From positions 1-64,000 of IMG/VR virus record IMGVR_UViG_3300020198_000887: a DNA stretch of 64,000 nt. The stretch is one strand, 5' to 3'. This stretch comes from a virus. The number at the start of each line of letters is the position of its first letter. The first letter of the stretch is position 1. A model generated the notes under the pieces. It ran no database searches. It was not told the origin of the DNA and saw only the letters and a program-made list of their open reading frames with translations. Shown piece by piece: positions 1-64,000 of the stretch. The position numbers were made by a program, and so were the translations under genes.

Positions 1-30
1 CAACTGTAATTTTGACCTTAGGGGAAGATC

Positions 31-165
31 ATGAATAAATTAATGAAAGTAGCATTGATGGCATTGGTATCCAGCTTTGCGGTTGGTTGCGCAACCAACG
101 GCGACGTTGAAAATCTGCAAACACAAAGTTGGACAGCATGTTCAAAAAAATCACAACATAAGTAA
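31..165 (+). CDS. Small lipoprotein, possibly frameshifted at its C-end
   Basis: A 44-residue protein with a GGGGA Shine-Dalgarno about 6 bases before the ATG. Residues 1-19 form a signal peptide (Lys at positions 3 and 6, hydrophobic core 7-18) ending in the lipobox AVGC, with Cys20 as the lipid-modified residue. The following stretch (GDVENLQTQ) resembles the start of the Lpp/murein-lipoprotein helix. From residue 33 the reading turns odd (SWTACSKKSQHK). The +1 frame there reads LDSMFKKITT and stops, which would suit an Lpp-like helix better, so a one-base indel near position 128 is possible. The lipoprotein call is fairly safe; its role in the phage is unknown. Confidence 0.6.
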   Translation: MNKLMKVALMALVSSFAVGCATNGDVENLQTQSWTACSKKSQHK

Positions 166-170
166 TAAAA

Positions 171-197
171 TTTAGAAGATTCATGGAATCTTCTAAA
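171..197. terminator. 12-bp hairpin after the lipoprotein gene
   Basis: A perfect inverted repeat with arms 171-182 and 186-197 and a 3-base loop. The + strand has no T-run after it, while the minus strand has TTTTATTA, so it may act as a bidirectional or minus-strand terminator or as an mRNA-stabilising hairpin. Confidence 0.45.
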
Positions 198-271
198 AAT
201 ATCCGTTGTATAATTGCAGACAAAGATTTAGACACATTAACACTTATACCGAAGGTGAATCCAAAAATTTT

Positions 272-502
272 ATGAAAATTGTTAAATTAAATAAGACACA
301 CACTTTATTTCATAAAGGATGTACAGTTGCATTGCGTTTCAATTCACCTTGGTCATCAGGGGCCATTCAATGTAGAAAAGCTCTAGCAACCATTGATAAT
401 ACAAAATGGTTTAAATTTAATAGTGGTCATAGAAGACCATACTGGATTGGTTTTACAGATGAAAAATTAGTAACTTGGTTATCATTAATAGTCGATAATT
501 AA
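272..502 (+). CDS. Hypothetical protein, 76 aa
   Basis: Not recognised. The chosen ATG at 272 gives a protein starting MKIVKLNKTHTLF; the upstream in-frame TTG at 206 lies in a promoter-like sequence (TATAAT at 209-214) and is less likely. The protein is basic, rich in aromatic residues (WFKF, PYWIGF) and has no signal peptide or membrane segment. The ribosome-binding site is weak. Coding potential is reasonable, but this could be an accessory ORF. Confidence 0.4.
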   Translation: MKIVKLNKTHTLFHKGCTVALRFNSPWSSGAIQCRKALATIDNTKWFKFNSGHRRPYWIGFTDEKLVTWLSLIVDN

Positions 503-559
503 AAAAATGTGCCATAAGCAGTGAAAAATGTAGTGGTATGTATGTGATACAAATATTAA

Positions 560-638
560 GTTCTTTTCAGCATAATTAATTGGGAAATACAAGCGACACT
601 AAATCGTAAGTTAGAAGGTTCAAATCCTTCAAAAAACA
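560..638 (+). tRNA. Degenerate tRNA-like sequence (CUA at anticodon position)
   Basis: A perfect T-arm (GAAGG / TTCAAAT / CCTTC at 614-630) is followed by acceptor strand 631-637, which pairs 6 of 7 with 560-566. The D-arm is poor. The anticodon stem at 592-596/604-608 pairs only 4 of 5. The seven-base loop places CTA at 34-36 but has A, not U, at position 33. This looks like a decaying tRNA gene; if functional it would read UAG. Confidence 0.4.
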
Positions 639-710
639 AAGAACCTGCTGTTAAAAATAACTCAACCATATTCAATACATAAACAATAAACTTATTTGAT
701 AAGTAGTTGT

Positions 711-1154
711 ATGTTAACAATTTATACCAATAATCAACAGCATACAACATATATAAAATTAACTGAAAAAATATCACAATTTGATAATGTTGGAATTTTA
801 TACTTGCACTTACCATTTTATGATGGTATAATAGATAAAATCAAACTAGATTACGATGTTCCATATAATGATGTTATATCAATAAATGAACATACGAAAA
901 ATTATAAAAGTTTACGGGATAAATTTAAGCGTGAACATTACCATAAAGATTTTGAAATGCGATATTTCACAAATGGGACTGCTACATTTTCAATAAGTAT
1001 TAATAATACGATCTTTGAACTTATAGTGGAACCAAATGATTTGATTTGTATACCACCCAATGTCAAGCATTGGTTCGATGCTGGGGATAATCCAAATTTT
1101 ACAGCAATACGATTTTTTACTGATAAAAATGGATGGGATGCAATTTATACTTGA
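711..1154 (+). CDS. mtnD: Acireductone dioxygenase (ARD/MtnD) homologue
   Basis: A cupin-fold metalloenzyme family acting in methionine salvage: it cleaves acireductone (1,2-dihydroxy-3-keto-5-methylthiopentene) to the keto acid and formate (Fe form). The 147-residue protein keeps the metal-binding set His76, His78 and Glu82 (EHYHKDFE) and His120 (VKHWFD), plus the family signatures DLICIPPNVKHWFD and NFTAIRFFT. It aligns from its N-terminus to bacterial ARD, which is about 180 aa, but ends right after GWDAIYT and so lacks the short C-terminal tail. The ATG at 711 is preferred over a TTG at 696. It sits alone upstream of the tRNA-cluster promoter. Probably a metabolic gene taken from a bacterium. 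Confidence 0.85.
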   Translation: MLTIYTNNQQHTTYIKLTEKISQFDNVGILYLHLPFYDGIIDKIKLDYDVPYNDVISINEHTKNYKSLRDKFKREHYHKDFEMRYFTNGTATFSISINNTIFELIVEPNDLICIPPNVKHWFDAGDNPNFTAIRFFTDKNGWDAIYT

Positions 1155-1179
1155 CAGTTGACCACAGTTGGTATATAAT
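1151..1179 (+). promoter_or_regulatory. Consensus sigma70-type promoter of the RNA cluster
   Basis: TTGACA at 1151-1156, exactly 17 bases, then TATAAT at 1174-1179. The transcript would start near 1186, about 11 bases before the Y-RNA-like element, and run into the tRNA-Leu gene. Confidence 0.85.
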
Positions 1180-1196
1180 ACATATATAGATTAAAA

Positions 1197-1277
1197 GGAT
1201 AGCTACAGCATCAACCAAATTACAGGTTCGATTCCAGTCCCTATAATGGGACTGCTTAACTGGTAAAGCATCTATCC
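1197..1277 (+). ncRNA. Y-RNA-like / circularly permuted tRNA mimic (element E1)
   Basis: The ends pair as GGATAG (1197-1202) with CTATCC (1272-1277). Inside, in this order, are a T-arm (ACAGG / TTCGATT / CCAGT, 1222-1238), a closed acceptor-like hairpin (CAGTCCC - TATAAT - GGGACTG, 1235-1254) and a D-arm (GCTT / AACTGGTA / AAGC, 1254-1269). The 3' half of a tRNA thus precedes its 5' half, with the acceptor stem capped by a loop. This is the layout known for the tRNA-like module of bacterial YrlA Y RNAs, whose 5' and 3' ends form the Ro60-binding stem. The T-stem and the acceptor-like stem overlap by a few bases, so the exact fold is uncertain. It directly follows the cluster promoter. Confidence 0.6.
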
Positions 1278-1334
1278 TGATGAAGATTTATTGCGTTATG
1301 GCGATATGGAGAAATTGGTAAACTCAGCAGACTT

Positions 1335-2023
1335 ATGAAATTGAGCACACGTGATAGAAACACCCGGGTGAATGTACTTAAATTCGGTGAACTCTTAACA
1401 GGTAATGCTGATGACAATACCGAGCTAAATTTTGGATTGTATGTTACGACCTCTATATGTTGGGGTAAATGCATGACAGTTTGGACATAGTAATCGTAGA
1501 TTCGATAATTCATTATTTGTATTATCACCATCTATGTGATCTAATTCAAGCGAAATTGGTTTAGATAACCATTCGGATAAATTACAAGATGAACATATTG
1601 GGTTAAAAACCCCATTATTAAGTAATTTTATTTTTAATTTATATGAATGGATAGTTGAACCCTTTTGTAGATATTCTTCAATTGGTTTTGATCTTTCTGG
1701 AAATTTTCTTCCACCTAGATTCTGTCCAGTGAAATGACTAGTATCTAAATTAAAATGTTTTATAGCACGTTTCAATGTGGTATAATTCCCACCAGCTGGT
1801 GCAACATTTAATTTTTGTAATACTTGTCTTAAAGATACAGAAGTAACAACAGCGTTTTGTAAATCAGTTAACGTGTATTTAAATAGTTTCATAAAATAAT
1901 CCATTAGAAGTGTAGAGACTTAACAGGTACTACCTACGTTGTATTTATGCAATATGGTAAAGATAAAGTCCAGACCACAAACTATGTTTACTAAATATAG
2001 GTAGTGAAAACTATAGTGGTACG
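1335..2023 (+). other. Group I intron in tRNA-Leu(UAA), with endonuclease insert
   Basis: A 689-base intron obeying group I rules: the last exon base is U (1334) and the last intron base is G (2023). Core elements visible are P (AATTCGGTGAA), Q (AATACCGAGC), R (TGTAGAGACTTAACAGG) and S (AAAGTCC). The P7 pairing is GACTT (1917-1921) with AAGTC (1966-1970). An HNH endonuclease gene lies antisense between Q and R. Confidence 0.88.
1425..1904 (-). CDS. HNH homing endonuclease inside the tRNA-Leu intron
   Basis: A 159-residue protein encoded on the strand opposite to the intron. The N-terminal half looks like a DNA-recognition region (LTDLQNAVVTSVSLRQVLQKL, an AsnC/HTH-like start). The C-terminal half is a classic HNH module: CSSC zinc knuckle, LELDHIDGDNTNNELSNLR and LLCPNCH. 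Such enzymes cut intron-free alleles so that the intron is copied into them. The antisense orientation separates endonuclease expression from tRNA transcription. Its 3' end reaches the intron core just after element Q. Confidence 0.9.
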   Translation of the reverse strand: MDYFMKLFKYTLTDLQNAVVTSVSLRQVLQKLNVAPAGGNYTTLKRAIKHFNLDTSHFTGQNLGGRKFPERSKPIEEYLQKGSTIHSYKLKIKLLNNGVFNPICSSCNLSEWLSKPISLELDHIDGDNTNNELSNLRLLCPNCHAFTPTYRGRNIQSKI

Positions 2024-2080
2024 AAAATCTGCCGTCGAAAGACTTCCCGGTTCGAGTCCGGGTATCGCTACCAAACAAAT

Positions 2081-2173
2081 GAAGAGTTGGGTGAGTGGTT
2101 AAAACCACCTTCCTGCTAAGAAGGCATACGGTTAAAAGCCGTATCGTGGGTTCAAACCCCACACTCTTCGCCA
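2081..2173 (+). tRNA. tRNA-Ser(GCU)
   Basis: Acceptor GAAGAGT/ACTCTTC, G73 and encoded CCA (2171-2173). Anticodon arm CCTTC-CTGCTAA-GAAGG gives GCU. It has a long variable arm and T-arm GTGGG/CCCAC. It starts 7 bases after the CCA of tRNA-Leu. Confidence 0.95.
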
Positions 2174-2180
2174 AGTTTAT

Positions 2181-2230
2181 GATACATTTAGCAGTTTAAA
2201 AAACAAACTTAAAATTTGAAAAAACGTATC
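2181..2230 (+). ncRNA. Short stem-closed element E5
   Basis: The ends GATAC (2181-2185) and GTATC (2226-2230) pair. ATTTAGCA follows the 5' arm, and an inner hairpin AGTTT/AAACT is present. It shares the pattern stem, then (T)CAGCA, then insert, then stem, then C-x-GTATAA with elements at 3799, 4501 and 4687, but has no tRNA-like insert. It may be a degenerate relative. Confidence 0.35.
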
Positions 2231-2419
2231 CTGTATAAATATTATATTCAACAACATATAGAATGGTATGAAATATACAAAGAAGTTGGGTTTGACGAGT
2301 TTGTAAGAAGAACTGGGTATAATTATTCAAAACCAAATTTAGTAACAGCATTTTCTAAATTAGTTCCGAATTTTATTCCACAAAACGGTAAGAAAAGATA
2401 TTCCCCTGTAGCTCAGTAG
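2216..2419 (+). CDS. Hypothetical protein, possibly N-terminally truncated
   Basis: The stretch EWYEIYKEVGFDEFV and the C-end KLVPNFIPQNGKKR read like a genuine small phage protein. The only start is a TTG inside element E5 with no Shine-Dalgarno, and the last codons run into the tRNA-Asn gene. No function is recognised. It may be the 3' remnant of a longer gene disrupted when RNA elements were inserted. Confidence 0.4.
   Translation: MKKRILYKYYIQQHIEWYEIYKEVGFDEFVRRTGYNYSKPNLVTAFSKLVPNFIPQNGKKRYSPVAQ
2234..2241 (+). promoter_or_regulatory. T4-type late promoter (TATAAATA)
   Basis: An exact TATAAATA, the -10-like box recognised by T4 gp55-family late sigma factors. It abuts element E5 and precedes the tRNA-Asn gene. 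Confidence 0.5.
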
Positions 2420-2670
2420 GTAGAGCAGTTGACTGTCAAAAGGCAGCTTCTATTGGAAACAATAGTTGAAAAATCCATCAAATTCGGTGAAACCTAAAAT
2501 CGTATGAATATGGCAATACCGAGCCAAGCCTGGAAATAGGAAGGTGTAGAGACTAGACGGTGGAGACCTAAGTTCATAAGAATATGGTCGTGGTATAGTC
2601 CAGAGAGTAATGAAAATTGCACAAATCTGTAATCAATTGGTCGGCGGTTCGAGCCCGTCCGGGGGAGCCA
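2402..2670 (+). tRNA. tRNA-Asn(GUU), interrupted by a group I intron
   Basis: Exon 1 is 2402-2436 and exon 2 is 2630-2670. Acceptor TCCCCTG/CGGGGGA, G73 and CCA (2668-2670). D-arm GCTC/GAGC, T-arm GGCGG/CCGTC. Splicing after U2436 and G2629 gives loop CTGTTAA, anticodon GUU. A naive reading of GTC (Asp) ignores the U-exon/G-intron rule. Confidence 0.88.
2437..2629 (+). other. Compact group I intron in tRNA-Asn(GUU)
   Basis: A 193-base intron between anticodon bases 35 and 36. It holds P (AAATTCGGTGAAACC), Q (AATACCGAGCC), R (GTGTAGAGACTAGACGG) and S (TATAGTCC). P7 is GACTA (2551-2555) with TAGTC (2596-2600), compensatory to GACTT/AAGTC in the Leu intron. It carries no endonuclease. Likely related to the Leu intron but at a different anticodon position. 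Confidence 0.88.
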
Positions 2671-2814
2671 AAATGCATAGCGTCGGCTTTACGCTATGGT
2701 AGGAAAGTGCCTACTGCTCAACGTATATGAGTATCTGCGAAGCAGAAACCTACGGGTTGCCTAACAAACTACAACTAGAGTTGTTATTCGAGTAACAACA
2801 TAAGCAACTATTAT
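2671..2814 (+). ncRNA. Unidentified structured RNA candidate
   Basis: No ORF. Consecutive hairpins can be drawn: TAGCGT/ACGCTA (about 2675-2694), GTAGG/CCTAC, CTCA/TGAG, TCTGC-GAA-GCAGA, and GTTGTTA/TAACAAC (about 2778-2797). A second CCTAC copy could pair with GTAGG instead, giving an alternative fold. It lies between tRNA-Asn and a CAU tRNA, so it is co-transcribed with them. It matches no tmRNA, RNase P or group I core that I can see. Confidence 0.35.
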
Positions 2815-2888
2815 TGCGAGCTCGACTGTCTGGTGATGTCACCAGTTTCATAAGCTAGTTTAGGTCGGTCCGATTCCGGCACTCGTTT
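2815..2888 (+). tRNA. tRNA with CAU anticodon (Met or Ile2 type)
   Basis: D-arm GAC/GTC with GG in the loop, anticodon loop TTCATAA with U33 and CAU, T-arm GTCGG/CCGGC. The acceptor stem pairs only 5 of 7 and no CCA is encoded, so it is either divergent or decaying. Confidence 0.6.
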
Positions 2889-2963
2889 CCGGGTATTACC
2901 GGAGATTAGACCAGTTTGGAAGGGCGATCCTATAGGTTATATGTTTTAAATCCTACCACTTCC
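2888..2963 (+). other. Hairpin and tRNA remnant
   Basis: A hairpin TCCGG/CCGGA (2888-2903) is followed by GGAAGGG (2918-2924), which pairs 6 of 7 with CACTTCC (2957-2963). A T-stem-like ATAGG/CCTAC lies inside with an enlarged loop. There is no recognisable D or anticodon arm, so probably a deleted tRNA. Confidence 0.3.
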
Positions 2964-2992
2964 GATGAGTTATACATATAAAAATTTAGCAT

Positions 2993-3069
2993 GGTCGGGT
3001 GACGGAATAGGCATACGTACAGATTTTAGATGTCTGGTGTTGGGAGTTCGATTCTCCCATCGACTACCA
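2993..3069 (+). tRNA. tRNA-Leu(UAG) with a short variable loop
   Basis: Encoded CCA at 3067-3069, T-arm GGGAG/CTCCC, D-stem ACG/CGT, and anticodon arm CAGAT-TTTAGAT-GTCTG giving UAG. Leucine tRNAs normally have a long class II variable arm; here only about 5 bases separate the anticodon and T stems. Confidence 0.8.
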
Positions 3070-3197
3070 TATTAAAAAAATATTCATGGACCATGAATAG
3101 TGAGACAAATAATTTCTAACTACTTCATTGTGGTTTATATTTGGTACTGACCATGATTATGATTAATAAATATTAAAACATAAAATAAGGATGTATA

Positions 3198-3362
3198 ATG
3201 GCAGCAAGAAATGATGTAACTGGTGACCCTATTCAAACTAGGCCATCCTCTCAAGCATACCGTGACAATTGGGATGCTATTTTCGGTAAAAAGAAAGAAG
3301 ATAAAAAAGCGGTATCTGATACTTCACAAGAGAACAAATCTCTTGACAATAATAATAATTAA
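3198..3362 (+). CDS. Conserved small phage protein, 54 aa
   Basis: Starts MAARNDVTGDPIQ and contains SQAYRDNWDAIFGKKK, a pattern I recognise from many T4-like marine and freshwater phages as a small protein of unknown function. AAGGA lies 7 bases before the ATG. The C-terminal third is low-complexity Lys/Asp/Asn. It is the first of three tightly packed small genes ending at 3708. Confidence 0.7.
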   Translation: MAARNDVTGDPIQTRPSSQAYRDNWDAIFGKKKEDKKAVSDTSQENKSLDNNNN

Positions 3363-3371
3363 GGATATAAT

Positions 3372-3581
3372 ATGTCAACAGTTAGTAAATCAAGCAGACC
3401 ACGTAATGCACCTGGTAAAACACGTAATGGTAAAGTTAAAATTGTTTCACTTACATTATATCAACTACAAGAAATGATAGCAACTGTACATAGACCACGT
3501 GATAAATGTAAATATCAAAATTATATAAATGTTCTTATTAAAAAGGTAAATAAAAATGGCCGTAGAAATAATAAAATGTAG
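3372..3581 (+). CDS. Small basic hypothetical protein, 69 aa
   Basis: Good ribosome site (AAGGATATAATATG). Strongly basic throughout (SRPRNAPGKTRNGKVK at the start, KKVNKNGRRNNK at the end), suggesting nucleic-acid binding, with a central helix VSLTLYQLQEMIATV. The next gene starts inside its 3' end, implying coupled translation. No family recognised. Confidence 0.65.
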   Translation: MSTVSKSSRPRNAPGKTRNGKVKIVSLTLYQLQEMIATVHRPRDKCKYQNYINVLIKKVNKNGRRNNKM

Positions 3582-3708
3582 TTGTTCAGGCACACCAGCT
3601 GCTGAATTCCAAGACAAAACATATGGAAAAGGTATGCGAGTTATGAATTTAGATTTTAAAAAAGTAAACGCAACTTGTACAGTATGCGGTGCTAAACATA
3701 GGAATTAA
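3556..3708 (+). CDS. Small zinc-ribbon protein, 50 aa
   Basis: Two cysteine pairs, CSC near residues 8-10 and CTVC near residues 41-44, likely bind one zinc ion. It overlaps the previous gene by 26 bases in another frame and ends 8 bases before a tRNA. Function unknown; probably a small nucleic-acid- or protein-binding domain. Confidence 0.65.
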   Translation: MAVEIIKCSCSGTPAAEFQDKTYGKGMRVMNLDFKKVNATCTVCGAKHRN

Positions 3709-3716
3709 AGAATACA

Positions 3717-3792
3717 GCCCCTGTAGCTCAGTTGGTAGAGCGATTCACTTAAAGTGAGGATGATGTGGGTTCAAATCCTGTCGGGGGCCCCA
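3717..3792 (+). tRNA. tRNA with UAA anticodon and class I body
   Basis: Acceptor GCCCCTG/CGGGGGC, C73 and CCA (3790-3792), D-arm GCTC/GAGC, anticodon loop CTTAAAG. It decodes UUA by sequence, but the variable loop is 5 bases and the body is not leucine-like. Charging identity is uncertain. Confidence 0.8.
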
Positions 3793-3798
3793 ATTTTA

Positions 3799-3908
3799 GG
3801 ATACATTCAGCAAATCTAAAGCACCCTAGATGTCGTAGGTTCAAATCCTACATTCTCATAATGAGAATTAGCTCAGTTGGTAGAGCGCCAGGCTAAAAAC
3901 ACGTATCC
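3799..3908 (+). ncRNA. Y-RNA-like / circularly permuted tRNA mimic (element E2)
   Basis: The ends GGATAC (3799-3804) and GTATCC (3903-3908) pair. Inside, in permuted order: anticodon-stem 3' strand CCTAG (3825-3829), a 5-base variable loop, perfect T-arm GTAGG / TTCAAAT / CCTAC (3835-3851), acceptor strand ATTCTCA (3852-3858), linker TAA, acceptor strand TGAGAAT (3862-3868; 7 of 7 pairs), T8-A9, perfect D-arm GCTC / AGTTGGTA / GAGC (3871-3886), and anticodon-stem 5' strand CCAGG (3888-3892) followed by CT. This matches the architecture described for bacterial YrlA RNAs, where the tRNA-like module has a capped acceptor and the anticodon side continues into the Ro60-binding stem. It ends just upstream of the ppiC ribosome site. 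Confidence 0.75.
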
Positions 3909-3931
3909 GGTTTTAATTACACGAGGCAAAC

Positions 3932-4207
3932 ATGACAACACAAGTAACAGCAAGACATATTTTAGTTGATACACTAGAAGAAGCGCAAGCATTAGCAAAA
4001 CAAATCAATGAAGGTTCAGATTTTGCACGATTGGCCAGACAACATTCAAAATGTCCTAGTGGAAAAAACGGTGGTGATTTGGGTACATTTGGCCGTGGAA
4101 TGATGGTTCAACCATTCGAAAATATTTCATTTGAACTAGAAATTGATGGGGTGAGTGACCCAGTACAAACACAGTTTGGGTATCACCTAATCAACAGAAC
4201 TGCATAA
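3932..4207 (+). CDS. ppiC: Parvulin-type peptidyl-prolyl isomerase
   Basis: A complete 91-residue single-domain parvulin close in length to E. coli PpiC (93 aa). Family motifs are all present: ARHILV at the start, CPSGKNGGDLG in the middle and QTQFGYHLI at the end. It catalyses cis-trans isomerisation of prolyl bonds and would act in the host cytoplasm, as there is no signal peptide. The groES-like gene starts 2 bases after its stop, so the two form a folding operon. It is unusual cargo for a T4-like phage. Confidence 0.92.
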   Translation: MTTQVTARHILVDTLEEAQALAKQINEGSDFARLARQHSKCPSGKNGGDLGTFGRGMMVQPFENISFELEIDGVSDPVQTQFGYHLINRTA

Positions 4208-4208
4208 A

Positions 4209-4493
4209 ATGACATACCAAATTATTAACGAACGTGTTCTGGTTAAAAAACCAAACGACCCTAAAAAATCAGCATTTGGAATCATCATTGCCAATGACTC
4301 TTCTGAAAAAACTATTACTGGTGAAGTAATTGGAATTGGTGAAGGAAAACCATTGGAAAATGGTGATTATAGACCAATGACAGTTAAGGTGGGCGACAAA
4401 GTAATGCTACCGAACGGTATTGGGATTGAAGTAACGATTGATGAGCAAGAATGCATTGTTATTAAAGAAGATGATATTCTGTTAATAATGTAA
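4209..4493 (+). CDS. groES: GroES-type co-chaperonin
   Basis: A 94-residue Cpn10 fold: N-terminal strand NERVLVKKPNDPKK, a mobile-loop region (residues about 17-32) that would dock on host GroEL, GEVIGIGEGKPLENG, KVGDKVMLPNGIGIEV and C-terminal IVIKEDDILLIM. It follows ppiC directly. A second, more gp31-like co-chaperonin is encoded at 36221, so this phage appears to carry two. Confidence 0.88.
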   Translation: MTYQIINERVLVKKPNDPKKSAFGIIIANDSSEKTITGEVIGIGEGKPLENGDYRPMTVKVGDKVMLPNGIGIEVTIDEQECIVIKEDDILLIM

Positions 4494-4500
4494 TGAAAAA

Positions 4501-4584
4501 GGGTTAGTTTCAGCAATATTATTGTACATGAAAAATACCAGACGCCAGGTAGGGAAATAAGCAATACCCAATGGCGACTAACCC
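4501..4584 (+). ncRNA. Stem-closed RNA element E3
   Basis: The ends GGGTTAG (4501-4507) and CTAACCC (4578-4584) pair perfectly. TTTCAGCAATA follows the 5' arm, as in E2 and E4, and CGTATAAATG follows the 3' arm. An inner hairpin CGCCA/TGGCG is present. There is no T- or D-arm. Candidate Y-RNA without a tRNA-like module. Confidence 0.45.
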
Positions 4585-4592
4585 GTATAAAT

Positions 4593-4677
4593 GCTGAAGT
4601 GACAGAATGGTTATGTACCGGTCTGCAAAACCGTAATTCCGAAAGGTAGTGTGGGTTCGTCCCAATCTTCAGCTCCA
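4593..4677 (+). tRNA. tRNA-Cys(GCA) with enlarged variable loop
   Basis: Acceptor GCTGAAG/CTTCAGC (7 of 7), U73 and encoded CCA (4675-4677). The D-arm region GGTTATGTA matches bacterial tRNA-Cys. Anticodon loop CTGCAAA. The variable region is about 16 bases (can pair TTCC/GGTA), unusual for Cys. Confidence 0.85.
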
Positions 4678-4686
4678 TATTGTTAG

Positions 4687-4893
4687 GATGGGTTCCGCAA
4701 TAAAATTTAATTAATTCTATTAGTATAAATGCTACACTGGATGTATACAGTTATATGTAATGGATATTGCTAGAAAGAGTAACTAGATATGCTCCAATCT
4801 GAATATTGGATATTTCTTATAGAAATAAGATATGGTTGCGGATTATATCTGATGACAACCAGAAACAATAAAATACATCAAATCCGACCATCC
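4687..4893 (+). ncRNA. Long stem-closed RNA element E4
   Basis: The ends GGATGG (4687-4692) and CCATCC (4888-4893) pair. The 5' flank continues TTCCGCAATA and the 3' flank CGTATAAC plus a T-rich run, mirroring E3. The roughly 200-base interior has no ORF. It may be a further Y-RNA-like transcript; the interior fold is unresolved. Confidence 0.35.
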
Positions 4894-4913
4894 CGTATAA
4901 CTTTTTTATTTTT

Positions 4914-5143
4914 ATGTCATATATAGTAGAATTACCACTTACCGCGAATATTGTCCAGAATGGTGGAAACAATTATGTTTAAAATATAATTCAATATCCG
5001 AAGATGAACTTTTAGAAGATACTATTCGTTCATATAGTATTGAAAATGGCGTAACTATACATCTTGATGAAGACCATGATGCAATTGAATACATTGAATT
5101 TAATAGTGAAGCACGATTTCAATGGTTTTTATTAAAGATATAA
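4914..5143 (+). pseudogene. Small ORF needing a -1 shift near base 4939
   Basis: The frame from the ATG at 4914 gives MSYIVELPLT and soon stops. The neighbouring frame from about 4940 reads YREYCPEWWKQL and stays open to 5143 with good phage-like composition (acidic middle, SEARFQWFLLKI end) but has no start of its own. One protein of about 76 aa is made if the ribosome steps back one base at CTTAC. This could be a point indel, a sequence error or real frameshifting. No family recognised. Confidence 0.45.
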
Positions 5144-5172
5144 TTGACACCATTCCAAACTCTGCTTTAATA
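5144..5172 (+). promoter_or_regulatory. Probable promoter of the Ro60-like gene
   Basis: TTGACA at 5144-5149 with an AT-rich -10 region (TTAATA at 17-base spacing, or TACAAT at 21). The -35 box is clear, the -10 box weak. Confidence 0.45.
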
Positions 5173-5234
5173 CAATTATAGATTAGTAACAGCAATCAAG
5201 ATTACTACATACTAACCTGAAATAGGAGATATTC

Positions 5235-6746
5235 ATGACTACATTCGTAGAAGACGCACGAGAACAAGAATCACGCATATCAAATGGGGTGGCTGCTCAT
5301 AAGACCACTACCAATAAAGCAGTGGATTTATTCTTTAATATTGGTGCAAGTAGAGGAAAGGACATTATTCCAGCGTTTACCGCAGCATATGCGGAAAACA
5401 AAGATCTAGCACTTCGTATTGCATTATGGGCGCGTGATGCTCGAGGTGGTGCAGGTGAACGTAAATTGTTCAGAGATATTCTTGTGCATTTAGAAACTGT
5501 TGACACCGATGCTGCAAAAGCATTAATTAATAAAACAATATTGGTAGGAAGGTGGGATGACTTATTAGTGTTTAAGACACCGGAATTGCAACAAGTGGCT
5601 TTCACTAAAATTAAAAACACACTTGTTGCAGGAATACAAGCTAAATCATTATTAGATAGATTTGATGCAATGACTGAAGAAGAAACACTAAAACAAAAAC
5701 TTCAATCACAAATATTCGAAGCAAAATTAGTTGCAAAATGGATGCCTCGTGAAAACTCGGCAAAAAGAAAAATTGCTCAAAAATTAATTAAATTTTTTGG
5801 ATGGTCGCCAAAATATTATCGTAAAACATTGGTTTCATTGACTTCGGTGGTTGAAAACAAAATGTGTGCGAATGATTGGGATAATATTAACTTCAGTCAT
5901 GTTCCATCTTTAGCTAGCTCACGTTATAAAAAAGCGTTTAATCGTCATACACCAAAATTTGCTGAATATGTACAATCATTGATCAACGGTGAACCAACTG
6001 TCAAAGTCAATGCTGGTGCAGTATACCCATATGATATTATTAAAGGAATTGGTATATATGGGTATGATAAAACTGAAAATGCCCATATCGTTGCACAATG
6101 GGATTCTCTTCCAAATTATGTAGGTGATGCTAATATTTTACCTTTGGTTGATGTTAGTGGGTCTATGCAGTGTAGAGCTGGTGGTAATAAATCCAACTCA
6201 GATGTCACGTGTATGGATGTAGCAGTATCCTTGGGGTTATATATAGCTAATAAAAATTCTGGTAAATTTAAAGATACCTTTATCACGTTTAGTGAAACCC
6301 CTGAATTGCGCACATTGCGTGGTAATATTGTGGAAAAAGCAACACAAATGATTGCCTCAAATTGGGGTATGGGAACTAATTTACACGCTGCATTTGACTT
6401 GATTTTAGACGTAGCAACCAAGTTTGATGTTCCACAAAGTGAAATGCCAGAAATGCTACTTATTCTGACGGATATGCAATTTAATTGCTGCACACATTAT
6501 GATGATAGTGCAATTAAAATGATTGAACGTAAGTATACCGCAGCTGGTTATAACACCCCGTTGGTTGTATTTTGGAATATCAATTCATCTGATAACGTCC
6601 CAGTGAAAGCAGACAAATCAGGTGCAGCATTGGTTTCAGGGTTTAGTTCTGCTATCGTTAAATCATTATTGGCAGCTGATATGGGTAATTTCACACCAGA
6701 AGGCATTTGTCTTAACACAGTAATGATTGATAGATATACTATTTAA
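5235..6746 (+). CDS. Ro60/TROVE-like vWA protein (DUF2828-type)
   Basis: 503 residues with a strong AGGAGA ribosome site. Residues 1 to about 280 are helical repeats of the kind that build the Ro60 ring (LALRIALWARDARGGAGERKLF, KLIKFFGWSPKYYRK). Residues about 300-480 are a von Willebrand A domain with a MIDAS metal site DVSGSM at 306, a distal threonine region (GMGTNLHAAF) and LILTDMQF. This repeat-ring plus vWA architecture is that of Ro60/Rsr and the related DUF2828 family. Ro60 binds misfolded small RNAs and Y RNAs, and bacterial Y RNAs are usually encoded next to rsr. Here permuted tRNA-like elements lie just upstream, which supports an RNA-chaperone role, but RNA binding itself is inferred. 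Confidence 0.75.
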   Translation: MTTFVEDAREQESRISNGVAAHKTTTNKAVDLFFNIGASRGKDIIPAFTAAYAENKDLALRIALWARDARGGAGERKLFRDILVHLETVDTDAAKALINKTILVGRWDDLLVFKTPELQQVAFTKIKNTLVAGIQAKSLLDRFDAMTEEETLKQKLQSQIFEAKLVAKWMPRENSAKRKIAQKLIKFFGWSPKYYRKTLVSLTSVVENKMCANDWDNINFSHVPSLASSRYKKAFNRHTPKFAEYVQSLINGEPTVKVNAGAVYPYDIIKGIGIYGYDKTENAHIVAQWDSLPNYVGDANILPLVDVSGSMQCRAGGNKSNSDVTCMDVAVSLGLYIANKNSGKFKDTFITFSETPELRTLRGNIVEKATQMIASNWGMGTNLHAAFDLILDVATKFDVPQSEMPEMLLILTDMQFNCCTHYDDSAIKMIERKYTAAGYNTPLVVFWNINSSDNVPVKADKSGAALVSGFSSAIVKSLLAADMGNFTPEGICLNTVMIDRYTI

Positions 6747-6832
6747 AATGTGGGGGTTAAATACCATCCAATAGTATGTAAATATCATCAATTTAAATTA
6801 GATCAACGAAAAACTTTTGAATCAGTGAACTA

Positions 6833-6861
6833 CCTTATACCTTCATGGTATAGGGTTTTTT
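6833..6861 (+). terminator. Rho-independent terminator
   Basis: Stem 6833-6841 with 6847-6855 (one G-T pair), 5-base loop, then T6. It closes the Ro60-like transcription unit. Confidence 0.85.
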
Positions 6862-6962
6862 GCTATAGAGTATAAAAAATAGTTGATATCAGCCAAAATA
6901 CTGACTAAACTTTTTATATATTGTAGGTAGACTACAATACACCGTCCATCGGAGCAAGACTT

Positions 6963-7508
6963 GTGAAAACATTTATAACAGCGGATTTACATTTCAATCA
7001 CGCAAATATTATGAAATATAGTCCGAAGTATAGACAATTTGATAATGTTGACCATATGAACAGTGAAATTATTAATGTTTGGAATTCAACAGTTGAATCA
7101 GAAGATGTTGTTTACATTTTAGGTGATGTTGCATTTTGTGAAGCGAGTATGGCCGCTAAATTTTTACAACAATTAAATGGTAAAAAGATATTAGTAGAAG
7201 GGAATCACGATCATAAACTAGTAAAGAATACATTTTTTAGGAACCAATTTGAAGAAATACACAAATATCTTGAAATAGTATATAATGGGTATAAAATATG
7301 TATGTTTCATTACCCGATTTCAGAATGGAACCAATGTCACCGAGGTTCTATAATGTTACACGGCCATTTGCATGGTAATGTCAGTGGGTTAGAGCATATT
7401 CGAGTTCGAGACGTTGGGTTTGATGCAACTGGTAACGTTGTTTCTTTACTAGATGATATTATTGAAGATGCACTAACAAGTGATATTAGACTACACGGAT
7501 GGAGATAA
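6963..7508 (+). CDS. Calcineurin-like metallophosphoesterase
   Basis: 181 residues starting at GTG after CGGAG. All metal-site motifs are visible: DLHFNH near the N-terminus, LGDVAF, EGNHDHK, MFHYP and HGHLHGN. This set is typical of small phage phosphoesterases that hydrolyse phosphodiesters or nucleotides. The substrate cannot be told from sequence. Its stop overlaps the start of the HD hydrolase, so the two are translationally coupled and may act on related nucleotides. Confidence 0.88.
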   Translation: MKTFITADLHFNHANIMKYSPKYRQFDNVDHMNSEIINVWNSTVESEDVVYILGDVAFCEASMAAKFLQQLNGKKILVEGNHDHKLVKNTFFRNQFEEIHKYLEIVYNGYKICMFHYPISEWNQCHRGSIMLHGHLHGNVSGLEHIRVRDVGFDATGNVVSLLDDIIEDALTSDIRLHGWR

Positions 7509-8014
7509 TGGATATAATTGAAAAAGCACGAATATTTGCAACGGCAGCACATAGCGCGGTAGGACAGAAGCGCAAGTATACCAATGAGCCATATATCGTT
7601 CACCCAACGGAGGTCGCACATATTGTCCGTGGGATATCAGGTAGTACTATTGAAATGATTTCGGCTGCGTATCTTCATGATGTACTAGAAGATACTAATG
7701 TGCCAATTGGTACCTTGCGGGAAGAATTCGGTGATGAAATTACTGAATTAGTTATATGGTTAACTGATGTAAGTAAACCTGGTGATGGCAATCGTGCTAC
7801 TAGAAAGGCCATCGATGTAGCACATATCAAACACGCACCACCAAATGCAAAAACTATAAAACTTGCTGACATTATATCGAATGTACAAAGCATAGTTGAG
7901 CATGATCCAGATTTTGCTACGATATATATTGACGAGAAGAAAGCACAGTTAGCTGTATTAACAGAAGGCCATCCAGTATTATATAACCTAGCAAAGGCGT
8001 TAATTGATTATTAA
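7508..8014 (+). CDS. RelA/SpoT-type HD phosphohydrolase
   Basis: 168 residues. It begins EKAR-FATAAH and contains KRKYTNEPYIVHP, the motif AAYLHDVLEDT (His-Asp metal pair plus Glu-Asp) and KLADIISN, which together define the (p)ppGpp hydrolase/MESH1 HD family. It has no synthetase or TGS domain. It could degrade the starvation signal (p)ppGpp during infection; that substrate is inferred. The ATG at 7508 overlaps the upstream TAA; an in-frame ATG at 7499 is the alternative. Confidence 0.82.
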   Translation: MDIIEKARIFATAAHSAVGQKRKYTNEPYIVHPTEVAHIVRGISGSTIEMISAAYLHDVLEDTNVPIGTLREEFGDEITELVIWLTDVSKPGDGNRATRKAIDVAHIKHAPPNAKTIKLADIISNVQSIVEHDPDFATIYIDEKKAQLAVLTEGHPVLYNLAKALIDY

Positions 8015-8046
8015 CTAGCGATGTCTATGAATATCTCTTTATATTT

Positions 8047-8054
8047 TATAAATA
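8047..8054 (+). promoter_or_regulatory. T4-type late promoter (TATAAATA)
   Basis: An exact match 41 bases before the ATG of the fibre gene at 8095, as expected for a late virion gene. Confidence 0.75.
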
Positions 8055-8094
8055 TAAGATAAGATCGGTATGATCACGGAAACGGAGATAGCAC

Positions 8095-10260
8095 ATGTCG
8101 CTACGATTAAGACGAGGCACAAATGCCGAAAGATTATCAGCAACAATTGATTCAGGTGAATTAGTATATGTAACTGATACTAATAAACTATATATTGGTG
8201 ATGGACAAAGTCCAAACCATGGGGTAAACATTTTATCAACATCTGCTGGTATTGGGTTATCATGGAATGACACAACCCAAAAAATTGACCTGAGTTCAGC
8301 AACCATGACTACTGCAAATATTGCTGAATTTGGGAATTTATATTTTACTGCAGAACGGGCGCAAGATGCAATATCGACCCTATTTTCACATAATTCACAT
8401 AATGGCATAACATTTCAATATGATGATTTGAATAATAAAATTAATGCAACTGTGGTACCATTGTTACCTTCCAATAGTGTTGGGTTTTTATACAACACCG
8501 GTAATGGTACATTATCTTGGAATACTACCAACTTTGCATTACAAAACATAGCAGAAGATACTACACCTATGTTAGGTGGGTCATTAAATTTGAATGGCAA
8601 TGATATTATCGGATATGGTGATATTACTATTACCGGAAAAATTGAGTTAGATGGCACTGTGCAGGGTAATATAATACCTAATATTTCATCGGTGTATACA
8701 TTAGGAAACATCAATTATCGCTTGAGCCAAGCATATATCAACACCGTTTACATTGGAAATGAAAATATTTCAAATGATGGTGGGCTAACTATCAGTTCAG
8801 TAACGAATCCAAATGTTTATATTAATAATGTCGGACCGGCACCAGCTAGCTTACGTCTCAGGAAAGCAAAGGGGGCTGTTGGTGATTTACAAACAGTTGC
8901 AGTAAATGACACAATATATGAAATTAAATGGGATGCATATACTACTGATAATGGTTACTTACCAGTGGCTGGAATTGTTGCGAAAGTAACAAACCCCCCT
9001 ACTACGACAGTTGTCCCAACAAAACTTGATTTCTATACAACTGACATTGATGGCAGTAATACGGTAAAAGTATCAATTTTATCTAATGGGCGCTTATCTG
9101 TAATAAATGGGTTGACAACGCATGGGTTAACGTTGGAATATGATACATTATCAGCTAATAATGTAAGTGGATTTGTCCGAATTAATGGTAAGTTGAGTGT
9201 TTCGCAGGACATAGTTGTATTAGGTGATATTCAAGACGCATTTGGCAGATCTCTTATATCTACCCCATTGACTAACCATTTTTATGTAAATCCACAAATG
9301 CCAGGAACATATACCCCTGATGGCAGTATTCAAAAACCATTTTTAACAATCGCCGACGCGCAATTCGCCGCAACACAACTTATTGTTGATGAAGTAATCG
9401 CGCCGTCTGAAGGAAATCCAATTTTTATTGTGTTGCAAGGAAATGTTGTAGAAGATGTAATTTTAGATCATGGGCATATTTTCTTAATCGGGCAATACGG
9501 TGGAATTCATGCACCCATTTACATTTATGGAACTATTACCATAAATGGGTCTGATACAACGGTAAATTCATACGAACTTAATCAATTCAGTATCCAAGGT
9601 GTTTCGGTAGTTTCACCGGACCAGCACGCAAGCATTTACTTTACTGGGGCTAACCCACAACAATTAATGTTAAAAGATGTATGGTTATCCGCGAGTGGCA
9701 ATCAAACCGGGACAGTTCCGTTTACAGATGCTGGTGGTTATAGCATATATTCCGACAACACTGGTATACGATTGAGTGATAACACGCGGTCAACCATTCA
9801 CGGCTCGGATATTAAGTTTAGTCATTCAGGAGCAGGTGATGTATATTGCATTAACATGCTACATGGGGTTTGTGAATTAAGTCACGTCGAAACTAGTAAT
9901 ATTACCCAATTTGGTGCAGTTAAGTCCGGGGCAGCACTTACTTTGCAAAACTCAACCATTATTGGGAATGGGGAGAGTGTGATTGAAGCCTATGGAACTG
10001 GGGTTCTAACATTGACTTCATGCCTACTTGTGAATACTCAACCTAATTCAAATGGGATTAAATTAAATAGCGGCACATCCACTGTTATTATTGGTAACTG
10101 TACGTTCAATATACCGGCGGGTAGTGGAAAAGCGGTGTATAATATCACATCTGGTGGGGCGTTATTCCACTCAGGTAGTATGTTTATGCCTAATTCAAAT
10201 AATAAAATAACAAGTACTATTTTGGCAACTGAATTAGTGACAATATTTGATAATACATAA
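8095..10260 (+). CDS. Tail fibre / adhesin with beta-helix
   Basis: 721 residues. The N-terminus SLRLRRGTNAERLSATIDSG followed by GELVYVTDTNKLYIGDG is the widespread phage fibre-attachment motif. The middle has repeated strand-turn units. Residues about 390-720 look like a right-handed parallel beta-helix (TPDGSIQKPFLTIADAQ, then short Ser/Gly/Asn-rich repeats and CELSHVETSN). It probably binds or processes a host surface polysaccharide. It has its own late promoter and a strong terminator, so it is monocistronic. Confidence 0.8.
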   Translation: MSLRLRRGTNAERLSATIDSGELVYVTDTNKLYIGDGQSPNHGVNILSTSAGIGLSWNDTTQKIDLSSATMTTANIAEFGNLYFTAERAQDAISTLFSHNSHNGITFQYDDLNNKINATVVPLLPSNSVGFLYNTGNGTLSWNTTNFALQNIAEDTTPMLGGSLNLNGNDIIGYGDITITGKIELDGTVQGNIIPNISSVYTLGNINYRLSQAYINTVYIGNENISNDGGLTISSVTNPNVYINNVGPAPASLRLRKAKGAVGDLQTVAVNDTIYEIKWDAYTTDNGYLPVAGIVAKVTNPPTTTVVPTKLDFYTTDIDGSNTVKVSILSNGRLSVINGLTTHGLTLEYDTLSANNVSGFVRINGKLSVSQDIVVLGDIQDAFGRSLISTPLTNHFYVNPQMPGTYTPDGSIQKPFLTIADAQFAATQLIVDEVIAPSEGNPIFIVLQGNVVEDVILDHGHIFLIGQYGGIHAPIYIYGTITINGSDTTVNSYELNQFSIQGVSVVSPDQHASIYFTGANPQQLMLKDVWLSASGNQTGTVPFTDAGGYSIYSDNTGIRLSDNTRSTIHGSDIKFSHSGAGDVYCINMLHGVCELSHVETSNITQFGAVKSGAALTLQNSTIIGNGESVIEAYGTGVLTLTSCLLVNTQPNSNGIKLNSGTSTVIIGNCTFNIPAGSGKAVYNITSGGALFHSGSMFMPNSNNKITSTILATELVTIFDNT

Positions 10261-10279
10261 TAATTTTATTAATCTACGA

Positions 10280-10309
10280 AAAATAGGTGCATAACGCACC
10301 TATTTTTTT
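10280..10309 (+). terminator. Strong rho-independent terminator
   Basis: A perfect 11-bp stem (10280-10290 with 10296-10306), 5-base loop and T-rich tail. Confidence 0.92.
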
Positions 10310-10318
10310 GTTTAAAAG

Positions 10319-10347
10319 TTGACTATCCCTGAACTGTGATATATAAT
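10319..10347 (+). promoter_or_regulatory. Sigma70-type promoter
   Basis: TTGACT at 10319-10324, 17 bases, TATAAT at 10342-10347. It drives the operon 10377-12295. Confidence 0.85.
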
Positions 10348-10376
10348 AATAATAATCTATAACTATTCTTCAACCG

Positions 10377-10886
10377 ATGAAAAAAATGAAATATAGTCCA
10401 GACAAATGGACTTTTAAAAAAACCAACAGATTGGCAATCTTAACAGATAACGGGACTGCCACCGCCGATGATGTGTATTTTAATAGGCTATTAGAAAATG
10501 AACAACTTGATCTAGCACGTGACCAAGATACCGAGTGGCAGAAAAATAATTTAGAATATACATTGAGAACAACCGACTACATTATCGAAAAAGTTGTAGC
10601 AAGTGACACATATGCTCAAAATTTATATGCGGCATTATGCAATAATCAATTTATTCATCTAGACAACAGTTGGAATATTCTTAAAGAAAACTATTGGAAT
10701 TGCAGTTGGAAATACGCTGGTGGTATAATAGCTGATATGATAGGATATGGTGATTACATGGATTGGTATTGCTCTGGGATTCCATCGGGCGATGATGGCC
10801 CATCTGGGAATGTTCATGAAGGAAAAGTGACGGATGAAATTAGAAATGACCTTAGACTTATGGGATGGGTGGTAATAACAAAATGA
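10377..10886 (+). CDS. Conserved phage protein of unknown function
   Basis: 169 residues. The C-terminal half NCSWKYAGGIIADM, GYGDYMDWYCSGI and ending VTDEIRNDLRLMGWV is a pattern I have seen across many phages without an assigned function. There is no signal peptide or membrane segment. First gene after a consensus promoter; its stop overlaps the next start (ATGA). A second in-frame ATG at 10386 is an alternative start. Confidence 0.7.
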   Translation: MKKMKYSPDKWTFKKTNRLAILTDNGTATADDVYFNRLLENEQLDLARDQDTEWQKNNLEYTLRTTDYIIEKVVASDTYAQNLYAALCNNQFIHLDNSWNILKENYWNCSWKYAGGIIADMIGYGDYMDWYCSGIPSGDDGPSGNVHEGKVTDEIRNDLRLMGWVVITK

Positions 10887-11050
10887 CTACATATGCGGTA
10901 GATGAAATAGTTGAAGAAATACCAGGTGATACTGATAACATTTTGATGAAAATTCCTGATGAAATAATACAACATAATGGGTGGTTACCTGGTGATTTAA
11001 TAGAAATTACTATAGAAGATGAGAAATTAATAATCAAAAAACATGAGTAA
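10883..11050 (+). CDS. AbrB/MazE-like small protein
   Basis: 55 residues, overlapping the previous gene by 4 bases. Its C-terminal two thirds (MKIPDEIIQHNGWLPGDLIEI and EDEKLIIKK) matches the swapped-hairpin SpoVT-AbrB fold used by MazE-type antitoxins and transition-state regulators. No toxin gene is adjacent; the next gene is IF-1. A DNA-binding or autoregulatory role is likely but unproven. Confidence 0.65.
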   Translation: MTTYAVDEIVEEIPGDTDNILMKIPDEIIQHNGWLPGDLIEITIEDEKLIIKKHE

Positions 11051-11261
11051 AGAAGATGCAATCGAAATGACAGGGAAAGTAGATGACGTACTACCTGGAA
11101 ATATGTTTAAAGTAACAATTGATGATACTACACATACACTTGTGTGTTATCTAGCGGGTAAACTTAAACAACACAAAATACGAGTTATTCAAGGTGACAG
11201 GGTAAAAATCGAAGTCAGTCCATATGACCTTAATAAAGGTAGAGTAATTTATAGGTTATAA
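11043..11261 (+). CDS. infA: Translation initiation factor IF-1
   Basis: 72 residues, the same length as bacterial InfA and collinear with it: MSKEDAIEMTGKV, LPGNMFKV, AGKLKQHKIRVIQGDRV and the signature SPYDLNKGRVIYRL. It is a single OB-fold that binds the ribosomal A site in the 30S initiation complex. It overlaps the AbrB-like gene by 8 bases. A phage copy could replace or supplement host IF-1 and bias initiation toward phage mRNAs; that effect is inferred. Confidence 0.93.
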   Translation: MSKEDAIEMTGKVDDVLPGNMFKVTIDDTTHTLVCYLAGKLKQHKIRVIQGDRVKIEVSPYDLNKGRVIYRL

Positions 11262-11262
11262 C

Positions 11263-12102
11263 ATGAAAATAACCGTAGTATCTGATCTACACCTAGAATT
11301 TAGTCCAATATCATTCTCTAATTCCCAAAATGCCGATATATTAATATTGTCTGGTGATATATTAATATCTGAAATTTTACATGATTACCCTAGAGAACGG
11401 GAAGAATTGCCACACTACGAACCCAGACAAATACAAGCATTGCGATTTCGTGAATTTTTAAAAGAATGTTCAGAACAATTTAAACATGTAATTTATGTTT
11501 CTGGAAATCATGAATTATATTACGGCAAGTTTTATGCCGGGATTGAATATCTGCGTGAAGAATGTTCATTTTTTCAAAATGTTCATTTTCTAGAAAATAA
11601 TTCTGTGACAATTGATGATGTTCTATTCATTGGTGCTACATTGTGGACAGATGCAAACAATAGTGACCCATTGACACTGTGTAACTTACCGTCTATGATA
11701 AATGATTATAAGCTTATTCGGAATGATCATTGTGGAGTTAGAAAATTAAGAATTGACGACACTGTTAAACGACATCGTGAATCTATTGCATACATTGCAG
11801 AAGCTGTTATAAATGCACCATCTGATAAAAAAATAGTAGTTGTTACCCATCATTCACCATGTCTCTTGAGTATCCCTGACAAATACAAAAATATGTATGA
11901 AATGAATGGAGGGTATCATAGTGATTTATCCAAATTTATTTTGAATAACCCACTGATAACATTATGGACACACGGACATACCCACACAATGCAAAATTAT
12001 ACCGTTGGTGAAACCAGAATCGTGTGTAATCCGCGTGGATATGAAAATGCTTCATATAGTGAAAATACCGGATGGAACCCTAATTTAATTTTGGAGATAT
12101 AA
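11263..12102 (+). CDS. Metallophosphoesterase
   Basis: 279 residues with the metal-site ladder SDLHLEF, LSGDIL, VSGNHELYY, VVTHHSP and THGHTHTMQNY. It belongs to the calcineurin-like superfamily and is larger than and distinct from the one at 6963. It starts 1 base after the IF-1 stop, so it is in the same operon. Substrate unknown. Confidence 0.88.
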   Translation: MKITVVSDLHLEFSPISFSNSQNADILILSGDILISEILHDYPREREELPHYEPRQIQALRFREFLKECSEQFKHVIYVSGNHELYYGKFYAGIEYLREECSFFQNVHFLENNSVTIDDVLFIGATLWTDANNSDPLTLCNLPSMINDYKLIRNDHCGVRKLRIDDTVKRHRESIAYIAEAVINAPSDKKIVVVTHHSPCLLSIPDKYKNMYEMNGGYHSDLSKFILNNPLITLWTHGHTHTMQNYTVGETRIVCNPRGYENASYSENTGWNPNLILEI

Positions 12103-12103
12103 A

Positions 12104-12295
12104 GTGACACAAGAAACACAACAAACTCAACAATCAGTAAGCGATATGGTCCGTATTACTGCTAATAACACTATTAACTTTTTTAATGAAATTGCAAATC
12201 ATATTGACCAACTAGAAAACAGGATTCGTGTACTAGAAGCACAAATTGAACAATATGAAAAGTTGTCTGTTGCCGAATTCGACGACCACAAATAA
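12104..12295 (+). CDS. Short coiled-coil protein
   Basis: 63 residues with a GTG start one base after the phosphoesterase stop. Residues about 26-52 ([21 protein letters not shown] onward) form a clear heptad coiled coil. Gln/Thr-rich N-terminus, acidic end. No family recognised. Confidence 0.65.
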
Positions 12296-12333
12296 TATAT
12301 TCACATAATTTTTTAAACACACAAGGAAATAAA

Positions 12334-12924
12334 ATGCCATCATTAATTCCAATGGTTGTAGAACAAGAAGCAAGGGGTGAACGTTCGTATGATATTTACA
12401 GTAGACTACTTAAAGACCGTATCATCATGTTAGATACTGCGGTGGATGAGCATTCCTCTAGTATATTAGTAGCGCAGTTATTGTTCTTAGAAAGCCAAAA
12501 CAACGATGATATTCAATTTTACATTAATAGCCCAGGAGGAGTAATTACGGCTGGGATGGCAATTTATGATACAATGCAATTCATTAAACCCGATGTATCC
12601 ACTATTGTTATGGGTCAAGCATGCTCAATGGGGTCGTTCTTGGCACAAGCAGGTGCACCTGGTAAACGATACATGTTGCCAAATGCAAGACACATGATTC
12701 ATCAACCAAGTGGTGGTGCACGTGGTATGCAAAGTGATATTGAAATTCAATATAAAGAAATAACGAAAATGAAACAGATTTTAACACAATTATATGTTGA
12801 CCACAACACTGCAGGTAAGACATATTATGATTTTGAACGGGACATGGACCGCGATACATTTATGAGTGCGCACGAAGCATTGGCTTATGGGCTCTGTGAT
12901 GAAATTGTAACTAAACGCGATTAA
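12334..12924 (+). CDS. clpP: ClpP protease subunit
   Basis: 196 residues, the length of processed bacterial ClpP. The catalytic triad is intact: Ser98 (GQACSMGSF), His123 ([11 protein letters not shown]) and Asp172 (RDMDRD). [20 protein letters not shown] is the family core. AGGAAAT precedes the ATG. It would form a tetradecameric chamber and needs an unfoldase; a ClpA-type gene is encoded at 43260-46043, so the phage may supply a complete Clp machine. Confidence 0.95.
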
Positions 12925-12961
12925 TTAATACATATTTCTAGCAGACTGATAGGTGAAACAA

Positions 12962-14275
12962 ATGAAAACACCATGGGAAGTAATCACATTACTAGAATCC
13001 GATAATAGACGATTAGTTAAAGAATCTATCATTAATGAAGAACTAAACTCGTCTAACAATGTCTTTTTTGAAGGATGTCGGTTAAGTTTAGACCCAATGA
13101 CAACATTTGGGATTAAGCAAGTCGATGTAAAATCTAATGAATCTGGGCCTGGACTTACCTGGGAACAATTTTCAAGTGTTATTCGGAATTTAGTTGACCG
13201 GACAACCACTGGAAACGCCGCACGTGCCCTAATATCTGAATTAATGACCCAAGCAACAATTGATGAATGGAATAATTGGTATAGACGAATATTAATTAAA
13301 GATCTACGGTGTGGGATAAGTGAAAAAACCATCAACAAAGTTGTTAAAAACCACGAAAAATATACTATCCCGGTTTTCAAATGCCAACTTGCACACGATA
13401 GCGCCAACCATGAATCAAAAATAATTGGTAAGAAACTATTAGAAGTTAAATTGGATGGAATTAGGGTTCTTACTATAGTTTATCCAACTGGCAGAGTAGA
13501 CCAATATAGTAGAAATGGTAAACAGTTATTTAATTTTGAACAAATTAGACAACAATTTTCATTAGTAGCAAAAACCCTTCATAAACCAATGGTATTTGAT
13601 GGTGAAATTATGAGTACATCCTTTCAAGATTTGATGACACAAGTGACTCGCAAAGAAAATGTTTCAACCAATGATGCAGTGTTATATTTATTTGATATGA
13701 TACCATTAGCGGACTTTGAAAAAGGACAGTTTGATGTTCCACAAGAACAAAGATCAAAATATCTTAAAGAATGGTTTAGTGATAAGATTTTCTTACAACT
13801 TCATAATGTACGAATAGTACAACAAGAACTAGTAGATTTGAATACATCTGATGGATATAACCGGTATCTACAGATAAACCAATCTGCGATTGATGGTGGG
13901 TATGAAGGGATCATTCTAAAAGACCCAACCTCATCATATATTTGTGATAGAACCGTTGCTTGGTTAAAACTTAAACCATTCATTGAAGTATCCCTGGAGG
14001 TAATTGCTGTTGAAGAAGGGACAGGAAGAAATAAAGGACGACTCGGGGCGCTGGTATGTAAAGGCATCGACGATTCGATAGAAATTGTGGTTAACGTGGG
14101 TAGTGGCTTTAGTGATCAGCTTCGATGCGATATTTGGCAACACACTACAAATGTTGTTGGGCACATGGTTGAAATCCGTGCTGATGCCATAACACACAAC
14201 AAAGATGGCACGTATAGTTTACGTTTTCCAAGATTTAAAAGTTTTCGTGGGTTTGTACCTGGTGAAAAATTGTAA
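12962..14275 (+). CDS. ATP-dependent DNA ligase (T4 gp30-like)
   Basis: 437 residues. The nucleotidyl-lysine motif KLDG has Lys163 (EVKLDGIR). Further motifs are FDGEIM, GYEGIILK and WLKLKP, followed by a C-terminal OB domain ending FRGFVPGEKL. The N-terminal 130 residues are the helical DNA-binding region of T4-type ligases. It seals nicks during phage replication. The ATG at 12962 with AGGTG 6 bases upstream is preferred over the GTG at 12953. Confidence 0.92.
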   Translation: MKTPWEVITLLESDNRRLVKESIINEELNSSNNVFFEGCRLSLDPMTTFGIKQVDVKSNESGPGLTWEQFSSVIRNLVDRTTTGNAARALISELMTQATIDEWNNWYRRILIKDLRCGISEKTINKVVKNHEKYTIPVFKCQLAHDSANHESKIIGKKLLEVKLDGIRVLTIVYPTGRVDQYSRNGKQLFNFEQIRQQFSLVAKTLHKPMVFDGEIMSTSFQDLMTQVTRKENVSTNDAVLYLFDMIPLADFEKGQFDVPQEQRSKYLKEWFSDKIFLQLHNVRIVQQELVDLNTSDGYNRYLQINQSAIDGGYEGIILKDPTSSYICDRTVAWLKLKPFIEVSLEVIAVEEGTGRNKGRLGALVCKGIDDSIEIVVNVGSGFSDQLRCDIWQHTTNVVGHMVEIRADAITHNKDGTYSLRFPRFKSFRGFVPGEKL

Positions 14276-14300
14276 TAATATAACAATTTATAATAATTCG

Positions 14301-14308
14301 TATAAATA
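14301..14308 (+). promoter_or_regulatory. T4-type late promoter upstream of pmoC
   Basis: An exact TATAAATA 90 bases before the pmoC ATG. The leader also contains a perfect 9-bp hairpin (14337-14345 with 14350-14358). Confidence 0.7.
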
Positions 14309-14397
14309 TTTTTAATAGCTATCTCCCCGCAAAAAAATGTTTAACTGTCGTTAAACATCAATTAAATTAGTCAATAAAAACCTATAGGAGGTATCAT

Positions 14398-15032
14398 ATG
14401 GCTAGTACATTGGAATCAGTAGAAGCAGGAGTCAACGACAACCCACTTCTGAATAAACTAAACCTAACATTAGGTATTACATTATATCTAACGTTTTATT
14501 CTTTCATCCGTTGGTACGAATACGTTTACGGCTGGTCAGCCGGTCTGGACTCATCCGCACCTGAGTTCGAAACATACTGGATGAACATGTTGTAGTTGTC
14601 GAAGTTATCCTGTTCGCAGGTATTAACGGCTACATATGAAAAACATGTGAACGTAAAGTTATGTCAATCACTCCATGTAAAGAATTGCGTCGTCATTTCA
14701 CACACTGGACATGATTGGTATGTTACGGTTGGGCTATCTACTGGGGCGCTTCTTACTTCACAGTGCAAGACGGTACATGACACCAAACTATCGTTCGTGA
14801 TACTGACTTTACACCAAGTCACATCATCGAATTCTACCGGTCATACCCAATCTACATCATCATTGATGCCGCTTCTTTCATGTATGCAAAAACAAGACTG
14901 CCTACATACCAAGAAGGTTTACACTTGATGTATCTGATTGCTGTTATCGGTCCTTTCATGATTCTGCCAAACGTTAGGTTGAATGAGTGGGGTTACACAT
15001 TCTGGTTTATGGAAGAATTATTTGTCGCTTAA
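14398..15032 (+). pseudogene. pmoC: Decayed particulate methane monooxygenase subunit C
   Basis: The ribosome site AGGAGGT and the first 65 codons are intact and clearly PmoC (PLLNKLNLTLG, RWYEYVYGWSAGLDS, PEFETYWMNML). A deletion near 14590 (1 base modulo 3, probably about 10) shifts the frame. From 14592 the protein resumes (VEVILFAGINGYI) and stays in one frame to TAA 15030-15032. That frame has TGA at 14637, 14712 and 14778, each where PmoC has tryptophan (YIWK, HWTWLV, DGTWHQ). Copper ligands Asp156, His160 and His173 (M. capsulatus numbering) are preserved. The C-terminal roughly 40 residues after EELFVA are missing. GC content is higher than in neighbouring genes, fitting recent transfer from a methanotroph host. 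Confidence 0.92.
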
Positions 15033-15049
15033 ATGCAGGGCGCATATTG

Positions 15050-15057
15050 TATAAATA
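15050..15057 (+). promoter_or_regulatory. T4-type late promoter with no gene before the next terminator
   Basis: An exact TATAAATA. Transcription from about 15063 would meet the terminator at 15088-15125, giving an RNA of roughly 60 bases. Confidence 0.45.
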
Positions 15058-15087
15058 TTCATGTTGATACTCCGTGTAAGTATTGAA

Positions 15088-15125
15088 GTAGATGGGAATT
15101 GCCGTTCCGCGATCTACATCCTTTT
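15088..15125 (+). terminator. Probable terminator after pmoC
   Basis: Outer stem GTAGAT/ATCTAC and inner GGGAA/TTCC(G), followed by CCTTTTAT. Confidence 0.65.
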
Positions 15126-15136
15126 ATCGTTACTAT

Positions 15137-15165
15137 TTGACAATTTTTATTAATGATGTTATGAT
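15137..15165 (+). promoter_or_regulatory. Sigma70-type promoter
   Basis: TTGACA at 15137-15142, 17 bases, TATGAT at 15160-15165. It precedes the small-gene operon 15198-15763. Confidence 0.85.
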
Positions 15166-15197
15166 ATAGTTTACAATATAATATAGGTAGATAGATC

Positions 15198-15455
15198 ATG
15201 ACATTTATTCAAAAACATAAATCATTATTTGGAAAATTTAAAACATCTGCCGGATATCCAGTTATTATCGATCACAGTTATACTGGTTTTGATAAAATAG
15301 TTGGATTTGTGTGTTTTAGATGCGATTACAATATGCCTATAGAATGGAATATTAATGGAAAACCATTAATATTGCCATTACATCAAGGATTAGGATTAGT
15401 ACCGTTAAAAGAAGTAGTTAGTTACGAAGTTATTCCACTTGAAGAAAGATCATAA
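15198..15455 (+). CDS. Hypothetical protein, 85 aa
   Basis: Begins MTFIQKHKSLFGKFKTSAG, contains a single CFRCDYN cysteine pair and a hydrophobic LILPLHQGLGLVPL segment. First gene after a consensus promoter, 3 bases before the next gene. No family recognised; probably an early host-interaction protein given its promoter. Confidence 0.65.
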   Translation: MTFIQKHKSLFGKFKTSAGYPVIIDHSYTGFDKIVGFVCFRCDYNMPIEWNINGKPLILPLHQGLGLVPLKEVVSYEVIPLEERS

Positions 15456-15458
15456 ATT

Positions 15459-15608
15459 ATGGAAAAAATCATTAATGTAATATTTACGGTTGTGGTTGTA
15501 ATGTGGGTAACATGGGTAGTATTAGGTATAATTTACAATCATAGACCTGAAACAGAAAAACAAGAACTAACAGAACCCACAATAATTGAACTTCATAAAG
15601 ATGAATAA
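15459..15608 (+). CDS. Small single-pass membrane protein, 49 aa
   Basis: Residues 4-25 form one transmembrane helix (INVIFTVVVVMWVTWVVLG), followed by a short polar tail (residues 27-49). Starts 3 bases after the previous stop and overlaps the next start (TAATG). Function unknown. Confidence 0.6.
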   Translation: MEKIINVIFTVVVVMWVTWVVLGIIYNHRPETEKQELTEPTIIELHKDE

Positions 15609-15763
15609 TGGATCACATCGAACCGTTGGAACGGTGTCCAAAATGCAATGGTGCATTGTTGTTATTTAGATCTATGAATAAAAAATGCTGTGTTGATTGC
15701 AGAGCAGAATATGATTGGTATCTAAAAGAACATCAAAAACCATTAATACAACATCAACGATAA
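15608..15763 (+). CDS. Small C4 zinc-finger protein, 51 aa
   Basis: Two CxxC knuckles (CPKC and CVDC) plus the conserved tail YDWYLKEHQKPLI, a small family seen in several T-even and T5-like phages. It probably binds one zinc ion. Translationally coupled to the membrane protein upstream. Confidence 0.7.
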   Translation: MDHIEPLERCPKCNGALLLFRSMNKKCCVDCRAEYDWYLKEHQKPLIQHQR

Positions 15764-15802
15764 CTAACAACATACACTAACATACGGAATAAGAGGAATA
15801 AT

Positions 15803-16168
15803 ATGTCTATTTTTAAAGATCAAGAAGAATTCATGATAGCATGCGGTCAAGGGGTTGATACATACGACCAAGAACAATACAATCTATACTTAAATCTTAT
15901 CCGCGAAGAATTTAATGAATTGCAAGTCGCCATTGCAGATAATGATAGACTTGAACAATTAGATGCGTTGCTAGACTTAATTGTCGTAATTGTTGGTGCT
16001 ATGCATTCAGCTGGGTTTGATGGTGAAGGTGGTTGGGAAGAAGTTATTCGGTCAAACATGAGTAAACTTGATCCGGTAACAAATAAAGTGATTAAACGTG
16101 AAGATGGAAAGGTGTTAAAACCAGAAACATATTCTCCACCAAATCTAGAACCATTTTTAGTAAAATAG
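15803..16168 (+). CDS. MazG-like nucleotide pyrophosphohydrolase
   Basis: 121 residues with the all-alpha NTP-pyrophosphatase signature: REEFNELQVAI on one helix and LEQLDALLDLIVVIVGAM on the next, supplying the acidic Mg-binding residues. Such phage enzymes hydrolyse nucleoside triphosphates to monophosphates and may tune nucleotide or alarmone pools, here alongside the HD hydrolase. AGAGGAA precedes the ATG. Confidence 0.82.
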   Translation: MSIFKDQEEFMIACGQGVDTYDQEQYNLYLNLIREEFNELQVAIADNDRLEQLDALLDLIVVIVGAMHSAGFDGEGGWEEVIRSNMSKLDPVTNKVIKREDGKVLKPETYSPPNLEPFLVK

Positions 16169-16253
16169 CAACGTGGTATATATACAAAATAGTTTAAAAC
16201 TGTTTTGGATTTAATACAATAACATATTAATTCATTATATAGGTAGCCAAAAA

Positions 16254-17096
16254 ATGTCAATACATACAAACTATTGGTCATGCAGTAAATTTGCAGATTG
16301 GTTGCGTGGAACGGCCGTTCCACGCGCTGCGTCCGGTACTGAGTGGAAAAAATGGGATCAAAAAGCCAAACAAAAACATCCATATCGGTACTGGATGGCA
16401 GAAACCGGATTACACAAATTACAAGATTTTATTTATTGGCCATACGAAACCTTTCATAGTATTCGCTATTATATTAATAATAGGTGGGTTACTAAAAGTC
16501 ATGCATTGACATCTAGTAAAATTGATATTAAACCTGGACAATGGCAAGATGTTGGCTATCGATTTTTACCTTGTTTATTTAACGAGTTAGTAAACTTTGT
16601 GGAAGTTGAACAAGCTTGGCATCACGTTGTGTGGGACACCGAGGCACGTAAAAAATTTTGTACTCCTTGGTGGAGAACAACTTTTTTTAAATGGAGATCT
16701 TGGAGATGTCCAGAAGCTGGTATTGCGTATCTTGATTGGGCGAGTAGTTTAACATTTGATAAACAATGGATGTCAGAATCCAATGTAGATTTCGGCAAAC
16801 CCACCCCCCAGGCATTGGTAGCACAAGAGATAAAAACATTATATTTATGGTGGGTAGAAACATATCGTAATCGTCCTGACCCATATGATGTTAGTGGATG
16901 GACTGAAATATGCGAACGAAAATTACCTGATGGTGATATAATGTCATTTCTTGACGATGACATTATATCACCAGAGGAACGTGATGAACGTGCAGATTCT
17001 TTAAAAAGACTTCTTGAAATTGAAGAACAATATGAAAAAGAAGAAGACGAAATGCTTATTAGATTAATTAAAATTAGAAAAAGTTTATGGACGTAA
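16254..17096 (+). CDS. Conserved phage protein, 280 aa
   Basis: Starts with NYWSCSKFADWLRGTAVP and is very rich in tryptophan and aromatic residues (about 20 Trp), a conserved but functionally unassigned phage family. The last 60 residues form a charged helix (DERADSLKRLLEIEEQYEKE). No signal peptide or membrane helix. Confidence 0.72.
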   Translation: MSIHTNYWSCSKFADWLRGTAVPRAASGTEWKKWDQKAKQKHPYRYWMAETGLHKLQDFIYWPYETFHSIRYYINNRWVTKSHALTSSKIDIKPGQWQDVGYRFLPCLFNELVNFVEVEQAWHHVVWDTEARKKFCTPWWRTTFFKWRSWRCPEAGIAYLDWASSLTFDKQWMSESNVDFGKPTPQALVAQEIKTLYLWWVETYRNRPDPYDVSGWTEICERKLPDGDIMSFLDDDIISPEERDERADSLKRLLEIEEQYEKEEDEMLIRLIKIRKSLWT

Positions 17097-17173
17097 TTGA
17101 TAATTACAACCAATAATACAATATATTGGTTTCGAATGATTAAACACAATATGCCAATAAATGGAATATAATT

Positions 17174-18376
17174 ATGGCTAAAATCGCTAAAGATAAAAAA
17201 TGTAAATCGAAAAAAATAACAAGTATTACTATTCGGGAAAATCGTGGAAAAGATTTAAGTCCTGGGTGGGCTGACTGTGATTCAATGACTGCGAGTGAAT
17301 ACTTAAAATACTATCATGCTGCAATGCAGTACTATAACTTGCAACTTAGTGTCAAAGATTTGAAACCATCCGTTATTAAATGGATGGAAAACAATTCTAT
17401 AGATACCGTAATGTTGTCACAATATAAAAAAACCAAAGATTGGCGAACCAGTGTAACCATGGGGTCTATTGCGAATTGCTTATTGAAAGGGATGCCTGAA
17501 CATAGGGATGACTTTAATAATGGTAAAAATACAAAAGAATGGTTAATGACTGCTATATCTACTGCTATTTACGACAGCAAACATGATGAAGTCGCCAATG
17601 AAACTGATATCGACACCCCATCATCTACCCCAGTAATTAATATTCAAGAACGTGTGCGAGAAGCAACACATCGGATGGTTGAAGAAATCGAAGAAGCAAT
17701 CGAGGTATGGATTAAAACCCCCGATGATTTCAATCCGAAACAACTAAAAGTTAACAATCTGTTAAAAGTTAAAGAAGCGAAGCCAACACACGCAAGAATA
17801 ATCCGAGATTACTATACAAAAAATATGCAAGAACTGCTTCTAGCAATTGAAGGCAAAGATGAAGACATTAAAGAAGGGTATAGTCATCGTAATAAAAAGC
17901 AGCTCAATTCATTGTTATCATTTTACAAAGAAATCGAATCTGCATGTGTGATGTTAATGGAAGAGGCCAAGGTAACACGCAAGCCCCGCGCTAAAAAAGC
18001 TGTACCGAAAGATAAATTGGTGAGCAAATTAAAATATTTGAAGGTATTTGAACCATTGAAATTGGTGTCAATTAATCCGACTGATATCATCGGGTCTAAA
18101 GAATTATGGATTTATAATACTAAAACTAGAAAATTGGGTAGATATATTGCGGATGAAATGGTTGGCCCAATTGGAGTAAAGGGAACAACGTTGGTGGGAT
18201 TTGATGAAAATAAAAGTATTCAAAAAACAATAAGAAAACCAGAAGAAAAACTCAAAGAATTTAAAAATGCTGGGAAAATTGCGTTAAGAAAATTTTTAGA
18301 CGACATCAATGCAACTGATACTAAAATGAATGGTAGAATAAATGAGGATATTATATTATTGAAAGTCGCTAGTTAG
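17174..18376 (+). CDS. Conserved phage protein, 400 aa
   Basis: Lys-rich and mostly helical, with a very basic segment around residue 275 (KVTRKPRAKKAVPK) that suggests DNA or RNA contact. The C-terminal region (LWIYNTKTRKLGRYIA, GVKGTTLVGFDE) looks like a small beta domain. I recognise homologues in T4-like phages but no assigned function. Confidence 0.68.
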   Translation: MAKIAKDKKCKSKKITSITIRENRGKDLSPGWADCDSMTASEYLKYYHAAMQYYNLQLSVKDLKPSVIKWMENNSIDTVMLSQYKKTKDWRTSVTMGSIANCLLKGMPEHRDDFNNGKNTKEWLMTAISTAIYDSKHDEVANETDIDTPSSTPVINIQERVREATHRMVEEIEEAIEVWIKTPDDFNPKQLKVNNLLKVKEAKPTHARIIRDYYTKNMQELLLAIEGKDEDIKEGYSHRNKKQLNSLLSFYKEIESACVMLMEEAKVTRKPRAKKAVPKDKLVSKLKYLKVFEPLKLVSINPTDIIGSKELWIYNTKTRKLGRYIADEMVGPIGVKGTTLVGFDENKSIQKTIRKPEEKLKEFKNAGKIALRKFLDDINATDTKMNGRINEDIILLKVAS

Positions 18377-18423
18377 GTGAATTAGTTGGGTTTTTTGAAT
18401 AAATATATAAAAGAGACCTAACT
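18371..18423 (+). promoter_or_regulatory. Late promoter caged in an inverted repeat
   Basis: Arms AGTTAGGT (18371-18378) and ACCTAACT (18416-18423) enclose AATAAATA (18398-18405). The 3' arm ends directly at the ATG, so a read-through transcript could fold and hide the ribosome site (AAGAG), while a transcript from the late promoter lacks the 5' arm. Confidence 0.6.
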
Positions 18424-19896
18424 ATGACACAATTACTCAACATTCAATCTGATAAAGTATACATTCCCAAACTTGAACTAAATGAGACTGCCGGGCAAGT
18501 TTCACATAATGGTTCAATTTGTGTATCTGAAACATTAACTGCTAATGAGTTATATGTTAATACTATTAAAGTTAATAATTTAATAACCGATAATGGAAAT
18601 TCTTCGGACATCGGTAACTGGGTTGTTAACACAGAATCTGAATTGAACGGAAAAGGATTTCGGTGGACGTGGGGTGAAGGAACTACCCAGTTAGTTTACA
18701 AGTCTGGTAGGGTATGGAGTAATAGTGATTTCGATATTGCTAGTGACAAGTCATATAAAATAGATAATGTTGAAGTTATTGGGTTGAATCATCTCGGAAC
18801 CCAAATAAAAAAAAGCAATTTGACTGAAGTAGGGTCATTAAAAAACCTAAACGTTGTGGGTGATACCACAATTGGTGAATTTGCATACTTTAATACAATA
18901 TATAACAGACTTGGATTAGGTACATCTGAACCAAGTGCAGCAATCAGTATTATTGACAATGATGTTGAAATTTCAATTGGCAGCCCACGATATGGATTAG
19001 CTAGTATTGGCACATTTTCTAACCACGATGTCGCTATCATAACTGATAATACCCCACGTATTACTATTAAAAATAATGGTGAAATTCAGATAGGCAATGA
19101 AAGTGATAAAAATGGAGTATTAAAAGTTTTTGGATCAATTCATGCCGAGTGTATTGTGACCGACACCCGGTTGGAAAGATCATCCTCATTAGAGTTCAAA
19201 ACATTTAAGGATGATACCATCTATGGAAAGGGATTAGCGTGGATAAGTAATGGGTATACCAAGCATCTATATATTGCGGAAGGTCCTGACAGACTTTATT
19301 CAAGTGAATCAATAGATATCGGACCAGACCAAGCATACTATGTCAATGGTACCGTTGCATTATATAGCACTGGGTTAGGCAGGAATATATTACATTCTAA
19401 TTTACTAACAGTGGGTGCACTGGAATCACTAGTGGTCAATGGTGAAGCATCGTTACTTGGCAAGGTTGTCGTAGATAACACCATACATGTAAATAACATC
19501 CAACTTTCCGAAAATATTTCAATTACGCCCTCCGGTATTACATGTGCGAACAGTATGGTAGTATCTGTACAACAATCTGGTATCATATATGCTGACACCA
19601 ATGAAATAATTATTGGGGATAAACTATATTCAACAAAGCCAGTTAAAGTACACGGTACGTTATCGATTGGTATATCAAACCCTGACCCTACTGTCAAACT
19701 ATCAGTTAATGGAAATGTAAGTTTTGATGATAAAAAATTTATCAATGGGCTATCATCCCCGACCACTGGAACACATAAAAAGGGAGATATTTGTTGGAAT
19801 CAAAATCCAACAGAGTATGGATATGTTGGATGGATTTGTTTACTTGATGGAACACCTGGTGAATGGGTTCCGTTTGGTGCTATTGGTAGACAATAA
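18424..19896 (+). CDS. Tail fibre protein
   Basis: 490 residues of repetitive beta-rich sequence. Two similar units start with KGFRWTWGEGTTQLVYKSG and KGLAWISNGYTKHLYIAEG and continue into SDKSYKIDN or GPDQAYYVNG, indicating internal duplication. The C-terminus (KKGDICWNQNP, GYVGWICLLDGTPGEWVPFG) is a fibre-tip module common in T4-like phages. Expressed from the late promoter directly upstream. Confidence 0.8.
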   Translation: MTQLLNIQSDKVYIPKLELNETAGQVSHNGSICVSETLTANELYVNTIKVNNLITDNGNSSDIGNWVVNTESELNGKGFRWTWGEGTTQLVYKSGRVWSNSDFDIASDKSYKIDNVEVIGLNHLGTQIKKSNLTEVGSLKNLNVVGDTTIGEFAYFNTIYNRLGLGTSEPSAAISIIDNDVEISIGSPRYGLASIGTFSNHDVAIITDNTPRITIKNNGEIQIGNESDKNGVLKVFGSIHAECIVTDTRLERSSSLEFKTFKDDTIYGKGLAWISNGYTKHLYIAEGPDRLYSSESIDIGPDQAYYVNGTVALYSTGLGRNILHSNLLTVGALESLVVNGEASLLGKVVVDNTIHVNNIQLSENISITPSGITCANSMVVSVQQSGIIYADTNEIIIGDKLYSTKPVKVHGTLSIGISNPDPTVKLSVNGNVSFDDKKFINGLSSPTTGTHKKGDICWNQNPTEYGYVGWICLLDGTPGEWVPFGAIGRQ

Positions 19897-19898
19897 CA

Positions 19899-20246
19899 TT
19901 GAATAAAAATCGGGAATCGTGTTCCAACATACTAACAACACATAAAGACTATATCACAGAAATAAGCGCGAACCGTAAAAATTGGTTATATGCTAGTATA
20001 ATAGTTTTCGTGGGCTGCAGTGCAACTGTCGTTTGGTGGGATGATGTTGTAAACATGCGAACAAAATCTGAATTGTGGTGCATTATTTCAATTATCCTAG
20101 TTATATGCATCAACTGGTGGTATTGGACATTAGTAGTTATATCGCAAATAATACGATATCAACACAAAGAATACAATATGATTCACGAGCTGTTACCCGA
20201 AATCGCAATTGCACGAGAAATACATGATGAATTACGAAACCACTAG
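19899..20246 (+). CDS. Two-helix membrane protein
   Basis: 115 residues from a TTG start 2 bases after the fibre stop, so probably coupled to it. Two transmembrane segments (residues about 29-47 and 60-82, the latter containing INWWYWTLVVI), both with Trp near the ends. The C-terminal tail is cytoplasmic and acidic/basic mixed. Function unknown. Confidence 0.6.
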   Translation: MNKNRESCSNILTTHKDYITEISANRKNWLYASIIVFVGCSATVVWWDDVVNMRTKSELWCIISIILVICINWWYWTLVVISQIIRYQHKEYNMIHELLPEIAIAREIHDELRNH

Positions 20247-20376
20247 CATACTAAAATTAATGGTGAAATTAAGAATTGGCTTACAAGTATGGTATTATTG
20301 ATTTATAGTTATATATTATCAATGTATGTCGTTATATCCACAATTACTGGCTGATTGACAAATACTAACGACTAAA

Positions 20377-20395
20377 AAGGGGCTTATCGCCCCTT
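20377..20395 (-). terminator. Terminator of the minus-strand EF-hand gene
   Basis: Stem AAGGGGC/GCCCCTT with a 5-base loop. On the minus strand it is followed by TTTTTAG; on the plus strand there is no T-run. Confidence 0.8.
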
Positions 20396-20397
20396 AC

Positions 20398-20781
20398 TTA
20401 CTGTGCTTTTGGTTTTCTACCACGCGGTTTTGGGGTATTTTCTACCACTTTGTTCTTCGCATCCTGCTTAGAAACATATTTTTTAACCACTGCTTCAATA
20501 TCTTCAATATCTACCACACCATGTGTCAACTCAGTGACTTTTTTAGAAACACGTTTTTTAACCACTGCTTTTACATCGTCGATATTCACTTTGCCATCAT
20601 TATTTACATCTGCAATTTTTTTAACCACTGCTTTTACCTCATCGGTATTCACTTTGCCATCATTATTTACATCTGCAATTTTTTTAACATGTTCCTTTAC
20701 TGTTTTTTCGATAACAGCCACTTCCTCTGCAATTTGGGCTGATTTACTTAGTCCCAACAATTTTTTAATAAATTCAAACAT
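20398..20781 (-). CDS. EF-hand / dockerin-like calcium-binding protein
   Basis: 127 residues with two nearly identical units KKIADVNNDGKVNTDEVKAV at residues 34-53 and 54-73. DxNxDGxV is the Ca-binding loop of EF-hand and dockerin-I repeats. A third, degraded unit (VVDIEDIEAVVKK) follows. The C-end KPRGRKPK is AT-hook-like. No signal peptide. The two units are duplicated almost exactly in DNA as well, so the duplication is recent. Calcium binding is likely, its purpose unclear. Confidence 0.75.
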   Translation of the reverse strand: MFEFIKKLLGLSKSAQIAEEVAVIEKTVKEHVKKIADVNNDGKVNTDEVKAVVKKIADVNNDGKVNIDDVKAVVKKRVSKKVTELTHGVVDIEDIEAVVKKYVSKQDAKNKVVENTPKPRGRKPKAQ

Positions 20782-20802
20782 ACATTTCTCCTTGTAATCT
20801 AT

Positions 20803-21090
20803 TTATAATTGAGCAATGGTCTTTAGACTAGAAACTGGCATATCCCAAATATGTCTACTTTCTACACCCTTCATCTGGGCAAATCTTTTTACATCGCACA
20901 GATGACATACATGATAAAAATTGTTATTTAATCTAGTTGGATCCATCATACCTCGTTCACGCTGGAACATACTCCCACAACAATCACATCTAAACGTTAA
21001 AACTGATTTTTTTCTAGTATAGGAATGGACTTTTCCAAGTTTACTAATACGCTGGTGGTGGGATAATACAAATTCTGATTTTATAAGCAT
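20803..21090 (-). CDS. Zinc-finger protein, 95 aa
   Basis: Cysteine motifs CDCC and CHLC separated by about 30 residues, with an Arg/Lys-rich N-terminal half. This pattern resembles small zinc-binding nuclease or DNA-binding domains of T4-like phages but lacks HNH residues. It runs divergently from the giant fibre gene and is probably co-transcribed with the EF-hand gene. Confidence 0.62.
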   Translation of the reverse strand: MLIKSEFVLSHHQRISKLGKVHSYTRKKSVLTFRCDCCGSMFQRERGMMDPTRLNNNFYHVCHLCDVKRFAQMKGVESRHIWDMPVSSLKTIAQL

Positions 21091-21118
21091 ATAATATTTA
21101 CATTAAGATTACAAAAAA

Positions 21119-21165
21119 TGTTGATAAATATAATGATAACGAATCCCACGAGGTAAAAATCAACA
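21119..21165 (+). promoter_or_regulatory. Late promoter within an inverted repeat
   Basis: GATAAATA (21123-21130) overlaps the left arm TGTTGAT (21119-21125), which pairs with ATCAACA (21159-21165) reaching the start codon. AGGT is the ribosome site between them. Confidence 0.5.
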
Positions 21166-24100
21166 TGGCAAAACAAATAATTGATATAGGTGTACAAGGT
21201 AATGACGGAACAGGTGATAGTATCCGTGAATCATTTCGTAAAGTAAATGAAAATTTCAACGAAATTTATAGCATTTTTGGAGCTGGTGGAACAATTAAAT
21301 TTACAAACCTTGATGATGCACCATCTTCATACGGGGTTAACCAACTCATCATGTCTAATACAACCGGAACTTCGTTAACTGCACGTTCAATTATTGCTGG
21401 CGCAGGTATTGATATTAACAAATCTAGCAATAGTCAACTTGTAATTTCAGCAGATGTTGCAAATCTTGCCGGGGACGCAAGTCCACAACTAGGGGGCGCG
21501 TTAAACACCAATCATTTTGCAATTGGTAAATTATCTGATCCAAGCCCGGAGTTAGTTAACGCATTTAACATTGCGTGGCCTAATTCAACAACTACTATAG
21601 ATGAATTACCAGTAACCCTTGGATATGCCAACAGAACGTATGTTAAAACATCAGAAAGTGGGTTCGTTAGTGGCCCACTACGGGTTCGAAATGAACCAAT
21701 AGAAGCAAATACCACTGATAAAGATTATGATTCGTCATTGAGTGGTAACTACTTATCATCAGAAGTTATGCCACGTAAAGACACTGTTCGCCGAACTGGT
21801 GATACGATGGCTGGGAAATTATATTTAAACGACCATCCAGCACCGTTAGATGGATATGGAACCCCAACTGGTGCAAATGATTTACAAGCTGCAACTAAAT
21901 TTTATGTAGATAATACTACATTTACAAGCAATGTTAATTTATTCGTATCAACATCAGGGGACGATTTACAACTAAAATCACCTGCTGGTAAAGAAGGCCG
22001 CTTTTGGCAATATGCATACAAATCTGTAGGTGCCGCCGCGTTACAAGCGGAAAACTTAATTAATTTGTCATCAAACGAGCCAGGCCCATACAAACAACGT
22101 ATATCATATACAACCGGCCATGACCAAACATTCTCAACAATCCAAAGTGTAACACTAACTGGTGGGAATTCGGCTAATGCTGGTTATACTAACGCATACG
22201 ATTTATTGCAATCAAATAAAGAATTCATTCAGCGAGAAACAATTGCATATATAAACAAAAAATATGTTAATAAATTCGATTATGACAAACCCAAATATAA
22301 ACTCAATATCCAAACTATATTGGATGCAATTGGATATGACATAGTTTTAGATACAACATATAATTCATACCGGATTGCTGCGAGTTATTTTGATGAAGCT
22401 AATACCGAAGTGTTAACAAACCAACTTATACAAACTATCGATGCTATTAAGTACACCAAAGAACAACTAGTCAATTATTCATATAGCACCATTAATTTAC
22501 AATCTTATATTGATAATGTAATCAACGCACTCTGCTTTGATTTCGCATTCCAATCAAACTACCAAAGTGTACAAGTTGGGATATTATTTGAATCTGCTAA
22601 CACTAATTTAAATAAATCTGAGATAAATGCAGTATTACTTGATTTAAAAAGTAAACTTATAGTATTACCTAGTGTTCTGATGTCGCCACAAATAGTGTCA
22701 TCTATTAATGATAACATAAATATAATTCTCGACATAATTGTATCTGGTACAATACCAAATGTAAAAATGCCGAGTAATAAAGGAACAACAACTGGTAAAA
22801 CAAGTGCTAAAGATTTATTATTAAATAATATCTCATTTATTCAAGCAGAAATAATTGGATTTTTAAGCGCAGAATTCCCGACAGTTATATATGATAAACC
22901 AACTGTTCGACAAGACATAAAACACATTGTCTGGAGTATTACATATGATTTACTTTATGGTGGTAATACACAAAGTATATACGCAGGTACCCACTATTTG
23001 CTCACTTCAATTCAAAATGCACCACATGATAAAAGTGCAGCAATACACGCGGCAATTGGGTATATCAACACGCTGGCACAAATAATAATCATTAACGGTA
23101 GTTTGCCATTAGTATATCAACAGAGTGTCAAGCAGTATAAAAATGAAACATTTAATAATGGGTCGGATGCCTCTGTCTCAATTTCACAAAATATTTCAAT
23201 TATTCAAAATATTGTTGAATTAAACACAAATTATACAATAATACCGCCATCTATATCATCGATTGGTACTATTCTTACTAATGCTAGAACTGAAATTTTA
23301 AATAAAAAATCTTCTTATAAAAATGAAGCAGTGGATTACGTTAACAATAATTTCGCTGTTATTAATAATCTAGCTATTACATCAAAGATAACTAATTTGT
23401 TTGATATTATAATTAATACATTAACAACTGGTATTGGTATTTTATCAAGTCCAATATTTATCAGTCCATCTACATTGAGTAGTGGGTATGAAAATGCTAG
23501 ACAAGCAATTATTGCAAATATTAATTTTATTACTGATGAAACTGTCGCCTGGGTGACTTCAGCATACCCAAATTTTGATTACAATGGAAACCCAGTTACT
23601 GGCCAAGCTACTTGTAAGCGTGATATAAAATACATATTAGAAGCTATTGCATATGATATTACATATGGCGGGAATTCTGCAAGTATTCATGCTGCCAAGA
23701 AATACTGGTCTAATAATGTCACTGTTATTCCAAATGAACAAATAACAACAATATTAGCAATTGGCCATATCCAAACAATGGTGGCATTACTTTCCCAAAA
23801 TATTACCGTTACACCCACTTTTTCATCTACCCCCCAAGTACGAAATACTGCGTGGAGCAATGGTTCAGATGCATCCGCCACGATAACTGAATTATTCACT
23901 ATTATTAAAGATATTATTGAAACAAACTCAGAATATAATGTTCAATACCCATCATTAACAAATTATGATTCAGTATTAACATCTACTAGACAATTGATAC
24001 TTGATACTAAAGAAACAGTTTCAGTAAACACAATTCAATACTTAGATACAACATTTACTGGTAGTTTTAATTACGATGAATCTAGCTGTTTTCGTGACAT

Positions 24101-27100
24101 CGGGTTAATTGTCGACGCAATGGCTATTGACCTTGTAACAGGCGGCACATGGCAATCTATCAACGCCGGTAAAAGTTATTATAAAAATGCAAGTTCTCAC
24201 GCAATTGCAATTGGTACACAATTTAGTGAAACAATAGACGGCATCGAATTTGTTAAAGGGTTGGGATTACAAGTTTTAACTCAAACCACTGCTAGTCGGT
24301 ATCAAACATTATTCACACAAACATTTGATAGTGTAAACCATGCGTCTATAAATGCGAATGATACTTTCATTTATAACATGGAAACCATTACAAACATAAT
24401 CAAATTTGGGGTCGGGGCCGCCCCCACGCCAACATTTGGCAGTGGTATTTGGAATATTGTGATTGATAATGGTGGCAATGGATATGTTGATCAAGGTTCA
24501 CCATTGAATAACGATATTATACCAGCAAAAGCATTAATTGGTACTGATTCATTGGCATACTCTTCTATTGTCAAGTATATACCAGAGAGTGCACCCGGGG
24601 TTGATACCATCCAAGTTAGAATGACTAAGCCTGGGTTATATACGGTTGGTGAACAAGTTGAATTTGGTGAAACTGTACGTGATCTTAACATCACTATTTT
24701 TGTAGAAAGTGGGGTGTATTATGAAGACTACCCAATTAGATTACCCGCAAATTGCTCTATTAAAGGGGATGATATCAGAAGAACCATTATTAGGCCACGT
24801 GACCGTGTCTCACAATCACCATGGCGTAAAATATTCTTCTATCGTGACGCAATAGTTGATGCAATGGAAGTCGGGGTGGTCAATTATACTGGACCGAACT
24901 ATGCACCCAACACTAACATAACACTTAGCGGTTCATCAGAAAAAATCATTGTAACTTTAGCAAATGGCCAAGCGTCATCTACCTGGATTGGAAAAGTTAT
25001 TACTGACAACAACATAGTAAAACGTGGTAAAGCTATTATCGATTCAGTAAGTGGCAACTTTATGAATTGTTCAGTAATATACCCATTCAGTACTATCGGG
25101 GTTCTTAATACTGGGGACTGGTTCATATATGATTCTATTAACTATGGACGACATTATTTAACTAATCCATTAGATATTACTAGTCCGTCCAAAAATAACA
25201 AAGACATTGATGTATTCCTATGTAATGATGCAACCCGTATTTCCAATATTACATTTCAAGGACATGGTGGATTTGCAATGGTTCTTGACCCTGGTGGCCA
25301 GATTAAAACTAAATCACCGTATGGTCAAGATTGTTCATCATTTACCCAAAGCACCAATAAAAAACGGTTTGCTGGCGGGCAATATGTGGATGGGTTTGCT
25401 GGTCGCTTAACTGGAACTATAACCGATATTGCAGACAATGGTATAACACTAACAGTGGTTGGTGGTCCTAATAGTGGGTTGGATATTCGCCCTCCACACC
25501 CACCATGTGCATTTTATGTACAAGGCCAACGATATCAAGTAGATGACATTGTAAGTTTTGATGCATCAACTGCAACGGTTGTGATGACACTAAATGTCGC
25601 AACACCATACAATGCAGCAGATTCATATAATAATTCAAAATGTTCACGTGATGTCGGGTTGATTATTGATGCAATTGGATATGATATGGTATTGGGTTCA
25701 AACTTCCAGTCAGTTAAAGCTGGCTTATCATATCTTCGTTCGTATTCGAATACAGTTATTAATAGACAAAAAATTCAAACAATTGCTGGTATTAATAAAG
25801 CAAAAGAATTGGCTAATGCAACATCATCCAATTCCAGTGTGCAATCTGCAATAAATGATAGAATGAATATTATTATGTCTATTATTGAACACGGAATTAC
25901 AAGTATACCCGCAATTACGTATCCAACACCAGTTGGGGCAAGCGAAGATTCGGTCAAAGCTAAAGATATACTAGTTGCCAATCGAAAATTCATTCAAACT
26001 GAAATTACCGCATGGATCTCTAGCAATTATGCTGTCAAATTAATCCCAAACTACAATGCACTAACATGTCAGCGTGATGTAGGATATATTCTTGATGCAA
26101 TGGTGTATGATTTATTTTATGGTGGGAATAGTCAAACTAGGGATTCGGCTGAAGCATACTGGCGGATTTCTGGAACTGCAACCAGCTATATTATTGGTGA
26201 AGAATCTGTTACTATTGCAGCATATACTAGATTAAAAACGATTATACAATCTATAGTTGCGGGGACATCCATCACCAAATCATCTGGTAATACAAGAACG
26301 CAAGTGACTGATAACCCCCCAACTAATCCAAGTTCTTTCAATACTATACTATCATCATTGAGTGATATATTGATAGATTATATACCAGACCACAGTTATA
26401 CTAGTGGAACAGCTGATTATCCAACTATTACACAACAATCTAGTAGTCTACAAACTGCCAGAACCGCTATTTTAACGGCGAAACCAACTATTCAATCATC
26501 TGTAATCTCTTTCTTAAACAGTGGAGGTGGCTTAAAAATAAACATTGAAATGGGTGGCAATAAATCCATGATAGCAAATGATTTTGCCATGATTAATGAC
26601 CTCGGATACGCAATTATCGCTACCAATGGGGCAGTTTCTGAACAAATGTCAACCTTTAGCTATTACTGTCACACCCATTTCTGGGCAAACAATGGTGGGC
26701 AAATTCGTGCAATAGCCGGGTCCAATTCACACGGAAAGTATGGCTTGCGGGCATCTGGTTATGATGTAACTGAATTACCAGATTCAGTTACATTAGCTAA
26801 TAATCTAATTCAAACTGCAAGAATTTACAAGCAAGGTGTGGTATCCAATGAAATGACACCAACTGCAACAACACAATCATTGGCATTATGGATAATAGGG
26901 TATGAGTACGAACCACTGAACGGGTGTGAAGTTGAAATAGATCACACTGTTTTTAATGGGGGTATTTCCAGATACGAAGCTAACTCCATTGAACATACTA
27001 ATATTACAATTAGTGGGCAAAATGTTCTTAAATTATATTTAAACACATCTGGTAATAATGGAACATCAACAACCGGGTTACATACCGAATTATACCATGG

Positions 27101-30100
27101 CCAACTAGTAATCATTCGATCATTGCGAAATGTTAAATTTAATAATATATCCAATGTTCAGCCAACTAGACCAAGTACAGCATTGCAATACAGCGATAAG
27201 TTGGCGGATATATATCGTGTTACTTCATACCATTTGACTAACTCAACTGGTGAAGTATTACCAAATAACGTTGCAATTCTTCAAAGTGACACCGCGTTTG
27301 ATTATTTTAAAATTACAACAGATATTTCTAATATCAATACAGTTGATCCATCTGACCCAAGTAAAACACAGGGATCTACGGTTGGGGACACCAAAATTGC
27401 AGTATTACATATAAGTCAGCAATCAACAATCGACCAACTTAACAAAGGAACATATATTACAGCATGGAATGGTCGACTACATCGTATATTAGGTTATGTC
27501 AGTCCTGAAGTCATTGCTACAGCTGATGTCGTAAGTGGAAATACTAACAGTACAGCCGTAATTGTGAACAATGTAATTGGGGTTATCGAAGTTGGTGATG
27601 TAGTAAATTGCATTGGAATTACCAATGGACAAACGGTTACCAACATATCATACAACAGTGACACACAACAAACTACTGTCACATTAAGTGCAGCACCCAC
27701 CGCGATTCCATCTGGAAATATAACGTTTGGTATAGCAAGTAATGGATATATTGACATAGATCCAACTGCCATAATTAATAATGCGGGTGATGGGAGTGGG
27801 GTTAGTGCATTAACATTTAAAAATAAAACATCATCACCAGGTAATACATTATATAAATTAGTAACATTTGATATACCATATAATAGACATCAGTTGTACC
27901 CACCAGTAGATAGTTATATTACAATTTCTAATCAAACAACAGATGGGTTTAATAGGTCTGCTCAGGTAGTTGATGTCACAAGTAACACACAACTTACCGT
28001 CACAACAACCTCTGGCTTACTGATTGGTATGACCGTGACCATTTCATCAACTGCTGTAACTGTTAGTGGTGGATTTGGTACAACTATACTAACAGTAAAT
28101 TCAGTCAACGGTGGTATTCAAATAGGGGATTATGTTAGAGGGACGGGATTTGATGAAACACAATATGTAACTGGTGTATCTACTATAGATACTACCACTA
28201 CCATTACGTTAAATACGCCACCAGTTACCTCACCTAGTGGAACGTTGACCTTTGTTAGCGCAAACCGCTCGATTATACAATCAATTGATGACGCAAATAA
28301 GTTTACCGTTAGTCCAGCGTGTTGGGTACCAAGTGGGTGTACAGTTAACGCATCCGTTGTGACATCTGTTAAAAACATCACCATAACTAATGGTGGTACT
28401 GGGTACACATTACCACCTATCATTACATTTATTGGGGGCGGTGCAGAAATCAATGCTATTGCTACCTGTACAATTAGCAATGGCAGTATTGATACGGTAA
28501 CATTAGTGAGTCCTGGATACAACTATACCAGCACACCTAGTATTCAATTGAGTTATGGTGATGCCGTCTTAACTGCCGAGCTTACTGATAATGTGAATGT
28601 AGCTGGAACTGCGTCAGTAGGTGTTTCCACTGCTACAATAACTACTTTATACCAGGCAGATCCAGGTGACTTTATTATAGGAACACAACGAACAGCTTCT
28701 GGGGTTGTCAGTAAAAGTGGGGATGGGCCGTACAGTATAACATTATCATTCACATCAACTACCGCACCCGCGATTAACAAATTTTATAGGGTATCCGGTA
28801 ATAGTAATTCCTTATACAATGGGTTCTGGAATTGTAGTGCTAGTACTAGCACTAGTATTACGCTGGAATATCCATTGGATCCTGGTACATTTGCGACTGG
28901 AATAACACACATAACAGAAGAAGGTACTACCGCAATAAGTTCTGTAATAGGTATTAGTAAGCCATTTGATTCAGTTACGGCAACCGTGTTAAGAGCGGGA
29001 TATACATCCGGTGCTTCCGCACAAATAACAACCCGTATTAGTTCGTGTCGAGCCACTAATCATGACTTCCTGGATATTGGAACCGGCAGTTATTCCACTA
29101 CCAATTATCCATATCAAATTTATGGAAATCCAGCAATTAGCCGTCAATCCGAAAATGAAATTCAAGAAGATGGTGTTGGTCGTTGTTTCTACACTTCCAC
29201 CGACCAAAATGGGGTATTCCGGGTTGGTAGATACTTTACTGTTGACCAGGGTACCGGAACGGTCACACTCAGTACTAACATTGCATTATCAAATGTAGAT
29301 GGTCTCGGATTTAAACGTGGGGTTGTTGTTTCTGAATTCTCGTCTGATACGTCAATGACAAACAACACACCTGATGTGATCCCAGTACAAAGTGCTATAC
29401 GTGGATATATTGATAAACGATTGGGTATAGATCATAATAACCAACCAATATTACAAACGGATTTAATCGGTGCTGGGTATTTGGCGCTGGATGGATCATT
29501 ATCAATGAAATCAGCCCTAAACATGGGTAAATTCAAAATCACCAATTTAGCGACCCCTACGGCAAGTACAGATGCTGCCACCAAGCTGTACGTTGATCAT
29601 GCAATATCAGGCAACGAGCAAATTTTTTCCGGTGTTATTGGTGATGTACTATTTACTTACAATGATACTGGGATTGTGGTAACATCGGCAATTGGGGCTA
29701 ATAAAGTTGTTAATTCAATGATTAGTCCAACTGCGGCAATTCAACAAAGTAAACTTTCATTGAATTATGCAACAACACGGTTAAATGCAACTGGAATCAC
29801 ATCCTCTGATTTGGGAATAGCATCGTTCGATACCGCAAATTTCACAATAACAAATGGATGGGTTGGGATAAAACCTAACTCTATTACCAAATCACAAATG
29901 GCACCAATTGGTAATGGCTCCATTCTTGGAAATTTTAGCGGGATTGCAGCAAATCCAATAGAAGTTACCGCAGGGACAGTCGTTACACAAGGTGATGGTA
30001 TTAAAAATACTGCATTTACCGCCAGTGGATTAATGACTGTTGCATATGATGGTTCTAATACACTCAATAATGCATATTCAGTAACATTAACAACCACAAC

Positions 30101-30896
30101 TGGGCAAGCAAATCGCATCGTCAAAACTGGTGCTAATGGTGAAATTGATGTTTCACAACTAAAAATCGATAATTATAAAATAATTGACACAAGTACCGGT
30201 CCATTGACCGTGACATTTACCACCCCGGGTGGGTATGACTTCTTGTCTGCATCTGGTACAACTGGGTCAAATACCACGGTAATCTCGACATGTTCGATGG
30301 ATTTTACTGGTGGAACTGTTAAAGTTCGTGATTTTACCACGGGTGCAACCAGCACCACCGGTACCATAACAGGGCATTGGATAATTGGAAGCTCAAGTCA
30401 AGTTGATTTTACAAATGGTATATTAAAAACAACTACATTAACTACTGGTGCTGCTGCAACAAGTGGTACCATTACTGGTAACTGGATTTTGTCACCAGGT
30501 AGTAAAATGCAAGCTACTTACGCTGACTTGGCAGAATATTATGAGGGTGATTTTGATTATGCGCCAGGAACGGTTATGGTATTTGGTGGTGATAAGGAAG
30601 TCACTAACGCATCTACAATAAATGACACTCGGTTAGCTGGTGTTGTAACAACAAATCCTGCATATGTATTAAATGCTGAACAATCTGGAATTAAAGTTTG
30701 TATAGCATTGATTGGACGAACACCGTGTAAAGTTATCGGTAAAATTAAAAAAGGCGATTTATTAACCACCTCAAATACCCCCGGATACGCTATTAAAGCG
30801 GCTGACCCAAAATTGGGGTCTATAATTGGAAAAGCATTGGAAGATAAAGACACTGGTGAAGCTGGTGTTATTGAGATTGCAGTAGGGAGGGCATAG
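21165..30896 (+). CDS. Giant tail fibre / virion adhesin, 3243 aa
   Basis: The N-terminal motif VQGNDGTGDSIRESFRKVNE is shared with the next two genes. Residues about 270-1800 contain repeated modules of roughly 150-200 aa, each with a line such as CKRDIKYILEAIAYDITYGG, CFRDIGLIVDAMAIDLVTGG or CQRDVGYILDAMVYDLFYGG, preceded by hydrophilic helices. A beta-helix-like stretch (IFVESGVYYEDYPIRLP) follows, then beta-rich adhesin repeats. The C-terminus (YADLAEYYEGDF, VVTTNPAY, KGDLLTTSNTPGYAIKA, GVIEIAVGRA) matches the peptidase G2-like autoproteolytic/chaperone tail of phage fibres. Likely the long receptor-binding fibre. Confidence 0.85.
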   Translation: MAKQIIDIGVQGNDGTGDSIRESFRKVNENFNEIYSIFGAGGTIKFTNLDDAPSSYGVNQLIMSNTTGTSLTARSIIAGAGIDINKSSNSQLVISADVANLAGDASPQLGGALNTNHFAIGKLSDPSPELVNAFNIAWPNSTTTIDELPVTLGYANRTYVKTSESGFVSGPLRVRNEPIEANTTDKDYDSSLSGNYLSSEVMPRKDTVRRTGDTMAGKLYLNDHPAPLDGYGTPTGANDLQAATKFYVDNTTFTSNVNLFVSTSGDDLQLKSPAGKEGRFWQYAYKSVGAAALQAENLINLSSNEPGPYKQRISYTTGHDQTFSTIQSVTLTGGNSANAGYTNAYDLLQSNKEFIQRETIAYINKKYVNKFDYDKPKYKLNIQTILDAIGYDIVLDTTYNSYRIAASYFDEANTEVLTNQLIQTIDAIKYTKEQLVNYSYSTINLQSYIDNVINALCFDFAFQSNYQSVQVGILFESANTNLNKSEINAVLLDLKSKLIVLPSVLMSPQIVSSINDNINIILDIIVSGTIPNVKMPSNKGTTTGKTSAKDLLLNNISFIQAEIIGFLSAEFPTVIYDKPTVRQDIKHIVWSITYDLLYGGNTQSIYAGTHYLLTSIQNAPHDKSAAIHAAIGYINTLAQIIIINGSLPLVYQQSVKQYKNETFNNGSDASVSISQNISIIQNIVELNTNYTIIPPSISSIGTILTNARTEILNKKSSYKNEAVDYVNNNFAVINNLAITSKITNLFDIIINTLTTGIGILSSPIFISPSTLSSGYENARQAIIANINFITDETVAWVTSAYPNFDYNGNPVTGQATCKRDIKYILEAIAYDITYGGNSASIHAAKKYWSNNVTVIPNEQITTILAIGHIQTMVALLSQNITVTPTFSSTPQVRNTAWSNGSDASATITELFTIIKDIIETNSEYNVQYPSLTNYDSVLTSTRQLILDTKETVSVNTIQYLDTTFTGSFNYDESSCFRDIGLIVDAMAIDLVTGGTWQSINAGKSYYKNASSHAIAIGTQFSETIDGIEFVKGLGLQVLTQTTASRYQTLFTQTFDSVNHASINANDTFIYNMETITNIIKFGVGAAPTPTFGSGIWNIVIDNGGNGYVDQGSPLNNDIIPAKALIGTDSLAYSSIVKYIPESAPGVDTIQVRMTKPGLYTVGEQVEFGETVRDLNITIFVESGVYYEDYPIRLPANCSIKGDDIRRTIIRPRDRVSQSPWRKIFFYRDAIVDAMEVGVVNYTGPNYAPNTNITLSGSSEKIIVTLANGQASSTWIGKVITDNNIVKRGKAIIDSVSGNFMNCSVIYPFSTIGVLNTGDWFIYDSINYGRHYLTNPLDITSPSKNNKDIDVFLCNDATRISNITFQGHGGFAMVLDPGGQIKTKSPYGQDCSSFTQSTNKKRFAGGQYVDGFAGRLTGTITDIADNGITLTVVGGPNSGLDIRPPHPPCAFYVQGQRYQVDDIVSFDASTATVVMTLNVATPYNAADSYNNSKCSRDVGLIIDAIGYDMVLGSNFQSVKAGLSYLRSYSNTVINRQKIQTIAGINKAKELANATSSNSSVQSAINDRMNIIMSIIEHGITSIPAITYPTPVGASEDSVKAKDILVANRKFIQTEITAWISSNYAVKLIPNYNALTCQRDVGYILDAMVYDLFYGGNSQTRDSAEAYWRISGTATSYIIGEESVTIAAYTRLKTIIQSIVAGTSITKSSGNTRTQVTDNPPTNPSSFNTILSSLSDILIDYIPDHSYTSGTADYPTITQQSSSLQTARTAILTAKPTIQSSVISFLNSGGGLKINIEMGGNKSMIANDFAMINDLGYAIIATNGAVSEQMSTFSYYCHTHFWANNGGQIRAIAGSNSHGKYGLRASGYDVTELPDSVTLANNLIQTARIYKQGVVSNEMTPTATTQSLALWIIGYEYEPLNGCEVEIDHTVFNGGISRYEANSIEHTNITISGQNVLKLYLNTSGNNGTSTTGLHTELYHGQLVIIRSLRNVKFNNISNVQPTRPSTALQYSDKLADIYRVTSYHLTNSTGEVLPNNVAILQSDTAFDYFKITTDISNINTVDPSDPSKTQGSTVGDTKIAVLHISQQSTIDQLNKGTYITAWNGRLHRILGYVSPEVIATADVVSGNTNSTAVIVNNVIGVIEVGDVVNCIGITNGQTVTNISYNSDTQQTTVTLSAAPTAIPSGNITFGIASNGYIDIDPTAIINNAGDGSGVSALTFKNKTSSPGNTLYKLVTFDIPYNRHQLYPPVDSYITISNQTTDGFNRSAQVVDVTSNTQLTVTTTSGLLIGMTVTISSTAVTVSGGFGTTILTVNSVNGGIQIGDYVRGTGFDETQYVTGVSTIDTTTTITLNTPPVTSPSGTLTFVSANRSIIQSIDDANKFTVSPACWVPSGCTVNASVVTSVKNITITNGGTGYTLPPIITFIGGGAEINAIATCTISNGSIDTVTLVSPGYNYTSTPSIQLSYGDAVLTAELTDNVNVAGTASVGVSTATITTLYQADPGDFIIGTQRTASGVVSKSGDGPYSITLSFTSTTAPAINKFYRVSGNSNSLYNGFWNCSASTSTSITLEYPLDPGTFATGITHITEEGTTAISSVIGISKPFDSVTATVLRAGYTSGASAQITTRISSCRATNHDFLDIGTGSYSTTNYPYQIYGNPAISRQSENEIQEDGVGRCFYTSTDQNGVFRVGRYFTVDQGTGTVTLSTNIALSNVDGLGFKRGVVVSEFSSDTSMTNNTPDVIPVQSAIRGYIDKRLGIDHNNQPILQTDLIGAGYLALDGSLSMKSALNMGKFKITNLATPTASTDAATKLYVDHAISGNEQIFSGVIGDVLFTYNDTGIVVTSAIGANKVVNSMISPTAAIQQSKLSLNYATTRLNATGITSSDLGIASFDTANFTITNGWVGIKPNSITKSQMAPIGNGSILGNFSGIAANPIEVTAGTVVTQGDGIKNTAFTASGLMTVAYDGSNTLNNAYSVTLTTTTGQANRIVKTGANGEIDVSQLKIDNYKIIDTSTGPLTVTFTTPGGYDFLSASGTTGSNTTVISTCSMDFTGGTVKVRDFTTGATSTTGTITGHWIIGSSSQVDFTNGILKTTTLTTGAAATSGTITGNWILSPGSKMQATYADLAEYYEGDFDYAPGTVMVFGGDKEVTNASTINDTRLAGVVTTNPAYVLNAEQSGIKVCIALIGRTPCKVIGKIKKGDLLTTSNTPGYAIKAADPKLGSIIGKALEDKDTGEAGVIEIAVGRA

Positions 30897-31384
30897 TGGC
30901 TAAACAACATATTAATATTGGTAAAACAGCAAATGACAAAAGTGGCGATCCGTTAAGGGTCGCCTTTGATAAAATAAATCTTAATTTTACTGAACTGTAT
31001 ACCACATCGGTGAACAACACATCTGCGATACTTATAGTAGGACAGGATGCATTAATTAGGGATAATTTATCAGTTAGAGTAATTAACAATAATAATGCAC
31101 TAGATATTCAACTAAAATACCAAAAATCAAATTTTAATGTATATGTAAGTGCGTATAGAACTTATCCTACCACGGCAAATATCTATTCTGGCAAGATACT
31201 AAAAACAGAAGATAACACAACGTGGGATACGGTTGGTAGTCTTCTTACGGCAGGCGATACTATTGGTATTACGTTCACAGACCATAGTTTGTTTAACGTA
31301 TATAAAGTTACGGTAACTGCAGATACTATACCACCAGGGGATGGCACAATTGGAAAGGCACTCTGTACGATTGAAAAGCTATAA
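30896..31384 (+). CDS. Fibre-associated protein, 162 aa
   Basis: GTG start overlapping the giant fibre stop by one base. The N-terminus KTANDKSGDPLRVAFDKIN repeats the attachment motif of its neighbours. The rest is a small beta-sandwich-like domain (IYSGKILKTEDNTTWDTVGS). It may join the fibre to the baseplate or cap it. Confidence 0.72.
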   Translation: MAKQHINIGKTANDKSGDPLRVAFDKINLNFTELYTTSVNNTSAILIVGQDALIRDNLSVRVINNNNALDIQLKYQKSNFNVYVSAYRTYPTTANIYSGKILKTEDNTTWDTVGSLLTAGDTIGITFTDHSLFNVYKVTVTADTIPPGDGTIGKALCTIEKL

Positions 31385-31414
31385 TAACGGTAAATACATA
31401 AGAGAGAGCAGAAC

Positions 31415-31987
31415 ATGACAATACAATTAATTAATTTAGGTAGTTATGCAAATGATGGAACTGGCGATGATTTGAGAACAGCATTTCAAAAAGTCAATGC
31501 GAATTTTACCGCAATTGGGGATATTCAAATATCAAATGGGGTTAATATTGGGGGTGGCGTTGGTGTTTTTAATCAAAAAAATAATATAAATTTAGAATTT
31601 AAATCCCTTACAAGTTCAGATAGCAGCATATTTTTTAATCAGCTCGCCAGTACGATTGATGTACGTGCTATTACCAAAATTGAATCTGATGAAATTCCGA
31701 CATTGGGTGGAAATCTTGAATTAAATGGACATACCATTACCACTGTTAATGGTGGTAATATAGAATCAAAAGTTTATAATAATGATGTTAACATTTTAAG
31801 TTCGGTAATTTCAATTTTTATAAACTCTAATATAAATTTTGATTTAGGTTCATTGCTTAACCCATCCGGGAAAACTGAAATTAACCAAACAGGGGTCACT
31901 ATAGATATGAATGGTACTAATGTTACCAGTGGATTCAGAACACCATTACAAAATAATATGTTAGATTTTGGATTTTTAGGCAAGTAG
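31415..31987 (+). CDS. Fibre-associated protein, 190 aa
   Basis: Third paralogue with the N-terminal motif YANDGTGDDLRTAFQKVNANF. The remainder is beta-rich, with LGGNLELNGHTITTV, a repeat type also present in the fibres at 8095 and 21165. AGAGAG precedes the ATG. It probably assembles on the same attachment site. Confidence 0.72.
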   Translation: MTIQLINLGSYANDGTGDDLRTAFQKVNANFTAIGDIQISNGVNIGGGVGVFNQKNNINLEFKSLTSSDSSIFFNQLASTIDVRAITKIESDEIPTLGGNLELNGHTITTVNGGNIESKVYNNDVNILSSVISIFINSNINFDLGSLLNPSGKTEINQTGVTIDMNGTNVTSGFRTPLQNNMLDFGFLGK

Positions 31988-31998
31988 AGAACGAACTA

Positions 31999-34500
31999 AT
32001 GACATTAACTATATGGACAGCAGAATCCGGCACATCACTTGGTACTATTCAAGAACGCATCCGACTTACTGAATCATTCTCGAACAAGGCCGAACCTGTA
32101 TATTACAAAATATTGCCAACGTCTGACCCACGGGGCGTCACATTTACATTAATATCGGGTGCATTGCCACCTGGGTTGAGATTAGTCGATAATACTATAC
32201 TTGGCACACCGTACGAAGTTGCGAGTGAATCTAAATTTACATTTTGTATTCGGGCATCAAAAGATGGTGATATTTCTGATAGAACATTTTACTTTATTGT
32301 GCAGGGTGCAGATGCACCACGATTTGCATTGCCGACCGGGTATTTAGATATTGGAATTAATCATCAGTATTATGTTAAAGATAGAACATTCGTCAACTAT
32401 CAAATACTTGTATTCGACACGGATATAGCCACTGGGCAAAAATTAAGTTTTTTTATATCGAGTGATGAGGGTGAATTGCCGCCTGGTCTGTCACTCACTG
32501 AAGATGGTAGAATAGTTGGGTATGTCAATCCATTACCAACTATGAAAATTTCAGATGGAGATGGCACATACGGCAGTGGGTATTACGATTCGTTTGCATA
32601 TGACTTCAGTGTGCGGCCAGATAATGGATATGATACATATGAATATGATTCCGCCGCCAATTCTGGGTATTATGATTATAATACACAAGCAAAACTACCA
32701 TCTACGATTAGTCGGAATTATCAATTTATTATTTCCGTTACGGATGGGTACACGGTATCTAAACGAACATTTGGTATTTATGTAGTTGGGGATGACTATT
32801 TTAAGGCAGACAACACAACATTGCTTGATGGCGTAAGTTTATTTACTGCAGATGCTACTTCTGTTAGAACACCAGTGTGGAAAACAGACGGCAATTTAGG
32901 TTCGGTAAGAGCAAATAATTATCTCATAATGGTGTTGGATGTATATGATACTGATGAAATTCATTACACATTGGGGGTAGCAACTGAACAATGGGCACAG
33001 AATCACCAATATAAAGTTGATGATGTTATATTATTTGCATCCAACTCATATATTTGTTTAGTAAACCATACATCGACATCAATTATTGACCTATCAAAAT
33101 GGGGTGTTTATGGATTACCGCCAGGTGTTATGTTTAATTCAACCACTAGTGAAATATATGGTAGAATCCCATATCAACCAGCAGTAAGTAAACCATATTT
33201 TTTCAATATAACAGCTCATCGGGTGGGGAGTGATAATGAAATTGCTTCAACTACCAAATTATTTAAAATAACCGTATTAGGTGAAATAGATAGTTTTATT
33301 GAATGGATTTCTGATAACAACATTGGTACTATCGGTGCCAACTATATCTCAAACTTTAAAGTAATTGCAACAACAACAATTAAAAATGCATCTGTTACCT
33401 ATCATTTATCATCTGGTACACTGCCATATGGATTATCACTATTGTCAACTGGTGAAATAATCGGTAAAGTAAATCAATTCAATATTCCAGAAAAAAATAT
33501 AAAAGGACTGACAACATTTGACTATAACCGGGCTGAAACAACCTTTGACAATAATGGAACAACAGTTGATCGTAAATTTAAATTTACGATAGATGCAAAA
33601 GATAATTATGGTGTCAGTTCATTATCTAAAGAGTTTTATATAACAGTATCGTCACCACAAAAAACACTGTACAGCAATATTAAAATTAAACCATTTTTAA
33701 AGCATGAACAACGTGCAGTATGGAATAATTTTATTAATGATTCTAATATTTTCACACCATCAAATGTTTATAGATTAGACGATCCTAATTTTGGTGTTCA
33801 ACATGATTTATCATGTATTATATATGCAGGAGTTGAATCAAAAAATGCTGCTGCATTTGTTAGCGCAATTGGGTTAAACAATAAACGAAAGCAATTTCGA
33901 ATTGGTGAAATAAAATCAGCAGTCGCGATTGAACCTGGTACAAAAAATAAGATATATGAAGTAGTATATATGTCATTAATAGACCCATTAGCACCGGCAA
34001 ATAAAAAACTAAAAAGTAAACTAACCACGTTATATAAGTCAAGTGATAAAATCACCGCAGATAATAATAAGTCAATATGGAGTCGTGATATTAATGAACT
34101 CAATACTGCCGCGCCCACTGCTACCAGACCTATCCCAACTGTGTCAGTCGATAGTACTGGGTATAATGTATCAGATGAATATGCAAAAAATTATTTTACA
34201 AATAGTATATCAATATGGCGAGAAAACATCAGTAAAGTTGGTTCAACTGAAAGAACATATCTTCCATTATGGATGAGAAGTATCCAACCAGGTACAAAAA
34301 AAGAGATGGAATTCGTGTTGGCTGTTCCATTATGTTATTGTAAAGTTGGAATGTCTGAAAATATTCTTTTACAAATAAAAAATAGCAAGTTTGATTTTAA
34401 AAATATAGATTACACTATTGATAGATACATAATTGATTCAGTTGCTGGTGATTCTAGTGATAAATATCTTGTATTCAACAATAATAGGATAACAATATGA
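31999..34500 (+). CDS. Virion protein with Ig-like / He_PIG repeats
   Basis: 833 residues with several copies of the putative-Ig motif: LISGALPPGLRLVDNTILGT, DEGELPPGLSLTEDGRIVGY, GLPPGVMFNSTTSEIYGRIP and SSGTLPYGLSLLSTGEIIGK. These fold as immunoglobulin-like sandwiches in bacterial and phage surface proteins. The C-terminal 250 residues lack repeats and may anchor it to the tail. ATGA overlap with the next gene. Confidence 0.8.
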   Translation: MTLTIWTAESGTSLGTIQERIRLTESFSNKAEPVYYKILPTSDPRGVTFTLISGALPPGLRLVDNTILGTPYEVASESKFTFCIRASKDGDISDRTFYFIVQGADAPRFALPTGYLDIGINHQYYVKDRTFVNYQILVFDTDIATGQKLSFFISSDEGELPPGLSLTEDGRIVGYVNPLPTMKISDGDGTYGSGYYDSFAYDFSVRPDNGYDTYEYDSAANSGYYDYNTQAKLPSTISRNYQFIISVTDGYTVSKRTFGIYVVGDDYFKADNTTLLDGVSLFTADATSVRTPVWKTDGNLGSVRANNYLIMVLDVYDTDEIHYTLGVATEQWAQNHQYKVDDVILFASNSYICLVNHTSTSIIDLSKWGVYGLPPGVMFNSTTSEIYGRIPYQPAVSKPYFFNITAHRVGSDNEIASTTKLFKITVLGEIDSFIEWISDNNIGTIGANYISNFKVIATTTIKNASVTYHLSSGTLPYGLSLLSTGEIIGKVNQFNIPEKNIKGLTTFDYNRAETTFDNNGTTVDRKFKFTIDAKDNYGVSSLSKEFYITVSSPQKTLYSNIKIKPFLKHEQRAVWNNFINDSNIFTPSNVYRLDDPNFGVQHDLSCIIYAGVESKNAAAFVSAIGLNNKRKQFRIGEIKSAVAIEPGTKNKIYEVVYMSLIDPLAPANKKLKSKLTTLYKSSDKITADNNKSIWSRDINELNTAAPTATRPIPTVSVDSTGYNVSDEYAKNYFTNSISIWRENISKVGSTERTYLPLWMRSIQPGTKKEMEFVLAVPLCYCKVGMSENILLQIKNSKFDFKNIDYTIDRYIIDSVAGDSSDKYLVFNNNRITI

Positions 34501-35093
34501 GTAGTAACATAATTTTTTCAACAATTGACACTGCATACCCAGTTGCTGGGCAAGATAATGATAGTCAAGGATTTCGGGATAATTTCACAATAATTCATGA
34601 TGCATTGGGAATAGCATATTCAGAAATAACCACTTTACAACAAAATGCCCTTCTAAAAGCAACAATTGACCAAACCAATGATACAGTGGCAAATGACTTG
34701 CATCAAAGTAGTATTAATAATGGCACATATACCAACTTTTTTGGAATTGGTAAAACATCTTCTGCAAATTCATCAATTATAATTAATATCGCAAGCGCGT
34801 CCGTACAAGTCGTTGCATTAACATCTAATAGTACAGTGAGTTTTGCAGGATGGCCTGGGGATGACTCAACTAGTGTATACGGGGTGATTAGATTACATTT
34901 TTCAAGTACTGAAATTGGGACTGAACGCACAGTTACCTTCCAGCCGTCAAACACTGGGGTACTTTTATATGATTCAAACTTCCAAACCCCATTTAAAGTA
35001 AACACCAATTTCGCAGGTAAACAACAAGTGGTTGACGTTTGGAGTTTTGATGGTGGGACTACTGTATTTTTAAAACATGTCGGTGAATTTTAA
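34497..35093 (+). CDS. Phage structural protein, 198 aa
   Basis: Starts NIIFSTIDTAYPVAGQDNDS and has GFRDNFTIIHDALGIAYSEI, another version of the fibre-attachment helix. It ends QQVVDVWSFDGGTTVFLKHV, a conserved C-terminal pattern in T4-like tail proteins. Overlaps both neighbours by 4 and 1 bases, indicating coupled translation. Confidence 0.72.
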   Translation: MSSNIIFSTIDTAYPVAGQDNDSQGFRDNFTIIHDALGIAYSEITTLQQNALLKATIDQTNDTVANDLHQSSINNGTYTNFFGIGKTSSANSSIIINIASASVQVVALTSNSTVSFAGWPGDDSTSVYGVIRLHFSSTEIGTERTVTFQPSNTGVLLYDSNFQTPFKVNTNFAGKQQVVDVWSFDGGTTVFLKHVGEF

Positions 35094-35323
35094 TGCACCC
35101 ATTGATTAATGATTTAGGATCATTAAAAGATGCTGAAATCGAGGCAACACTAACTGAGTTAGGAAAAAAATACTTTATGACAACTAATTTGCAAGTGCGT
35201 GAACAAATTTCGCTGGTATTAGACACATATAAAGAAGAATTAACCACCCGTAGAAGAAATGAGTGGGTTAAAATGCAAGAAAATAGAGAAAAGGGACTTG
35301 ACAAACTTATCAATATCAATTAA
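35093..35323 (+). CDS. Small helical phage protein, 76 aa
   Basis: Entirely helical (ATLTELGKKYFMTT, LQVREQISLVLDTYKEELTT) with a charged C-end. Start overlaps the previous stop. A conserved small protein seen near tail genes of T4-like phages; function unknown. Confidence 0.65.
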   Translation: MHPLINDLGSLKDAEIEATLTELGKKYFMTTNLQVREQISLVLDTYKEELTTRRRNEWVKMQENREKGLDKLININ

Positions 35324-35332
35324 AATACGTTT

Positions 35333-35845
35333 ATGCGACTAGATAAGTTTTATAATCCAATATTCAACGAAACTGATGTATTTAATATCCTTTATCAAGG
35401 CGATACATCAGTTCTTTCAAAATTATCAGTAGATATAACCCAAGATTTAATAACTCTTGCGCAAATAGGTGAGTTTAATTTTCCTATATTACCAGCAGAA
35501 TCTGATTCACCTGAACTTTATCATAAATCTCTACAATCCCAGTGGTTTTTTACAGAAGAATACAAAAATTTTGATATAAAACAATTTTGTATAGATAAAT
35601 GTAATTCAGATGTCGAACGAACCAGAATTTATGAAGAATTTACTGAGTTTGAACGACTCGGTATGATAGATTTATTGAGATGGTGCAAGTATTTTGTTGA
35701 TACTTGCACACATCAAGATGTAATATGGGGTGTTGGCCGGGGTTCTAGTGTGGCTAGTTATGTGTTATATATAATTGGTATTCATAAAATTGATAGTATT
35801 AAATATAATTTAGATTGGCGTGAATTTTTAAAGATAAGTACATAA
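35333..35845 (+). CDS. Orphan DNA polymerase III alpha-like fragment
   Basis: 170 residues. The segment YEEFTEFERLGMIDLLRWCK leading to WGVGRGSSVASYVLYIIGI and DSIKYNLDWREFLK aligns with the start of the DnaE/PolC palm, where bacterial enzymes read GPGRGSAAGSLVAYALGI then FERFLN. The protein ends exactly there, before the catalytic aspartates (PDFDIDF in DnaE), so it cannot polymerise DNA alone. The phage has its own family B polymerase. It may be a decoy or clamp-binding partner, or a repurposed domain. Confidence 0.75.
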   Translation: MRLDKFYNPIFNETDVFNILYQGDTSVLSKLSVDITQDLITLAQIGEFNFPILPAESDSPELYHKSLQSQWFFTEEYKNFDIKQFCIDKCNSDVERTRIYEEFTEFERLGMIDLLRWCKYFVDTCTHQDVIWGVGRGSSVASYVLYIIGIHKIDSIKYNLDWREFLKIST

Positions 35846-35861
35846 TTACAAGGAGATTATT

Positions 35862-36224
35862 ATGACAATGAAACAACCACAAAGAGGTGTTTATCGTTCT
35901 CTTAGGGGAAAAGAAGTAGACATGACTAAATTAATTAACCAAAACGAATTAACTGTTGCGGTTGGTAACGTTAAAGTGAATGCACGAGGTGATGAAATAG
36001 GACCAGGTGGGAGAATTATCCGGAAAGAAGAAGACATTGTCACTGCCGCACGTGGGCAAAATGCATCTGGGTACCAACAGCCAGTGATTAATGAGCAACT
36101 TCAACAATCGGTGACCCCGCCAGAATCACCATCATCAAAAACAGCAGGACCCACCCAGCAAAAACCACAAATGAAACAAAATGTTAAAGATATTTCAAAA
36201 ATGGATCCAGCAGGTGATGAATGA
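35862..36224 (+). CDS. Conserved phage protein, 120 aa
   Basis: Begins with RGVYRSLRGKEVDMTKLINQ and contains NVKVNARGDEIGPGGRI, a family I know from T4-like marine phages next to gp31/gp44 genes. The C-terminal half is Pro/Gln/Ser-rich and disordered. Overlaps the co-chaperonin gene by 4 bases. Function unknown. Confidence 0.65.
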   Translation: MTMKQPQRGVYRSLRGKEVDMTKLINQNELTVAVGNVKVNARGDEIGPGGRIIRKEEDIVTAARGQNASGYQQPVINEQLQQSVTPPESPSSKTAGPTQQKPQMKQNVKDISKMDPAGDE

Positions 36225-36607
36225 GTTTCATCAAATGTGAGAAATTAACCCCTTTGCACGATAGCGTTCTTATCACAGATATGTCATTTGATGAACAAGT
36301 AACATCAGCTGGGATCATCATAGGCAGCGATGACGGTAAATCAGAAGGAATTAAGCCACGCTGGGGCAAAGTTTATGCGGTTGGTCCAAAACAAGATAAA
36401 ATTAAAGTCGGGGATTGGATCTTAGTTGAACATGGTAGATGGACCCGTAGTGTCAAAATAGAAATAAATGAGTCCGATATAGAAGTTCGCCGTGTAGAAA
36501 CAAAATCTATTATGATGACAGCAGACACTAAACCAACTGACATTTATTTTGGTGTTTCCAACAAATCAAATATACACACATTTGATTTTAGTAAACCAAT
36601 GTTTTAA
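36221..36607 (+). CDS. gp31-like co-chaperonin
   Basis: 128 residues with a Cpn10 core: LTPLHDSVLITDM, a mobile loop around residues 24-38 (EQVTSAGIIIG), WGKVYAVGP, KVGDWILVEHGRW and a C-terminal extension. T4 gp31 replaces GroES to let GroEL fold the larger capsid protein. It is longer than the canonical GroES-like protein at 4209, suggesting this one serves capsid folding. Confidence 0.85.
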   Translation: MSFIKCEKLTPLHDSVLITDMSFDEQVTSAGIIIGSDDGKSEGIKPRWGKVYAVGPKQDKIKVGDWILVEHGRWTRSVKIEINESDIEVRRVETKSIMMTADTKPTDIYFGVSNKSNIHTFDFSKPMF

Positions 36608-36630
36608 CAAATACACAATAACCCATTACC

Positions 36631-36658
36631 TTGACAGATTCTGGGTTATTGATATAAT
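36631..36658 (+). promoter_or_regulatory. Sigma70-type promoter of the clamp-loader gene
   Basis: TTGACA at 36631-36636, 16 bases, TATAAT at 36653-36658. The -35 region lies inside an inverted repeat ATAACCC (36617-36623) / GGGTTAT (36643-36649), a possible operator or the stem of the preceding terminator. Confidence 0.8.
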
Positions 36659-36687
36659 ACAACCTTTTAACTATCGCAGAGAATTAA

Positions 36688-37635
36688 ATGTCTATATCAG
36701 AACTTTGGGTTGAGAAATATAGACCATCAACAACTGATGGGTATGTTTTTAGAGATAATTATCAAAAACAACAAATAACGAATTGGATTAATGAAGGGGC
36801 AATCCCACATCTTTTGTTAAGTGGAACTGCTGGAGTAGGAAAAACAACCCTTGCTAAAATTTTGTTTAATCAACTAAACATCCATCCATATGACATAAAA
36901 GAAATAAATGCATCAAGAACAAATTCAGTCGATGATATACGAAATATTATTGTAAATTTTGTATCAATGATTCCATTTGGGAAATTCAAAGTAGTGTTAC
37001 TTGATGAAGCAGACTACCTATCTATAAATGCACAAGCAGTATTGCGTGGGGTAATGGAAGAGTATCATACTACGGCTAGATTTATATTAACGTGTAACTA
37101 TCCAAATAAAATTTTACCAGCCATACATAGTAGATGCCAAGGATTTCACATAGAAAAAGTCGACCAGACCGAATTTACCACTCGAATTGCCACAATTCTA
37201 ATATCGGAAAATATTAATTTTGAGTTGGATACATTAGATACTTTTGTGAAATCAACATATCCAGATTTACGAAAATGTATTAACTTAGTTCAAATGAATT
37301 GCGTAGATGGTACATTATACACCCCACAACAAGGTGATGGTAATAACTCTGATTACAAAATCGAAATGGTTCAATTATTCAAAGCAGGAAAAATCAATCA
37401 AGCAAGAAAATTGATTTGTAGTCAAGCACGACCAGATGAAATTGAAGATATATATAGATGGTTATATGATAATATTGAATTATTTGGTGACGATGACATG
37501 CAAGAACAAGCAATTCTTATTATCAAACAAGGGTTGGTTGATCACACCTTAGTTATTGACCCAGAAATTAATCTTGCTGCCACATTAATTAGACTTTCAA
37601 ACATATGCGAGAATCGAGAAAAAGAACATTTGTAA
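36688..37635 (+). CDS. Clamp loader large subunit (T4 gp44 / RFC-like)
   Basis: 315 residues, AAA+ ATPase. ELWVEKYRP is the RFC-type start, Walker A GTAGVGKT at 46-53, Walker B LLDEAD at 104-109, sensor TCNYPNKI, arginine finger HSRC, then the lid and collar. It loads the sliding clamp (58333) on DNA. In T4 the gp62 partner is also needed; none is seen in this window. The 3' end overlaps the DUF2061 gene by 31 bases. Confidence 0.93.
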   Translation: MSISELWVEKYRPSTTDGYVFRDNYQKQQITNWINEGAIPHLLLSGTAGVGKTTLAKILFNQLNIHPYDIKEINASRTNSVDDIRNIIVNFVSMIPFGKFKVVLLDEADYLSINAQAVLRGVMEEYHTTARFILTCNYPNKILPAIHSRCQGFHIEKVDQTEFTTRIATILISENINFELDTLDTFVKSTYPDLRKCINLVQMNCVDGTLYTPQQGDGNNSDYKIEMVQLFKAGKINQARKLICSQARPDEIEDIYRWLYDNIELFGDDDMQEQAILIIKQGLVDHTLVIDPEINLAATLIRLSNICENREKEHL

Positions 37636-37808
37636 AAACTATTAGTTGGAGAGCTATAGCAACGATTGTATCATTTATTGTTGCGTATATCGTTTCCAAC
37701 GACTTAACCATCGCTAGCAGTATCGCTAGCATGCAAGTATTAATCCATACGTTATTATATTATATTCATGAACGTGTATGTTGTAAAATGCTGTGGGGTA
37801 ACCTGTAG
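37605..37808 (+). CDS. DUF2061 membrane protein
   Basis: 67 residues matching the predicted-membrane family DUF2061: RKRTFVKTISWRAIATI, two transmembrane helices and IHTLLYYIHERV. It starts inside the end of the clamp-loader gene in another frame. Function unknown; common in marine bacteria and their phages. Confidence 0.8.
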   Translation: MRESRKRTFVKTISWRAIATIVSFIVAYIVSNDLTIASSIASMQVLIHTLLYYIHERVCCKMLWGNL

Positions 37809-37810
37809 AA

Positions 37811-37831
37811 GGAGGGCACTTGGTACCCTCC
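37811..37831. terminator. GC-rich hairpin between convergent genes
   Basis: GGAGGG (37811-37816) pairs with CCCTCC (37826-37831). It lies between the convergent DUF2061 and phoH genes; the T-run is weak. Confidence 0.4.
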
Positions 37832-37918
37832 AATATGTTTTACTTGACTAAATGTTAAATTTTGGCATTGAACATATTACAGCGCATTAGAATATATCTA
37901 ATCCACAAATGAATAATT

Positions 37919-38638
37919 TCAGTCTTCATCATATAGATTCAAAATTTCCTTAATTACAGGGTGTCGTTCAATGTCGTCAACCCCAAATTCTATAAGTTCA
38001 ATTAAACAGGGGGTTTTATCTTTCATTCTACGAATGAAATCATCCAAGCCATTTCCACCAAGTCTATCTGCCTGGTTCAAATCGCCCGTGATCACCATTT
38101 TTGAGTTATCGCCGATCCTGGTTAATAGCATTTTCATTTGGTTAACTGTAGTACCTTGAATTTCATCGGCTACTATATATGCATTTTTAAAGGTTCTTCC
38201 GCGCATGTACGCTAATGGGCTTATTTCTATAACACCTTCCTCTAAATATCTGGTAATATCTCTTTTCTGATAATATTCTGCAAACACATCAAAAATAGGT
38301 TTGGTCCATGGGGCCATCTTTTCTTCTAATGTGCCCGGTAAGAAACCCAAATCTTCATCTACTGAAACGGCGGGTCTTGTCACAATGATTTTTTCAATTT
38401 TTCCTTCTTGGAATAATTTAATTCCATATTGAACTGCCAGTATAGTTTTTCCAGTACCAGCTGGGCCAACTGCAAAAATAATACTAGTGGATTCATTCTG
38501 CAACTTATGCAAGTATTCTATTTGACTTTTATTTCGTGGGGCCAGGGTGACTTGTTTACGCTTTGCTGGTAAGTAAGGTTGAAAATCTATTATGTTAACT
38601 TCTGATGTAAAACGTTTTTTATTCACTTTTCTACTCAT
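37919..38638 (-). CDS. phoH: PhoH-like ATPase
   Basis: 239 residues, a P-loop protein of the PhoH family common in aquatic phages. Walker A GPAGTGKT at 58-65, then VTRPAVSVDEDLGFLPG, RGRTFKNAYIVADEIQ (Walker B) and the ITGDLNQ motif. Proposed roles are in RNA metabolism or phosphate stress; unproven in phages. One of only four minus-strand genes in the window, with a strong AGGAGA ribosome site. Confidence 0.93.
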   Translation of the reverse strand: MSRKVNKKRFTSEVNIIDFQPYLPAKRKQVTLAPRNKSQIEYLHKLQNESTSIIFAVGPAGTGKTILAVQYGIKLFQEGKIEKIIVTRPAVSVDEDLGFLPGTLEEKMAPWTKPIFDVFAEYYQKRDITRYLEEGVIEISPLAYMRGRTFKNAYIVADEIQGTTVNQMKMLLTRIGDNSKMVITGDLNQADRLGGNGLDDFIRRMKDKTPCLIELIEFGVDDIERHPVIKEILNLYDED

Positions 38639-38667
38639 TCAGTAATCTCCTACTTTGTGTGAGAAAT

Positions 38668-38706
38668 AGGACTTGTAGTGACCGCCATGATAACTACATT
38701 GGTCCT
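38668..38706. other. Hairpin in the phoH divergent region
   Basis: AGGAC-TTGTAGT pairs with ACTACA-TTG-GTCCT around a 13-base loop, between phoH and the divergent gene at 38816. It could be a regulatory site; no T-run follows. Confidence 0.35.
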
Positions 38707-38815
38707 ACATTCGTATTTACCACATTTAATCAAAAATAATGAATGCCTATAATGTAAACAGATGGATATAATTTTATTTCGACTAAATACAAGTAGATTA
38801 TTCTAGGATTTTATT

Positions 38816-39400
38816 ATGCATGATGTATTAGATATTATTAAAAACATACAAAGTTTATATGAAAGTAATTCAAGTCTTGCTGTTCTTAAAGATGTTGAAC
38901 GTGTACTTGATGAATTAGATATGTATGTTTATGATAATTGGATTGATGGCGAGTTAGCATATGGCCCAAAAATTGATAGGCATTGGATTACTGTTGGATT
39001 TATGTGGCCACACCAAAAAATGCCAGACCCAATTGGTGGTAAACGATTGATTGATATCGGATGTAAGGTGAAATATCAAAAATCACATTTAGTCGAACCA
39101 CGGAAGATAAAAACAGCAGACGATATTAGACCAGGAACAAAAAAAGGTAAAATAGATAGCCATCCGATATGGATCGTTGAAATACAAATGCCTAAAAAAG
39201 TGGCATTTGAGATTTATAAAGGGTACATGCACAAAATGAAAAACGAGACCCAACATCAAATAACAAACACAAATACCCAGCAAGTTACACCTGCAATACC
39301 TGCACCAATCGCGCCAGGTGTACCTGGGGTATCTGGTGCTGTCGCCCCACAAGCAGGTATGCCAATGGCAGGTATGACGCCACGATCACCGGTAATTTAA
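38816..39400 (+). CDS. Conserved phage protein, 194 aa
   Basis: Core YDNWIDGELAYGPKIDRHWI and FMWPHQKMPDPIGGKRLIDI is a recognisable family in T4-like phages, found near structural genes. The C-terminal 50 residues are Pro/Ala/Gly/Met-rich and disordered. AGGA precedes the ATG and a CTAAATAC late-promoter-like box lies upstream (about 38785). Function unassigned. Confidence 0.68.
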   Translation: MHDVLDIIKNIQSLYESNSSLAVLKDVERVLDELDMYVYDNWIDGELAYGPKIDRHWITVGFMWPHQKMPDPIGGKRLIDIGCKVKYQKSHLVEPRKIKTADDIRPGTKKGKIDSHPIWIVEIQMPKKVAFEIYKGYMHKMKNETQHQITNTNTQQVTPAIPAPIAPGVPGVSGAVAPQAGMPMAGMTPRSPVI

Positions 39401-39402
39401 GA

Positions 39403-40146
39403 ATGCAAAATATCACAGAAAATTTAAGAAAAAATGATTTACGGAATTTGGTAAAGAAAGTATTTGAAATAGACTCATATAAAAGTAAAATAGGTGACGA
39501 CATCGACGTCGTTGTATTAAGTTTTACGGTTGATAGTGAAGACCCAGCAAAAGATTTGGAAAATTTTGTAGAAATGGGGTACGATTTTGTATTAGACGCC
39601 GACATATCACCAGGTGAAACTGATGATGGAACATATAAGGTATTTATTGAATTAGAACGTGGTAGACATACAGCAGACCAAATTTTAGAATTATTGGTAG
39701 GGATAGAACGATTAACTGGTATGCCTGATATGAGATTTCGCTATTTTAAAAGTTTCGAGAGTCATGACGCGACAATTGAAAACTTAACATCAATAATACC
39801 GAGTAATAAAGAATCATATAAACTTGCCACTAACAAACACAGCCTAAATAATTATAGTAATTTTTTTGCTGCCAGTTCTGCGGATAAAATTAATGTACTA
39901 GATGAATCCATTACTTTTAAAAAAATATGGGGTGACCAAGTAACATTTAATATAATTAAAAGTGGCGCGGTAAATGACGTATATAATTCTGTTAAAGGCC
40001 CACTTATGATGGAAAGTAAAGATATTGCTGAGATACTCTTTTTTACGAAATACATTGGTAATTACAACATTACAAAAATAAACAACACATATATATTTGA
40101 AAACAGCAATTGGGCTGTTGCATTGGAGAAAACTAATGTCATTTAA
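39403..40146 (+). CDS. Conserved phage protein, 247 aa
   Basis: Starts 2 bases after the previous stop. Acidic; DIDVVVLSFTVDSEDPAKDL and ELERGRHTADQILELLVGIE are family-type segments co-occurring with the upstream protein in related phages. Probably works with it in virion assembly. Its 3' end overlaps the endolysin start by 11 bases. Confidence 0.62.
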   Translation: MQNITENLRKNDLRNLVKKVFEIDSYKSKIGDDIDVVVLSFTVDSEDPAKDLENFVEMGYDFVLDADISPGETDDGTYKVFIELERGRHTADQILELLVGIERLTGMPDMRFRYFKSFESHDATIENLTSIIPSNKESYKLATNKHSLNNYSNFFAASSADKINVLDESITFKKIWGDQVTFNIIKSGAVNDVYNSVKGPLMMESKDIAEILFFTKYIGNYNITKINNTYIFENSNWAVALEKTNVI

Positions 40147-40762
40147 GTTTGATTTCAAAAAAGAACATTTGTCACAAATAATACCAGGTAACCCATATTT
40201 AGATTATTGGTATAATGCATTAACTATGATACTACCTGATTATGATATTGACACAATACCCAGAGTTGCGGCGTTTTTGGCACAAACTGCGCATGAAAGC
40301 GGTAATTATAAATTTCTAAAAGAAAATTTAAATTATAGATCTACCTCTTTACGTAAAGTATTCCCAAAATATTTTCCAACTGATGCATTGGCAAACAAGT
40401 ATGCACACAATCAATCTGCAATTGCAAATAGAGTATATGGTAATAGAATGGGGAATGGACCTGAAGAATCAGGAGATGGATTCCGCTATTGTGGTCGTGG
40501 CTTAATACAACTAACAGGCAAAACTAATTATACCAAATTTGCCGAATCTATTGATACGCCAGTTGACGAAATACCAGACTATTTATCTACTTTTGAAGGT
40601 GCTGTGCAGTCTGCATGCTGGTATTGGGAAGAAAATAACCTTAATCGTTGGGCTGACCAAGGTGATATATTAACATTAACCAAACGGATTAATGGCGGTA
40701 CTATTGGATTAGAATCTAGAAAAACTCATTACGAACATGCAAAAAAAGTATTAAATTCATAA
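40136..40762 (+). CDS. Endolysin, GH19 chitinase-like
   Basis: 208 residues from the ATG at 40136 (GGAG 9 bases upstream). FLAQTAHESGNY carries the catalytic Glu54; further family motifs are GDGFRYCGRGLIQLTGKTNY and a WYWEENNLN C-terminal region. GH19 lysozymes cut the peptidoglycan glycan strand. There is no signal peptide, so release depends on the holin encoded at 41490. First gene of a complete lysis cassette. Confidence 0.9.
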   Translation: MSFKFDFKKEHLSQIIPGNPYLDYWYNALTMILPDYDIDTIPRVAAFLAQTAHESGNYKFLKENLNYRSTSLRKVFPKYFPTDALANKYAHNQSAIANRVYGNRMGNGPEESGDGFRYCGRGLIQLTGKTNYTKFAESIDTPVDEIPDYLSTFEGAVQSACWYWEENNLNRWADQGDILTLTKRINGGTIGLESRKTHYEHAKKVLNS

Positions 40763-40776
40763 GTTTGGAATATTAA

Positions 40777-41217
40777 ATGATAATTCTGCACCTGTTACCA
40801 GATAGTTTTTTAGCAATGGTTGTTCATATCATACTAGTGTTAGGAATTGGTGGGACAGTGTTGGATATGTTTATTCGATATATACCTGGTATTATACAAT
40901 ATAGAATTCCACTTAAAGTTTTATCTACTTTATTATTAATTTCTGGAATTTACTTAGAAGGAAGTTATTCAACAGAAATGATTTGGCGAGCTAGAGTCAA
41001 AGAAGTTGAAGCAAAAGTTGCATTAGCAGAAGCACAATCCAAAGAAGCAAATGTAATTATTCAAGAAAAAGTAGTTGAAAAAATTAAAATAGTAAAAGAA
41101 AAGGTATTCGTTAACCAAATTAAAATTAAAAAAGAAAAAGAAATCATTAATGCAGAATGTAAAATACCAATAATTGCAATTCAACGATACAACGCTGCAG
41201 TAGCAGGGGGTGGATAA
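40777..41217 (+). CDS. Inner-membrane spanin (Rz-like)
   Basis: 146 residues: hydrophobic segments at about 9-30 and 48-62, then a long periplasmic coiled coil (VKEVEAKVALAEAQSKEANV) ending CKIPIIAIQRYNAAVAGGG, the typical Rz C-terminus. Its stop overlaps the start of a lipoprotein gene, the standard Rz/Rz1 arrangement. It fuses inner and outer membranes in the last step of lysis of a Gram-negative host. Confidence 0.8.
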   Translation: MIILHLLPDSFLAMVVHIILVLGIGGTVLDMFIRYIPGIIQYRIPLKVLSTLLLISGIYLEGSYSTEMIWRARVKEVEAKVALAEAQSKEANVIIQEKVVEKIKIVKEKVFVNQIKIKKEKEIINAECKIPIIAIQRYNAAVAGGG

Positions 41218-41480
41218 TGAGTACAGGTACTATTTTATTTTTACTTGTACTCACTGGATGCACAACTGCTGTTCCAGTAACAGTAAAATTTCCAGAGGCA
41301 CCATCTATTTTATTAGAACCTGTTCCAGTATTAAACCCATTAGAAGATAATAAACATGATTTGAGTGACATATTAGAAAATGTTAATGAAAATTACGGCA
41401 CATATTATGAAATTCGTGAAAAACTTCAAGAGTGGCAATATTGGTACAAAAAACAAAAAGAAATTTATGACAAAAATTAA
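41217..41480 (+). CDS. Outer-membrane spanin lipoprotein (Rz1-like)
   Basis: 87 residues with a short signal peptide and lipobox LTGC (Cys15), followed by a Pro-rich stretch and a C-terminal helix (REKLQEWQYWYKKQKEIY). The start overlaps the i-spanin stop by one base. Partner of the protein upstream. Confidence 0.82.
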   Translation: MSTGTILFLLVLTGCTTAVPVTVKFPEAPSILLEPVPVLNPLEDNKHDLSDILENVNENYGTYYEIREKLQEWQYWYKKQKEIYDKN

Positions 41481-41489
41481 GGAGTAATA

Positions 41490-42065
41490 ATGTCAAGAGA
41501 AAATTACAACAATATGACATCAGCAGAAAAAGCAGGTGAAGACTTTATGTCAAAAAATTGGAGACCAATGATGGCAATGACATACATGTTAACATGTTTG
41601 TTTGATTTTATTATTGGACCTATCCTTTATAATATATTACAATTCTATAATCCAGGACAACATTTAGATATGTGGCAACCATTAACTTTACAGGGCGGTG
41701 GATTGTATCACATTGCAATGGGGGTTGTATTAGGTATTACTGCACACGGAAGAACACAAGAAAAAATAAATGGGGCAGATGGTTCACTAGTCTCTAGTTT
41801 TACTAATGTAATATCACGTCAACATAATAGCCAACCAGTAGCACCAATTCAAGCTGCCCAAAATTTCCCAGCAGCAACCCACGGATTCACTCAAGAACCG
41901 ACAGTAAGTGCTAATAAATTTGGAAACGTTGTTCCACAACCAGTAGCACCAATTCAAGCTGCCCAAAATTTCCCAGCAGCAACCCACGGATTCACTCAAG
42001 AACCGACAGTAAGTGCTAATAAATTTGGAAACGTTGTTCCACAACCAGAAGAACCGATTCTATAA
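41490..42065 (+). CDS. Holin (3TM type) with duplicated tail
   Basis: 191 residues. NWRPMMAMTYMLTCLFDFII and LTLQGGGLYHIAMGVVLGIT are the signature helices of the 3TM holin / gene-transfer-release family. The C-terminal half is a cytoplasmic Pro/Gln tail made of two identical 35-residue units (PVAPIQAAQNFPAATHGF and on). GGAG ribosome site. It would open the inner membrane for the endolysin. Confidence 0.85.
   Translation: MSRENYNNMTSAEKAGEDFMSKNWRPMMAMTYMLTCLFDFIIGPILYNILQFYNPGQHLDMWQPLTLQGGGLYHIAMGVVLGITAHGRTQEKINGADGSLVSSFTNVISRQHNSQPVAPIQAAQNFPAATHGFTQEPTVSANKFGNVVPQPVAPIQAAQNFPAATHGFTQEPTVSANKFGNVVPQPEEPIL
41835..42044 (+). repeat. Exact 105-bp tandem duplication in the holin gene
   Basis: Copies 41835-41939 and 41940-42044 are identical over the whole unit, encoding 35 residues each. 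A third, diverging start follows. Perfect identity implies very recent duplication or ongoing length variation. Confidence 0.92.
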
Positions 42066-42075
42066 GGAGAGTTTT

Positions 42076-42333
42076 ATGAAATTTTTAACATTATTACTTG
42101 TATTTTTTGTATCAACACCAATTATTGCGGCGGAATGTGCCCCACCCGTTGATAAAATTACCGAAGAAAAAGCAGTTCCTGCTAAGAAAAAGCACAAAAA
42201 ATATAAAGGAACAATAATTCCATCTGAAGTAAAAAAAGTTGAACAAAAAGTAGCAGCACCAGTTGTTGAAGCACCTGCCAAGAAAAAACACAAAAAATAC
42301 GAAGGAACTAAAATCCCTGACGTAAAAAAATAA
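42076..42333 (+). CDS. Small secreted Lys-rich protein, 85 aa
   Basis: AAGGAGA and an ATG give a clean signal peptide (MKFLTLLLVFFVSTPIIAA) cleaved before ECAPP. The mature part holds two copies of PAKKKHKKYKGTIIP-like units. Likely periplasmic and very basic; it may contact envelope polymers late in infection as part of the lysis operon. Confidence 0.7.
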   Translation: MKFLTLLLVFFVSTPIIAAECAPPVDKITEEKAVPAKKKHKKYKGTIIPSEVKKVEQKVAAPVVEAPAKKKHKKYEGTKIPDVKK

Positions 42334-42342
42334 GACATATAT

Positions 42343-42396
42343 TTGACAGGTTAACCATTACATAGTATTATAAATAATATATAATATTTAACCTGT
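42343..42396 (+). promoter_or_regulatory. Overlapping early and late promoters inside an inverted repeat
   Basis: TTGACA (42343-42348) with TATTAT at 17 bases (42366-42371) and an exact TATAAATA (42369-42376). Arms ACAGGTTAA (42346-42354) and TTAACCTGT (42388-42396) enclose them; TTTTT follows the right arm, so it can also terminate read-through RNA. Confidence 0.7.
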
Positions 42397-42403
42397 TTTT
42401 ACT

Positions 42404-43243
42404 ATGACTGATTACTATACAACCCTAGGCGTTGACAAACACGCAACGCAAACTGAGATAAAAAAAGCATATAGACGATTGGCGAATACCCACCACCCAG
42501 ATAAAGGTGGTGATCAATCCAAATTCAAGGATATATCGGTTGCATATGATACACTTGGCGATCCTGAAAAAAGGTCGCACTATGATAGCCGACAATCAAA
42601 TGACTCAGCTGGATTTACCACTCATCACTTCCGTGACTTCCATGACATATTTGGGCACCATTTTGGTGGGAACCCATTTTTTAATGATGCATTTAGACGA
42701 CAACACGTTCAAAAAAACAGGGACTTAAATCTACAGTGCACTATTTCACTGGGTGATTCGTTCTCGGGGAAACAATTAGAAGCAAAATACACGTTACCAA
42801 GTGGAAAACCACAAAGTGTGATAATTAATGTTCCTGCGGGAGTAAAACATGGTGATAATATAAAATATCCTGGACTTGGTGATGATTCAATATCAAACAT
42901 ACATCGCGGTGATTTGAATGTAACTATTTTAGTATCGGCAGATGAAAAATTTGACAGACGTGGTGATGATCTGTACACTACGGTTGAAATTAACGCAATT
43001 GAAGCAATGATTGGGTGTAAAAAACAAATAAAATCCATTACAGGGGAATCAATGATTATTGACATCAGAGCTGGGATCGAACCTGGTGCAGAATTCGCGA
43101 ATAATGGTGCTGGATTCAAAAATTTACAATCCCATCAAGTAGGTAGATTTGTATCAGTAATTAAAATAGTACCACATGCAATAACTAATCCAGAAATAGT
43201 TGATAAACTACGACAAATTTTAACACAAATCAATTCTCAATAA
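42404..43243 (+). CDS. DnaJ/CbpA-type co-chaperone
   Basis: 279 residues. J-domain at 1-66 with the essential HPD tripeptide (HHPDKGG); a G/F-rich linker (FGHHFGGNPFFND); then the two C-terminal beta domains of type II J-proteins (SGKPQSVIINVPAGVKHGDN, HRGDLNVTILV). There is no zinc-finger domain. It would recruit host DnaK to substrates. ClpA-type unfoldase follows 16 bases later, forming a proteostasis operon. Confidence 0.92.
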   Translation: MTDYYTTLGVDKHATQTEIKKAYRRLANTHHPDKGGDQSKFKDISVAYDTLGDPEKRSHYDSRQSNDSAGFTTHHFRDFHDIFGHHFGGNPFFNDAFRRQHVQKNRDLNLQCTISLGDSFSGKQLEAKYTLPSGKPQSVIINVPAGVKHGDNIKYPGLGDDSISNIHRGDLNVTILVSADEKFDRRGDDLYTTVEINAIEAMIGCKKQIKSITGESMIIDIRAGIEPGAEFANNGAGFKNLQSHQVGRFVSVIKIVPHAITNPEIVDKLRQILTQINSQ

Positions 43244-43259
43244 CAATACAGGAAATATA

Positions 43260-44819
43260 ATGGTAGAGCCAAGTAACGAACTAGAAGAAGTTTTCAGTAA
43301 AGCTGCAGATACCGTAAAAAAACTACACCATGAATATATAACAATAGAACATGTATTGTTCGCTATGTTATCAAACCAAAGGTTTGTTGATATAATTAAT
43401 AATTTCGGTTCAAACGCAGAAGACTTACGAAAACTGGTTACAAACCACTTGCAAACTAAATGCGAGGACATTACGACCACCGAACAAGTTACCCACCCAA
43501 AGAAAACAGCCGCGTTTGAACGGCTGCTAAATAAAGCATTTACACAAGTAATTTTTAATAATCGACAACGTGTGGAAATCACTGATGCCTTTTTAATGAT
43601 GTTAAATGAAAAACGTAGTTGGGCATTTTTCTACATTTCACAAGTTGGTATTGAAAAAGAAAAATTTGCTGATTATTTAAATACAACAGCAGATGCGGCC
43701 GATGAAGAAGCCCCAGATGAGCTTGACCCCCGCCACATTAAATCGTTACAAGCATATACAACTGACCTCAACGACCAAGTGTTGAAAGGAAAAATAGACC
43801 CAGTGATTGGACGAGTTGATGAACTTGAAAATATCGCATTGGCACTTGGTCGCCGATCTAAAAACAACGTGATTTTAGTTGGGGACCCAGGTGTTGGTAA
43901 AACTGCGATTGCAGAAGGTCTTGCATACAATATTGTAAATGGTGGAGTTCCAGATTTTTTGAAAGATTATACTGTTTATAATTTAGATATATCGGCAATG
44001 CTTGCCGGAACAAAATATCGGGGTGATTTTGAAGAACGCTTTAAACAAGTAATTAAAGCACTTGATAAAAAAGGAAAAACAGTTCTTTTTATTGATGAAG
44101 CACATATGATCAGTGGTGCAGGTGCATCGGCAAGTTCAGCAAATGACCTTGCTAATATGATGAAACCTGCACTAAGCAAGGGTAATATTAAAGTCATTGC
44201 ATCAACTACTTGGGAAGAATATCGCAAACACTTTGAAAAAGATCGCGCATTAATGCGTCGATTCCAACGTATTACGGTCGATGAACCATCACAAGAAATG
44301 ACTTTAAAAATCTTAAAAGGATTAAAAAAATATTATGAATCACATCATAATGTAAAAATTAAAACTGATGCATTGCAATCTTCAATAAAATTGTCAGTAA
44401 AATATCAAGCTGATAAAAAACTGCCAGATAAAGCAATTGATTTAATTGATTGTGCCTGTTCACGATTCAATTTAAAATTGGCGGATGACCGAATTATTAC
44501 AGAACGTGAAATTCAATATGAATTAGCGAAAATGATTAATATTCCAGAAGAACAAATTATGGAAACTGAGAGTAATACATTAGTCGATTTGCAAGAAAAA
44601 CTTGAAGCAGATGTTTACGGTCAAGATGCTGCGTTAACTGAAGTGGTTGATAAAATTATAGTTGCACAAGCCGGGTTAAAACCAGATAATAAACCAATCG
44701 GGTCTTTTGTATTTATGGGTCCAACCGGCTGTGGTAAATGTTTAAGTTACGATCAAGAAATAACTTTACAAATTCCCCAAGATATGTACAATTTTGCTAT
44801 CAAAAATAACTTAATTTAG
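43260..44819 (+). CDS. clpA: ClpA-type unfoldase, N-terminal part, ending in an N-intein
   Basis: 519 residues. Clp N domain (EEVFSKAADTVKKLHHEYIT), full first AAA+ module (Walker A GDPGVGKT near 207, LFIDEAH, arginine-finger ALMRRFQ), then the start of the second AAA+ module. At residue 493 the Walker A loop GPTGCGK is cut by Cys494, the first residue of an intein (CLSYDQEITLQIP). Translation stops 26 residues later (TAG). The rest of intein and protein is made from the next gene, so a working enzyme needs trans-splicing. Partner of ClpP at 12334. Confidence 0.93.
   Translation: MVEPSNELEEVFSKAADTVKKLHHEYITIEHVLFAMLSNQRFVDIINNFGSNAEDLRKLVTNHLQTKCEDITTTEQVTHPKKTAAFERLLNKAFTQVIFNNRQRVEITDAFLMMLNEKRSWAFFYISQVGIEKEKFADYLNTTADAADEEAPDELDPRHIKSLQAYTTDLNDQVLKGKIDPVIGRVDELENIALALGRRSKNNVILVGDPGVGKTAIAEGLAYNIVNGGVPDFLKDYTVYNLDISAMLAGTKYRGDFEERFKQVIKALDKKGKTVLFIDEAHMISGAGASASSANDLANMMKPALSKGNIKVIASTTWEEYRKHFEKDRALMRRFQRITVDEPSQEMTLKILKGLKKYYESHHNVKIKTDALQSSIKLSVKYQADKKLPDKAIDLIDCACSRFNLKLADDRIITEREIQYELAKMINIPEEQIMETESNTLVDLQEKLEADVYGQDAALTEVVDKIIVAQAGLKPDNKPIGSFVFMGPTGCGKCLSYDQEITLQIPQDMYNFAIKNNLI
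44739..44816 (+). other. N-terminal half of an atypically split intein (26 aa)
   Basis: Begins with Cys1 and block-A-like CLSYDQEITL, ends before TAG 44817-44819. Most split inteins have N-halves of about 90-120 residues; 26 is like the atypical AceL/VidaL type. Confidence 0.85.
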
Positions 44820-44849
44820 TAAAATGTTCTAAAATTACAAGAGGTCTAT

Positions 44850-45260
44850 ATGATTACAACTACAATACCAATTGGTAAATTTTTTACAATACTTGAACAA
44901 TATGAAAAACTTCATTTTGAACCAGAACAAGAACAATTTTTAAATTCAACGGTTAGAATTCCGGATGAGAATGGTAATTGGATCCAAGTTACTGCTGCTA
45001 TCACAAAACAGGACGATGGATTGTCAATTAAATTTAATAATGGTGATGAAATTAAGGCGGCCCGTAAACATTTAGTGTATGATGGGAATTCATGTGTATT
45101 TCTTGAATCGTTAAACATAGGAGACCATATTCAGAAAGCAACAGGTGAAATTATAGAAGTTGTATCAATTGACACAATTTCTGATAAGACTTTTTTTGAT
45201 TTGACCGTGGATTCGGATACACATTTATATCAAACAAGTAATAAAATTATACACCATAAT
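44850..45260 (+). other. C-terminal half of the split ClpA intein (137 aa)
   Basis: Ends in His-His-Asn at 45252-45260 with Thr as the +1 nucleophile. It contains most of the intein fold, including GDEIKAARKHLVYDG and LNIGDHIQKATG. Confidence 0.88.
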
Positions 45261-46043
45261 ACGGAAACTGCAAAAGCATTGGCAAAACACCTTGGTTCTA
45301 CCCTGGTACGATTTGATATGTCCGAATACCAAGAAAAACATAGTGTTAGTAAACTAATCGGTTCACCACCAGGTTATGTTGGGTTTGAAGAAAATGCTGG
45401 GTTGTTGATTACACAAATTCAAGAACACCCAAACGCAGTATTGTTGTTAGATGAAGTTGAAAAAGCACATCCTGATGTTGCAACAGTGTTATTACAAGTA
45501 ATGGATAATGGATTTATTACTGGGTCAAATGGAAAGAGGGCGGATTGTCGTAATATCGTATTAATTTTAACAACCAATGCTGGTGCACAATCCGCTGAAA
45601 AAAATGCAATTGGTTTTGGTAAACAAGATAAGGATTATTCGGATGAAGATTTGAAAAAATTCTTTACGCCAGAATTTAGAAATAGATTAGATGGTATTAT
45701 CACATTTAATAAACTTGGAAAAGACTCAATGACAAAGGTAGTTAACAAATTTATTGATGAACTACGCGAACAAGTAAAGGAAAAATCAATACGTATAAAA
45801 ATAACAAAGGATGCATCTAACTGGTTGTTAGAAAATGGGATTGACCCAAAAATGGGTGCCAGACCACTGCAGCGTGTTATTGATAAAGAAATTAAGCGAA
45901 ATCTTGCTAAAATGATGTTGTTTGGTGATTTAAAAAATGGTGGCATACTAACAATTGGTGTTGACAACGATAATATTTCACTGACAGCTGCATCAAACAA
46001 TATTAAAACAATCTCGTCAGAAGACATTGAAATGGTTATGTAA
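44850..46043 (+). CDS. clpA: C-intein plus ClpA-type unfoldase C-terminal part
   Basis: 397 residues with its own ribosome site (AGAGGT). Residues 1-137 are the C-intein, with FFDLTVDSDTHLYQ (block F) and the end KIIHHN. Thr138 (+1) then continues Walker A as TETAKALAKHLG, followed by LLDEVEKAHPDV, the sensor and arginine-finger region and C-terminal PKMGARPLQRVIDKEIKR. Splicing to the upstream half restores GPTGCGKTETAK. The gap between the two genes is only 30 bases, without an endonuclease. Confidence 0.93.
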   Translation: MITTTIPIGKFFTILEQYEKLHFEPEQEQFLNSTVRIPDENGNWIQVTAAITKQDDGLSIKFNNGDEIKAARKHLVYDGNSCVFLESLNIGDHIQKATGEIIEVVSIDTISDKTFFDLTVDSDTHLYQTSNKIIHHNTETAKALAKHLGSTLVRFDMSEYQEKHSVSKLIGSPPGYVGFEENAGLLITQIQEHPNAVLLLDEVEKAHPDVATVLLQVMDNGFITGSNGKRADCRNIVLILTTNAGAQSAEKNAIGFGKQDKDYSDEDLKKFFTPEFRNRLDGIITFNKLGKDSMTKVVNKFIDELREQVKEKSIRIKITKDASNWLLENGIDPKMGARPLQRVIDKEIKRNLAKMMLFGDLKNGGILTIGVDNDNISLTAASNNIKTISSEDIEMVM

Positions 46044-46053
46044 TCAGTCGAAT

Positions 46054-46094
46054 AAGCCCATGTAATGGATAAATATATAATATTACTTGGGCTT
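46054..46094 (+). promoter_or_regulatory. Late promoter caged in an inverted repeat
   Basis: Arms 46054-46066 and 46082-46094 (13 bp, one mismatch) enclose GATAAATA (46068-46075). The ATG of the next gene is at 46099, so read-through RNA would hide the start region. Confidence 0.6.
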
Positions 46095-46098
46095 GACT

Positions 46099-46473
46099 AT
46101 GCGTATTACGGAATTATTAGAAGGTAAAACATTTAACGAAATGGACTTTGTCACACATACTGTTGACAAAGGTAAAAGAGAACTTAATTTTGATATTATG
46201 GACGACTTAATTTTCTTCATGAATAATGATGACGACGCATACCGTCGTCATTTATATCCAGTCGTATCAAAATGTGTGAATAAACATAACAATGATAAAA
46301 AGACATCTGCAAAAATGTTTGCAGATGCGGTAAAAGAATGCTATAGTATGTATATTAATGAATATCCAATTCGTGGAATGTCATCATCAATCACCGATGA
46401 ATGTCTTAAAGAAACATGCAAAAAGTTACACGATTTGGTCTGCCAACACATTGACAATGACAAATATAAATGA
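46099..46473 (+). CDS. Conserved phage protein, 124 aa
   Basis: Starts MRITELLEGKTFNEMDFV, an N-terminal pattern found on several virion-associated proteins of T4-like phages. Charged and helical with three Cys in the last third (KECYSMY, DECLKETCKKL). Overlaps the nucleotidyltransferase gene by 4 bases (ATGA). Probably part of the same four-gene unit. Confidence 0.65.
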   Translation: MRITELLEGKTFNEMDFVTHTVDKGKRELNFDIMDDLIFFMNNDDDAYRRHLYPVVSKCVNKHNNDKKTSAKMFADAVKECYSMYINEYPIRGMSSSITDECLKETCKKLHDLVCQHIDNDKYK

Positions 46474-47120
46474 GTGGAAATGCAATTACCAATGCTAAAC
46501 CAATATCAAAACACGATTATCATCTTCTAACACACAACTTAAAGTTGTTACTTCCAAATGGCCTTCCACTATATCCATTTGGAAGTGCAGGCAAAAAAGA
46601 AATCAGCGGAGATGTAGATTTTTTTATCGACGCTGATGAACTGTTAACATTTATTCCATCATCAACCCACCTAAATCTGCTAGATTGTAGGGAACACTTA
46701 TACAATTTTTTTATCAACAACGGATTACACGCTTCCAGGACCGGAATTAACGTGCATGTTGGTGTTACTTTGCATAATAAAAACATTCAAGTAGATTTAA
46801 CAATAGTTAAAAATGCCGCCAAAATCGCATATCTTCATGCCCATGTATACGATAATGAACAGGTAACGGGCAAAACTATTGTTAGTATTTGGTGTGATTT
46901 AGCAAATCTTACATCACCTGAATTAATGATAAGTCCCTATAAAGGATTACTAAATCGTACTACGAGAGACCTTATTACACTGGATCCAACAGAAATAGCG
47001 AAAATTATTATTGGCCCATCTGCAACTGAATATGATATGCGGTCGCCATCAAGGTTACTAGCTGCTGTCAAAGATAATCCACTTAAATATCAACACATAA
47101 AACAAACATACTTCAAATGA
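46470..47120 (+). CDS. Pol-beta superfamily nucleotidyltransferase
   Basis: 216 residues. PLYPFGSAGKKEISGDVDFF is the GS-x10-DxD core of the nucleotidyltransferase fold, and a third acidic residue occurs in IQVDLTIV. It transfers a nucleotide to an unknown acceptor (RNA end, protein or small molecule). Start and stop both overlap neighbours by 4 bases, so it is made in step with the ligase-like protein downstream. Confidence 0.78.
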   Translation: MSGNAITNAKPISKHDYHLLTHNLKLLLPNGLPLYPFGSAGKKEISGDVDFFIDADELLTFIPSSTHLNLLDCREHLYNFFINNGLHASRTGINVHVGVTLHNKNIQVDLTIVKNAAKIAYLHAHVYDNEQVTGKTIVSIWCDLANLTSPELMISPYKGLLNRTTRDLITLDPTEIAKIIIGPSATEYDMRSPSRLLAAVKDNPLKYQHIKQTYFK

Positions 47121-48178
47121 AACTATCCGGTAGGGCATTTAACCACCTAGAAGACCTAGTGTTCTTTTATGGGTATGATGGTGTGTTAGAAGCCATTCAA
47201 CATATTAAAGAAATGTCAAATAATTCAGCTGCCATACGGATGAAATGGGATGGTGGGTTGCAAATTTATTGGGGGAGGGAGTATGTAAATGGACCATTGA
47301 TCATGACAGGGCATAATGGATGGGCACGTGGATATAAATGTACAACCACAGATGAATTATATCATTTTATCGTTAATCAATCTGGGAAGAATAGAGAAAA
47401 TGTATCCAATGAAAGAAAAGAATTTGCTTTACAATTTGGTAAATTATTTCCATTATTAGATGCAGCCACCCCTCGAGATTTTACCGGATTTGTGTATGCA
47501 GATGCATTATTTTTAACACGGCCGGTGTTATTTAATAATGTATATTCATTTTGTCCAAATCATACCGGATATTATGTTGATAAGGATACCACGATAGGTA
47601 CTCGTATTGGAAAATCCGAAATTTTATTAGTTGGACATGCATACTTTAACGCATTTGGTATGCGGGATGAACAACAAACCCCATTAGATACATTTGATAT
47701 ATTCAACATTACAGATGAAGCAATAATATTAAATCCATATTATTCGAAAACTATTATACACTATGATTTAGATGAAAAAACAGAACACAAATTGCATTCA
47801 CTTGCCGCACACATAGATGATTTTTTAGCACCAATCACCGGTGTTAGTTCATTTCGTGATTATATATACAAATATATTAATTACAAAATGAAAAATGCTT
47901 CTGATGATAGTTTTTTTCAATGGATGGTCAACAAAAGCAGCATTAGTCAGCCACAGCAAACAAAAATTAAAGCACGTTTTGAGTGGTATAATTCTGGAAA
48001 CAGTCTATTCACCCTGGTCAATGAAATTATGGCTATTAAAAATAAAATAATAACCGAACTTGCCCCACATGACCACGATATTAAAGCATATAATCCAGAA
48101 GGATGGGTAATTTATGCAAATAATACAAAACAACTTGGGAATATTAAGTTAGTTCCGAGGCATCAATGGACACCATAG
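47117..48178 (+). CDS. Ligase-like protein with KxDG-type motif
   Basis: 353 residues. IRMKWDGGLQIYWGR contains KWDG, the adenylated-lysine motif of the covalent nucleotidyltransferase (DNA/RNA ligase) superfamily; later FTGFVYADALF and NPEGWVIYANN look like motifs III-V. I associate it with the phage family DUF6267. It has no clear OB domain. It may seal or cap nucleic acid ends together with the NTase and the GRFxPPHxGH enzyme next to it. Confidence 0.68.
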   Translation: MKLSGRAFNHLEDLVFFYGYDGVLEAIQHIKEMSNNSAAIRMKWDGGLQIYWGREYVNGPLIMTGHNGWARGYKCTTTDELYHFIVNQSGKNRENVSNERKEFALQFGKLFPLLDAATPRDFTGFVYADALFLTRPVLFNNVYSFCPNHTGYYVDKDTTIGTRIGKSEILLVGHAYFNAFGMRDEQQTPLDTFDIFNITDEAIILNPYYSKTIIHYDLDEKTEHKLHSLAAHIDDFLAPITGVSSFRDYIYKYINYKMKNASDDSFFQWMVNKSSISQPQQTKIKARFEWYNSGNSLFTLVNEIMAIKNKIITELAPHDHDIKAYNPEGWVIYANNTKQLGNIKLVPRHQWTP

Positions 48179-48705
48179 GAATTTCATACGGTAGATTCAA
48201 TCCCCCGCACAAAGGCCATGTCGCAGTATGGGAACAAGCTGCTACTTGCGACTACTTCTACCTCGGTACAAACCCATCAACAACTGGGAACAAAAATCCA
48301 CTCCCATATGACATCAAAGTTGAGCTAATAGAACTTTTGTGTCCAATTACCCATCATCATGTTTTGCCAGAAAAAAATCTTTTTACGTTAACCACCACTA
48401 TCTATGATATGCACGGTAGTAACAATGAATTACGGGTATATACCGACGAAGAATGGTTATTTAACTCATTAATAAAATATAATGGTGTTTTGAGTACACA
48501 CGGGTATTATTACTTTAACAAAATCATTAACATTAAAACAGAAAGGGTGTGTTCATCCACCTCATTAAGAAAGGCAGTTGCTAATCAAGATAAAATGTTA
48601 TTTTATCAACTTGCAGGAATACCCATTGATACTGAAATTAGGATAAATAATAAAGTATATAAATTTTTTAATTTAATTGAAGAATTTATTGGAATAGACA
48701 ACTAG
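48166..48705 (+). CDS. Cytidylyltransferase-like (NMNAT-type) enzyme
   Basis: 179 residues. GRFNPPHKGHVAVWEQA is the HxGH phosphate-binding signature of nucleotidylyltransferases, and CSSTSLRKAVAN corresponds to the (I/V)SSTxxR motif. Such enzymes join a nucleotide to nicotinamide mononucleotide or other phosphates. Overlaps the ligase-like gene by 13 bases. Possible NAD or cofactor supply for the neighbours; substrate not determined. Confidence 0.82.
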   Translation: MDTIGISYGRFNPPHKGHVAVWEQAATCDYFYLGTNPSTTGNKNPLPYDIKVELIELLCPITHHHVLPEKNLFTLTTTIYDMHGSNNELRVYTDEEWLFNSLIKYNGVLSTHGYYYFNKIINIKTERVCSSTSLRKAVANQDKMLFYQLAGIPIDTEIRINNKVYKFFNLIEEFIGIDN

Positions 48706-48743
48706 CTACGTAGCTGTTGACTATCTAGATAAGGATATTAAAA

Positions 48744-49658
48744 ATGCGCGATGATGATAGTTTAACACCACATATATTATTGGAAGGATTATATAACATT
48801 CTTAAAAACAATGGTGTCCGGTTGGATGAAAAGTCGTCATCAAAAGCCCAACAACGATTTATGGGGATGGTACATGCTGCACAACACGGAGACACTACCG
48901 CAAGTCCAGCAGTCGCCAATGTCGCCAAAACAATGACCAAAAAAGCCGCGACAGATTATGCTAAAACCAAACACGACGGGTTGCCAGAAAAAATAAAAAA
49001 AGAAAAATGCTCCAACGAAACAATTACTGATGAAGAATTGTCAATGTTCTCCAGACAAAATATTGGAAAAAGAACTGGACGCGGGCAAAGTGATAATCCG
49101 TGGAATCATTTACACAAAACCCGATTTGACAGACGATTTAAAAGCAGGTCTAGTTCACGTGTTCGGGAAAACTATATGTTAGCAGATGAATGTGCTGGAG
49201 TTGGGATTGTTAATACTCAAAATTCAACACATGATGTTAGTCCATCCACATTACAAAAAAATTTAAATGCATTTCAGTTAGAAGAAGCATTGGTCGATAT
49301 GTATAATACATTGATAGAAAGTGGTAATAAACCATTATCTAACGATGCAAAAAGCAGTATTAAAGGTGCAATTACTACCCCGGACGCCAATAATTCGGGG
49401 GATTCATACAAAGCTTATCGGTTCGGTATTGCATTAGCAGGGGCACCATACTATCCAACCAAAGCAACAAATGATATAGGCGGGGACCCACTACTTACTA
49501 CATATACTGATGTTGAAAGAGATATGATTAATTATGCGGCTATTCAATCAAATGTTGGCCAGTTAAAACAACTTACCTCAAATAAAAGCGTGGAAAAAGA
49601 TGACGTCTATACTAAAAGTGTTATCTCGCCAGCAAAAAGAAACAAATATGGTGTGTGA
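48744..49658 (+). CDS. DUF3008-containing phage protein
   Basis: 304 residues. Residues about 32-80 (SSKAQQRFMGMVHAAQHGD, TKKAATDYAKTKHDGLPEKI) match DUF3008, a small domain in phage structural proteins. The rest is polar with many Asn/Ser. Overlaps the next gene by one base. Probably virion or prohead associated. Confidence 0.7.
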   Translation: MRDDDSLTPHILLEGLYNILKNNGVRLDEKSSSKAQQRFMGMVHAAQHGDTTASPAVANVAKTMTKKAATDYAKTKHDGLPEKIKKEKCSNETITDEELSMFSRQNIGKRTGRGQSDNPWNHLHKTRFDRRFKSRSSSRVRENYMLADECAGVGIVNTQNSTHDVSPSTLQKNLNAFQLEEALVDMYNTLIESGNKPLSNDAKSSIKGAITTPDANNSGDSYKAYRFGIALAGAPYYPTKATNDIGGDPLLTTYTDVERDMINYAAIQSNVGQLKQLTSNKSVEKDDVYTKSVISPAKRNKYGV

Positions 49659-49930
49659 TGAGGCAAGTAAGGATAACCACCGCTGATTTATTAGCATCAA
49701 ACGAAAATGATTGTTATTTAGCACCAGATGACCCAATACATGAATTTAAAAAAATAAGTCATCTTGGTGGTCTAGGTAGCAGTGAAGTTTTAGCTAGGTA
49801 TAATAACTTATCATTGCCTAAAATACACGGTAGTGACAAGGGAAAAATCGCCAGAGAACACGGAATTGAACCAGGAACCATCAAATGGTTTACACATTGG
49901 TTTGCAAGGACCACTAATGAAAATTCATGA
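49658..49930 (+). CDS. Hypothetical protein, 90 aa
   Basis: MRQVRITTADLLASNEND, then a possible DNA-binding helix near the end (REHGIEPGTIKWFTHWFA). The ATG at 49658 overlaps the upstream stop TGA; the GTG at 49655 is an alternative start. No family recognised. Confidence 0.6.
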   Translation: MRQVRITTADLLASNENDCYLAPDDPIHEFKKISHLGGLGSSEVLARYNNLSLPKIHGSDKGKIAREHGIEPGTIKWFTHWFARTTNENS

Positions 49931-50102
49931 AATAATTAAAGAGACCACAACGGCTGGTGCGACTTGTGCAGCCAATGTTGGTATAGGTGTTGTTTACCCA
50001 AATAAGGGACCTAAACAAAAAAAGAACAAAGATGGCACAGTGGTAAATGCATTGGACCAAAACACCAACTTAATAACTGGTGGCAGCATTAAAAGAGTAT
50101 AA
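49917..50102 (+). CDS. Small hypothetical protein, 61 aa
   Basis: MKIHEIIKETTTAGATCAAN at the start, a phage N-terminal type also seen on other virion proteins; the remainder is Lys/Asn-rich and flexible. Starts 14 bases inside the previous gene. Confidence 0.6.
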   Translation: MKIHEIIKETTTAGATCAANVGIGVVYPNKGPKQKKNKDGTVVNALDQNTNLITGGSIKRV

Positions 50103-50105
50103 ATA
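50098..50105 (+). promoter_or_regulatory. T4-type late promoter (TATAAATA)
   Basis: An exact match overlapping the stop of the 61-aa gene and 20 bases before the ATG of the structural gene at 50125. Confidence 0.6.
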
Positions 50106-50124
50106 TAGGATATTGGAGTATACC

Positions 50125-51477
50125 ATGGAAGAAAATAAAAAACAATTAAATGAATTAGGCCCACCCGTGAATGCAATGCCTATTGACCAACCGTCTGGGT
50201 TATTGCCAGACGGTAGTGTTGATAAAGAAGGTGCAATGGCGAAAGCTGATTTGTTTAAATTATCGAATTACAGTTACAAACTATTTAAAAAACTCGAAGA
50301 TGAGCAACAATTGGAATCTTGGGTTCAAGCTAAAATTACTAAAGCAGCTGACTATATTGCATCAGTGTATCACTATCTAGAATATGAAATGAAATTTAGC
50401 GAATATGGCGCTAAATTGGAAAATAGTGATGTCTATTCTGAAAGTCAAAAGGCTGAACTAAGAAACAAATTAAGTGAAGCAAAAGACACTATCCGCGCTC
50501 TTAAAATAGCGCAAGCAGAAAAACTTGCTGAAAGTAAATCATCAAAATCTAAAAAAGAACATACAAAAGATAAAGATTCTGAAGATGAAGATGACATCCG
50601 TTCAAAATATGACAGTGATGAAGATTTTTATTATGATTATCCAGAAGCAATGCCGGATTCATATGCCAGACCACACGAACGCGTTGCAGAATCAGGTACA
50701 AGTAAAAAAGCCGTATCGGTATCTAAAAAAGCGAAAACTATTACCAAACCAAATAAAGTTTCTACTAAAAATACTAAACAATGCGACGGCAAAAACGCAG
50801 CAGCTACTACAATGTGGAAAAATATCAAGGAATCTATTGAACATAGTTTTGGGGAAGGTATTTATTCAACTGAAACACAGCAAACAGAAGATTTAGGGGG
50901 TAATATTGAAAAATTCCCACCAGTTAACCCAGAAAACATTAAAGCAGGTAGAATGGCTAGTCAAGGTTATCCAGATTTAGTTCAAGCTGAAAAATCAGTA
51001 GAACAAACCATCGCGGGATTACAAAAAACACATCCAAAATTATATGATTATATTCAAAAAAATCCCGCGTTGATTGATAAGATTAAATCAAAACCATCAG
51101 TATTTTTGGACCTGTTGACAAACCCAATTTTTCAACCAACGGATGAAGATCAATCAGCCGATAGAGAATTTTCTGCAAAAAACGTGGGCACAGCTGTTGG
51201 TAATGTTGTGCAAGGTGTAAAAAATACTGCTGATGCTGTTAGTGGTGCATATGATTCTACAAAAGATGCTATTAGTGGTGCATATGATTCTACAAAAGAT
51301 GCTATTAGTGGTGCATATGATTCTGCAAAAACTGCAGTATCTGATTTTGAAAAAGGATATGATTCAGCAACCAAGCAACCAGCACCTAAAAAAACACAGA
51401 AAGTCAATGAAGAAGAGTATTGGGATTTTACAACACTATCGGAATTAGTTGATATTAAAAAATTGAGCGGATTATAA
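50125..51477 (+). CDS. Virion protein with repeats, 450 aa
   Basis: GGAG precedes the ATG. Region 40-90 (KLSNYSYKLFKKLEDEQQLE, WVQAKITKAADYIASVYHYL) is a helical domain common in T4-like virion proteins. Then a long charged linker (SESKSSKSKKEH-like, acidic DEDD tract), a second folded part near 300, and three 11-residue repeats (ISGAYDSTKDA) at the end. Likely an internal or core protein. Confidence 0.7.
   Translation: MEENKKQLNELGPPVNAMPIDQPSGLLPDGSVDKEGAMAKADLFKLSNYSYKLFKKLEDEQQLESWVQAKITKAADYIASVYHYLEYEMKFSEYGAKLENSDVYSESQKAELRNKLSEAKDTIRALKIAQAEKLAESKSSKSKKEHTKDKDSEDEDDIRSKYDSDEDFYYDYPEAMPDSYARPHERVAESGTSKKAVSVSKKAKTITKPNKVSTKNTKQCDGKNAAATTMWKNIKESIEHSFGEGIYSTETQQTEDLGGNIEKFPPVNPENIKAGRMASQGYPDLVQAEKSVEQTIAGLQKTHPKLYDYIQKNPALIDKIKSKPSVFLDLLTNPIFQPTDEDQSADREFSAKNVGTAVGNVVQGVKNTADAVSGAYDSTKDAISGAYDSTKDAISGAYDSAKTAVSDFEKGYDSATKQPAPKKTQKVNEEEYWDFTTLSELVDIKKLSGL
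51235..51333 (+). repeat. Three 33-bp tandem repeats
   Basis: Units 51235-51267, 51268-51300 and 51301-51333 are nearly identical (one or two changes) and encode (A/I)SGAYDS(T/A)K. Confidence 0.9.
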
Positions 51478-51478
51478 T

Positions 51479-52123
51479 ATGGATATGAAGAAATTTCTAC
51501 GGGCACTAGATGATGCCATAACAAAACCTGTGGAAGGATCTGATGATATTAAAAAACCTTTGTCTATAATAACAGAAGGAACTACAACGCATAAGGTTAG
51601 TTTACCTGTTCAAATGGCTATGCAACATTATGCTGCAGCTATGCCATCTACCGTTGAACAGCCTTCATTGTTAAAACGATATTTTGCCGAAGCAGAAGAA
51701 GCAGTTAATCAATCCAAAATTGAAAAACGACAATTAATAAACCAATATGCAAAAATAATTGCAGAAAGAGTTCTAATGAAAGAATCTAGTGCAACATCAG
51801 CCACAACTGCTAAAAATAAGAATGGTATGACGGCTGGAATCTCAGCAGACCCTCAAGCAATGGGTAGTAACCCCGTAGATATAATTAAAATGGATGTACC
51901 ATTATTGTTACGAGTACTCGAATATGCAAGGGAAGATGCCAAGACCGACATCGACCTGCATAATGTTGTTACAAAATTAATTGATTTTGGTAAAACAGAG
52001 GATGTCTTAACAATGACGCATTACGAAGCCATTGTTGGTGAGCAAATGTTATTACCAGACCCATCCAGTAATAAACACGTGAATATGGCGGCAACTACTC
52101 GGGTAAGAAAAGGAAATAAATAA
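51479..52123 (+). CDS. Virion-associated protein, 214 aa
   Basis: Starts one base after the previous stop. Predominantly helical; the block MDVPLLLRVLEYAREDAKTD followed by LHNVVTKLIDFGK is a conserved segment in T4-like structural clusters. Ala/Ser/Thr-rich linkers. No enzymatic motif. Confidence 0.65.
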   Translation: MDMKKFLRALDDAITKPVEGSDDIKKPLSIITEGTTTHKVSLPVQMAMQHYAAAMPSTVEQPSLLKRYFAEAEEAVNQSKIEKRQLINQYAKIIAERVLMKESSATSATTAKNKNGMTAGISADPQAMGSNPVDIIKMDVPLLLRVLEYAREDAKTDIDLHNVVTKLIDFGKTEDVLTMTHYEAIVGEQMLLPDPSSNKHVNMAATTRVRKGNK

Positions 52124-53899
52124 ATGGATTTTAAAGCATTATTATACAAGTTAGATAAATTAAATGAAAACACCACATCTAATGATATTAATTTAATTAT
52201 TGCCGGGACTGAGCAGAATGAAGCAGAACGAATTAAAAAATTATCTGCGGCAGCTACCAGATTAAATGTAGCTGGACTATATGACCCCGTCACTGGAAAT
52301 TATGTCACCAAATTGGGTACTATCGAAGATAAAGGGACCAACGAACAAACTTTAGAATTAGCTAGACTTGGGTTATTACCAGCAAACGCAAATCTTGGCA
52401 CTGCTGGAGTATTTGATAATGAACAAATCCATCAACATTATGTACAAGCAATGCACGACTTATCAAAACAGTCTGCCCAACGGTCGACTACCCAACAAGC
52501 AGAAATTGATTACATCAAAGGATTAATTGACAAATATGAAAAAGAAAAGGGTTCACTTATTATAAAAGAATCTACCCTTTCATCACAACTTATTGAAAGT
52601 TTTGGGTATCAGCCAGATTTATTGCAAGAATATAGTCTAGAACAATTAAAACAAGATGCTGCCGATTTTGGTATGGGGGTGGCTTCTGGTGCAACACTTG
52701 GTCACGACGTCGATTGGTACGCATGGATTCGTTCTAAATTTGATGATATTAGTGAAGAAAAAGCACGTGAATTGGCGTTGGCTGCGAAAAATGCAGCCAA
52801 AGAACGTAGTCCATGGTTGTATGACGCAGGTATGGTGGCACCAGGAGTAGCAGTTGGTGGATTACCCGGGCTGGCATATGTAGGTGCAGATCTCATGTAT
52901 GGAAAAGAAGAATTTGCCGTCCCACCTGAAGTAAGTCGCGTGGTCAATTCGGTTAAATCACAGCCAGAAGTAAATCAACAAACTGCTGATAATGCAAAAA
53001 ACGAGGTTGCTGCAAAATTAAATGTCAATAGTGAAGATCATGCCGAAATTGTCAATCAAGTAAAACACACGGCGAAAACTCAGAACAAGTCTGATGCAGC
53101 GGTATTGGCAGATTTGCTTGGGATTGAACCAGAACAATTAAATGAAACCATCGATATTTCAACTTTAACAGAAGATGAAAAATTAAGATATTTCAAATAT
53201 AAAATCATGATATTGGAAGGTAAATTAGGAGCTGCTTCTGCATTATTCAAAAGTTTTTTAAATGGGGTTCGTGGTACAGCGCCGCAAATTTCCGGGAAAG
53301 CTAGTAAAGCTGGTAAAGATGGCAAGGGGGCAAAGACAAAAGGATCTAACGCAAACGCAGGCCAACCAACCCCCACTGCATCGGTAATAGCAAACAACGC
53401 TGGGAAAGCCATAAACATTGGCGGAAAAGTAGTAAGTGCAGTTTTGGCAGGCATTATCAATGTTGGCGGGCCAGTAACTAAATTTTTATGGAACCATAAA
53501 TATATATCACTTATTGTTGCACTTGCTGCGTGGGGATATACGTTCAATGCAGACGGCAACCTTGAATCAACAAATGGGGCAAAATTACCGATTGCATCTT
53601 CGGATACTAATAATACAGATAATAACACCGCAGCGATCCAACCTGGTGGGCAATCACAATTGAGTCAGGCTCGCCCGGTAGAACCAGAAGATACTGAACT
53701 TGCTGCGATAAATAAAAGAATAGCATCACATCAACAATGGTTTGATCAGCGCAACACATCTAATCAACCATCTGCAGATTTGGAAATGTTAAAATCTGAA
53801 ATATCGTCAAGATTAAAATTAGCAAGTTCTGATGCAGCACCGGACATCAAAAAACAACTAGATGATTTAAAAGCTCGGTGGCAAGCCGTTATTAAATAA
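52124..53899 (+). CDS. Large virion/internal protein, 591 aa
   Basis: Directly follows the previous stop. Helical N-terminal half with SQLIESFGYQPDLLQEYSLE; Gly/Ala-rich hydrophobic patches at about 240-265 and 425-475 (one possible membrane helix, HKYISLIVALAAWGYTF); C-terminal coiled region. This plan is typical of proteins packed in the head or ejected with DNA. No catalytic motif seen. Confidence 0.62.
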   Translation: MDFKALLYKLDKLNENTTSNDINLIIAGTEQNEAERIKKLSAAATRLNVAGLYDPVTGNYVTKLGTIEDKGTNEQTLELARLGLLPANANLGTAGVFDNEQIHQHYVQAMHDLSKQSAQRSTTQQAEIDYIKGLIDKYEKEKGSLIIKESTLSSQLIESFGYQPDLLQEYSLEQLKQDAADFGMGVASGATLGHDVDWYAWIRSKFDDISEEKARELALAAKNAAKERSPWLYDAGMVAPGVAVGGLPGLAYVGADLMYGKEEFAVPPEVSRVVNSVKSQPEVNQQTADNAKNEVAAKLNVNSEDHAEIVNQVKHTAKTQNKSDAAVLADLLGIEPEQLNETIDISTLTEDEKLRYFKYKIMILEGKLGAASALFKSFLNGVRGTAPQISGKASKAGKDGKGAKTKGSNANAGQPTPTASVIANNAGKAINIGGKVVSAVLAGIINVGGPVTKFLWNHKYISLIVALAAWGYTFNADGNLESTNGAKLPIASSDTNNTDNNTAAIQPGGQSQLSQARPVEPEDTELAAINKRIASHQQWFDQRNTSNQPSADLEMLKSEISSRLKLASSDAAPDIKKQLDDLKARWQAVIK

Positions 53900-53930
53900 C
53901 AACAAACTCAATAATTACCACAAAACCAAA

Positions 53931-53958
53931 ATATGGCGGGTATTAATACCCGCCATAT
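53931..53958 (+). terminator. Palindromic terminator
   Basis: 13-bp perfect arms (53931-53943 with 53946-53958). It ends the structural operon; TTCTTA follows. Confidence 0.85.
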
Positions 53959-53971
53959 TCTTACAATATAA

Positions 53972-54000
53972 TTGACAATAACATATCATTATTGTATACT
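53972..54000 (+). promoter_or_regulatory. Sigma70-type promoter of the replication block
   Basis: TTGACA at 53972-53977, 17 bases, TATACT at 53995-54000. Confidence 0.85.
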
Positions 54001-54034
54001 ATACAAGTTTAATAACCCACAATAAGGAGATAAC

Positions 54035-54289
54035 ATGAGTCGTTCATATGGCCAAGAAGAAAAAGCTAAACTCGAAAAATTGATCAACGAAGGCGGCACA
54101 GTAATGCGCGAAATTGATGATTTGAGAGAAAGTTTAAAAGAAACTGTAAAAGCAGTCGCAGATGAATTAGACATTAAACCTGCAATCATTAATAAAGCAA
54201 TCAAAATTGCATATAAAGGTGATTGGAATAATCATAACGATGATTGGCAAGAAGTAGAAGCGATTTTAGATATTACAAAAAATATTTAA
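54035..54289 (+). CDS. DsbA-like dsDNA-binding protein
   Basis: 84 residues, helical: EEKAKLEKLINEGGTVMREI, DLRESLKETVKAVADELDIK and PAIINKAIKIAYKGDW. Resembles the small double-strand DNA-binding protein DsbA of T4-like phages, which modulates late transcription. GGAG ribosome site, first gene after a consensus promoter. The assignment rests on overall pattern, so moderate confidence. Confidence 0.62.
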   Translation: MSRSYGQEEKAKLEKLINEGGTVMREIDDLRESLKETVKAVADELDIKPAIINKAIKIAYKGDWNNHNDDWQEVEAILDITKNI

Positions 54290-54380
54290 AAAATTGCAAA
54301 TTTAATGGAAAGGTAAGCAGGGCCACAATCCGCATTTTTGGTGCTTATGAGCCTGAAATCATAAAAATGGAGATTATAAT

Positions 54381-54536
54381 ATGGGAATTAACAAAGACTA
54401 CGACTTTGAAGCATGTGAAACTTGTCCACCACTTTACGAATTTGCAGCTAGGTGTTCATGTAAAATAGAAGACGTACTGGTAGATATATCAAAAGAACTC
54501 AATGAAGGTATCTCTTTATGGGAGGATTCTGAATGA
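54381..54536 (+). CDS. Small Cys-rich protein, 51 aa
   Basis: Contains CETC and CSC knuckles that could hold zinc, then a short acidic helix. GGAG precedes the ATG, and its stop overlaps the polymerase start (ATGA), so it is translationally coupled to DNA polymerase. No family recognised. Confidence 0.65.
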   Translation: MGINKDYDFEACETCPPLYEFAARCSCKIEDVLVDISKELNEGISLWEDSE

Positions 54537-57175
54537 GTTACGTAGATGCAATGTTTGACCGCGATTCGGACTTCATCAAAGTGGTAGAACGAATTAATGG
54601 AAAACGGGTATTCAAAGAATACCCAGTACGCCATACATTTTATTATGAAGATACCCGTGGTAAATATAAATCCATTTATGATACACCAGTCACAAAGGTA
54701 GTATGCAAAACAACCAAGGACTTCAGAAAAGAATTATCAATTAACAACAATAAAAAATTGTTTGAAGCTGATTTAAATCCAGTGTTTGTATGCCTAAGTT
54801 CCCAATATCAACATCAGGATCCCCCATCCCTAAATGTAGCGTGGCTCGACATTGAAGTGCGATTTGACCCAGAACGTGGCTATGCATCACCAGATGATGC
54901 ATTTATGCCAATTACTGCGGTCGCGGTTCATTTACAATGGCTAGATACTCTTATATGCCTTGCCGTCCCCCCACCAACATTGACAATGGATGAAGCAGTC
55001 CTGTTGGTGGAAGAATTTCCGAATACACACTTATTCAACACAGAAGCAGAATTATTAGATGCATTTTTGGATCTAATTAAAGATGCTGATGTATTAAGTG
55101 GGTGGAATAGCGAAGGGTTTGATATTCCATATCTCGTAAACCGGGTCACAAAGGCATTGAGTAAAAATGATACTCGTAGATTTTGTTTATGGAATCAATT
55201 CCCAAAACGCAGGGAATATGAAAAATATGGTAAAGAGGCCGTCACGTATGACTTAGTCGGGCGAGTTCATTTAGATAGCTTAGAATTATACAGAAAATAT
55301 ACCTATGAAGAACGGCATAGCTATCGGTTAGATGCTATTGCAGAATATGAATTGGGTGATAGAAAAACTGCATATGAAGGAACGTTAGACCAATTATATA
55401 ACAATGATTTTAAAAAATTTATTGAATATAATAGGCAAGATACCATGCTGTTAGAAAAACTTGACAAAAAATTAAAGTTTTTAGATTTAGCAAATGCAAT
55501 TGCACATGAAAATACTGTATTATTACAAACTACAATGGGCGCGGTCGCTGTTACTGAGCAAGCAATTATAAATGAAGCACATGACAGAGGATTCGTTGTA
55601 CCAAATCGTAATAGACAAGATACAAATGACGGTATGGCGGCTGGAGCATATGTTGCACACCCTAAAGAAGGGATACATGATTGGATCGGTTCCCTTGACA
55701 TTAATTCACTATACCCATCAGTTATTCGAGCATTAAATATGGGGCCAGAAACCATTGTTGGGCAACTATCACCCGCAATGTCTAACTCTTTTTTAAAAGG
55801 TCAATTAGCAAAAGGCAAATCAATTACCGCTGCGTGGGAAGGACGATTTGGTTCGTTGGAATATGATGCTGTTATGAATCGTGAGGTTGATACTTATATA
55901 ACAATCGAATGGGAAGAAGGCGGTTCGGATACAATTAGTGCAGCTAATATTTATAAATTAATTTATGAGTCAAACCAACCATGGATGCTGAGTGCTAATG
56001 GCACTATTTTTACACATGAACGGGAAGGTATCATACCAGGATTATTGAAACGATGGTATTCTGAACGTAAAGAGATGCAGAAAAAATTAAAAGAAGCCAT
56101 TACTTCAGGCGACAAAGAACAAGAAGAATACTGGGATAAACGACAACTAGTCAAAAAAATTAATTTGAATAGTTTATACGGTGCTATTCTTAATCAAGGC
56201 TGTCGGTTTTTTGATAAGCGAATTGGTCAATCAACTACACTAACTGGTAGACAAATTGCCAAACATATGGCAGCAGAAGTGAATAAAATTATTACTGGTG
56301 AATATAATCATGTTGGGAAATCTATTATATATGGTGATAGTGTAACTGGTGATTCAATGATTATATCCAACCAAGGTAGAATTACTATCGAGGAGTTATT
56401 TAATCGGTGTAATAACAACTACACATCAGGATCAAAAGAATATGGTAACAACGACGATATAACAGTAATGGGGTTTACTAATTCACCAGAAATGTGTAAT
56501 ATTCATTATGTAATGAGGCATTATACAACCAAAGATTTGTATGAAATAACATTAGAGAATGATAAACAAATTACTGTAACACAAGATCATAGTATAATGG
56601 TTATTAGAAATAATAGTATGATTGAATTAAAACCTACTGACATATCTGAATCAGATCTGTTTATATGCTTATCAAATGATATGAAAGAAGTAGAATTAGT
56701 ACAATATAAACAAATTGTCTGTAAAGGTTCAATTACTGATTATGTTTATGATATAAGCATCAATGGTGATAACCATATGTTTTTTGCGAATGAATGTTTA
56801 GTTCATAATACTGATAGTTGTTCTGCTGATACTATTATTAGAAGTAATTGGGGAGATTTGACCATTGAACAGCTATTCAATGCTGGTCAAATGTTTAGTA
56901 ATGAACAGACGGAACATGGTGTTAAGGAATACTCTTCTCATATGGACTTACAAGTGGTTTCATATGATGATTCTACTAATCAATCATATTATGGAAATGT
57001 AAATTACATCTATCGTCATAAAGTTTCAAAAGAACGCTGGGAGATAGAAGATGAACTTGGTCACAAAATAGTAGTGACTGGTGATCATTCAATAATGGTT
57101 GAGCGTAATGGTAAGTTGATAGAAATAAAACCACGGGATATTTTAGATACTGATATATTAATATGTCTTAATTGA
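54533..57175 (+). CDS. Family B DNA polymerase, N-terminal part with 1.5 inteins
   Basis: 880 residues. Exonuclease motifs WLDIEV, GWNSEGFDIPYL and YNRQDT; polymerase motif A SLDINSLYPS and motif B KKINLNSLYGA. Motif C YGDTDS is broken twice: after YGD (residue 602) by a full intein (157 aa, Ser1 to VHN), then Thr-Asp, then a second intein beginning SCSADTIIRS whose N-half (119 aa) ends at TGA 57173. The polymerase is finished by the gene at 57294. Both splicings are needed to rebuild the metal-binding aspartates, so activity depends on protein splicing. Confidence 0.95.
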   Translation: MSYVDAMFDRDSDFIKVVERINGKRVFKEYPVRHTFYYEDTRGKYKSIYDTPVTKVVCKTTKDFRKELSINNNKKLFEADLNPVFVCLSSQYQHQDPPSLNVAWLDIEVRFDPERGYASPDDAFMPITAVAVHLQWLDTLICLAVPPPTLTMDEAVLLVEEFPNTHLFNTEAELLDAFLDLIKDADVLSGWNSEGFDIPYLVNRVTKALSKNDTRRFCLWNQFPKRREYEKYGKEAVTYDLVGRVHLDSLELYRKYTYEERHSYRLDAIAEYELGDRKTAYEGTLDQLYNNDFKKFIEYNRQDTMLLEKLDKKLKFLDLANAIAHENTVLLQTTMGAVAVTEQAIINEAHDRGFVVPNRNRQDTNDGMAAGAYVAHPKEGIHDWIGSLDINSLYPSVIRALNMGPETIVGQLSPAMSNSFLKGQLAKGKSITAAWEGRFGSLEYDAVMNREVDTYITIEWEEGGSDTISAANIYKLIYESNQPWMLSANGTIFTHEREGIIPGLLKRWYSERKEMQKKLKEAITSGDKEQEEYWDKRQLVKKINLNSLYGAILNQGCRFFDKRIGQSTTLTGRQIAKHMAAEVNKIITGEYNHVGKSIIYGDSVTGDSMIISNQGRITIEELFNRCNNNYTSGSKEYGNNDDITVMGFTNSPEMCNIHYVMRHYTTKDLYEITLENDKQITVTQDHSIMVIRNNSMIELKPTDISESDLFICLSNDMKEVELVQYKQIVCKGSITDYVYDISINGDNHMFFANECLVHNTDSCSADTIIRSNWGDLTIEQLFNAGQMFSNEQTEHGVKEYSSHMDLQVVSYDDSTNQSYYGNVNYIYRHKVSKERWEIEDELGHKIVVTGDHSIMVERNGKLIEIKPRDILDTDILICLN
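56339..56809 (+). other. Complete mini-intein in DNA polymerase motif C
   Basis: 157 residues from Ser1 (SVTGDSMI, block A) through TVTQDHSIMV (block B, His) and DYVYDISINGDNHMFF (block F) to CLVHN, +1 Thr. No endonuclease domain. Inserted between the two halves YGD and TDS of the catalytic motif. Confidence 0.93.
56816..57172 (+). other. N-half of a split intein in DNA polymerase motif C
   Basis: 119 residues from Ser1 (SCSADTIIRS, aligned to SVTGDSMII of the first intein) with VTGDHSIMV block B. Separated from the first intein by only the Thr-Asp codons 56810-56815. Confidence 0.92.
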
Positions 57176-57181
57176 TAATTC

Positions 57182-57328
57182 GATAAGAGAAATAGTGCTA
57201 TCCGTCAAGGATTCGATGTATATGTTATTTGGGAATCTGATTGGAATAAAAATAAAAATAGTATAATAGAAAATATAAAAGATTGGTGGAATAATGGCAA
57301 TAACAAAACTAAAAATCAAATCAATTAA
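57182..57328 (+). pseudogene. Remnant of a Vsr-like homing endonuclease
   Basis: An open frame without a start codon reading RNSAIRQGFDVYVIWESDWN and ending at TAA 57328, overlapping the C-part gene. The VYVIWESDWN block followed by a helix is typical of the C-terminal end of Vsr/EDxHD-type homing endonucleases described at fractured, intein-split phage genes. The catalytic N-terminal domain is gone, so only the tail of the mobile element remains. Confidence 0.65.
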
Positions 57329-57425
57329 ACATCTAGGCAATTTTGATGATGAATACGTATATGACATTGGGATGAAAAATGAAGCACATCCTTGGTTTTT
57401 TGGGAATAATATTTTAATTCATAAT
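57294..57425 (+). other. C-half of the split polymerase intein (44 aa)
   Basis: A typical-size C-intein with block F (YVYDIGMKNEAHPWFF) and His-Asn end; +1 Ser. Confidence 0.92.
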
Positions 57426-58277
57426 TCCTGTTATTTCTCAGCATATTCTACGTTAAAAACTGATATTGACAATGGGACTATTCCGTGGAGTAAAGAAGAT
57501 ATATCTGCATTCTACGATGGAATAGGAAACCTGGTAAATGGTACCTTTCAACGATTTATGCTAGATGCATTTAACTGCCCTGCATCACGGGGTGAAGTTA
57601 TCAAAGCAGGGCGTGAAATCGTTGGGGTTAAGGGATTATTTATTACCAAAAAACGGTATGCAGTGTTAGTATATGATAAAGAAGGTAAACGAAAAGACAC
57701 CAATGGTAAACCTGGTGAAATCAAAGCAATGGGGTTGGATTTAAAGAGATCAGATACCCCAGAATACATGCAAACATTTTTAAGTGACGTCCTTGAAATG
57801 GTATTAGATGGGGTACCAGAATCCGAGGTATTAGATACAATTAAAAATTTTAGATCTAGTTTCAAAGCATTGGATGGGTGGGAAAAAGGATCACCTAAAC
57901 GTGCTAATAATATAACTAAATATCAAAAATTAGAAGAAAAACATGGAAAATCTAATTTACCAGGCCATGTTAGAGCCAGTATAAATTGGAATACCTTGAA
58001 AAGAATTTTTAATGACAAATATTCCATGAATATTACAGATGGTGCAAAAGTAATTGTGTGCAAATTAAAACCAAATCCATTGGGTTTCACAAGTGTAGCA
58101 TATCCAGTAGATGAATTAAGATTGCCGCAGTGGTTTAAAGATTTGCCGTTTGACCACGATGAAATGGAAGCTACCATAATTGACAAAAAGGTAGAAAACT
58201 TGATTGGTGTTCTTAACTTAGATTTACAAAGTACCAATGAAAAAACTACCTTCAGTAAATTGTTTTTCTTCAAATAA
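57294..58277 (+). CDS. C-intein plus DNA polymerase C-terminal part
   Basis: 327 residues. Residues 1-44 are the C-intein (DDEYVYDIGM block F, ending NNILIHN at 57425). Ser45 is the +1 residue; the protein continues CYFSAYSTLKTDI, completing YGDTDSCYFSAY after splicing. Further are KKRYAVLVYD, GLDLKRSDTPEYMQ and the thumb, ending with LFFFK, a possible clamp-interaction tail. The ATG lies inside the endonuclease remnant with GGTGG upstream. Confidence 0.94.
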   Translation: MAITKLKIKSIKHLGNFDDEYVYDIGMKNEAHPWFFGNNILIHNSCYFSAYSTLKTDIDNGTIPWSKEDISAFYDGIGNLVNGTFQRFMLDAFNCPASRGEVIKAGREIVGVKGLFITKKRYAVLVYDKEGKRKDTNGKPGEIKAMGLDLKRSDTPEYMQTFLSDVLEMVLDGVPESEVLDTIKNFRSSFKALDGWEKGSPKRANNITKYQKLEEKHGKSNLPGHVRASINWNTLKRIFNDKYSMNITDGAKVIVCKLKPNPLGFTSVAYPVDELRLPQWFKDLPFDHDEMEATIIDKKVENLIGVLNLDLQSTNEKTTFSKLFFFK

Positions 58278-58281
58278 TTAA

Positions 58282-58310
58282 TTGACAATTTAAATAATTT
58301 ATAGTATACT
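58282..58310 (+). promoter_or_regulatory. Sigma70-type promoter of the sliding clamp gene
   Basis: TTGACA at 58282-58287, 17 bases, TATACT at 58305-58310. Confidence 0.85.
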
Positions 58311-58332
58311 ATATTAAAACTAAAGGATTTAC

Positions 58333-59061
58333 ATGAAAGATTTTTTACAAGATGTGATCTCGCATACACATGCAATCGGGGTTCTACCAATTATCAAAAT
58401 TACATCGTCCGAATCCCAAACAAAAATAGAATCAATTTCCGAAGATTTATCATTGATTTTTGATGCAGTTACCAATACCCCAGTTCCCAATTTGAACGGT
58501 GAATACGGGTTGGCTAATTTAAATATTTTAGATCTACACCTCAAGTGTCCCGAATACAAAAAAGATGCAAATATAACATTTACCACCATTATTAAAGATA
58601 ATGTCACAATAATAAATGGTATTCATTTTGAAAATTCTGCTGGTGATTATTCAAATGATTATAGATTTATGTCAAAAGAAATAGTTGATTTAAAAATCAA
58701 AACTGCAGGGCATAATATTTCAAAATGGGATATTACATTTGAACCTATTCAAGCAAATATCCAACGGTTCAAATACCAAGCATCCGCACATACAAATGAA
58801 ACATTCTTTAAATTTTCAACGAAGGATGGGAATTTAATGGTTAACTTCGGTGATCAAATAACACACAGTGGAAGTTTTATGTTCCACCAAAATGTATCTG
58901 GTAAATTAAAAAATAATATTTCCATTCCTATCACCGAATTTTTAAGTGTATTGAACCTAGTTGGTGATAAAACCATAAAAATCATTGATGTAGGGGCGGT
59001 TCAAGTCACCGTTGACAGTGGGTTGGCTGTTTACAATTACACATTCCCATCACATAACTGA
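58333..59061 (+). CDS. Sliding clamp (T4 gp45-like)
   Basis: 242 residues with the gp45 pattern: LIFDAVTNTPVPNLNGEYGL near residue 45, internally repeated clamp domains and a beta-rich C-terminal half ending LAVYNYTFPS. It forms a trimeric ring tethering the polymerase and, in T4, activates late promoters through gp33/gp55. It sits right after the polymerase gene with its own promoter, consistent with a separate expression level. Confidence 0.9.
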   Translation: MKDFLQDVISHTHAIGVLPIIKITSSESQTKIESISEDLSLIFDAVTNTPVPNLNGEYGLANLNILDLHLKCPEYKKDANITFTTIIKDNVTIINGIHFENSAGDYSNDYRFMSKEIVDLKIKTAGHNISKWDITFEPIQANIQRFKYQASAHTNETFFKFSTKDGNLMVNFGDQITHSGSFMFHQNVSGKLKNNISIPITEFLSVLNLVGDKTIKIIDVGAVQVTVDSGLAVYNYTFPSHN

Positions 59062-59071
59062 GGATAAATAA

Positions 59072-59424
59072 ATGGGCGATGAATTTGATTTGAATAAATT
59101 GGTTGATATTTTTGATACTGCAATAAATTTTCTGATAATCCAGCGGTAAAAACGTGCTTCAATAACTGAATGATAGTAACTGCGATTGCACACACAGAAG
59201 ATAAAGAATCCATTGGTCCATTCCGTGGATTAATTAACCGGATTGCCACGGTGGAACGAGAACTGCATCTCAAAATGGAGTATTTAGAATATTCCATTAA
59301 ACAATTGGAACAGGCAAACAACAACGGATGACCAAACTCGACACTGGTACCCGGACAGAGAATGTGGCTAGACAGCACTCGCATAAATTCTAATGGCGGT
59401 AGTCCGTACACTGCCATTTCATAA
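59072..59424 (+). pseudogene. Broken gene: one frameshift and two in-frame TGA
   Basis: Starts MGDEFDLNKLVDIFDTAIN, shifts frame near 59128, continues FSDNPAVKTCFNN, meets TGA (59167), continues as MIVTAIAHTEDKESIGPFRG and a helical stretch to TGA (59329), then runs open as STLVPGQRMWLDSTRINSNG to TAA (59422). All three parts look protein-like and the last two share one frame, so a single phage gene of about 115 codons has decayed. Alternatively 59170-59331 (53 aa) is a real small protein. No family identified. Confidence 0.55.
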
Positions 59425-59473
59425 CCGCTACTCGATAGCATTTTTAATAACATTATTATACAAGGAAGATATA

Positions 59474-59716
59474 ATGGCTAAAAACTACAAAACATTCTCA
59501 TATTTTGAATCACGCCCAGACATCGTGAAACTTTTTGAAGACCTAGAAGCATTTCACGATTTTTGTAGATTCGAACTCAGAAAATTTGATCCTGCTGAGT
59601 TATATCGCAAAGATTCAAAATCATATGGTGCGTTTTTGGCAAGTAAACGCCCAAAAAAACCATATCAGGGAAATCGCCCATGGGATAAAAATAAATCAAA
59701 ATTTATTAAAAAGTAG
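59474..59716 (+). CDS. Conserved phage protein, 80 aa
   Basis: AAGGAAG precedes the ATG. SYFESRPDIVKLFEDLEAFH and DFCRFELRKFDPAELYRKDS form a conserved helical core I recognise from several phages; the C-terminus is basic and disordered (KRPKKPYQGNRPWDKNKSK). Position between clamp and other replication genes suggests a replication or regulatory role. Confidence 0.68.
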   Translation: MAKNYKTFSYFESRPDIVKLFEDLEAFHDFCRFELRKFDPAELYRKDSKSYGAFLASKRPKKPYQGNRPWDKNKSKFIKK

Positions 59717-59765
59717 TTAATACGGTGGTGATTTATCACCACCTGTTTATTCAAGGAAGAACACA

Positions 59766-60164
59766 ATGAATGATACCATAACGATTACTTTACCATCGGA
59801 TGGCGCTGATACAACTGATACCATCACAATTACTTCGTCAGATCTTAATATATATGATTATTCAGTACCATCTTTTTATTCAGATACGATAATCTCAGCC
59901 GTAAACACCGTATCACCAGTGTCTTCAACAATGACCAATTACTCACCAACACCGATATTTACCACTAGCTCGTATTCGAGTATTGATACTAGCTGGTTAT
60001 TTACACCGCAACCAACTCCCTTTATATCTGGATTTCCAGAGTGGGATGATTTTACAAATATGCGCAACGAATATCCAACATTAGACAACGCATTTGAAAA
60101 TTTAAAAATTGTGTATAAATTATGCGAAAGTGATTGGGAAAGTACCAAGAGAGAATCACAATGA
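59766..60164 (+). CDS. Hypothetical protein, 132 aa
   Basis: N-terminal 75 residues are Thr/Ser/Ile-rich and low complexity (NDTITITLPSDGADTTDTIT). The C-terminal part FPEWDDFTNMRNEYPTLDNA and IVYKLCESDWES looks like a short conserved helical module. Overlaps the next gene by 4 bases. First of five overlapping small genes. Confidence 0.6.
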   Translation: MNDTITITLPSDGADTTDTITITSSDLNIYDYSVPSFYSDTIISAVNTVSPVSSTMTNYSPTPIFTTSSYSSIDTSWLFTPQPTPFISGFPEWDDFTNMRNEYPTLDNAFENLKIVYKLCESDWESTKRESQ

Positions 60165-60448
60165 CAATACCTGTCCCATATGTTATGAATCAAAATGTGG
60201 CTGATTCAACAAACGCTATACTTAGTAGTACACTTCCAACCACCAATACAGTACATATACACGGTGAATTGATGATGAATGGCGAAAATATTGATGACCG
60301 ATTAAAAAGAATAGAAAAAATGTTGCATATTCCATCAAGAAATATTATAATGGAAGGAAAATATGATAAGCTCAACAAGCTTTGGAAAGAATACATTGCA
60401 ACACTCGAATCACACACCACTTGGGAAAATATTAAGGAATCATCATGA
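60161..60448 (+). CDS. Hypothetical protein, 95 aa
   Basis: NIDDRLKRIEKMLHIPSRN is a short trimeric coiled-coil-like helix followed by LNKLWKEYIATLE. Coupled to both neighbours by ATGA overlaps. The C-terminal pattern resembles small T4-like phage proteins of unknown role. Confidence 0.6.
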   Translation: MTIPVPYVMNQNVADSTNAILSSTLPTTNTVHIHGELMMNGENIDDRLKRIEKMLHIPSRNIIMEGKYDKLNKLWKEYIATLESHTTWENIKESS

Positions 60449-60624
60449 AACCAACCGTCATACTATCAGAAAGCTGCATTGAAAATTACACCGGAACAAT
60501 TGCTGAATTAGATAATGTAAAAAAAATGTTAAGTAAACTGACCATTGATGATTTTGAAAATATAGCAACATCTATTACATTTAATGCAGATAATTTTGAT
60601 AAAATATTTGAGATTCAGCTATGA
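60445..60624 (+). CDS. Small hypothetical protein, 59 aa
   Basis: MKPTVILSESCIENYTGTIA at the start, a single Cys, mixed helix and strand. Both ends overlap neighbours by 4 bases, which supports it as real despite the short length. Confidence 0.6.
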   Translation: MKPTVILSESCIENYTGTIAELDNVKKMLSKLTIDDFENIATSITFNADNFDKIFEIQL

Positions 60625-60794
60625 GCTTATCAAGACAAGAAATTAAAGATAAAATCTGCATGGTCGAAACTGACTTGGAAAATTTGCGCAACAACTCATC
60701 AAGTGATAAAAAACTTTCTATCTTATCTGAATACCGTGATTATTTAAAAGATGAACTTAAATTACTTGATCAATCCCAGCAGGACACCCAATGA
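60621..60794 (+). CDS. Small helical protein, 57 aa
   Basis: Two charged helices (RQEIKDKICMVETDLENLRN and LSILSEYRDYLKDELKLL) forming a probable helical hairpin. Coupled by ATGA overlaps on both sides. No family recognised. Confidence 0.6.
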   Translation: MSLSRQEIKDKICMVETDLENLRNNSSSDKKLSILSEYRDYLKDELKLLDQSQQDTQ

Positions 60795-61258
60795 CTAAAT
60801 TAACAGCAGAAATACCAGCTGCTGGTATAATGAAAACGAATGACTTTGGTGATTCAATCTATTATGCGGTCGCATGTCAATGTGGAAATCCAGATGATAT
60901 GATTAGGTTTTCTGTTGAACTCGAAGTGGATTCATATGAGATCACTCTTAATACTGAATTCACAACGAAATCTTCCTACTGGAAGACCCCATTTAAAGAA
61001 ACCAGTAATTTTAACAATAGTACATTGTGGTCCATTGATTATTGCACTAGACGATTTTTAAATAGCATATACCATCGAGTTATTACTTCTTGGGAAGTTT
61101 GGGTCTATGGCTATATCACTCATTACGAATCAACTATAATGAGTGAACAGCAAGCACTGAATTATGCAAATACCATAATGCAATCAATTGAAAATTTAAA
61201 CCAATTAAAAAGTAAAAATAAAGAAAAATATGAAACTGACGCGCAAGATGGGTGCTAA
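60791..61258 (+). CDS. Conserved hypothetical protein, 155 aa
   Basis: Contains YYAVACQCGNPDDMIRFSVE (possible CxC metal or disulphide site), WKTPFKETSNF, and a helix-rich tail (EQQALNYANTIMQSIENLNQ). No signal peptide. Probably a small beta-sandwich domain. A related arrangement occurs in other large phages, function unknown. Confidence 0.6.
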   Translation: MTKLTAEIPAAGIMKTNDFGDSIYYAVACQCGNPDDMIRFSVELEVDSYEITLNTEFTTKSSYWKTPFKETSNFNNSTLWSIDYCTRRFLNSIYHRVITSWEVWVYGYITHYESTIMSEQQALNYANTIMQSIENLNQLKSKNKEKYETDAQDGC

Positions 61259-61411
61259 TGGATATTTTAATTAGAATTATTGAACTGTGTGTAGGATTAT
61301 TTGTATATTTGGGGGGTCGGTTGCCTCGTAATTATAGTATGTTCTAAAAATGCATTGTCTAAGTGTGACCAATGTAAAACTCGATGTGAATGTGAGAAAA
61401 ATAATGATTAA
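61258..61411 (+). pseudogene. Small membrane protein split at a G6 run
   Basis: From the ATG at 61258 the frame gives a transmembrane helix (ILIRIIELCVGLFVYLGG) then stops at 61347. One fewer G in the run at about 61311-61316 would join it to VGCLVIIVCSKNALSKCDQC and a Cys-rich tail ending at TAA 61411. This could be a homopolymer indel, sequencing error or slippage. The second half could also start at TTG near 61300. Confidence 0.4.
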
Positions 61412-61859
61412 GAAATTTTTTAAAGATATTATTGGTATTACCAATAAAGAAGCCAAGAAAAGAGAAGCAGAGATGGTCAAAGAACAATTGGCTGTTAAAA
61501 AACAAAAACGAAAAGAAGCCGCTGAAAAACGAAAAGACAAAAAGGAAAGTAGTAATTTATCGCCAAAGGAAATTGCAACTAAACGAAAAGAACCTTGGGT
61601 TGATGTTATTGGCTTCAAAGTAAATCAACACAATATTAGAAATGGTTTTTATGAACTAGATTGGAATGAATTCTTCATTGCTGAACTTAAAAAAGAAGGA
61701 TACGGGTACAATGGTGACCCAGATGAAGAAATTGTAGATAGATGGTTCAGAGATATTTGTATCAACGCGGCTGCTGAAGAAGGTATCGACATGAATGATA
61801 GAACAGCTGGATATATAAATGTTACTAAACTCACCGGTGGAAAAGCCGAGGTAAAATAA
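61404..61859 (+). CDS. Hypothetical protein, 151 aa
   Basis: The chosen ATG at 61404 gives MIKKFFKDIIGITNKEAKKR. Residues 15-55 are a long Lys/Glu helix; the C-terminal 90 residues (WVDVIGFKVNQHNIRNGFYE, ELDWNEFFIAELKKEGYGYN) form a conserved phage domain. Overlaps the FEN nuclease gene by one base, so co-expressed with it. Confidence 0.65.
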   Translation: MIKKFFKDIIGITNKEAKKREAEMVKEQLAVKKQKRKEAAEKRKDKKESSNLSPKEIATKRKEPWVDVIGFKVNQHNIRNGFYELDWNEFFIAELKKEGYGYNGDPDEEIVDRWFRDICINAAAEEGIDMNDRTAGYINVTKLTGGKAEVK

Positions 61860-62845
61860 TGACTTATATAATAATTGACTTGTCAAATTTGTTTCACCGT
61901 GCTAAACATGCGATCCAAGGCAGTGCTGAATTAAAACTTGGAATGTCTTTGCATATTACACTTAATGCAATCCGTAAATGTTGGCAAGATTTCAATGGAA
62001 ACCACGTAGTGGTGTGTTTGGAAGGACGGAGCTGGCGAAAAGATTTTTATGACCCATACAAACGAAACCGGGACGTATTAAGAGCAGCAATGACCGTAAA
62101 AGAGAAAGAAGAAGAAGAATTGTTCTGGGAAGCATATGCCCAATTTAACTCATTTCTGATTGAAAAAACTAATTGTACCGTCTTACAACACCCATTACTA
62201 GAGGCAGATGATTTAATTGCTGGCTTCATTCAACAACACCCTACATCAACCCACGTTATCATTAGTACTGATAGTGATTTTCAACAATTAATTAGTGAAA
62301 ATGTCAGTCAATACAACGGTGTTGATGATATTCATATAACTAATATTGGGTATTTTGATGCAAAAGGAAAGCCAATTAACGATAAAAAGACTGGTAAAAT
62401 AAAAATGCCAATTAATCCAGAATGGATGCTTTTTGAAAAATGCATACGCGGTGATAAAAGTGATAATGTGTTTTCCGCATATCCAGGTGTTCGAACAAAA
62501 GGCACAAAAACCAAGGTTGGATTAACCGAAGCATTTGCTGACAAACATAATAAAGGGTATGCGTGGAATAACTTAATGTTGCAACGATGGGTTGACCACA
62601 ATGACGACGAACATCGAGTTTTAGATGATTATGAAAGAAATAGACGATTAATTGATTTATCATACCAACCAGATGAGATAAAAGAAATAATCAAAGAAAC
62701 AATTAACACGAATGCTATACCAAAAGATATTTCACAAGTTGGTATTCGTATGTTAAAATTTTGTCAATCGTTTGATATGAAACGAATGATGGATAACATT
62801 CAGCAATTCGCTGAACCGTTACAAGCAAAATATACAGGGGAATAA
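61859..62845 (+). CDS. T4 RNase H-like FEN 5'-3' nuclease
   Basis: 328 residues. Acidic metal-binding motifs of the FEN/5'-exonuclease family: IIIDLSNLFHRA, LEGRSWRKDFYDPYKRNR, LLEADDLIAGF, ISTDSDFQQL and CIRGDKSDNVF, then a helix-hairpin-helix-like PGVRTKG. In T4 this enzyme removes RNA primers on the lagging strand before ligase seals the nick. Confidence 0.9.
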   Translation: MTYIIIDLSNLFHRAKHAIQGSAELKLGMSLHITLNAIRKCWQDFNGNHVVVCLEGRSWRKDFYDPYKRNRDVLRAAMTVKEKEEEELFWEAYAQFNSFLIEKTNCTVLQHPLLEADDLIAGFIQQHPTSTHVIISTDSDFQQLISENVSQYNGVDDIHITNIGYFDAKGKPINDKKTGKIKMPINPEWMLFEKCIRGDKSDNVFSAYPGVRTKGTKTKVGLTEAFADKHNKGYAWNNLMLQRWVDHNDDEHRVLDDYERNRRLIDLSYQPDEIKEIIKETINTNAIPKDISQVGIRMLKFCQSFDMKRMMDNIQQFAEPLQAKYTGE

Positions 62846-62847
62846 CA

Positions 62848-63045
62848 ATGAAAATAACAGTACCAAGTGACAAATTGACAAAAGTAGAAGAATCATTAAC
62901 ATTATACAAATATGATAATGGATACATGATTGAAGTAAGCGGTCGGGACGCGGATGATGAATGGGTAGTATCCAAAATTATCGTGTCTTCATTGGATGAA
63001 GTATTTGAAATCATCAAAAATGTAGATTCATTACCACGATCTTAA
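62848..63045 (+). CDS. Hypothetical protein, 65 aa
   Basis: MKITVPSDKLTKVEESLTLY with a small alpha/beta pattern and an acidic C-terminal helix (SLDEVFEIIKNV). Starts 2 bases after the FEN gene stop. No family recognised. Confidence 0.6.
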   Translation: MKITVPSDKLTKVEESLTLYKYDNGYMIEVSGRDADDEWVVSKIIVSSLDEVFEIIKNVDSLPRS

Positions 63046-63046
63046 T

Positions 63047-63649
63047 ATGACATCCCTATTAACATCACGAACATACAAAATTGAAATTAGCGGCAATGGC
63101 GGTGAAATTGTTGTAGGCAAGGTTAATCGGGCAGCATACGATTATCTTGACAAATATGAAATTGACATCACTGAGATGGTTGATGACGCCCATAATGAGT
63201 TAGAAATCCCAGCAGAATATTTGATTATCAAGAATGGTGTATGGGAAGAATGTGATAATATTGCACATGAAAATGGCGCAACAATGGATGCGTTAAGTAC
63301 CATCACAGTTTACGATGAAATGGGTGATAAAGTGTGGACTGCGCCGTTGGACATTGACTACTTAACAACCAATAACATTGAATGTGAAAAAATAGCAGAA
63401 CAGTATATTCATGGCCTCATTGATTTAGACGCTGTTTTCAAAGGGCAGTCAACTGAAAAAGGTTTATTTTTTGGTGGTACGTTTACTTCATTAAGTGAAT
63501 TTATCCCATCACAATTAAAATTTGAATACAGTAATATTGACGGATGGGTAATATTCGCAAGTATTCAATATGATGGTGATTATGTTGATAATTACGAATA
63601 TGATACTAAGATAACTGATATGTTTTTTGACCTTATTTTAATAAAATAA
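63047..63649 (+). CDS. Hypothetical protein, 200 aa
   Basis: Begins TSRTYKIEISGNGGEIVVGK; contains AAYDYLDKYEIDITEMVDD and ITVYDEMGDKVWTAPLDIDY, and looks like a beta-grasp or sandwich protein with strongly acidic surface. Last gene of the operon before a promoter. A related phage family may exist, but I cannot name it. Confidence 0.6.
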   Translation: MTSLLTSRTYKIEISGNGGEIVVGKVNRAAYDYLDKYEIDITEMVDDAHNELEIPAEYLIIKNGVWEECDNIAHENGATMDALSTITVYDEMGDKVWTAPLDIDYLTTNNIECEKIAEQYIHGLIDLDAVFKGQSTEKGLFFGGTFTSLSEFIPSQLKFEYSNIDGWVIFASIQYDGDYVDNYEYDTKITDMFFDLILIK

Positions 63650-63655
63650 TATTAC

Positions 63656-63684
63656 TTGACACATTGTACAATGTGTGTTACAAT
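63656..63684 (+). promoter_or_regulatory. Sigma70-type promoter with an operator-like palindrome
   Basis: TTGACA at 63656-63661, 17 bases, TACAAT at 63679-63684. An 18-bp perfect palindrome (63659-63676, ACACATTGTACAATGTGT) fills the spacer. Confidence 0.82.
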
Positions 63685-63733
63685 ATCCTTGTTTTTTAAA
63701 TAATACTTATTTCAACTTTATAGGAAATTTAAT

Positions 63734-64000
63734 ATGACCGATATCATTACAAATGAAATTGCATCTGGTACACGAGATAAAAAACCTGGACATAAACATC
63801 AATTATCAACTGTTCCGTCTTTTCTTGATAAATTAAATATCAGAGGAAAATACGAAAATCATAAATTAGCAAAAGCATGGGCTTGGCGAAACTATGACCA
63901 CGGGGAAGTATTTGCCAATTCATTAGAAGTTGAAAATATTACATTTAATCAAAATATTTTTATTGAAGATACGACAGACCTTTATGCAAAACTTATCCGA
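63734..64000 (+). CDS. Partial gene at the window end
   Basis: TAGGAAAT then ATG; 89 codons open to the window edge, starting MTDIITNEIASGTRDKKPGH. Contains LSTVPSFLDKLNIRGKYENH and KAWAWRNYDHGEVFANSLEV. Not recognised from this fragment. Controlled by the palindrome-containing promoter upstream. Confidence 0.7.
   Translation, partial: MTDIITNEIASGTRDKKPGHKHQLSTVPSFLDKLNIRGKYENHKLAKAWAWRNYDHGEVFANSLEVENITFNQNIFIEDTTDLYAKLIR

What the first reader, a model, noticed from the sequence alone, without database searches (positions are those of the whole stretch)
1197..6746. Apparent phage-encoded Ro60-Y RNA system: permuted tRNA mimics upstream of a TROVE-like protein
Two elements (1197-1277, 3799-3908) have the T-arm, loop-capped acceptor, D-arm order and paired ends described for bacterial YrlA Y RNAs. 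The gene at 5235-6746 has the helical-ring plus vWA/MIDAS architecture of Ro60/Rsr. Bacterial Y RNAs usually lie beside rsr. Ro60 RNPs handle misfolded RNA and, in some bacteria, gate PNPase. In a phage with spliced tRNAs this suggests a dedicated small-RNA quality-control RNP. Y RNAs have been reported from some phages, but this arrangement with several stem-closed elements may be new.
Basis: partly seen in the sequence, partly recalled or inferred. Interest (0 to 1): 0.92.

Follow-up and report, generated by a model that had tools for sequence, protein, structure and literature searches.

The report
Phage Ro60 with multiple Y-like RNAs
This phage carries its own Ro60-type RNA-binding ring protein next to a set of small RNAs that share one conserved docking stem (two of them also mimic tRNA), and related viruses of many bacteria have the same pairing, which points to a widespread viral small-RNA machine known so far from scattered cases.

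Summary
The 5235-6746 protein has the Ro60 fold: a confident AlphaFold2 model (pLDDT 90) has six Ro60/TROVE structures as its best PDB matches (E down to 5e-9). The Pfam TROVE profile does not match; it is DUF2828/DUF7788, PHROG 850.

Both permuted-tRNA elements are real (YrlA model 36.5 and 19.9 bits, below Rfam's cut-off). They belong to a family in which only some members contain tRNA-like parts. The shared part is a paired-end stem, a fixed 3-nt spacer, CAGCA(A), and usually an A-rich 3' side. The window has five well-paired copies and two degenerate ones, all on the gene's strand.

Across 234 related phage loci, stems with an exact partner occur 335 times on the gene strand and 3 times on the other (26.7 expected by shuffling). 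Covariation is strong, including T-arm, acceptor and D-arm. CAGCA is the top pentamer of 1024. An RNA-first scan leads back to the Ro60 gene.

Phage Ro60 and mycobacteriophage Y RNAs were already known. The multi-copy docking-stem family, its tRNA-less majority and copies abutting the Ro60 ribosome-binding site I did not find described. Binding and function are inferred.

The parts
5235..6746 (+). Ro60-fold RNA-binding protein (PHROG 850; Pfam DUF2828 + DUF7788), 503 aa: helical ring followed by vWA with full MIDAS (D306-x-S308-x-S310, T381, D413)
   Evidence: PHROG 850 E 9.7e-135; Pfam DUF7788 2.9e-45, DUF2828 6.1e-21; AF2 pLDDT 90.4, pTM 0.90; Foldseek PDB top six all Ro60/TROVE; MIDAS residues invariant in 67 homologues
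1197..1277 (+). E1: Y-like RNA with permuted tRNA-like module; stem GGATAG/CTATCC, loop CTACAGCA, T-loop about 1225-1235, acceptor-like hairpin 1235-1254, D-arm, no anticodon arm
   Evidence: sequence; YrlA 19.9 bits; alignment and pair counts; pattern statistics
3799..3908 (+). E3: Y-like RNA with permuted tRNA-like module; stem GGATAC/GTATCC, loop ATTCAGCA, T-arm 3835-3851, acceptor-like hairpin 3852-3868, D-arm 3871-3886, 3' side AAAAACAC
   Evidence: YrlA 36.5 bits, E 2.1e-5, E 1.3e-7 over the record; close relative in L014 (484-584) scores 41.8 bits; pair counts
559..645 (+). E0: Y-like RNA, stem GTTCTTT/AAAGAAC around TTTCAGCA...AAAAAAC; contains a T-arm-like hairpin but no clear D-arm
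4501..4584 (+). E4: Y-like RNA without tRNA-like module; stem GGGTTAGT(T)/(G)ACTAACCC, loop TTTCAGCA
   Evidence: element of similar type and position in L014 1180-1264
4686..4893 (+). E5: long Y-like RNA (208 nt); stem GGATGG/CCATCC, loop GTTCCGCA, large inner domain shared with relative L014:2530-2746
2180..2231 (+). E2: short degenerate copy, TGATAC ATTTAGCA ... AAAAAAC GTATCC TG (first pair broken), no tRNA-like module
   Evidence: sequence; weaker support, not found by the strict pattern
5181..5217 (+). E6: degenerate leader copy, GATTAG TAA CAGCA ... CTAACC TG (one A-C mismatch), ending 17 nt before the Ro60 start codon and next to its Shine-Dalgarno sequence
   Evidence: sequence; leader copies ending 45 nt or less before the start codon in 65 of 225 related loci

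Best explanation
The phage encodes a Ro60 ribonucleoprotein: one Ro60-fold protein and a set of Y-type small RNAs made from the adjacent tRNA-rich region on the same strand. Shown: the protein fold, the conserved paired-end stem with CAGCA at fixed spacing, covariation, and genetic linkage. Inferred: the Ro60 protein docks on the stem plus CAGCA/A-rich internal loop, leaving the variable inner part exposed. Short RNAs (50-70 nt) would act as gates that occupy Ro60's RNA-binding surface. RNAs with a permuted tRNA body (T-arm, capped acceptor, D-arm, no anticodon) would bring in or decoy tRNA-handling enzymes or nucleases. Copies abutting the ribosome-binding site of the Ro60 gene would let the protein repress its own translation. 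The overall job is most likely handling of damaged or structured RNA (tRNA foremost) during infection. The confidence given is for the Ro60-Y RNA identity; the RNA-handling function is at about 0.35, gating by the short RNAs at about 0.3, and leader autoregulation at about 0.4.
For: Protein: AF2 model pLDDT 90.4; best PDB matches are all Ro60 (1yvr E 5e-9; 9kop 8.6e-9; 1yvp, Ro with RNA, 3.5e-8; 9nfa; 9l5y, Thermus phage phiLo Ro60; 9nen) and the next match is E 7.5e-3. RNA: strict 5' motif with exact partner 335 on the gene strand against 3 on the other, shuffled mean 26.7, maximum 41; of 1024 pentamers placed 3 nt after a paired 7-nt stem, CAGCA gives 271, the next 77 (AGCAA, a one-base shift), median 5; pairing-blind covariation score 0.384 against 0.097 shuffled (0 of 500) and at most 0.085 when slid; 18 of 23 pairs compensated in the tRNA-like type. 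Linkage: 255 of 335 lie within 1 kb of the gene; 44 of 60 protein clusters have elements, against 7 on the opposite strand; RNA-first scan: 58 of 120 stretches hold the gene, all 58 on the same strand, median distance 295 nt, and 27 of 48 further records have it, including all nine of 100 kb or more. T4 and T5, with tRNA clusters but no such gene, lack the element in their stable RNAs. Literature: the mycobacteriophage LeBron homologue is annotated Ro-like and is toxic when overexpressed (PMC13148394); Listeria phage CKA15_055 matched D. radiodurans Rsr by HHpred (PMC12282133), and three elements lie just upstream of the homologous A511 gene.
Against: No expression or binding data for this phage. 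The Pfam TROVE model does not match and sequence profiles reach PDB TROVE chains only at E 0.05. YrlA scores are below Rfam's cut-off, and the docking stem differs from the YrlA consensus. 54 of 234 loci show no element by the relaxed test. The TROVE-type phage phiLo has no such element upstream. The most abundant CKA15 RNA corresponds to a ROOL RNA, not to these elements. Loci are related, so counts are not independent events.
Confidence: 0.85

Rival explanations
1. The elements are processing or termination signals, or stabilising structures, of the phage tRNA operon, recognised by a host factor; the Ro60 gene is simply a frequent neighbour.
For: They lie among tRNAs on the same strand and their 3' ends are often followed by T-rich sequence.
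Against: Fixed spacing of CAGCA and internal-loop conservation are not expected of terminators. Finding the RNA first leads back to the Ro60 gene. In a locus with only one tRNA, over a kilobase from the gene (Finnry), the elements still sit right beside the gene. T4 and T5 tRNA clusters lack them.
Confidence: 0.09
2. 1197-1277 and 3799-3908 are circularly permuted tRNA genes, or debris of tRNA recombination, that mature into decoding tRNAs.
For: Correct permuted order and good T-, acceptor- and D-arm covariation; tRNA-rich surroundings.
Against: There is no anticodon arm; its place is taken by the long outer stem with CAGCA that is shared with elements having no tRNA part. The same body sits in the same frame in mycobacteriophages and Felix O1-like phages.
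Confidence: 0.03
3. The stem-CAGCA elements act mainly in cis, as autoregulatory sites in the Ro60 gene's own transcript, and the upstream copies are decayed duplicates.
For: 65 of 225 loci have a copy ending 45 nt or less before the start codon, peaking at 10-29 nt.
Against: Copies also occur downstream of the gene (70 of 335), kilobases upstream, and in several copies per phage, some with conserved distinct inner domains, which points to trans-acting RNAs.
Confidence: 0.05

Closest known systems
Bacterial Rsr (Ro60) with YrlA/YrlB Y RNAs (Salmonella rsr-yrlBA-rtcBA operon; Rfam RF02553)
   Same: Ro60 fold; adjacent RNAs with paired ends and a permuted tRNA-like body (T-arm, capped acceptor, D-arm)
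   Different: Protein is DUF2828/DUF7788, not matched by Pfam TROVE; docking stem carries NNN-CAGCA(A) rather than the YrlA consensus; most RNAs lack the tRNA-like body; several copies; no RtcB found in this record
Mycobacteriophage Y RNAs and 'Ro-like RNA binding protein' (LeBron, Finnry; Y RNAs reported by Chen et al. 2014, known here through PMC12282133)
   Same: Homologous protein (29-32% identity); elements of the same stem-CAGCA type, one with a permuted tRNA body
   Different: Elements lie downstream of the gene; stems start TGG rather than AGG; three copies in Finnry against five to seven here
Listeria phage CKA15 / A511 Rsr-like protein with putative Y RNAs (PMC12282133)
   Same: Homologous protein (34% identity for A511); three stem-CAGCA elements directly upstream in A511
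   Different: The paper proposed Y RNAs without a structure; its most abundant RNA (26,236-26,727) corresponds to a ROOL match in A511
Thermus phage phiLo Ro60 (PDB 9l5y)
   Same: Phage-encoded Ro60 fold
   Different: TROVE-type; only the vWA motif is detectable with this family's profile; no stem-CAGCA element found upstream
Deinococcus radiodurans Rsr-Y RNA-PNPase machine
   Same: Ro60 plus Y RNA logic of docking stem plus exposed module (works-like comparison, from PMC7790460 and PMC12282133)
   Different: No PNPase link tested here

Membership tests
Ro60 / Rsr protein | HEAT-like helical ring followed by a vWA domain (Ro60 fold) | tested here: met
   AF2 pLDDT 90.4; top six PDB hits are Ro60/TROVE over the whole length, TM 0.47-0.59
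Ro60 / Rsr protein | MIDAS motif in the vWA domain (DxSxS...T...D) | tested here: met
   D306, S308, S310, T381, D413 invariant in 67 sequences
Ro60 / Rsr protein | Match to Pfam TROVE PF05731 | tested here: not met
   No match even at E 10; the control Deinobacterium rang. The protein belongs to DUF2828/DUF7788: same fold, but not TROVE proper by sequence
Ro60 / Rsr protein | Binds Y RNA and ends of misfolded RNA | not testable with these tools
   needs biochemistry
Y RNA (general: Ro60-binding stem with paired ends plus variable module, encoded near Ro60) | Paired 5' and 3' ends forming a conserved stem with an internal loop | tested here: met
Y RNA (general: Ro60-binding stem with paired ends plus variable module, encoded near Ro60) | Encoded beside a Ro60 gene | tested here: met
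   255 of 335 within 1 kb; reverse test
Y RNA (general: Ro60-binding stem with paired ends plus variable module, encoded near Ro60) | Bound by the Ro60 protein in the cell | not testable with these tools
   needs pull-down or CLIP
YrlA (Rfam RF02553) | Score above gathering threshold of 69 bits | tested here: not met
   36.5 and 19.9 bits in the window; relatives 41.8 and 39.5
YrlA (Rfam RF02553) | Permuted tRNA-like body: T-arm, loop-capped acceptor stem, D-arm | tested here: met
   18-sequence alignment, all three arms covary; E1 and E3 only
Circularly permuted tRNA gene | Anticodon arm that reforms after rejoining | tested here: not met
   no anticodon arm in the consensus fold; outer stem with CAGCA in its place

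The most novel reading that the evidence does not exclude
Hundreds of phages that infect very different bacteria share one modular RNP: a Ro60 protein that reads a common stem-CAGCA handle and, through it, carries a phage-specific set of interchangeable RNA modules (short gates, tRNA mimics, large folded domains), while the same handle in its own mRNA leader regulates its synthesis.
Probability: 0.45. Interest if true: 0.88.

Novelty: new variant of a known kind. Interest (0 to 1): 0.74.

Why it matters
Ro60 and Y RNAs are autoimmune antigens in people, yet their basic job is still debated. A defined docking motif found in phages with tractable laboratory hosts (Felix O1-like, KVP40-like and mycobacteriophages) makes the question testable: delete the protein or single RNAs and see which RNAs, and which host defences, change. 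It also gives annotation for a PHROG/DUF family present in 681 of 50,697 phage records and for many unannotated RNAs in phage tRNA clusters.

Tried and rejected
A first AF2 model from 19 close homologues was poor (pLDDT 65) and matched only vWA folds weakly; a diverse 67-sequence alignment fixed this. phmmer and profile searches of PDB sequences gave no significant Ro60 match. Single-protein search of IMG/VR found nothing, alignment queries did. T4 rnaC/rnaD and the T5 stable RNAs of unknown function were tested as possible members and rejected. RtcB and RNA_ligase were searched in the record as signs of a repair operon: none found; the T4 Rnl1 search is uninformative because no control rang. 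The three abundant CKA15 transcripts cannot simply be equated with these elements, since the top one maps to a ROOL RNA. GN7CAGCA alone is at chance in the window (16 against 15.2); only with the paired stem is it significant. Chen et al. 2014 and the Wolin reviews could not be read here.
Full report
What was checked. The window is the first 64 kb of a 142-kb virus record. The gene at 5235-6746 belongs to PHROG 850 'RNA-binding protein' (E 9.7e-135) and Pfam DUF2828 plus DUF7788; Pfam TROVE does not match it. Homologues occur in 681 of 50,697 phage records, including Vibrio KVP40, Felix O1-like phages, Listeria A511, and mycobacteriophages where it is annotated 'Ro-like RNA binding protein'.

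Protein. An alignment of 67 diverse homologues from IMG/VR gave a confident AlphaFold2 model (pLDDT 90.4, pTM 0.90). Its six best matches among 350,542 PDB chains are all Ro60 or TROVE structures: 1yvr (E 5.0e-9), 9kop (8.6e-9), 1yvp, Ro with RNA (3.5e-8), 9nfa (6.1e-8), 9l5y, Ro60 of Thermus phage phiLo (3.9e-7), 9nen (4.7e-6). The next match, a lone vWA domain, is at 7.5e-3. TM-scores of 0.47-0.59 and 12-19% identity say same fold, distant sequence. The MIDAS residues D306, S308, S310, T381 and D413 are invariant.

RNA elements in the window. Rfam YrlA matches 3807-3913 with 36.5 bits and 1184-1296 with 19.9 bits, below the cut-off of 69. Both have paired ends (GGATAC/GTATCC, GGATAG/CTATCC), then three bases, then CAGCA. 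The same stem, spacer and CAGCA (or CCGCA) recur at 559-645, 4501-4584 and 4686-4893, and in degenerate form at 2180-2231 and 5181-5217. Region 1-5234 holds four copies with a perfect 6-bp stem; 1000 dinucleotide shuffles give a mean of 0.015 and a maximum of 1, and the rest of the window holds none on either strand. CAGCA with the spacer alone is at chance, so the pairing carries the signal.

Related phages. The closest relative found (L014, 71% protein identity by tblastn) has seven such elements on the gene strand upstream of the gene; L015 has at least five. The consensus is TTTTAGG-stem-NNN-CAGCAA ... stem-CCTGTTTT. In about 1.05 Mb around the gene, TAGGN4N3CAGCA occurs 163 times on the gene strand and once on the other; 145 of 163 have the exact complement plus CCTG downstream, against 24.6 (maximum 37) when stems are dealt out among elements. 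In 234 loci unique by protein, the broader motif with partner is found 335 times on the gene strand and 3 on the other (shuffled 26.7); 255 lie within 1 kb of the gene. Scanning all 1024 pentamers three bases after a paired 7-nt stem, CAGCA is first with 271, the next (AGCAA, a one-base shift) has 77, and the median is 5; by this test 180 of 234 loci have an element, and 397 are on the gene strand against 8. Grouping the proteins at 60% identity, 44 of 60 clusters have elements, against 7 on the opposite strand.

Covariation. With both anchors chosen blind to pairing, 92.5% of cells pair, the covariation score is 0.384 against 0.097 in shuffles (0 of 500), and sliding the partner by one to three columns drops it to 0.085 or less. 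For 18 elements with a tRNA-like body, from the window, other environmental phages, Felix O1-like and mycobacteriophages, the consensus fold recovers the outer stem, T-arm, acceptor hairpin and D-arm, and 18 of 23 pairs show compensatory changes on both sides. No anticodon arm is present.

RNA-first test. 58 contain the Ro60-like gene, all on the same strand, at a median distance of 295 nt. Of 48 further records searched whole, 27 have it, including all nine of 100 kb or more; the records without it are shorter than 100 kb and may be fragments.

Types. Among 412 elements, about half are 50-69 nt with no tRNA-like part; others are 100-130 nt (tRNA-like among them) or 160-280 nt. After CAGCA comes A in 95% of the short ones, and the 3' side before the stem is A-rich, resembling the AAAAAC of the YrlA consensus. 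In 65 of 225 loci a copy ends 45 nt or less before the Ro60 start codon, peaking at 10-29 nt and often touching the Shine-Dalgarno sequence. This suggests autoregulation, which is inference.

Controls. T4 and T5 lack the gene, and their stable RNAs of unknown function lack the element. Phage phiLo, with a TROVE-type Ro60, has none upstream of its gene.

Mechanism. Shown: fold, motif, covariation, linkage. Inferred: the protein binds the stem and CAGCA/A-rich loop as Ro60 binds Y RNAs, and the inner module is displayed. Short RNAs would then gate the protein; tRNA-like ones would attract or decoy tRNA enzymes or nucleases. The authors of PMC7790460 raised the decoy idea for Salmonella YrlA, whose tRNA-like domain is not a substrate of the anticodon nuclease. 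RtcB and RNA_ligase domains were not found in this record, so a repair operon like that of Salmonella is not supported here. Overexpression of LeBron gp53, a homologue, is toxic to its host (PMC13148394). In Listeria phage CKA15 the homologue CKA15_055 was matched to Deinococcus Rsr and nearby abundant RNAs were suggested to be Y RNAs (PMC12282133). In the related A511, three elements of the present type lie just upstream of the gene, while the position of the most abundant RNA matches a ROOL RNA (87.5 bits, E 3e-16).

Novelty. Phage Ro60 proteins and mycobacteriophage Y RNAs were known. I found no description of the shared docking stem, the tRNA-less majority, the multi-copy sets or the leader copies, but the key 2014 paper could not be read here and part of this may be in it. 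Hence 'new variant of a known kind'.

Noticed in passing
L095:3507-4058 (Listeria phage A511, record 26196-26747): ROOL RNA match (87.5 bits, E 3e-16, just under the cut-off of 99.1). It coincides in coordinates with the most abundant, unexplained transcript of the related phage CKA15 (26,236-26,727, PMC12282133), so that transcript is probably ROOL.
   Followed up: partly
window 2420-2622: Group I intron (59.5 bits) inside a tRNA gene whose exons lie on either side (about 2403-2670).
   Followed up: no
window 1297-2071: Apparent tRNA-Leu-like gene split by a roughly 700-nt insertion that carries an HNH endonuclease ORF on the opposite strand (1425-1904).
   Followed up: no
related loci; window 5181-5217: Stem-CAGCA copies lie close to the start codon of the Ro60-like gene in 65 of 225 loci, often abutting the Shine-Dalgarno sequence, suggesting translational autoregulation.
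   Followed up: partly
window 4686-4893 and L014:2530-2746: The longest element shares a large inner domain between the two phages (AGATATGGTTG..GGATTA...GACAACCAGAAA) that matches no Rfam family above its cut-off.
   Followed up: no
window 8095-10260: Protein with a major tropism determinant N-terminal domain (PF18454), as in tropism-switching phages; no diversity-generating cassette was looked for.
   Followed up: no
window 696-1154, 3932-4207, 4209-4493: Host-like genes in the tRNA region: acireductone dioxygenase-family cupin, parvulin-type prolyl isomerase and GroES co-chaperonin.
   Followed up: no
L448 (phage T5) misc_RNA features: T5 annotates several stable RNAs of unknown function in its tRNA cluster; none has the stem-CAGCA element and T5 lacks the Ro60-like gene.
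   Followed up: yes

What the first reader, a model, noticed from the sequence alone, without database searches (positions are those of the whole stretch)
2402..2670. Second, endonuclease-free group I intron splitting tRNA-Asn between anticodon bases 35 and 36
I do not know this insertion site from established bacterial tRNA introns. The P7 helices of the two introns differ by compensatory changes (GACTA/TAGTC versus GACTT/AAGTC), supporting both folds and common ancestry with transfer to a new site. Correct splicing changes the apparent identity from Asp to Asn.
Basis: partly seen in the sequence, partly recalled or inferred. Interest (0 to 1): 0.75.

Follow-up and report, generated by a model that had tools for sequence, protein, structure and literature searches.

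The report
Self-splicing intron inside phage asparagine tRNA
A large bacterial virus carries an asparagine-tRNA gene split inside its anticodon by a 193-base self-splicing (group I) intron, and the same split at exactly the same place recurs in at least ten other virus fragments and some twenty bacterial genomes, so it is a real, widespread and apparently undescribed intron site rather than an oddity of this phage.

Summary
A group I intron (Rfam RF00028, 59.5 bits, E 1e-13) occupies window 2437-2629 (193 nt, no ORF) and splits a tRNA gene at 2402-2670 between anticodon bases 35 and 36. P1 is CUGU|C-AAAA-GGCAG with a U2436·G2443 wobble, the last intron base is G2629, and the joined exons give a 76-nt tRNA-Asn(GUU) with G73 and encoded CCA. 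Pattern scans found the intron at the identical site in 33 further loci (phage contigs; betaproteobacteria, Patescibacteria, Planctomycetes, Bacteroidetes, Cyanobacteria MAGs). On 28 aligned copies 82% of helix cells pair (at most 41% when slid), and the anticodon stem covaries across the intron. Of 20 bacterial genomes carrying it, 17 show no intact tRNA-Asn, against 20 of 93 control genomes, so these introns very probably splice in vivo. The site is recurrent, not singular. Splicing itself was not tested. New variant (insertion site and phage host) of a known kind.

The parts
2402..2436 (+). 5' exon of tRNA-Asn (35 nt), ending in anticodon bases G34 U35
   Evidence: sequence; boundary by P1 U-G wobble and by 33 same-site loci
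2437..2629 (+). group I intron, 193 nt, no ORF; first base C2437, terminal omega-G at 2629
   Evidence: RF00028 59.5 bits E 1.1e-13 at 2420-2622; boundaries computed
2630..2670 (+). 3' exon of tRNA-Asn (41 nt) beginning with U36, discriminator G73, encoded CCA
   Evidence: sequence; spliced molecule is tRNA-Asn(gtt) by ARAGORN
2433..2446 (+). P1: exon CUGU + C2437 pairing with internal guide GGCAG 2442-2446; U2436-G2443 wobble at the 5' splice site
   Evidence: the U-G pair is kept in all 26 sequences with letters there
2450..2465 (+). P2 hairpin CUAUUG-GAAA-CAAUAG
   Evidence: 96% of cells paired, all 6 pairs covary
2474..2479 (+). P3 5' strand UCCAUC, pairs with 2559-2564 GGUGGA
   Evidence: 58% of cells paired, probably lowered by misalignment
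2484..2545 (+). P4-P6 domain: P4 2484-2488/2518-2522, P5 2493-2494/2512-2513, P6 2523-2525/2543-2545, P6a 2529-2531/2538-2540
   Evidence: P4 95% paired with changes on both sides in all 5 pairs
2551..2600 (+). P7 GACUA 2551-2555 / UAGUC 2596-2600 (guanosine-binding helix), with P8 2565-2568/2586-2589 between
   Evidence: P7 100% paired, one pair AU/UA compensatory
2607..2620 (+). P9 hairpin GUAAU-GAAA-AUUGC
   Evidence: 73% paired
1300..2073 (+). companion: tRNA-Leu(UAA) gene split at 34/35 by a 689-nt group I intron
   Evidence: ARAGORN with introns allowed
1425..1904 (-). HNH endonuclease gene inside the tRNA-Leu intron (P6 region), opposite strand
   Evidence: PHROG 10822 HNH, E 4.3e-48; Pfam HNH_3 E 1.7e-4, 21.6 bits, below cut-off

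Best explanation
It is a small, ORF-less, self-splicing group I intron lodged in the anticodon of a phage tRNA-Asn gene. Inferred mechanism: the phage tRNA cluster is transcribed; the exons pair as the anticodon stem while the intron folds (P3-P9); guanosine bound in P7 attacks after U2436, marked by the U-G wobble in P1; the freed U35 attacks after G2629; the exons join to give mature tRNA-Asn(GUU) with its own CCA, which helps decode AAU/AAC codons during infection. Shown here: the fold, the splice-site elements, the reconstituted tRNA, and recurrence at the identical site. Inferred: that splicing occurs, by analogy with tested tRNA group I introns and because most bacterial carriers show no other tRNA-Asn. 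The intron is most likely a tolerated mobile element belonging to a family that occupies several anticodon-loop positions in phage tRNA genes; this copy either lost its endonuclease or never had one.
For: RF00028 at E 1.1e-13. U-G at the splice site and omega-G. Identical site CTGT|TAA in 33 other loci, all giving tRNA-Asn(gtt) when joined. Covariation: 293 two-sided changes against 106+-9 in shuffles, 82% of cells paired against at most 41% when slid by 1-3 columns; anticodon stem across the intron 96% paired with changes on both sides. The minimum-energy fold of the pre-tRNA alone recovers the acceptor stem, anticodon stem, P1, P2, P3, P4, P8 and P9 (z -2.4). Intact tRNA-Asn found in 3 of 20 carrier bacterial genomes against 73 of 93 others, Fisher p 1.5e-7. 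A same-site copy in L149 holds a LAGLIDADG gene (84 bits), showing a route of mobility for this site. Phage tRNA-Asn genes similar to the joined exons without the intron are common.
Against: No RNA data; splicing not shown. P10 is weak or absent by eye. P3 and P8 pair poorly in the 28-sequence alignment (58% and 50%), which I put down to misalignment but did not prove. Carrier genomes are mostly MAGs and may miss genes. The same-site loci were found by a pattern that fixes the 5' exon and guide, so the 35/36 position was selected by the search; the 3' exon register was not fixed by the pattern, but my filter required a TAA, TGA or TAG start after a G, and a matching stem.
Confidence: 0.93

Rival explanations
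1. A decayed, no longer splicing intron that has turned the phage tRNA-Asn into a pseudogene.
For: No endonuclease; P10 weak; no intact tRNA-Asn was found in the record by pattern, but a phage can rely on host tRNA.
Against: Every core element and the acceptor, D, anticodon and T arms are intact; relatives in other phages keep the same pairs by compensatory change.
Confidence: 0.06
2. The intron was copied within this genome from the tRNA-Leu intron a few hundred bases upstream.
For: Both are group I introns of the same broad tRNA type; the AU test does not reject a sister pair (p 0.55).
Against: Core identity 67.5% to the neighbour against 84% to tRNA-Asn and 81% to tRNA-Met introns of other phages; different P9 type; the full-intron tree places each window intron with same-site introns of other phages (though the guide sequence contributes to that).
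Confidence: 0.05
3. All tRNA-Asn 35/36 introns descend from one ancient insertion, inherited in bacteria and picked up by phages.
For: The full-intron tree keeps most Asn introns apart from Leu and Met introns; monophyly is not rejected (AU p 0.28).
Against: The core-only tree mixes phage Asn introns with phage Leu, Met, Arg and Lys introns and sets bacterial Asn introns apart; grouping nine phage Asn introns together is rejected (AU p 0.02). Repeated colonisation fits better.
Confidence: 0.25
4. The intron is kept because it benefits the phage, for instance by hiding the anticodon loop from host anticodon nucleases until splicing, or by timing tRNA release.
For: Only the position inside the anticodon and repeated occurrence in phage tRNA clusters.
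Against: No data; the same site is used in bacterial genomes, and a selfish element explains the pattern.
Confidence: 0.08

Closest known systems
Group I introns of bacterial and plastid tRNA genes (tRNA-Leu(UAA) of cyanobacteria, tRNA-fMet(CAU), tRNA-Ile(CAU) of Azoarcus, tRNA-Arg(CCU))
   Same: Small group I intron in the anticodon loop; U-G at the 5' splice site; exons pair as the anticodon stem
   Different: Here the host gene is tRNA-Asn(GUU), the position 35/36 and the genome a phage's. The passages I read of PMC4033280, PMC8450103 and PMC5733544 name other tRNAs and no Asn
Phage group I introns (T4 td, Twort, Bastille types; PMC3984707)
   Same: Phage-borne group I intron; core similar to a stretch between two capsid CDS pieces in Pelagibacter phage HTVC120P (77% over 99 nt)
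   Different: Those described sit in protein genes; PMC3984707 (2014) states that all phage introns then known did. PMC5746245 (2017) claims the first interrupted phage tRNA, a possible artefact in its authors' own words
tRNA-Leu(UAA) intron of uncultured huge phage LR756501 (735 kb)
   Same: Same core, 72% over 150 nt; phage tRNA gene
   Different: Position 34/35, tRNA-Leu, longer P9 region
Same-site tRNA-Asn introns in IMG/VR contigs L045 and L047
   Same: Same tRNA, position, guide (CAAAAGGCAG), P2 and P9 type; 80-84% core identity
   Different: Longer P6; other contigs, no detectable homologues of 13 tested window proteins except an HNH fragment in L045

Membership tests
Group I intron | Catalytic core P3-P9 with conserved P7 and P3/P7 pseudoknot | tested here: met
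   RF00028 above gathering score; P7 100% paired over 28 copies, covariation over the whole structure
Group I intron | U-G wobble at the 5' splice site in P1 | tested here: met
   U2436-G2443, invariant where aligned
Group I intron | Terminal guanosine (omega-G) | tested here: met
   G2629 precedes the 3' exon; the other copies also end in G, but my filter required that
Group I intron | Guanosine-dependent self-splicing | not testable with these tools
   needs RNA
Subgroup IC3 (bacterial tRNA type) | Subgroup-specific peripheral structure | tested here: inconclusive
   Resembles tRNA introns of this kind; no subgroup model was available, only the general RF00028
tRNA-Asn(GUU) | Cloverleaf with anticodon GUU, G73 and CCA after splicing | tested here: met
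   ARAGORN on the joined exons; sequence
Mobile (homing) group I intron | Encoded homing endonuclease | tested here: not met
   No ORF in 2437-2629; same-site copy L149 has LAGLIDADG_2

The most novel reading that the evidence does not exclude
Phage tRNA genes carry a large, barely described family of group I introns that colonises every anticodon-loop position following a U: 34/35 in Leu(UAA) and Arg(UCU), 35/36 in Asn(GUU) and Lys(UUU), 36/37 in Met(CAU), Asn and Arg. tRNA-Asn 35/36 has been entered more than once and is shared with bacterial genomes, where the split gene is often the only tRNA-Asn.
Probability: 0.6. Interest if true: 0.6.

Novelty: new variant of a known kind. Interest (0 to 1): 0.5.

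Why it matters
Reviews held here state that phage group I introns sit in protein genes and that bacterial tRNA introns are few and in other tRNAs. A recurrent tRNA-Asn site shared by phages and bacteria, with an endonuclease-bearing copy in one phage, points to phages as carriers of tRNA introns. It also means that standard tRNA finders miss or misname such genes: ARAGORN calls this one tRNA-Tyr, or nothing when introns are off, so the tRNA content of phages and candidate-phyla bacteria is undercounted.

Tried and rejected
Phage BLAST hits over the intron core turned out to be intron-like sequence elsewhere (capsid region of HTVC120P) or a tRNA-Leu intron. The first Asn pattern mostly matched ordinary tRNA-Asn (99 of the places tallied read GACTGTTAATC) and was replaced by one excluding GACTGTT. 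A first test for intact tRNA-Asn in carrier genomes (0 of 20) was discarded because the pattern found only 14 of 145 in the control phylum; the wider pattern was used instead. IQ-TREE topology tests were run to settle descent and mostly could not. A search for relatives of the neighbouring 503-aa protein in viral contigs gave none, though one turned up later in L149.

Full report
What is there. The window is the first 64 kb of a 142,294-base virus record. Its clamp loader is 57.6% identical to that of the 286-kb Pseudomonas phage PA5oct group and 46-49% to Sinorhizobium Phosso and Agrobacterium Atu_ph07, so the record is probably part of a jumbo-phage genome. A tRNA cluster lies near its start. 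Rfam finds a group I intron at 2420-2622 (59.5 bits, gathering score 50, E 1.1e-13) and ARAGORN, with introns allowed, finds interrupted genes at 1300-2073 (Leu) and 2402-2670.

Exact anatomy. By reading the splice elements, the 5' exon is 2402-2436, the intron 2437-2629 and the 3' exon 2630-2670. The exon end CUGU and the first intron base C pair with GGCAG, placing a U-G wobble at the splice site; the intron ends in G; the exons joined are a 76-nt tRNA-Asn(GUU) with G73 and CCA. The intron holds no ORF. The minimum-energy fold of the pre-tRNA by itself forms the acceptor stem, the anticodon stem across the intron, P1, P2, P3, P4, P8 and P9.

More than chance. A pattern fixing only the tRNA-Asn 5' half and the guide GCAG, and excluding ordinary tRNA-Asn, was scanned over viral and genome contigs. 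With a filter for a matching 3' exon it gave 33 further loci with the intron at the identical place, after leaving out the window's own copy and one false hit. Ten are virus contigs (L010, L027, L035, L037, L043, L045, L047, L080, L149, L164; L037 and L080 carry the same intron) and 23 are genome contigs: betaproteobacterial, Patescibacteria, Planctomycetes, Bacteroidetes and Cyanobacteria MAGs. L437 is a further virus copy with another D-arm. All 34 joined genes, the window's included, are called tRNA-Asn(gtt). On 28 aligned copies, 82.2% of cells pair (at most 40.5% with the partner slid by 1-3 columns), 293 cells change on both sides (106+-9 in shuffles), the anticodon stem made by the two exons is 96% paired and covaries, P7 is 100% paired, and P1's U-G is invariant where aligned.

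Does it splice? Not tested. Indirect evidence: in 20 bacterial genomes carrying this intron an intact tRNA-Asn was found in 3, whereas the same pattern found one in 73 of 93 control genomes from two of the same groups (Fisher p 1.5e-7). From general knowledge, tRNA-Asn(GUU) is essential, so most carriers very probably depend on splicing. MAG incompleteness lowers but does not remove the force of this. For the phage copy itself, splicing is inferred from intact core and exons.

Origin. The P7 difference is as stated. But the best core matches of the Asn intron are Asn introns of other phages (L047 83.8%, L045 80.3%) and a phage Met intron (80.7%), and the neighbour is at 67.5%; the P9 region is the short type seen in phage Met and Asn introns, not the long Leu type. 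With the guide left out, about 120 columns do not resolve the tree: neither a pair of the two window introns (AU p 0.55) nor monophyly of all Asn introns (p 0.28) is rejected, though a clade of nine phage Asn introns is (p 0.02). So deep kinship among phage tRNA introns is likely, local transfer is not supported, and repeated entry into this site is plausible.

Wider family. A pattern of the intron core found 33 viral loci, nearly all in tRNA anticodon loops: Leu(UAA) at 34/35, Met(CAU) at 36/37, Asn at 35/36 and, by my reading of single loci, Lys(UUU) at 35/36 (L424), Arg(UCU) at 34/35 (L409) and at 36/37 (L432) and Asn at 36/37 (L413). In L149, from a 232-kb virus contig, the same-site Asn intron is 844 nt long and encodes a LAGLIDADG_2 protein (84 bits); that contig also carries a relative of the window's 503-aa DUF7788 protein (41%) and of its HNH protein (46%).

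Literature. PMC3984707 (2014) says all phage introns seen to that date were in protein genes; PMC5746245 (2017) presents a doubtful interrupted tRNA as the first in a phage; the passages read in PMC4033280, PMC8450103 and PMC5733544 name bacterial tRNA introns in Leu, fMet, Ile, Arg, Gly and Lys but not Asn; [quoted passage not shown] PMC8172020 mentions undetailed tRNA introns in candidate-phyla genomes. I found no description of tRNA-Asn 35/36, but most subscription journals are not covered.

Verdict. Confirmed; ordinary in kind, new in host gene, site and genome type. Interest is moderate: the site is widespread, and splicing at it is directly testable.

Noticed in passing
window 3807-3913: YrlA-like RNA (a bacterial Y RNA with tRNA mimicry), RF02553 at 36.5 bits, E 1.9e-5, below the gathering score of 69; reads as a 3' tRNA half followed by a 5' half.
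   Followed up: partly
window 1191-1280: By eye a second tRNA mimic with T-loop before D-arm and GGATAG/CTATCC closing ends, possibly another Y RNA or permuted tRNA; not hit by Rfam.
   Followed up: no
window 5235-6746: 503-aa protein, PHROG 850 RNA-binding protein (E 1e-134), Pfam DUF7788 and DUF2828, near the Y-like RNA: possibly a phage-encoded Ro/Y-RNA pair. A relative lies in L149 (41%).
   Followed up: partly
window 1300-2073: tRNA-Leu(UAA) intron with its HNH gene on the opposite strand inserted in P6; the intron is missed by Rfam at the gathering score and at E 0.5.
   Followed up: partly
L149:4843-5454: LAGLIDADG_2 endonuclease gene inside a tRNA-Asn 35/36 intron of a 232-kb virus contig.
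   Followed up: partly
L424, L409, L432, L413: Group I introns in phage tRNA-Lys(UUU) 35/36, tRNA-Arg(UCU) 34/35, tRNA-Arg(UCU) 36/37 and tRNA-Asn 36/37 (read by eye).
   Followed up: partly
window 4593-4674: tRNA found by Rfam (39 bits), anticodon apparently GCA (Cys) by eye, but missed by ARAGORN.
   Followed up: no
window 43260-46043 and 54533-58277: ClpA-like protein and DNA polymerase reading frames look interrupted by inteins.
   Followed up: no
L002:1478-1670: Intron core-like sequence between two capsid CDS pieces of Pelagibacter phage HTVC120P: the same intron type may also sit in a protein gene.
   Followed up: no

What the first reader, a model, noticed from the sequence alone, without database searches (positions are those of the whole stretch)
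3799..3908. Near-perfect circularly permuted tRNA (element E2)
All tRNA arms are present but the 3' half comes first: T-arm 5/5, acceptor 7/7 across a 3-base linker, D-arm 4/4, U8-A9 and variable loop of normal size, anticodon stem 4/5. The outer stem GGATAC/GTATCC joins the broken anticodon side. It could be a Y-RNA module or a precursor that is circularised to a real tRNA.
Basis: seen in the sequence. Interest (0 to 1): 0.82.

Follow-up and report, generated by a model that had tools for sequence, protein, structure and literature searches.

The report
Phage Y RNA mimicking a tRNA
The element is not a gene for a scrambled tRNA but a phage-encoded Y RNA, a known kind of small RNA whose head imitates a tRNA in permuted order and whose stem should bind a Ro60-type protein encoded 1.3 kb downstream; the unexpected part is that related phages also carry the same RNA in the opposite, normal tRNA order.

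Summary
In detail: all arms lie exactly at 3799-3908, and the tRNA core positions (U8-A14-A21, G15-C48, G18G19, TTCAA) are intact. The element is a bacterial-type Y RNA (YrlA class). It aligns end to end with Rfam YrlA (36.5 bits, E 6e-6, below the curated cut-off of 69). It carries the stem-NNN-CAGCA ... AAAAAC-stem motif shared by Y-type elements beside phage Ro60 genes. The 503-aa gene 1.3 kb downstream has a Ro60 fold (Z 16.6 to a phage Ro60, 15.3 to Xenopus Ro60). Permuted tRNA order is the published hallmark of YrlA, so this is a new member of a known kind. Splicing to a working tRNA is not supported: the anticodon loop is not conserved. Two things look new, on limited literature access. 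Some Ro60 phages encode the same RNA in normal tRNA order, often with CCA; Klebsiella phage FBKp34 has both orders 190 nt apart. A Y-type hairpin also precedes the ro60 Shine-Dalgarno in 59 of 90 loci (2.1 expected).

The parts
3799..3908 (+). Y RNA with permuted tRNA-like domain (element E2)
   Evidence: YrlA covariance model 36.5 bits, E 6e-6; syntenic homologues L188:1101-1208 and L189:1731-1839
3799..3812 (+). 5' strand of the Ro60-type stem GGATAC plus conserved ATTCAGCA
   Evidence: shared motif stem-NNN-CAGCA in homologues and in the other Y-type hairpins
3825..3829 (+). 3' strand of the anticodon-stem equivalent CCTAG (pairs with 3888-3892, 4/5)
   Evidence: pairing 58% in 33 homologues against 37% shuffled, maximum 48%
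3835..3851 (+). T arm, 5 bp, loop TTCAAAT
   Evidence: conserved in homologues
3852..3868 (+). acceptor-stem equivalent closed as a hairpin: ATTCTCA-taa-TGAGAAT
   Evidence: pairing 84% against 45% shuffled in 33 homologues; compensatory change to CATTTC-aata-GAAATG in L188/L189
3869..3886 (+). U8-A9 and D arm GCTC-AGTTGGTA-GAGC; G15 pairs C48 (3834)
   Evidence: Levitt pair 15-48 covaries: 18 G-C and 7 A-T of 33, 0 of 5000 shuffles reach it
3888..3892 (+). 5' strand of the anticodon-stem equivalent CCAGG
3893..3908 (+). 3' strand of the Ro60-type stem: CTAAAAACAC-GTATCC
   Evidence: A-run plus stem shared with the other Y-type elements
5235..6746 (+). phage Ro60 homologue (DUF2828 + DUF7788), 503 aa, MIDAS DxSGS...T...D
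   Evidence: Pfam; AlphaFold2 model; Foldseek 9kop TROVE E 8e-9; VIA Z 18.1 to 9kop, 16.6 to phage phiLo Ro60, 15.3 to Xenopus Ro60, 11.8 to Deinococcus Rsr
559..645 (+). further Y-type element: GTTCTT-TTCAGCA ... AAGAAC, with a perfect T arm only
1196..1278 (+). further Y-type element, compact tRNA-like domain (GGATAG-CTACAGCA ... CTATCC); consensus sigma-70 promoter at 1151-1179
   Evidence: YrlA model 19.9 bits; fold z -3.5; promoter 12/12
2181..2230 (+). short Y-type hairpin GATAC-ATTTAGCA ... AAAAAAC-GTATC without tRNA-like domain
   Evidence: relative at L189:1217-1268; not significant in the single-sequence fold
4501..4584 (+). Y-type element GGGTTAGT-TTCAGCA ... GCG-ACTAACCC between the Cpn10 gene and tRNA-Cys
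   Evidence: same place in L188:1807-1887 with another stem sequence
4686..4893 (+). long Y-type element GGATGG-GTTCCGCA ... CCATCC followed by a T-run
   Evidence: counterpart L188:3158-3368
5183..5219 (+). Y-type hairpin in the ro60 leader, TTAGTA-ACAGCA ... TACTAA-CCTG, just before the Shine-Dalgarno
   Evidence: 59 of 90 distinct ro60 leaders have such a hairpin against 2.1 expected

Best explanation
E2 is a phage Y RNA of the YrlA kind. The 110-nt RNA is probably co-transcribed with the tRNA just upstream (inferred). Its ends close into a short stem with an asymmetric internal loop (CAGCA opposite AAAAAC), which should bind the outer face of the phage Ro60 ring (5235-6746). The other end folds as a tRNA elbow: T arm, a capped acceptor hairpin and D arm in circularly permuted order, stacked on an anticodon-stem equivalent. 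Shown here: sequence, structure by covariation, the Ro60 fold of the downstream gene, and family kinship. Inferred: the RNA tethers phage Ro60 to a protein that reads tRNA shape, most likely the host exonuclease PNPase as in Deinococcus, so that structured or damaged RNA is handled in the phage's favour. I put the Y RNA identity at about 0.93 and the PNPase tether at about 0.45.
For: YrlA model aligned 1-114 end to end, E 6e-6. Acceptor complementarity 84% against 45% shuffled, on elements chosen without using it. Levitt 15-48 covariation. Compensatory acceptor change in the syntenic sisters L188/L189. Ro60 fold of the downstream protein, whose homologues occur in 681 phage records, some of them annotated 'RNA-binding' or 'Ro-like'. 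Shared Ro-stem motif in several Y-type hairpins of this locus and of its relatives. The published YrlA structure 6CU1 superposes on tRNA by circular permutation (PMC11472068). The YrlA stem binds Rsr and its tRNA-like domain binds PNPase (PMC8394870). Abundant non-coding RNAs were measured within 2 kb upstream of the Rsr homologue of Listeria phage CKA15 (PMC12282133), and that region carries three such hairpins.
Against: The Rfam score is half the curated cut-off, and weak YrlA hits also ring in control genomes, presumably because of their tRNAs. No expression data exist for this phage. The single-sequence fold does not draw the D arm. The outer stem was part of the selection rule, so its covariation is not an independent test. 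The CKA15 paper calls its RNAs Y RNAs only as a possibility, and its strongest region (26,236-26,727) is not the three hairpins I located. I found no test of PNPase binding in a phage.
Confidence: 0.87

Rival explanations
1. E2 is a permuted tRNA gene as in red algae and some archaea: the transcript is circularised at the outer stem, then opened at the acceptor linker to give a normal tRNA.
For: All arms of a tRNA are present and the order fits. Joining CCAGG-CTAAAAA to CCTAG would give a 7-nt loop with anticodon AAA.
Against: CTAAAAACAC is the conserved A-rich Ro60-stem strand. The same place reads CATAAAG, CTTTAAAA, AAAAGTCG and so on in relatives, without conserved U33 or loop length. Linkers of 2-19 nt bear no conserved CCA or leader and some are tetraloops such as TTCG. 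The ring-protein gene and paralogous hairpins without any tRNA part are left unexplained.
Confidence: 0.04
2. A chance or decayed arrangement: the 3' half of one tRNA pseudogene next to the 5' half of another in a tRNA cluster.
For: The locus is rich in tRNA genes, and tandem tRNAs give a T arm followed by a D arm.
Against: Acceptor strands of different tRNAs would not pair; here they pair 7/7 and covary. The module appears in 1 of 200 shuffled windows. The whole unit with both stem strands recurs in many phages.
Confidence: 0.02
3. Y RNA as above, but its tRNA-like head works as a decoy: it absorbs anticodon nucleases or tRNA-modifying enzymes during infection, and Ro60 only stabilises it.
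For: Full tRNA elbow retained. A decoy role against an anticodon nuclease was proposed for Salmonella YrlA, which is not cut by it (PMC7790460). The phage has several tRNAs to protect.
Against: It has no anticodon loop of its own. Many paralogous Y hairpins lack the tRNA part, so binding Ro60 seems the common function.
Confidence: 0.25

Closest known systems
YrlA, bacterial Y RNA (Rfam RF02553; Salmonella structure 6CU1)
   Same: stem formed by both ends with Ro60 motif, then T arm, capped acceptor hairpin, D arm; Ro60-type gene nearby; circular permutation of tRNA reported for 6CU1 (PMC11472068)
   Different: scores 36.5 against the cut-off of 69; shorter lower stem; the protein is DUF2828-type with the Ro60 fold and has no Pfam TROVE hit; no rtcBA operon (RtcB not found in the 142-kb contig)
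Y RNAs of mycobacteriophages and other phages (Chen et al. 2014; cited in PMC7765460 and PMC12282133)
   Same: phage-encoded Y RNA beside a phage Ro60; LeBron has one at L140:5028-5149
   Different: several Y-type elements here, plus the leader hairpin; the original papers were not held, so the comparison is second-hand
Permuted tRNA genes of algae and archaea
   Same: 3' half precedes 5' half, with a linker in the acceptor stem
   Different: no conserved anticodon loop; ends carry a Ro60-type stem; no evidence of circularisation
Animal Y RNAs (Y1-Y5)
   Same: Ro60-binding stem with an internal loop made by the two ends
   Different: no tRNA-like domain

Membership tests
YrlA-class bacterial/phage Y RNA | terminal stem with conserved Ro60-binding internal loop | tested here: met
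   GGATAC-ATTCAGCA ... AAAAACAC-GTATCC, same pattern in homologues and paralogous hairpins; binding itself not tested
YrlA-class bacterial/phage Y RNA | tRNA-like domain in the order T arm, capped acceptor, D arm, with elbow residues | tested here: met
   YrlA consensus aligned over its whole length
YrlA-class bacterial/phage Y RNA | Ro60 orthologue encoded nearby | tested here: met
   Ro60 fold of 5235-6746
YrlA-class bacterial/phage Y RNA | RNA expressed and bound by Ro60 | not testable with these tools
   no expression or binding data for this contig
Rfam RF02553 as curated | score at or above the gathering cut-off of 69 bits | tested here: not met
   36.5 bits; LeBron, FBKp34 and Bill elements also score only 28-45, so I do not file E2 under the curated family itself
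Circularly permuted tRNA gene (algae/archaea) | joined halves give a 7-nt anticodon loop with U33, conserved in homologues | tested here: not met
   the 5' flank of the loop varies and follows the Ro60-strand A-run
Circularly permuted tRNA gene (algae/archaea) | bulge-helix-bulge splice motif at the ends | not tested
   no formal search; the fold shows a plain 6-bp stem with a wide internal loop
Circularly permuted tRNA gene (algae/archaea) | circular intermediate and mature tRNA | not testable with these tools
   needs RNA sequencing

The most novel reading that the evidence does not exclude
One Y-RNA/tRNA fusion exists in phages in both circular permutations. E2-type has ends in the Ro60 stem and a capped acceptor. 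The other type has normal tRNA order, an open acceptor often with CCA, and a Y hairpin capped by a short loop in place of, or interrupting, the anticodon loop, so it could be matured by the host's tRNA enzymes. Tandem copies read in another register interconvert the two. The same phages place a Y-type hairpin before the ro60 Shine-Dalgarno, so Ro60 may repress its own synthesis.
Probability: 0.6. Interest if true: 0.75.

Novelty: new member of a known kind. Interest (0 to 1): 0.55.

Why it matters
It settles an odd 'scrambled tRNA' as the RNA half of a phage Ro60 particle, and ties to that particle a protein family (DUF2828) found in 681 phage records and often left hypothetical. It supplies a large natural set of tRNA mimics for which the required and dispensable tRNA features can be read off. 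If the normal-order isomers are confirmed, many '110-120 nt tRNAs' in phage records are wrongly annotated, and nature would offer both permutations of one RNA side by side, a rare test of how RNAs become permuted. The leader hairpin makes autoregulation of Ro60 directly testable.

Tried and rejected
Single-protein search of viral contigs found nothing; the 19-sequence alignment found at least 597 stretches that encode relatives, of which 80 were kept. DNA search of phage records with the region returned only ordinary tRNA matches, mostly tRNA-Thr. phmmer against PDB found no Ro60 relative for the protein, and Pfam gave no TROVE hit; only the fold comparison showed Ro60. The pattern D arm...TTCAGCA caught many ordinary tRNAs whose acceptor ends in TTCAGCA, and tandem E2-type arrays (L163, L171, L174, L184) that mimic the other isomer; these were removed by requiring acceptor pairing and a closed Y hairpin. 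RtcB was sought in the own contig and not found. A small hairpin ATCTA...TAGAT in the E2 minimum-energy fold is absent in L188/L189 and was discounted. A covariance model of my own was not built, because the anchor-based statistics were clearer. The original Y RNA papers (PMC4201824, PMC6281776, PMC6047535, PMC10870794) were not held, so I cannot exclude that the normal-order isomer was described there.

Full report
Observation. The T arm is 5/5, the acceptor 7/7 over TAA, the D arm 4/4 and the anticodon stem 4/5, and the outer stem has 6 pairs. The tertiary positions of a tRNA are also kept: U8, A14, A21, G15 with C48, GG in the D loop, TTCAA in the T loop. The module occurs once in the window, and in 1 of 200 shuffled windows. 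The unit folds better than shuffles (z -3.25), although the minimum-energy fold pairs the D region differently.

What it is. In a search of the local region, Rfam's YrlA model, a bacterial Y RNA with a tRNA-like domain, aligns from its first to its last position with E 6e-6. The score of 36.5 is below the curated cut-off of 69. YrlA-type elements beside other phage Ro60 genes score 28-45, so the model seems tuned to cellular members. The gene 1.3 kb downstream (5235-6746) is DUF2828/DUF7788. Its predicted structure matches TROVE/Ro60 structures over nearly its whole length, above the vWA-only matches: 9kop Z 18.1, the Ro60 of Thermus phage phiLo Z 16.6, Xenopus Ro60 15.3, Deinococcus Rsr 11.8. 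Homologues occur in 681 phage records, where some are named 'RNA-binding protein' or 'Ro-like'.

Test of the refuter. I collected E2-like elements from viral contigs using only the T arm, D arm, CAGCA motif and outer stem, not the acceptor. In 33 dereplicated elements the acceptor strands pair in 84% of positions. Re-dealing partners gives 45% on average (maximum 54% in 1000), and sliding the register gives 37-48%. The anticodon-stem equivalent pairs at 58% against 37% (maximum 48%). The Levitt pair 15-48 is G-C in 18 and A-T in 7 of 33, and none of 5000 shuffles reaches that. The nearest homologues, L188 and L189, lie in the same place before a PpiC-type gene and are nearly identical to E2 outside the acceptor. 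There ATTCTCA-taa-TGAGAAT has become CATTTC-aata-GAAATG, which still pairs. So the permuted acceptor is a real, selected helix.

Mechanism. In YrlA the end stem holds the Ro60 orthologue and the tRNA-like domain holds PNPase (PMC8394870). The crystal structure superposes on tRNA by circular permutation (PMC11472068). E2 has both parts, so by analogy it should tether phage Ro60 to a tRNA-reading partner, most simply host PNPase; this step is inferred. A decoy role against anticodon nucleases has been proposed for YrlA (PMC7790460) and remains open.

Not a spliced tRNA. The bases that would form the loop are the A-rich strand of the Ro60 stem and vary in relatives without conserved U33 or loop length. 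The linkers differ in length and sequence and carry no conserved CCA.

A small Y RNA array. Elements with the pattern stem-N2-3-CAGCA ... stem, usually followed by TG or CG, also lie at 559-645, 1196-1278, 2181-2230, 4501-4584, 4686-4893 and 5183-5219. The scan finds 10 such patterns in the first 7 kb against 2.1 in shuffles, maximum 7. The pattern is loose, and not every hit is a Y RNA; 2181-2230 and 5183-5219 were found by eye and by comparison. L188 has about ten, several in matching positions. The last one lies just before the ro60 Shine-Dalgarno. A hairpin of this kind stands there in 59 of 90 distinct ro60 leaders, with 2.1 expected. Whether it is a separate small RNA or an autoregulatory leader is open.

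Independent support for expression. Listeria phages AG20 and CKA15 carry three such hairpins upstream of ro60. In CKA15 very abundant non-coding RNAs were measured within 2 kb upstream of that gene, and the protein was found in purified particles (PMC12282133). The authors suggest Y RNAs as one option. Their strongest region, 26,236-26,727, is not the three hairpins, so the match is suggestive only.

The opposite isomer. Several Ro60 phages carry 111-121-nt 'tRNAs' in normal order with a Y hairpin between D arm and T arm: BUCT-ZZ01 (two), Ci1 (two), S13 (two), Ahp1, FBKp34, PhiImVa-1 and the 360-kb contig of L145 (two, with ro60), plus L177 (98-kb contig, no ro60 found). The ones that reached the tRNA family in the Rfam scans score 41-57 bits, several have CCA encoded, and ARAGORN does not report them as tRNA genes. 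FBKp34 has both isomers 190 nt apart. L145:2505-2621 has the same acceptor pair as E2, TGAGAAT/ATTCTCA, open and followed by T-CCA. In S13 two tandem copies contain an E2-type register between them, which suggests how one order can turn into the other. I found no report of this, but the key Y RNA papers were not available.

Verdict. E2 is a new member of a known kind, phage YrlA-type Y RNA. The permutation is the hallmark of that kind and not a novelty in itself. The isomer pair and the ro60 leader hairpin are the parts worth following.

Noticed in passing
L137:5189-5311 and 5503-5612; L126:7581-7823; L127:7849-8082; L130:5350-5592; L131:7837-7950; L142:3213-3326; L145:1079-1199 and 2505-2621; L177 (minus) about 8524-8640: Normal-order tRNA/Y RNA chimeras, annotated in several records as tRNA-Asp, tRNA-Ser, suppressor or pseudo tRNA; same RNA as E2 in the other circular permutation (L137:5189-5311 is E2-type, beside a normal-order one).
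   Followed up: partly
window 5183-5219 and the ro60 leaders of 59 of 90 loci: Y-type hairpin directly before the Shine-Dalgarno of phage ro60, possible translational feedback by Ro60.
   Followed up: partly
L126:7710-7823, L130:5481-5593, L177 normal-order element, L096 and L099 E2-type elements: Some elements keep an anticodon-loop-like heptamer (CTGTTAA, ATTCCAA, ATGTCAA) just before the 3' anticodon strand, as if real tRNAs of several identities had received the Y hairpin.
   Followed up: no
window 2407-2673: tRNA interrupted by a group I intron (Rfam 59.5 bits at 2420-2622).
   Followed up: no
window about 1298-2072: Another tRNA seems split by about 700 nt that hold an HNH-like endonuclease ORF on the minus strand (1425-1904).
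   Followed up: no
L147, L150, L160, L163, L171, L174, L177, L184: Tandem arrays of E2-type units about 20 nt apart.
   Followed up: partly
Listeria phage CKA15 (PMC12282133) and Pectobacterium phage CBB (L133:3444-4958): The Ro60 homologue was detected in purified CKA15 particles by mass spectrometry and is annotated 'structural protein' in CBB, so the Ro60 particle may travel in the virion.
   Followed up: no
L126:1737-2137: tmRNA, best Rfam match permuted tmRNA, in Synechococcus phage BUCT-ZZ01 upstream of its ro60.
   Followed up: no
window 3717-3792: ARAGORN names this tRNA Phe (aaa), but the standard register gives the loop CTTAAAG with anticodon TAA; the identity is doubtful.
   Followed up: no
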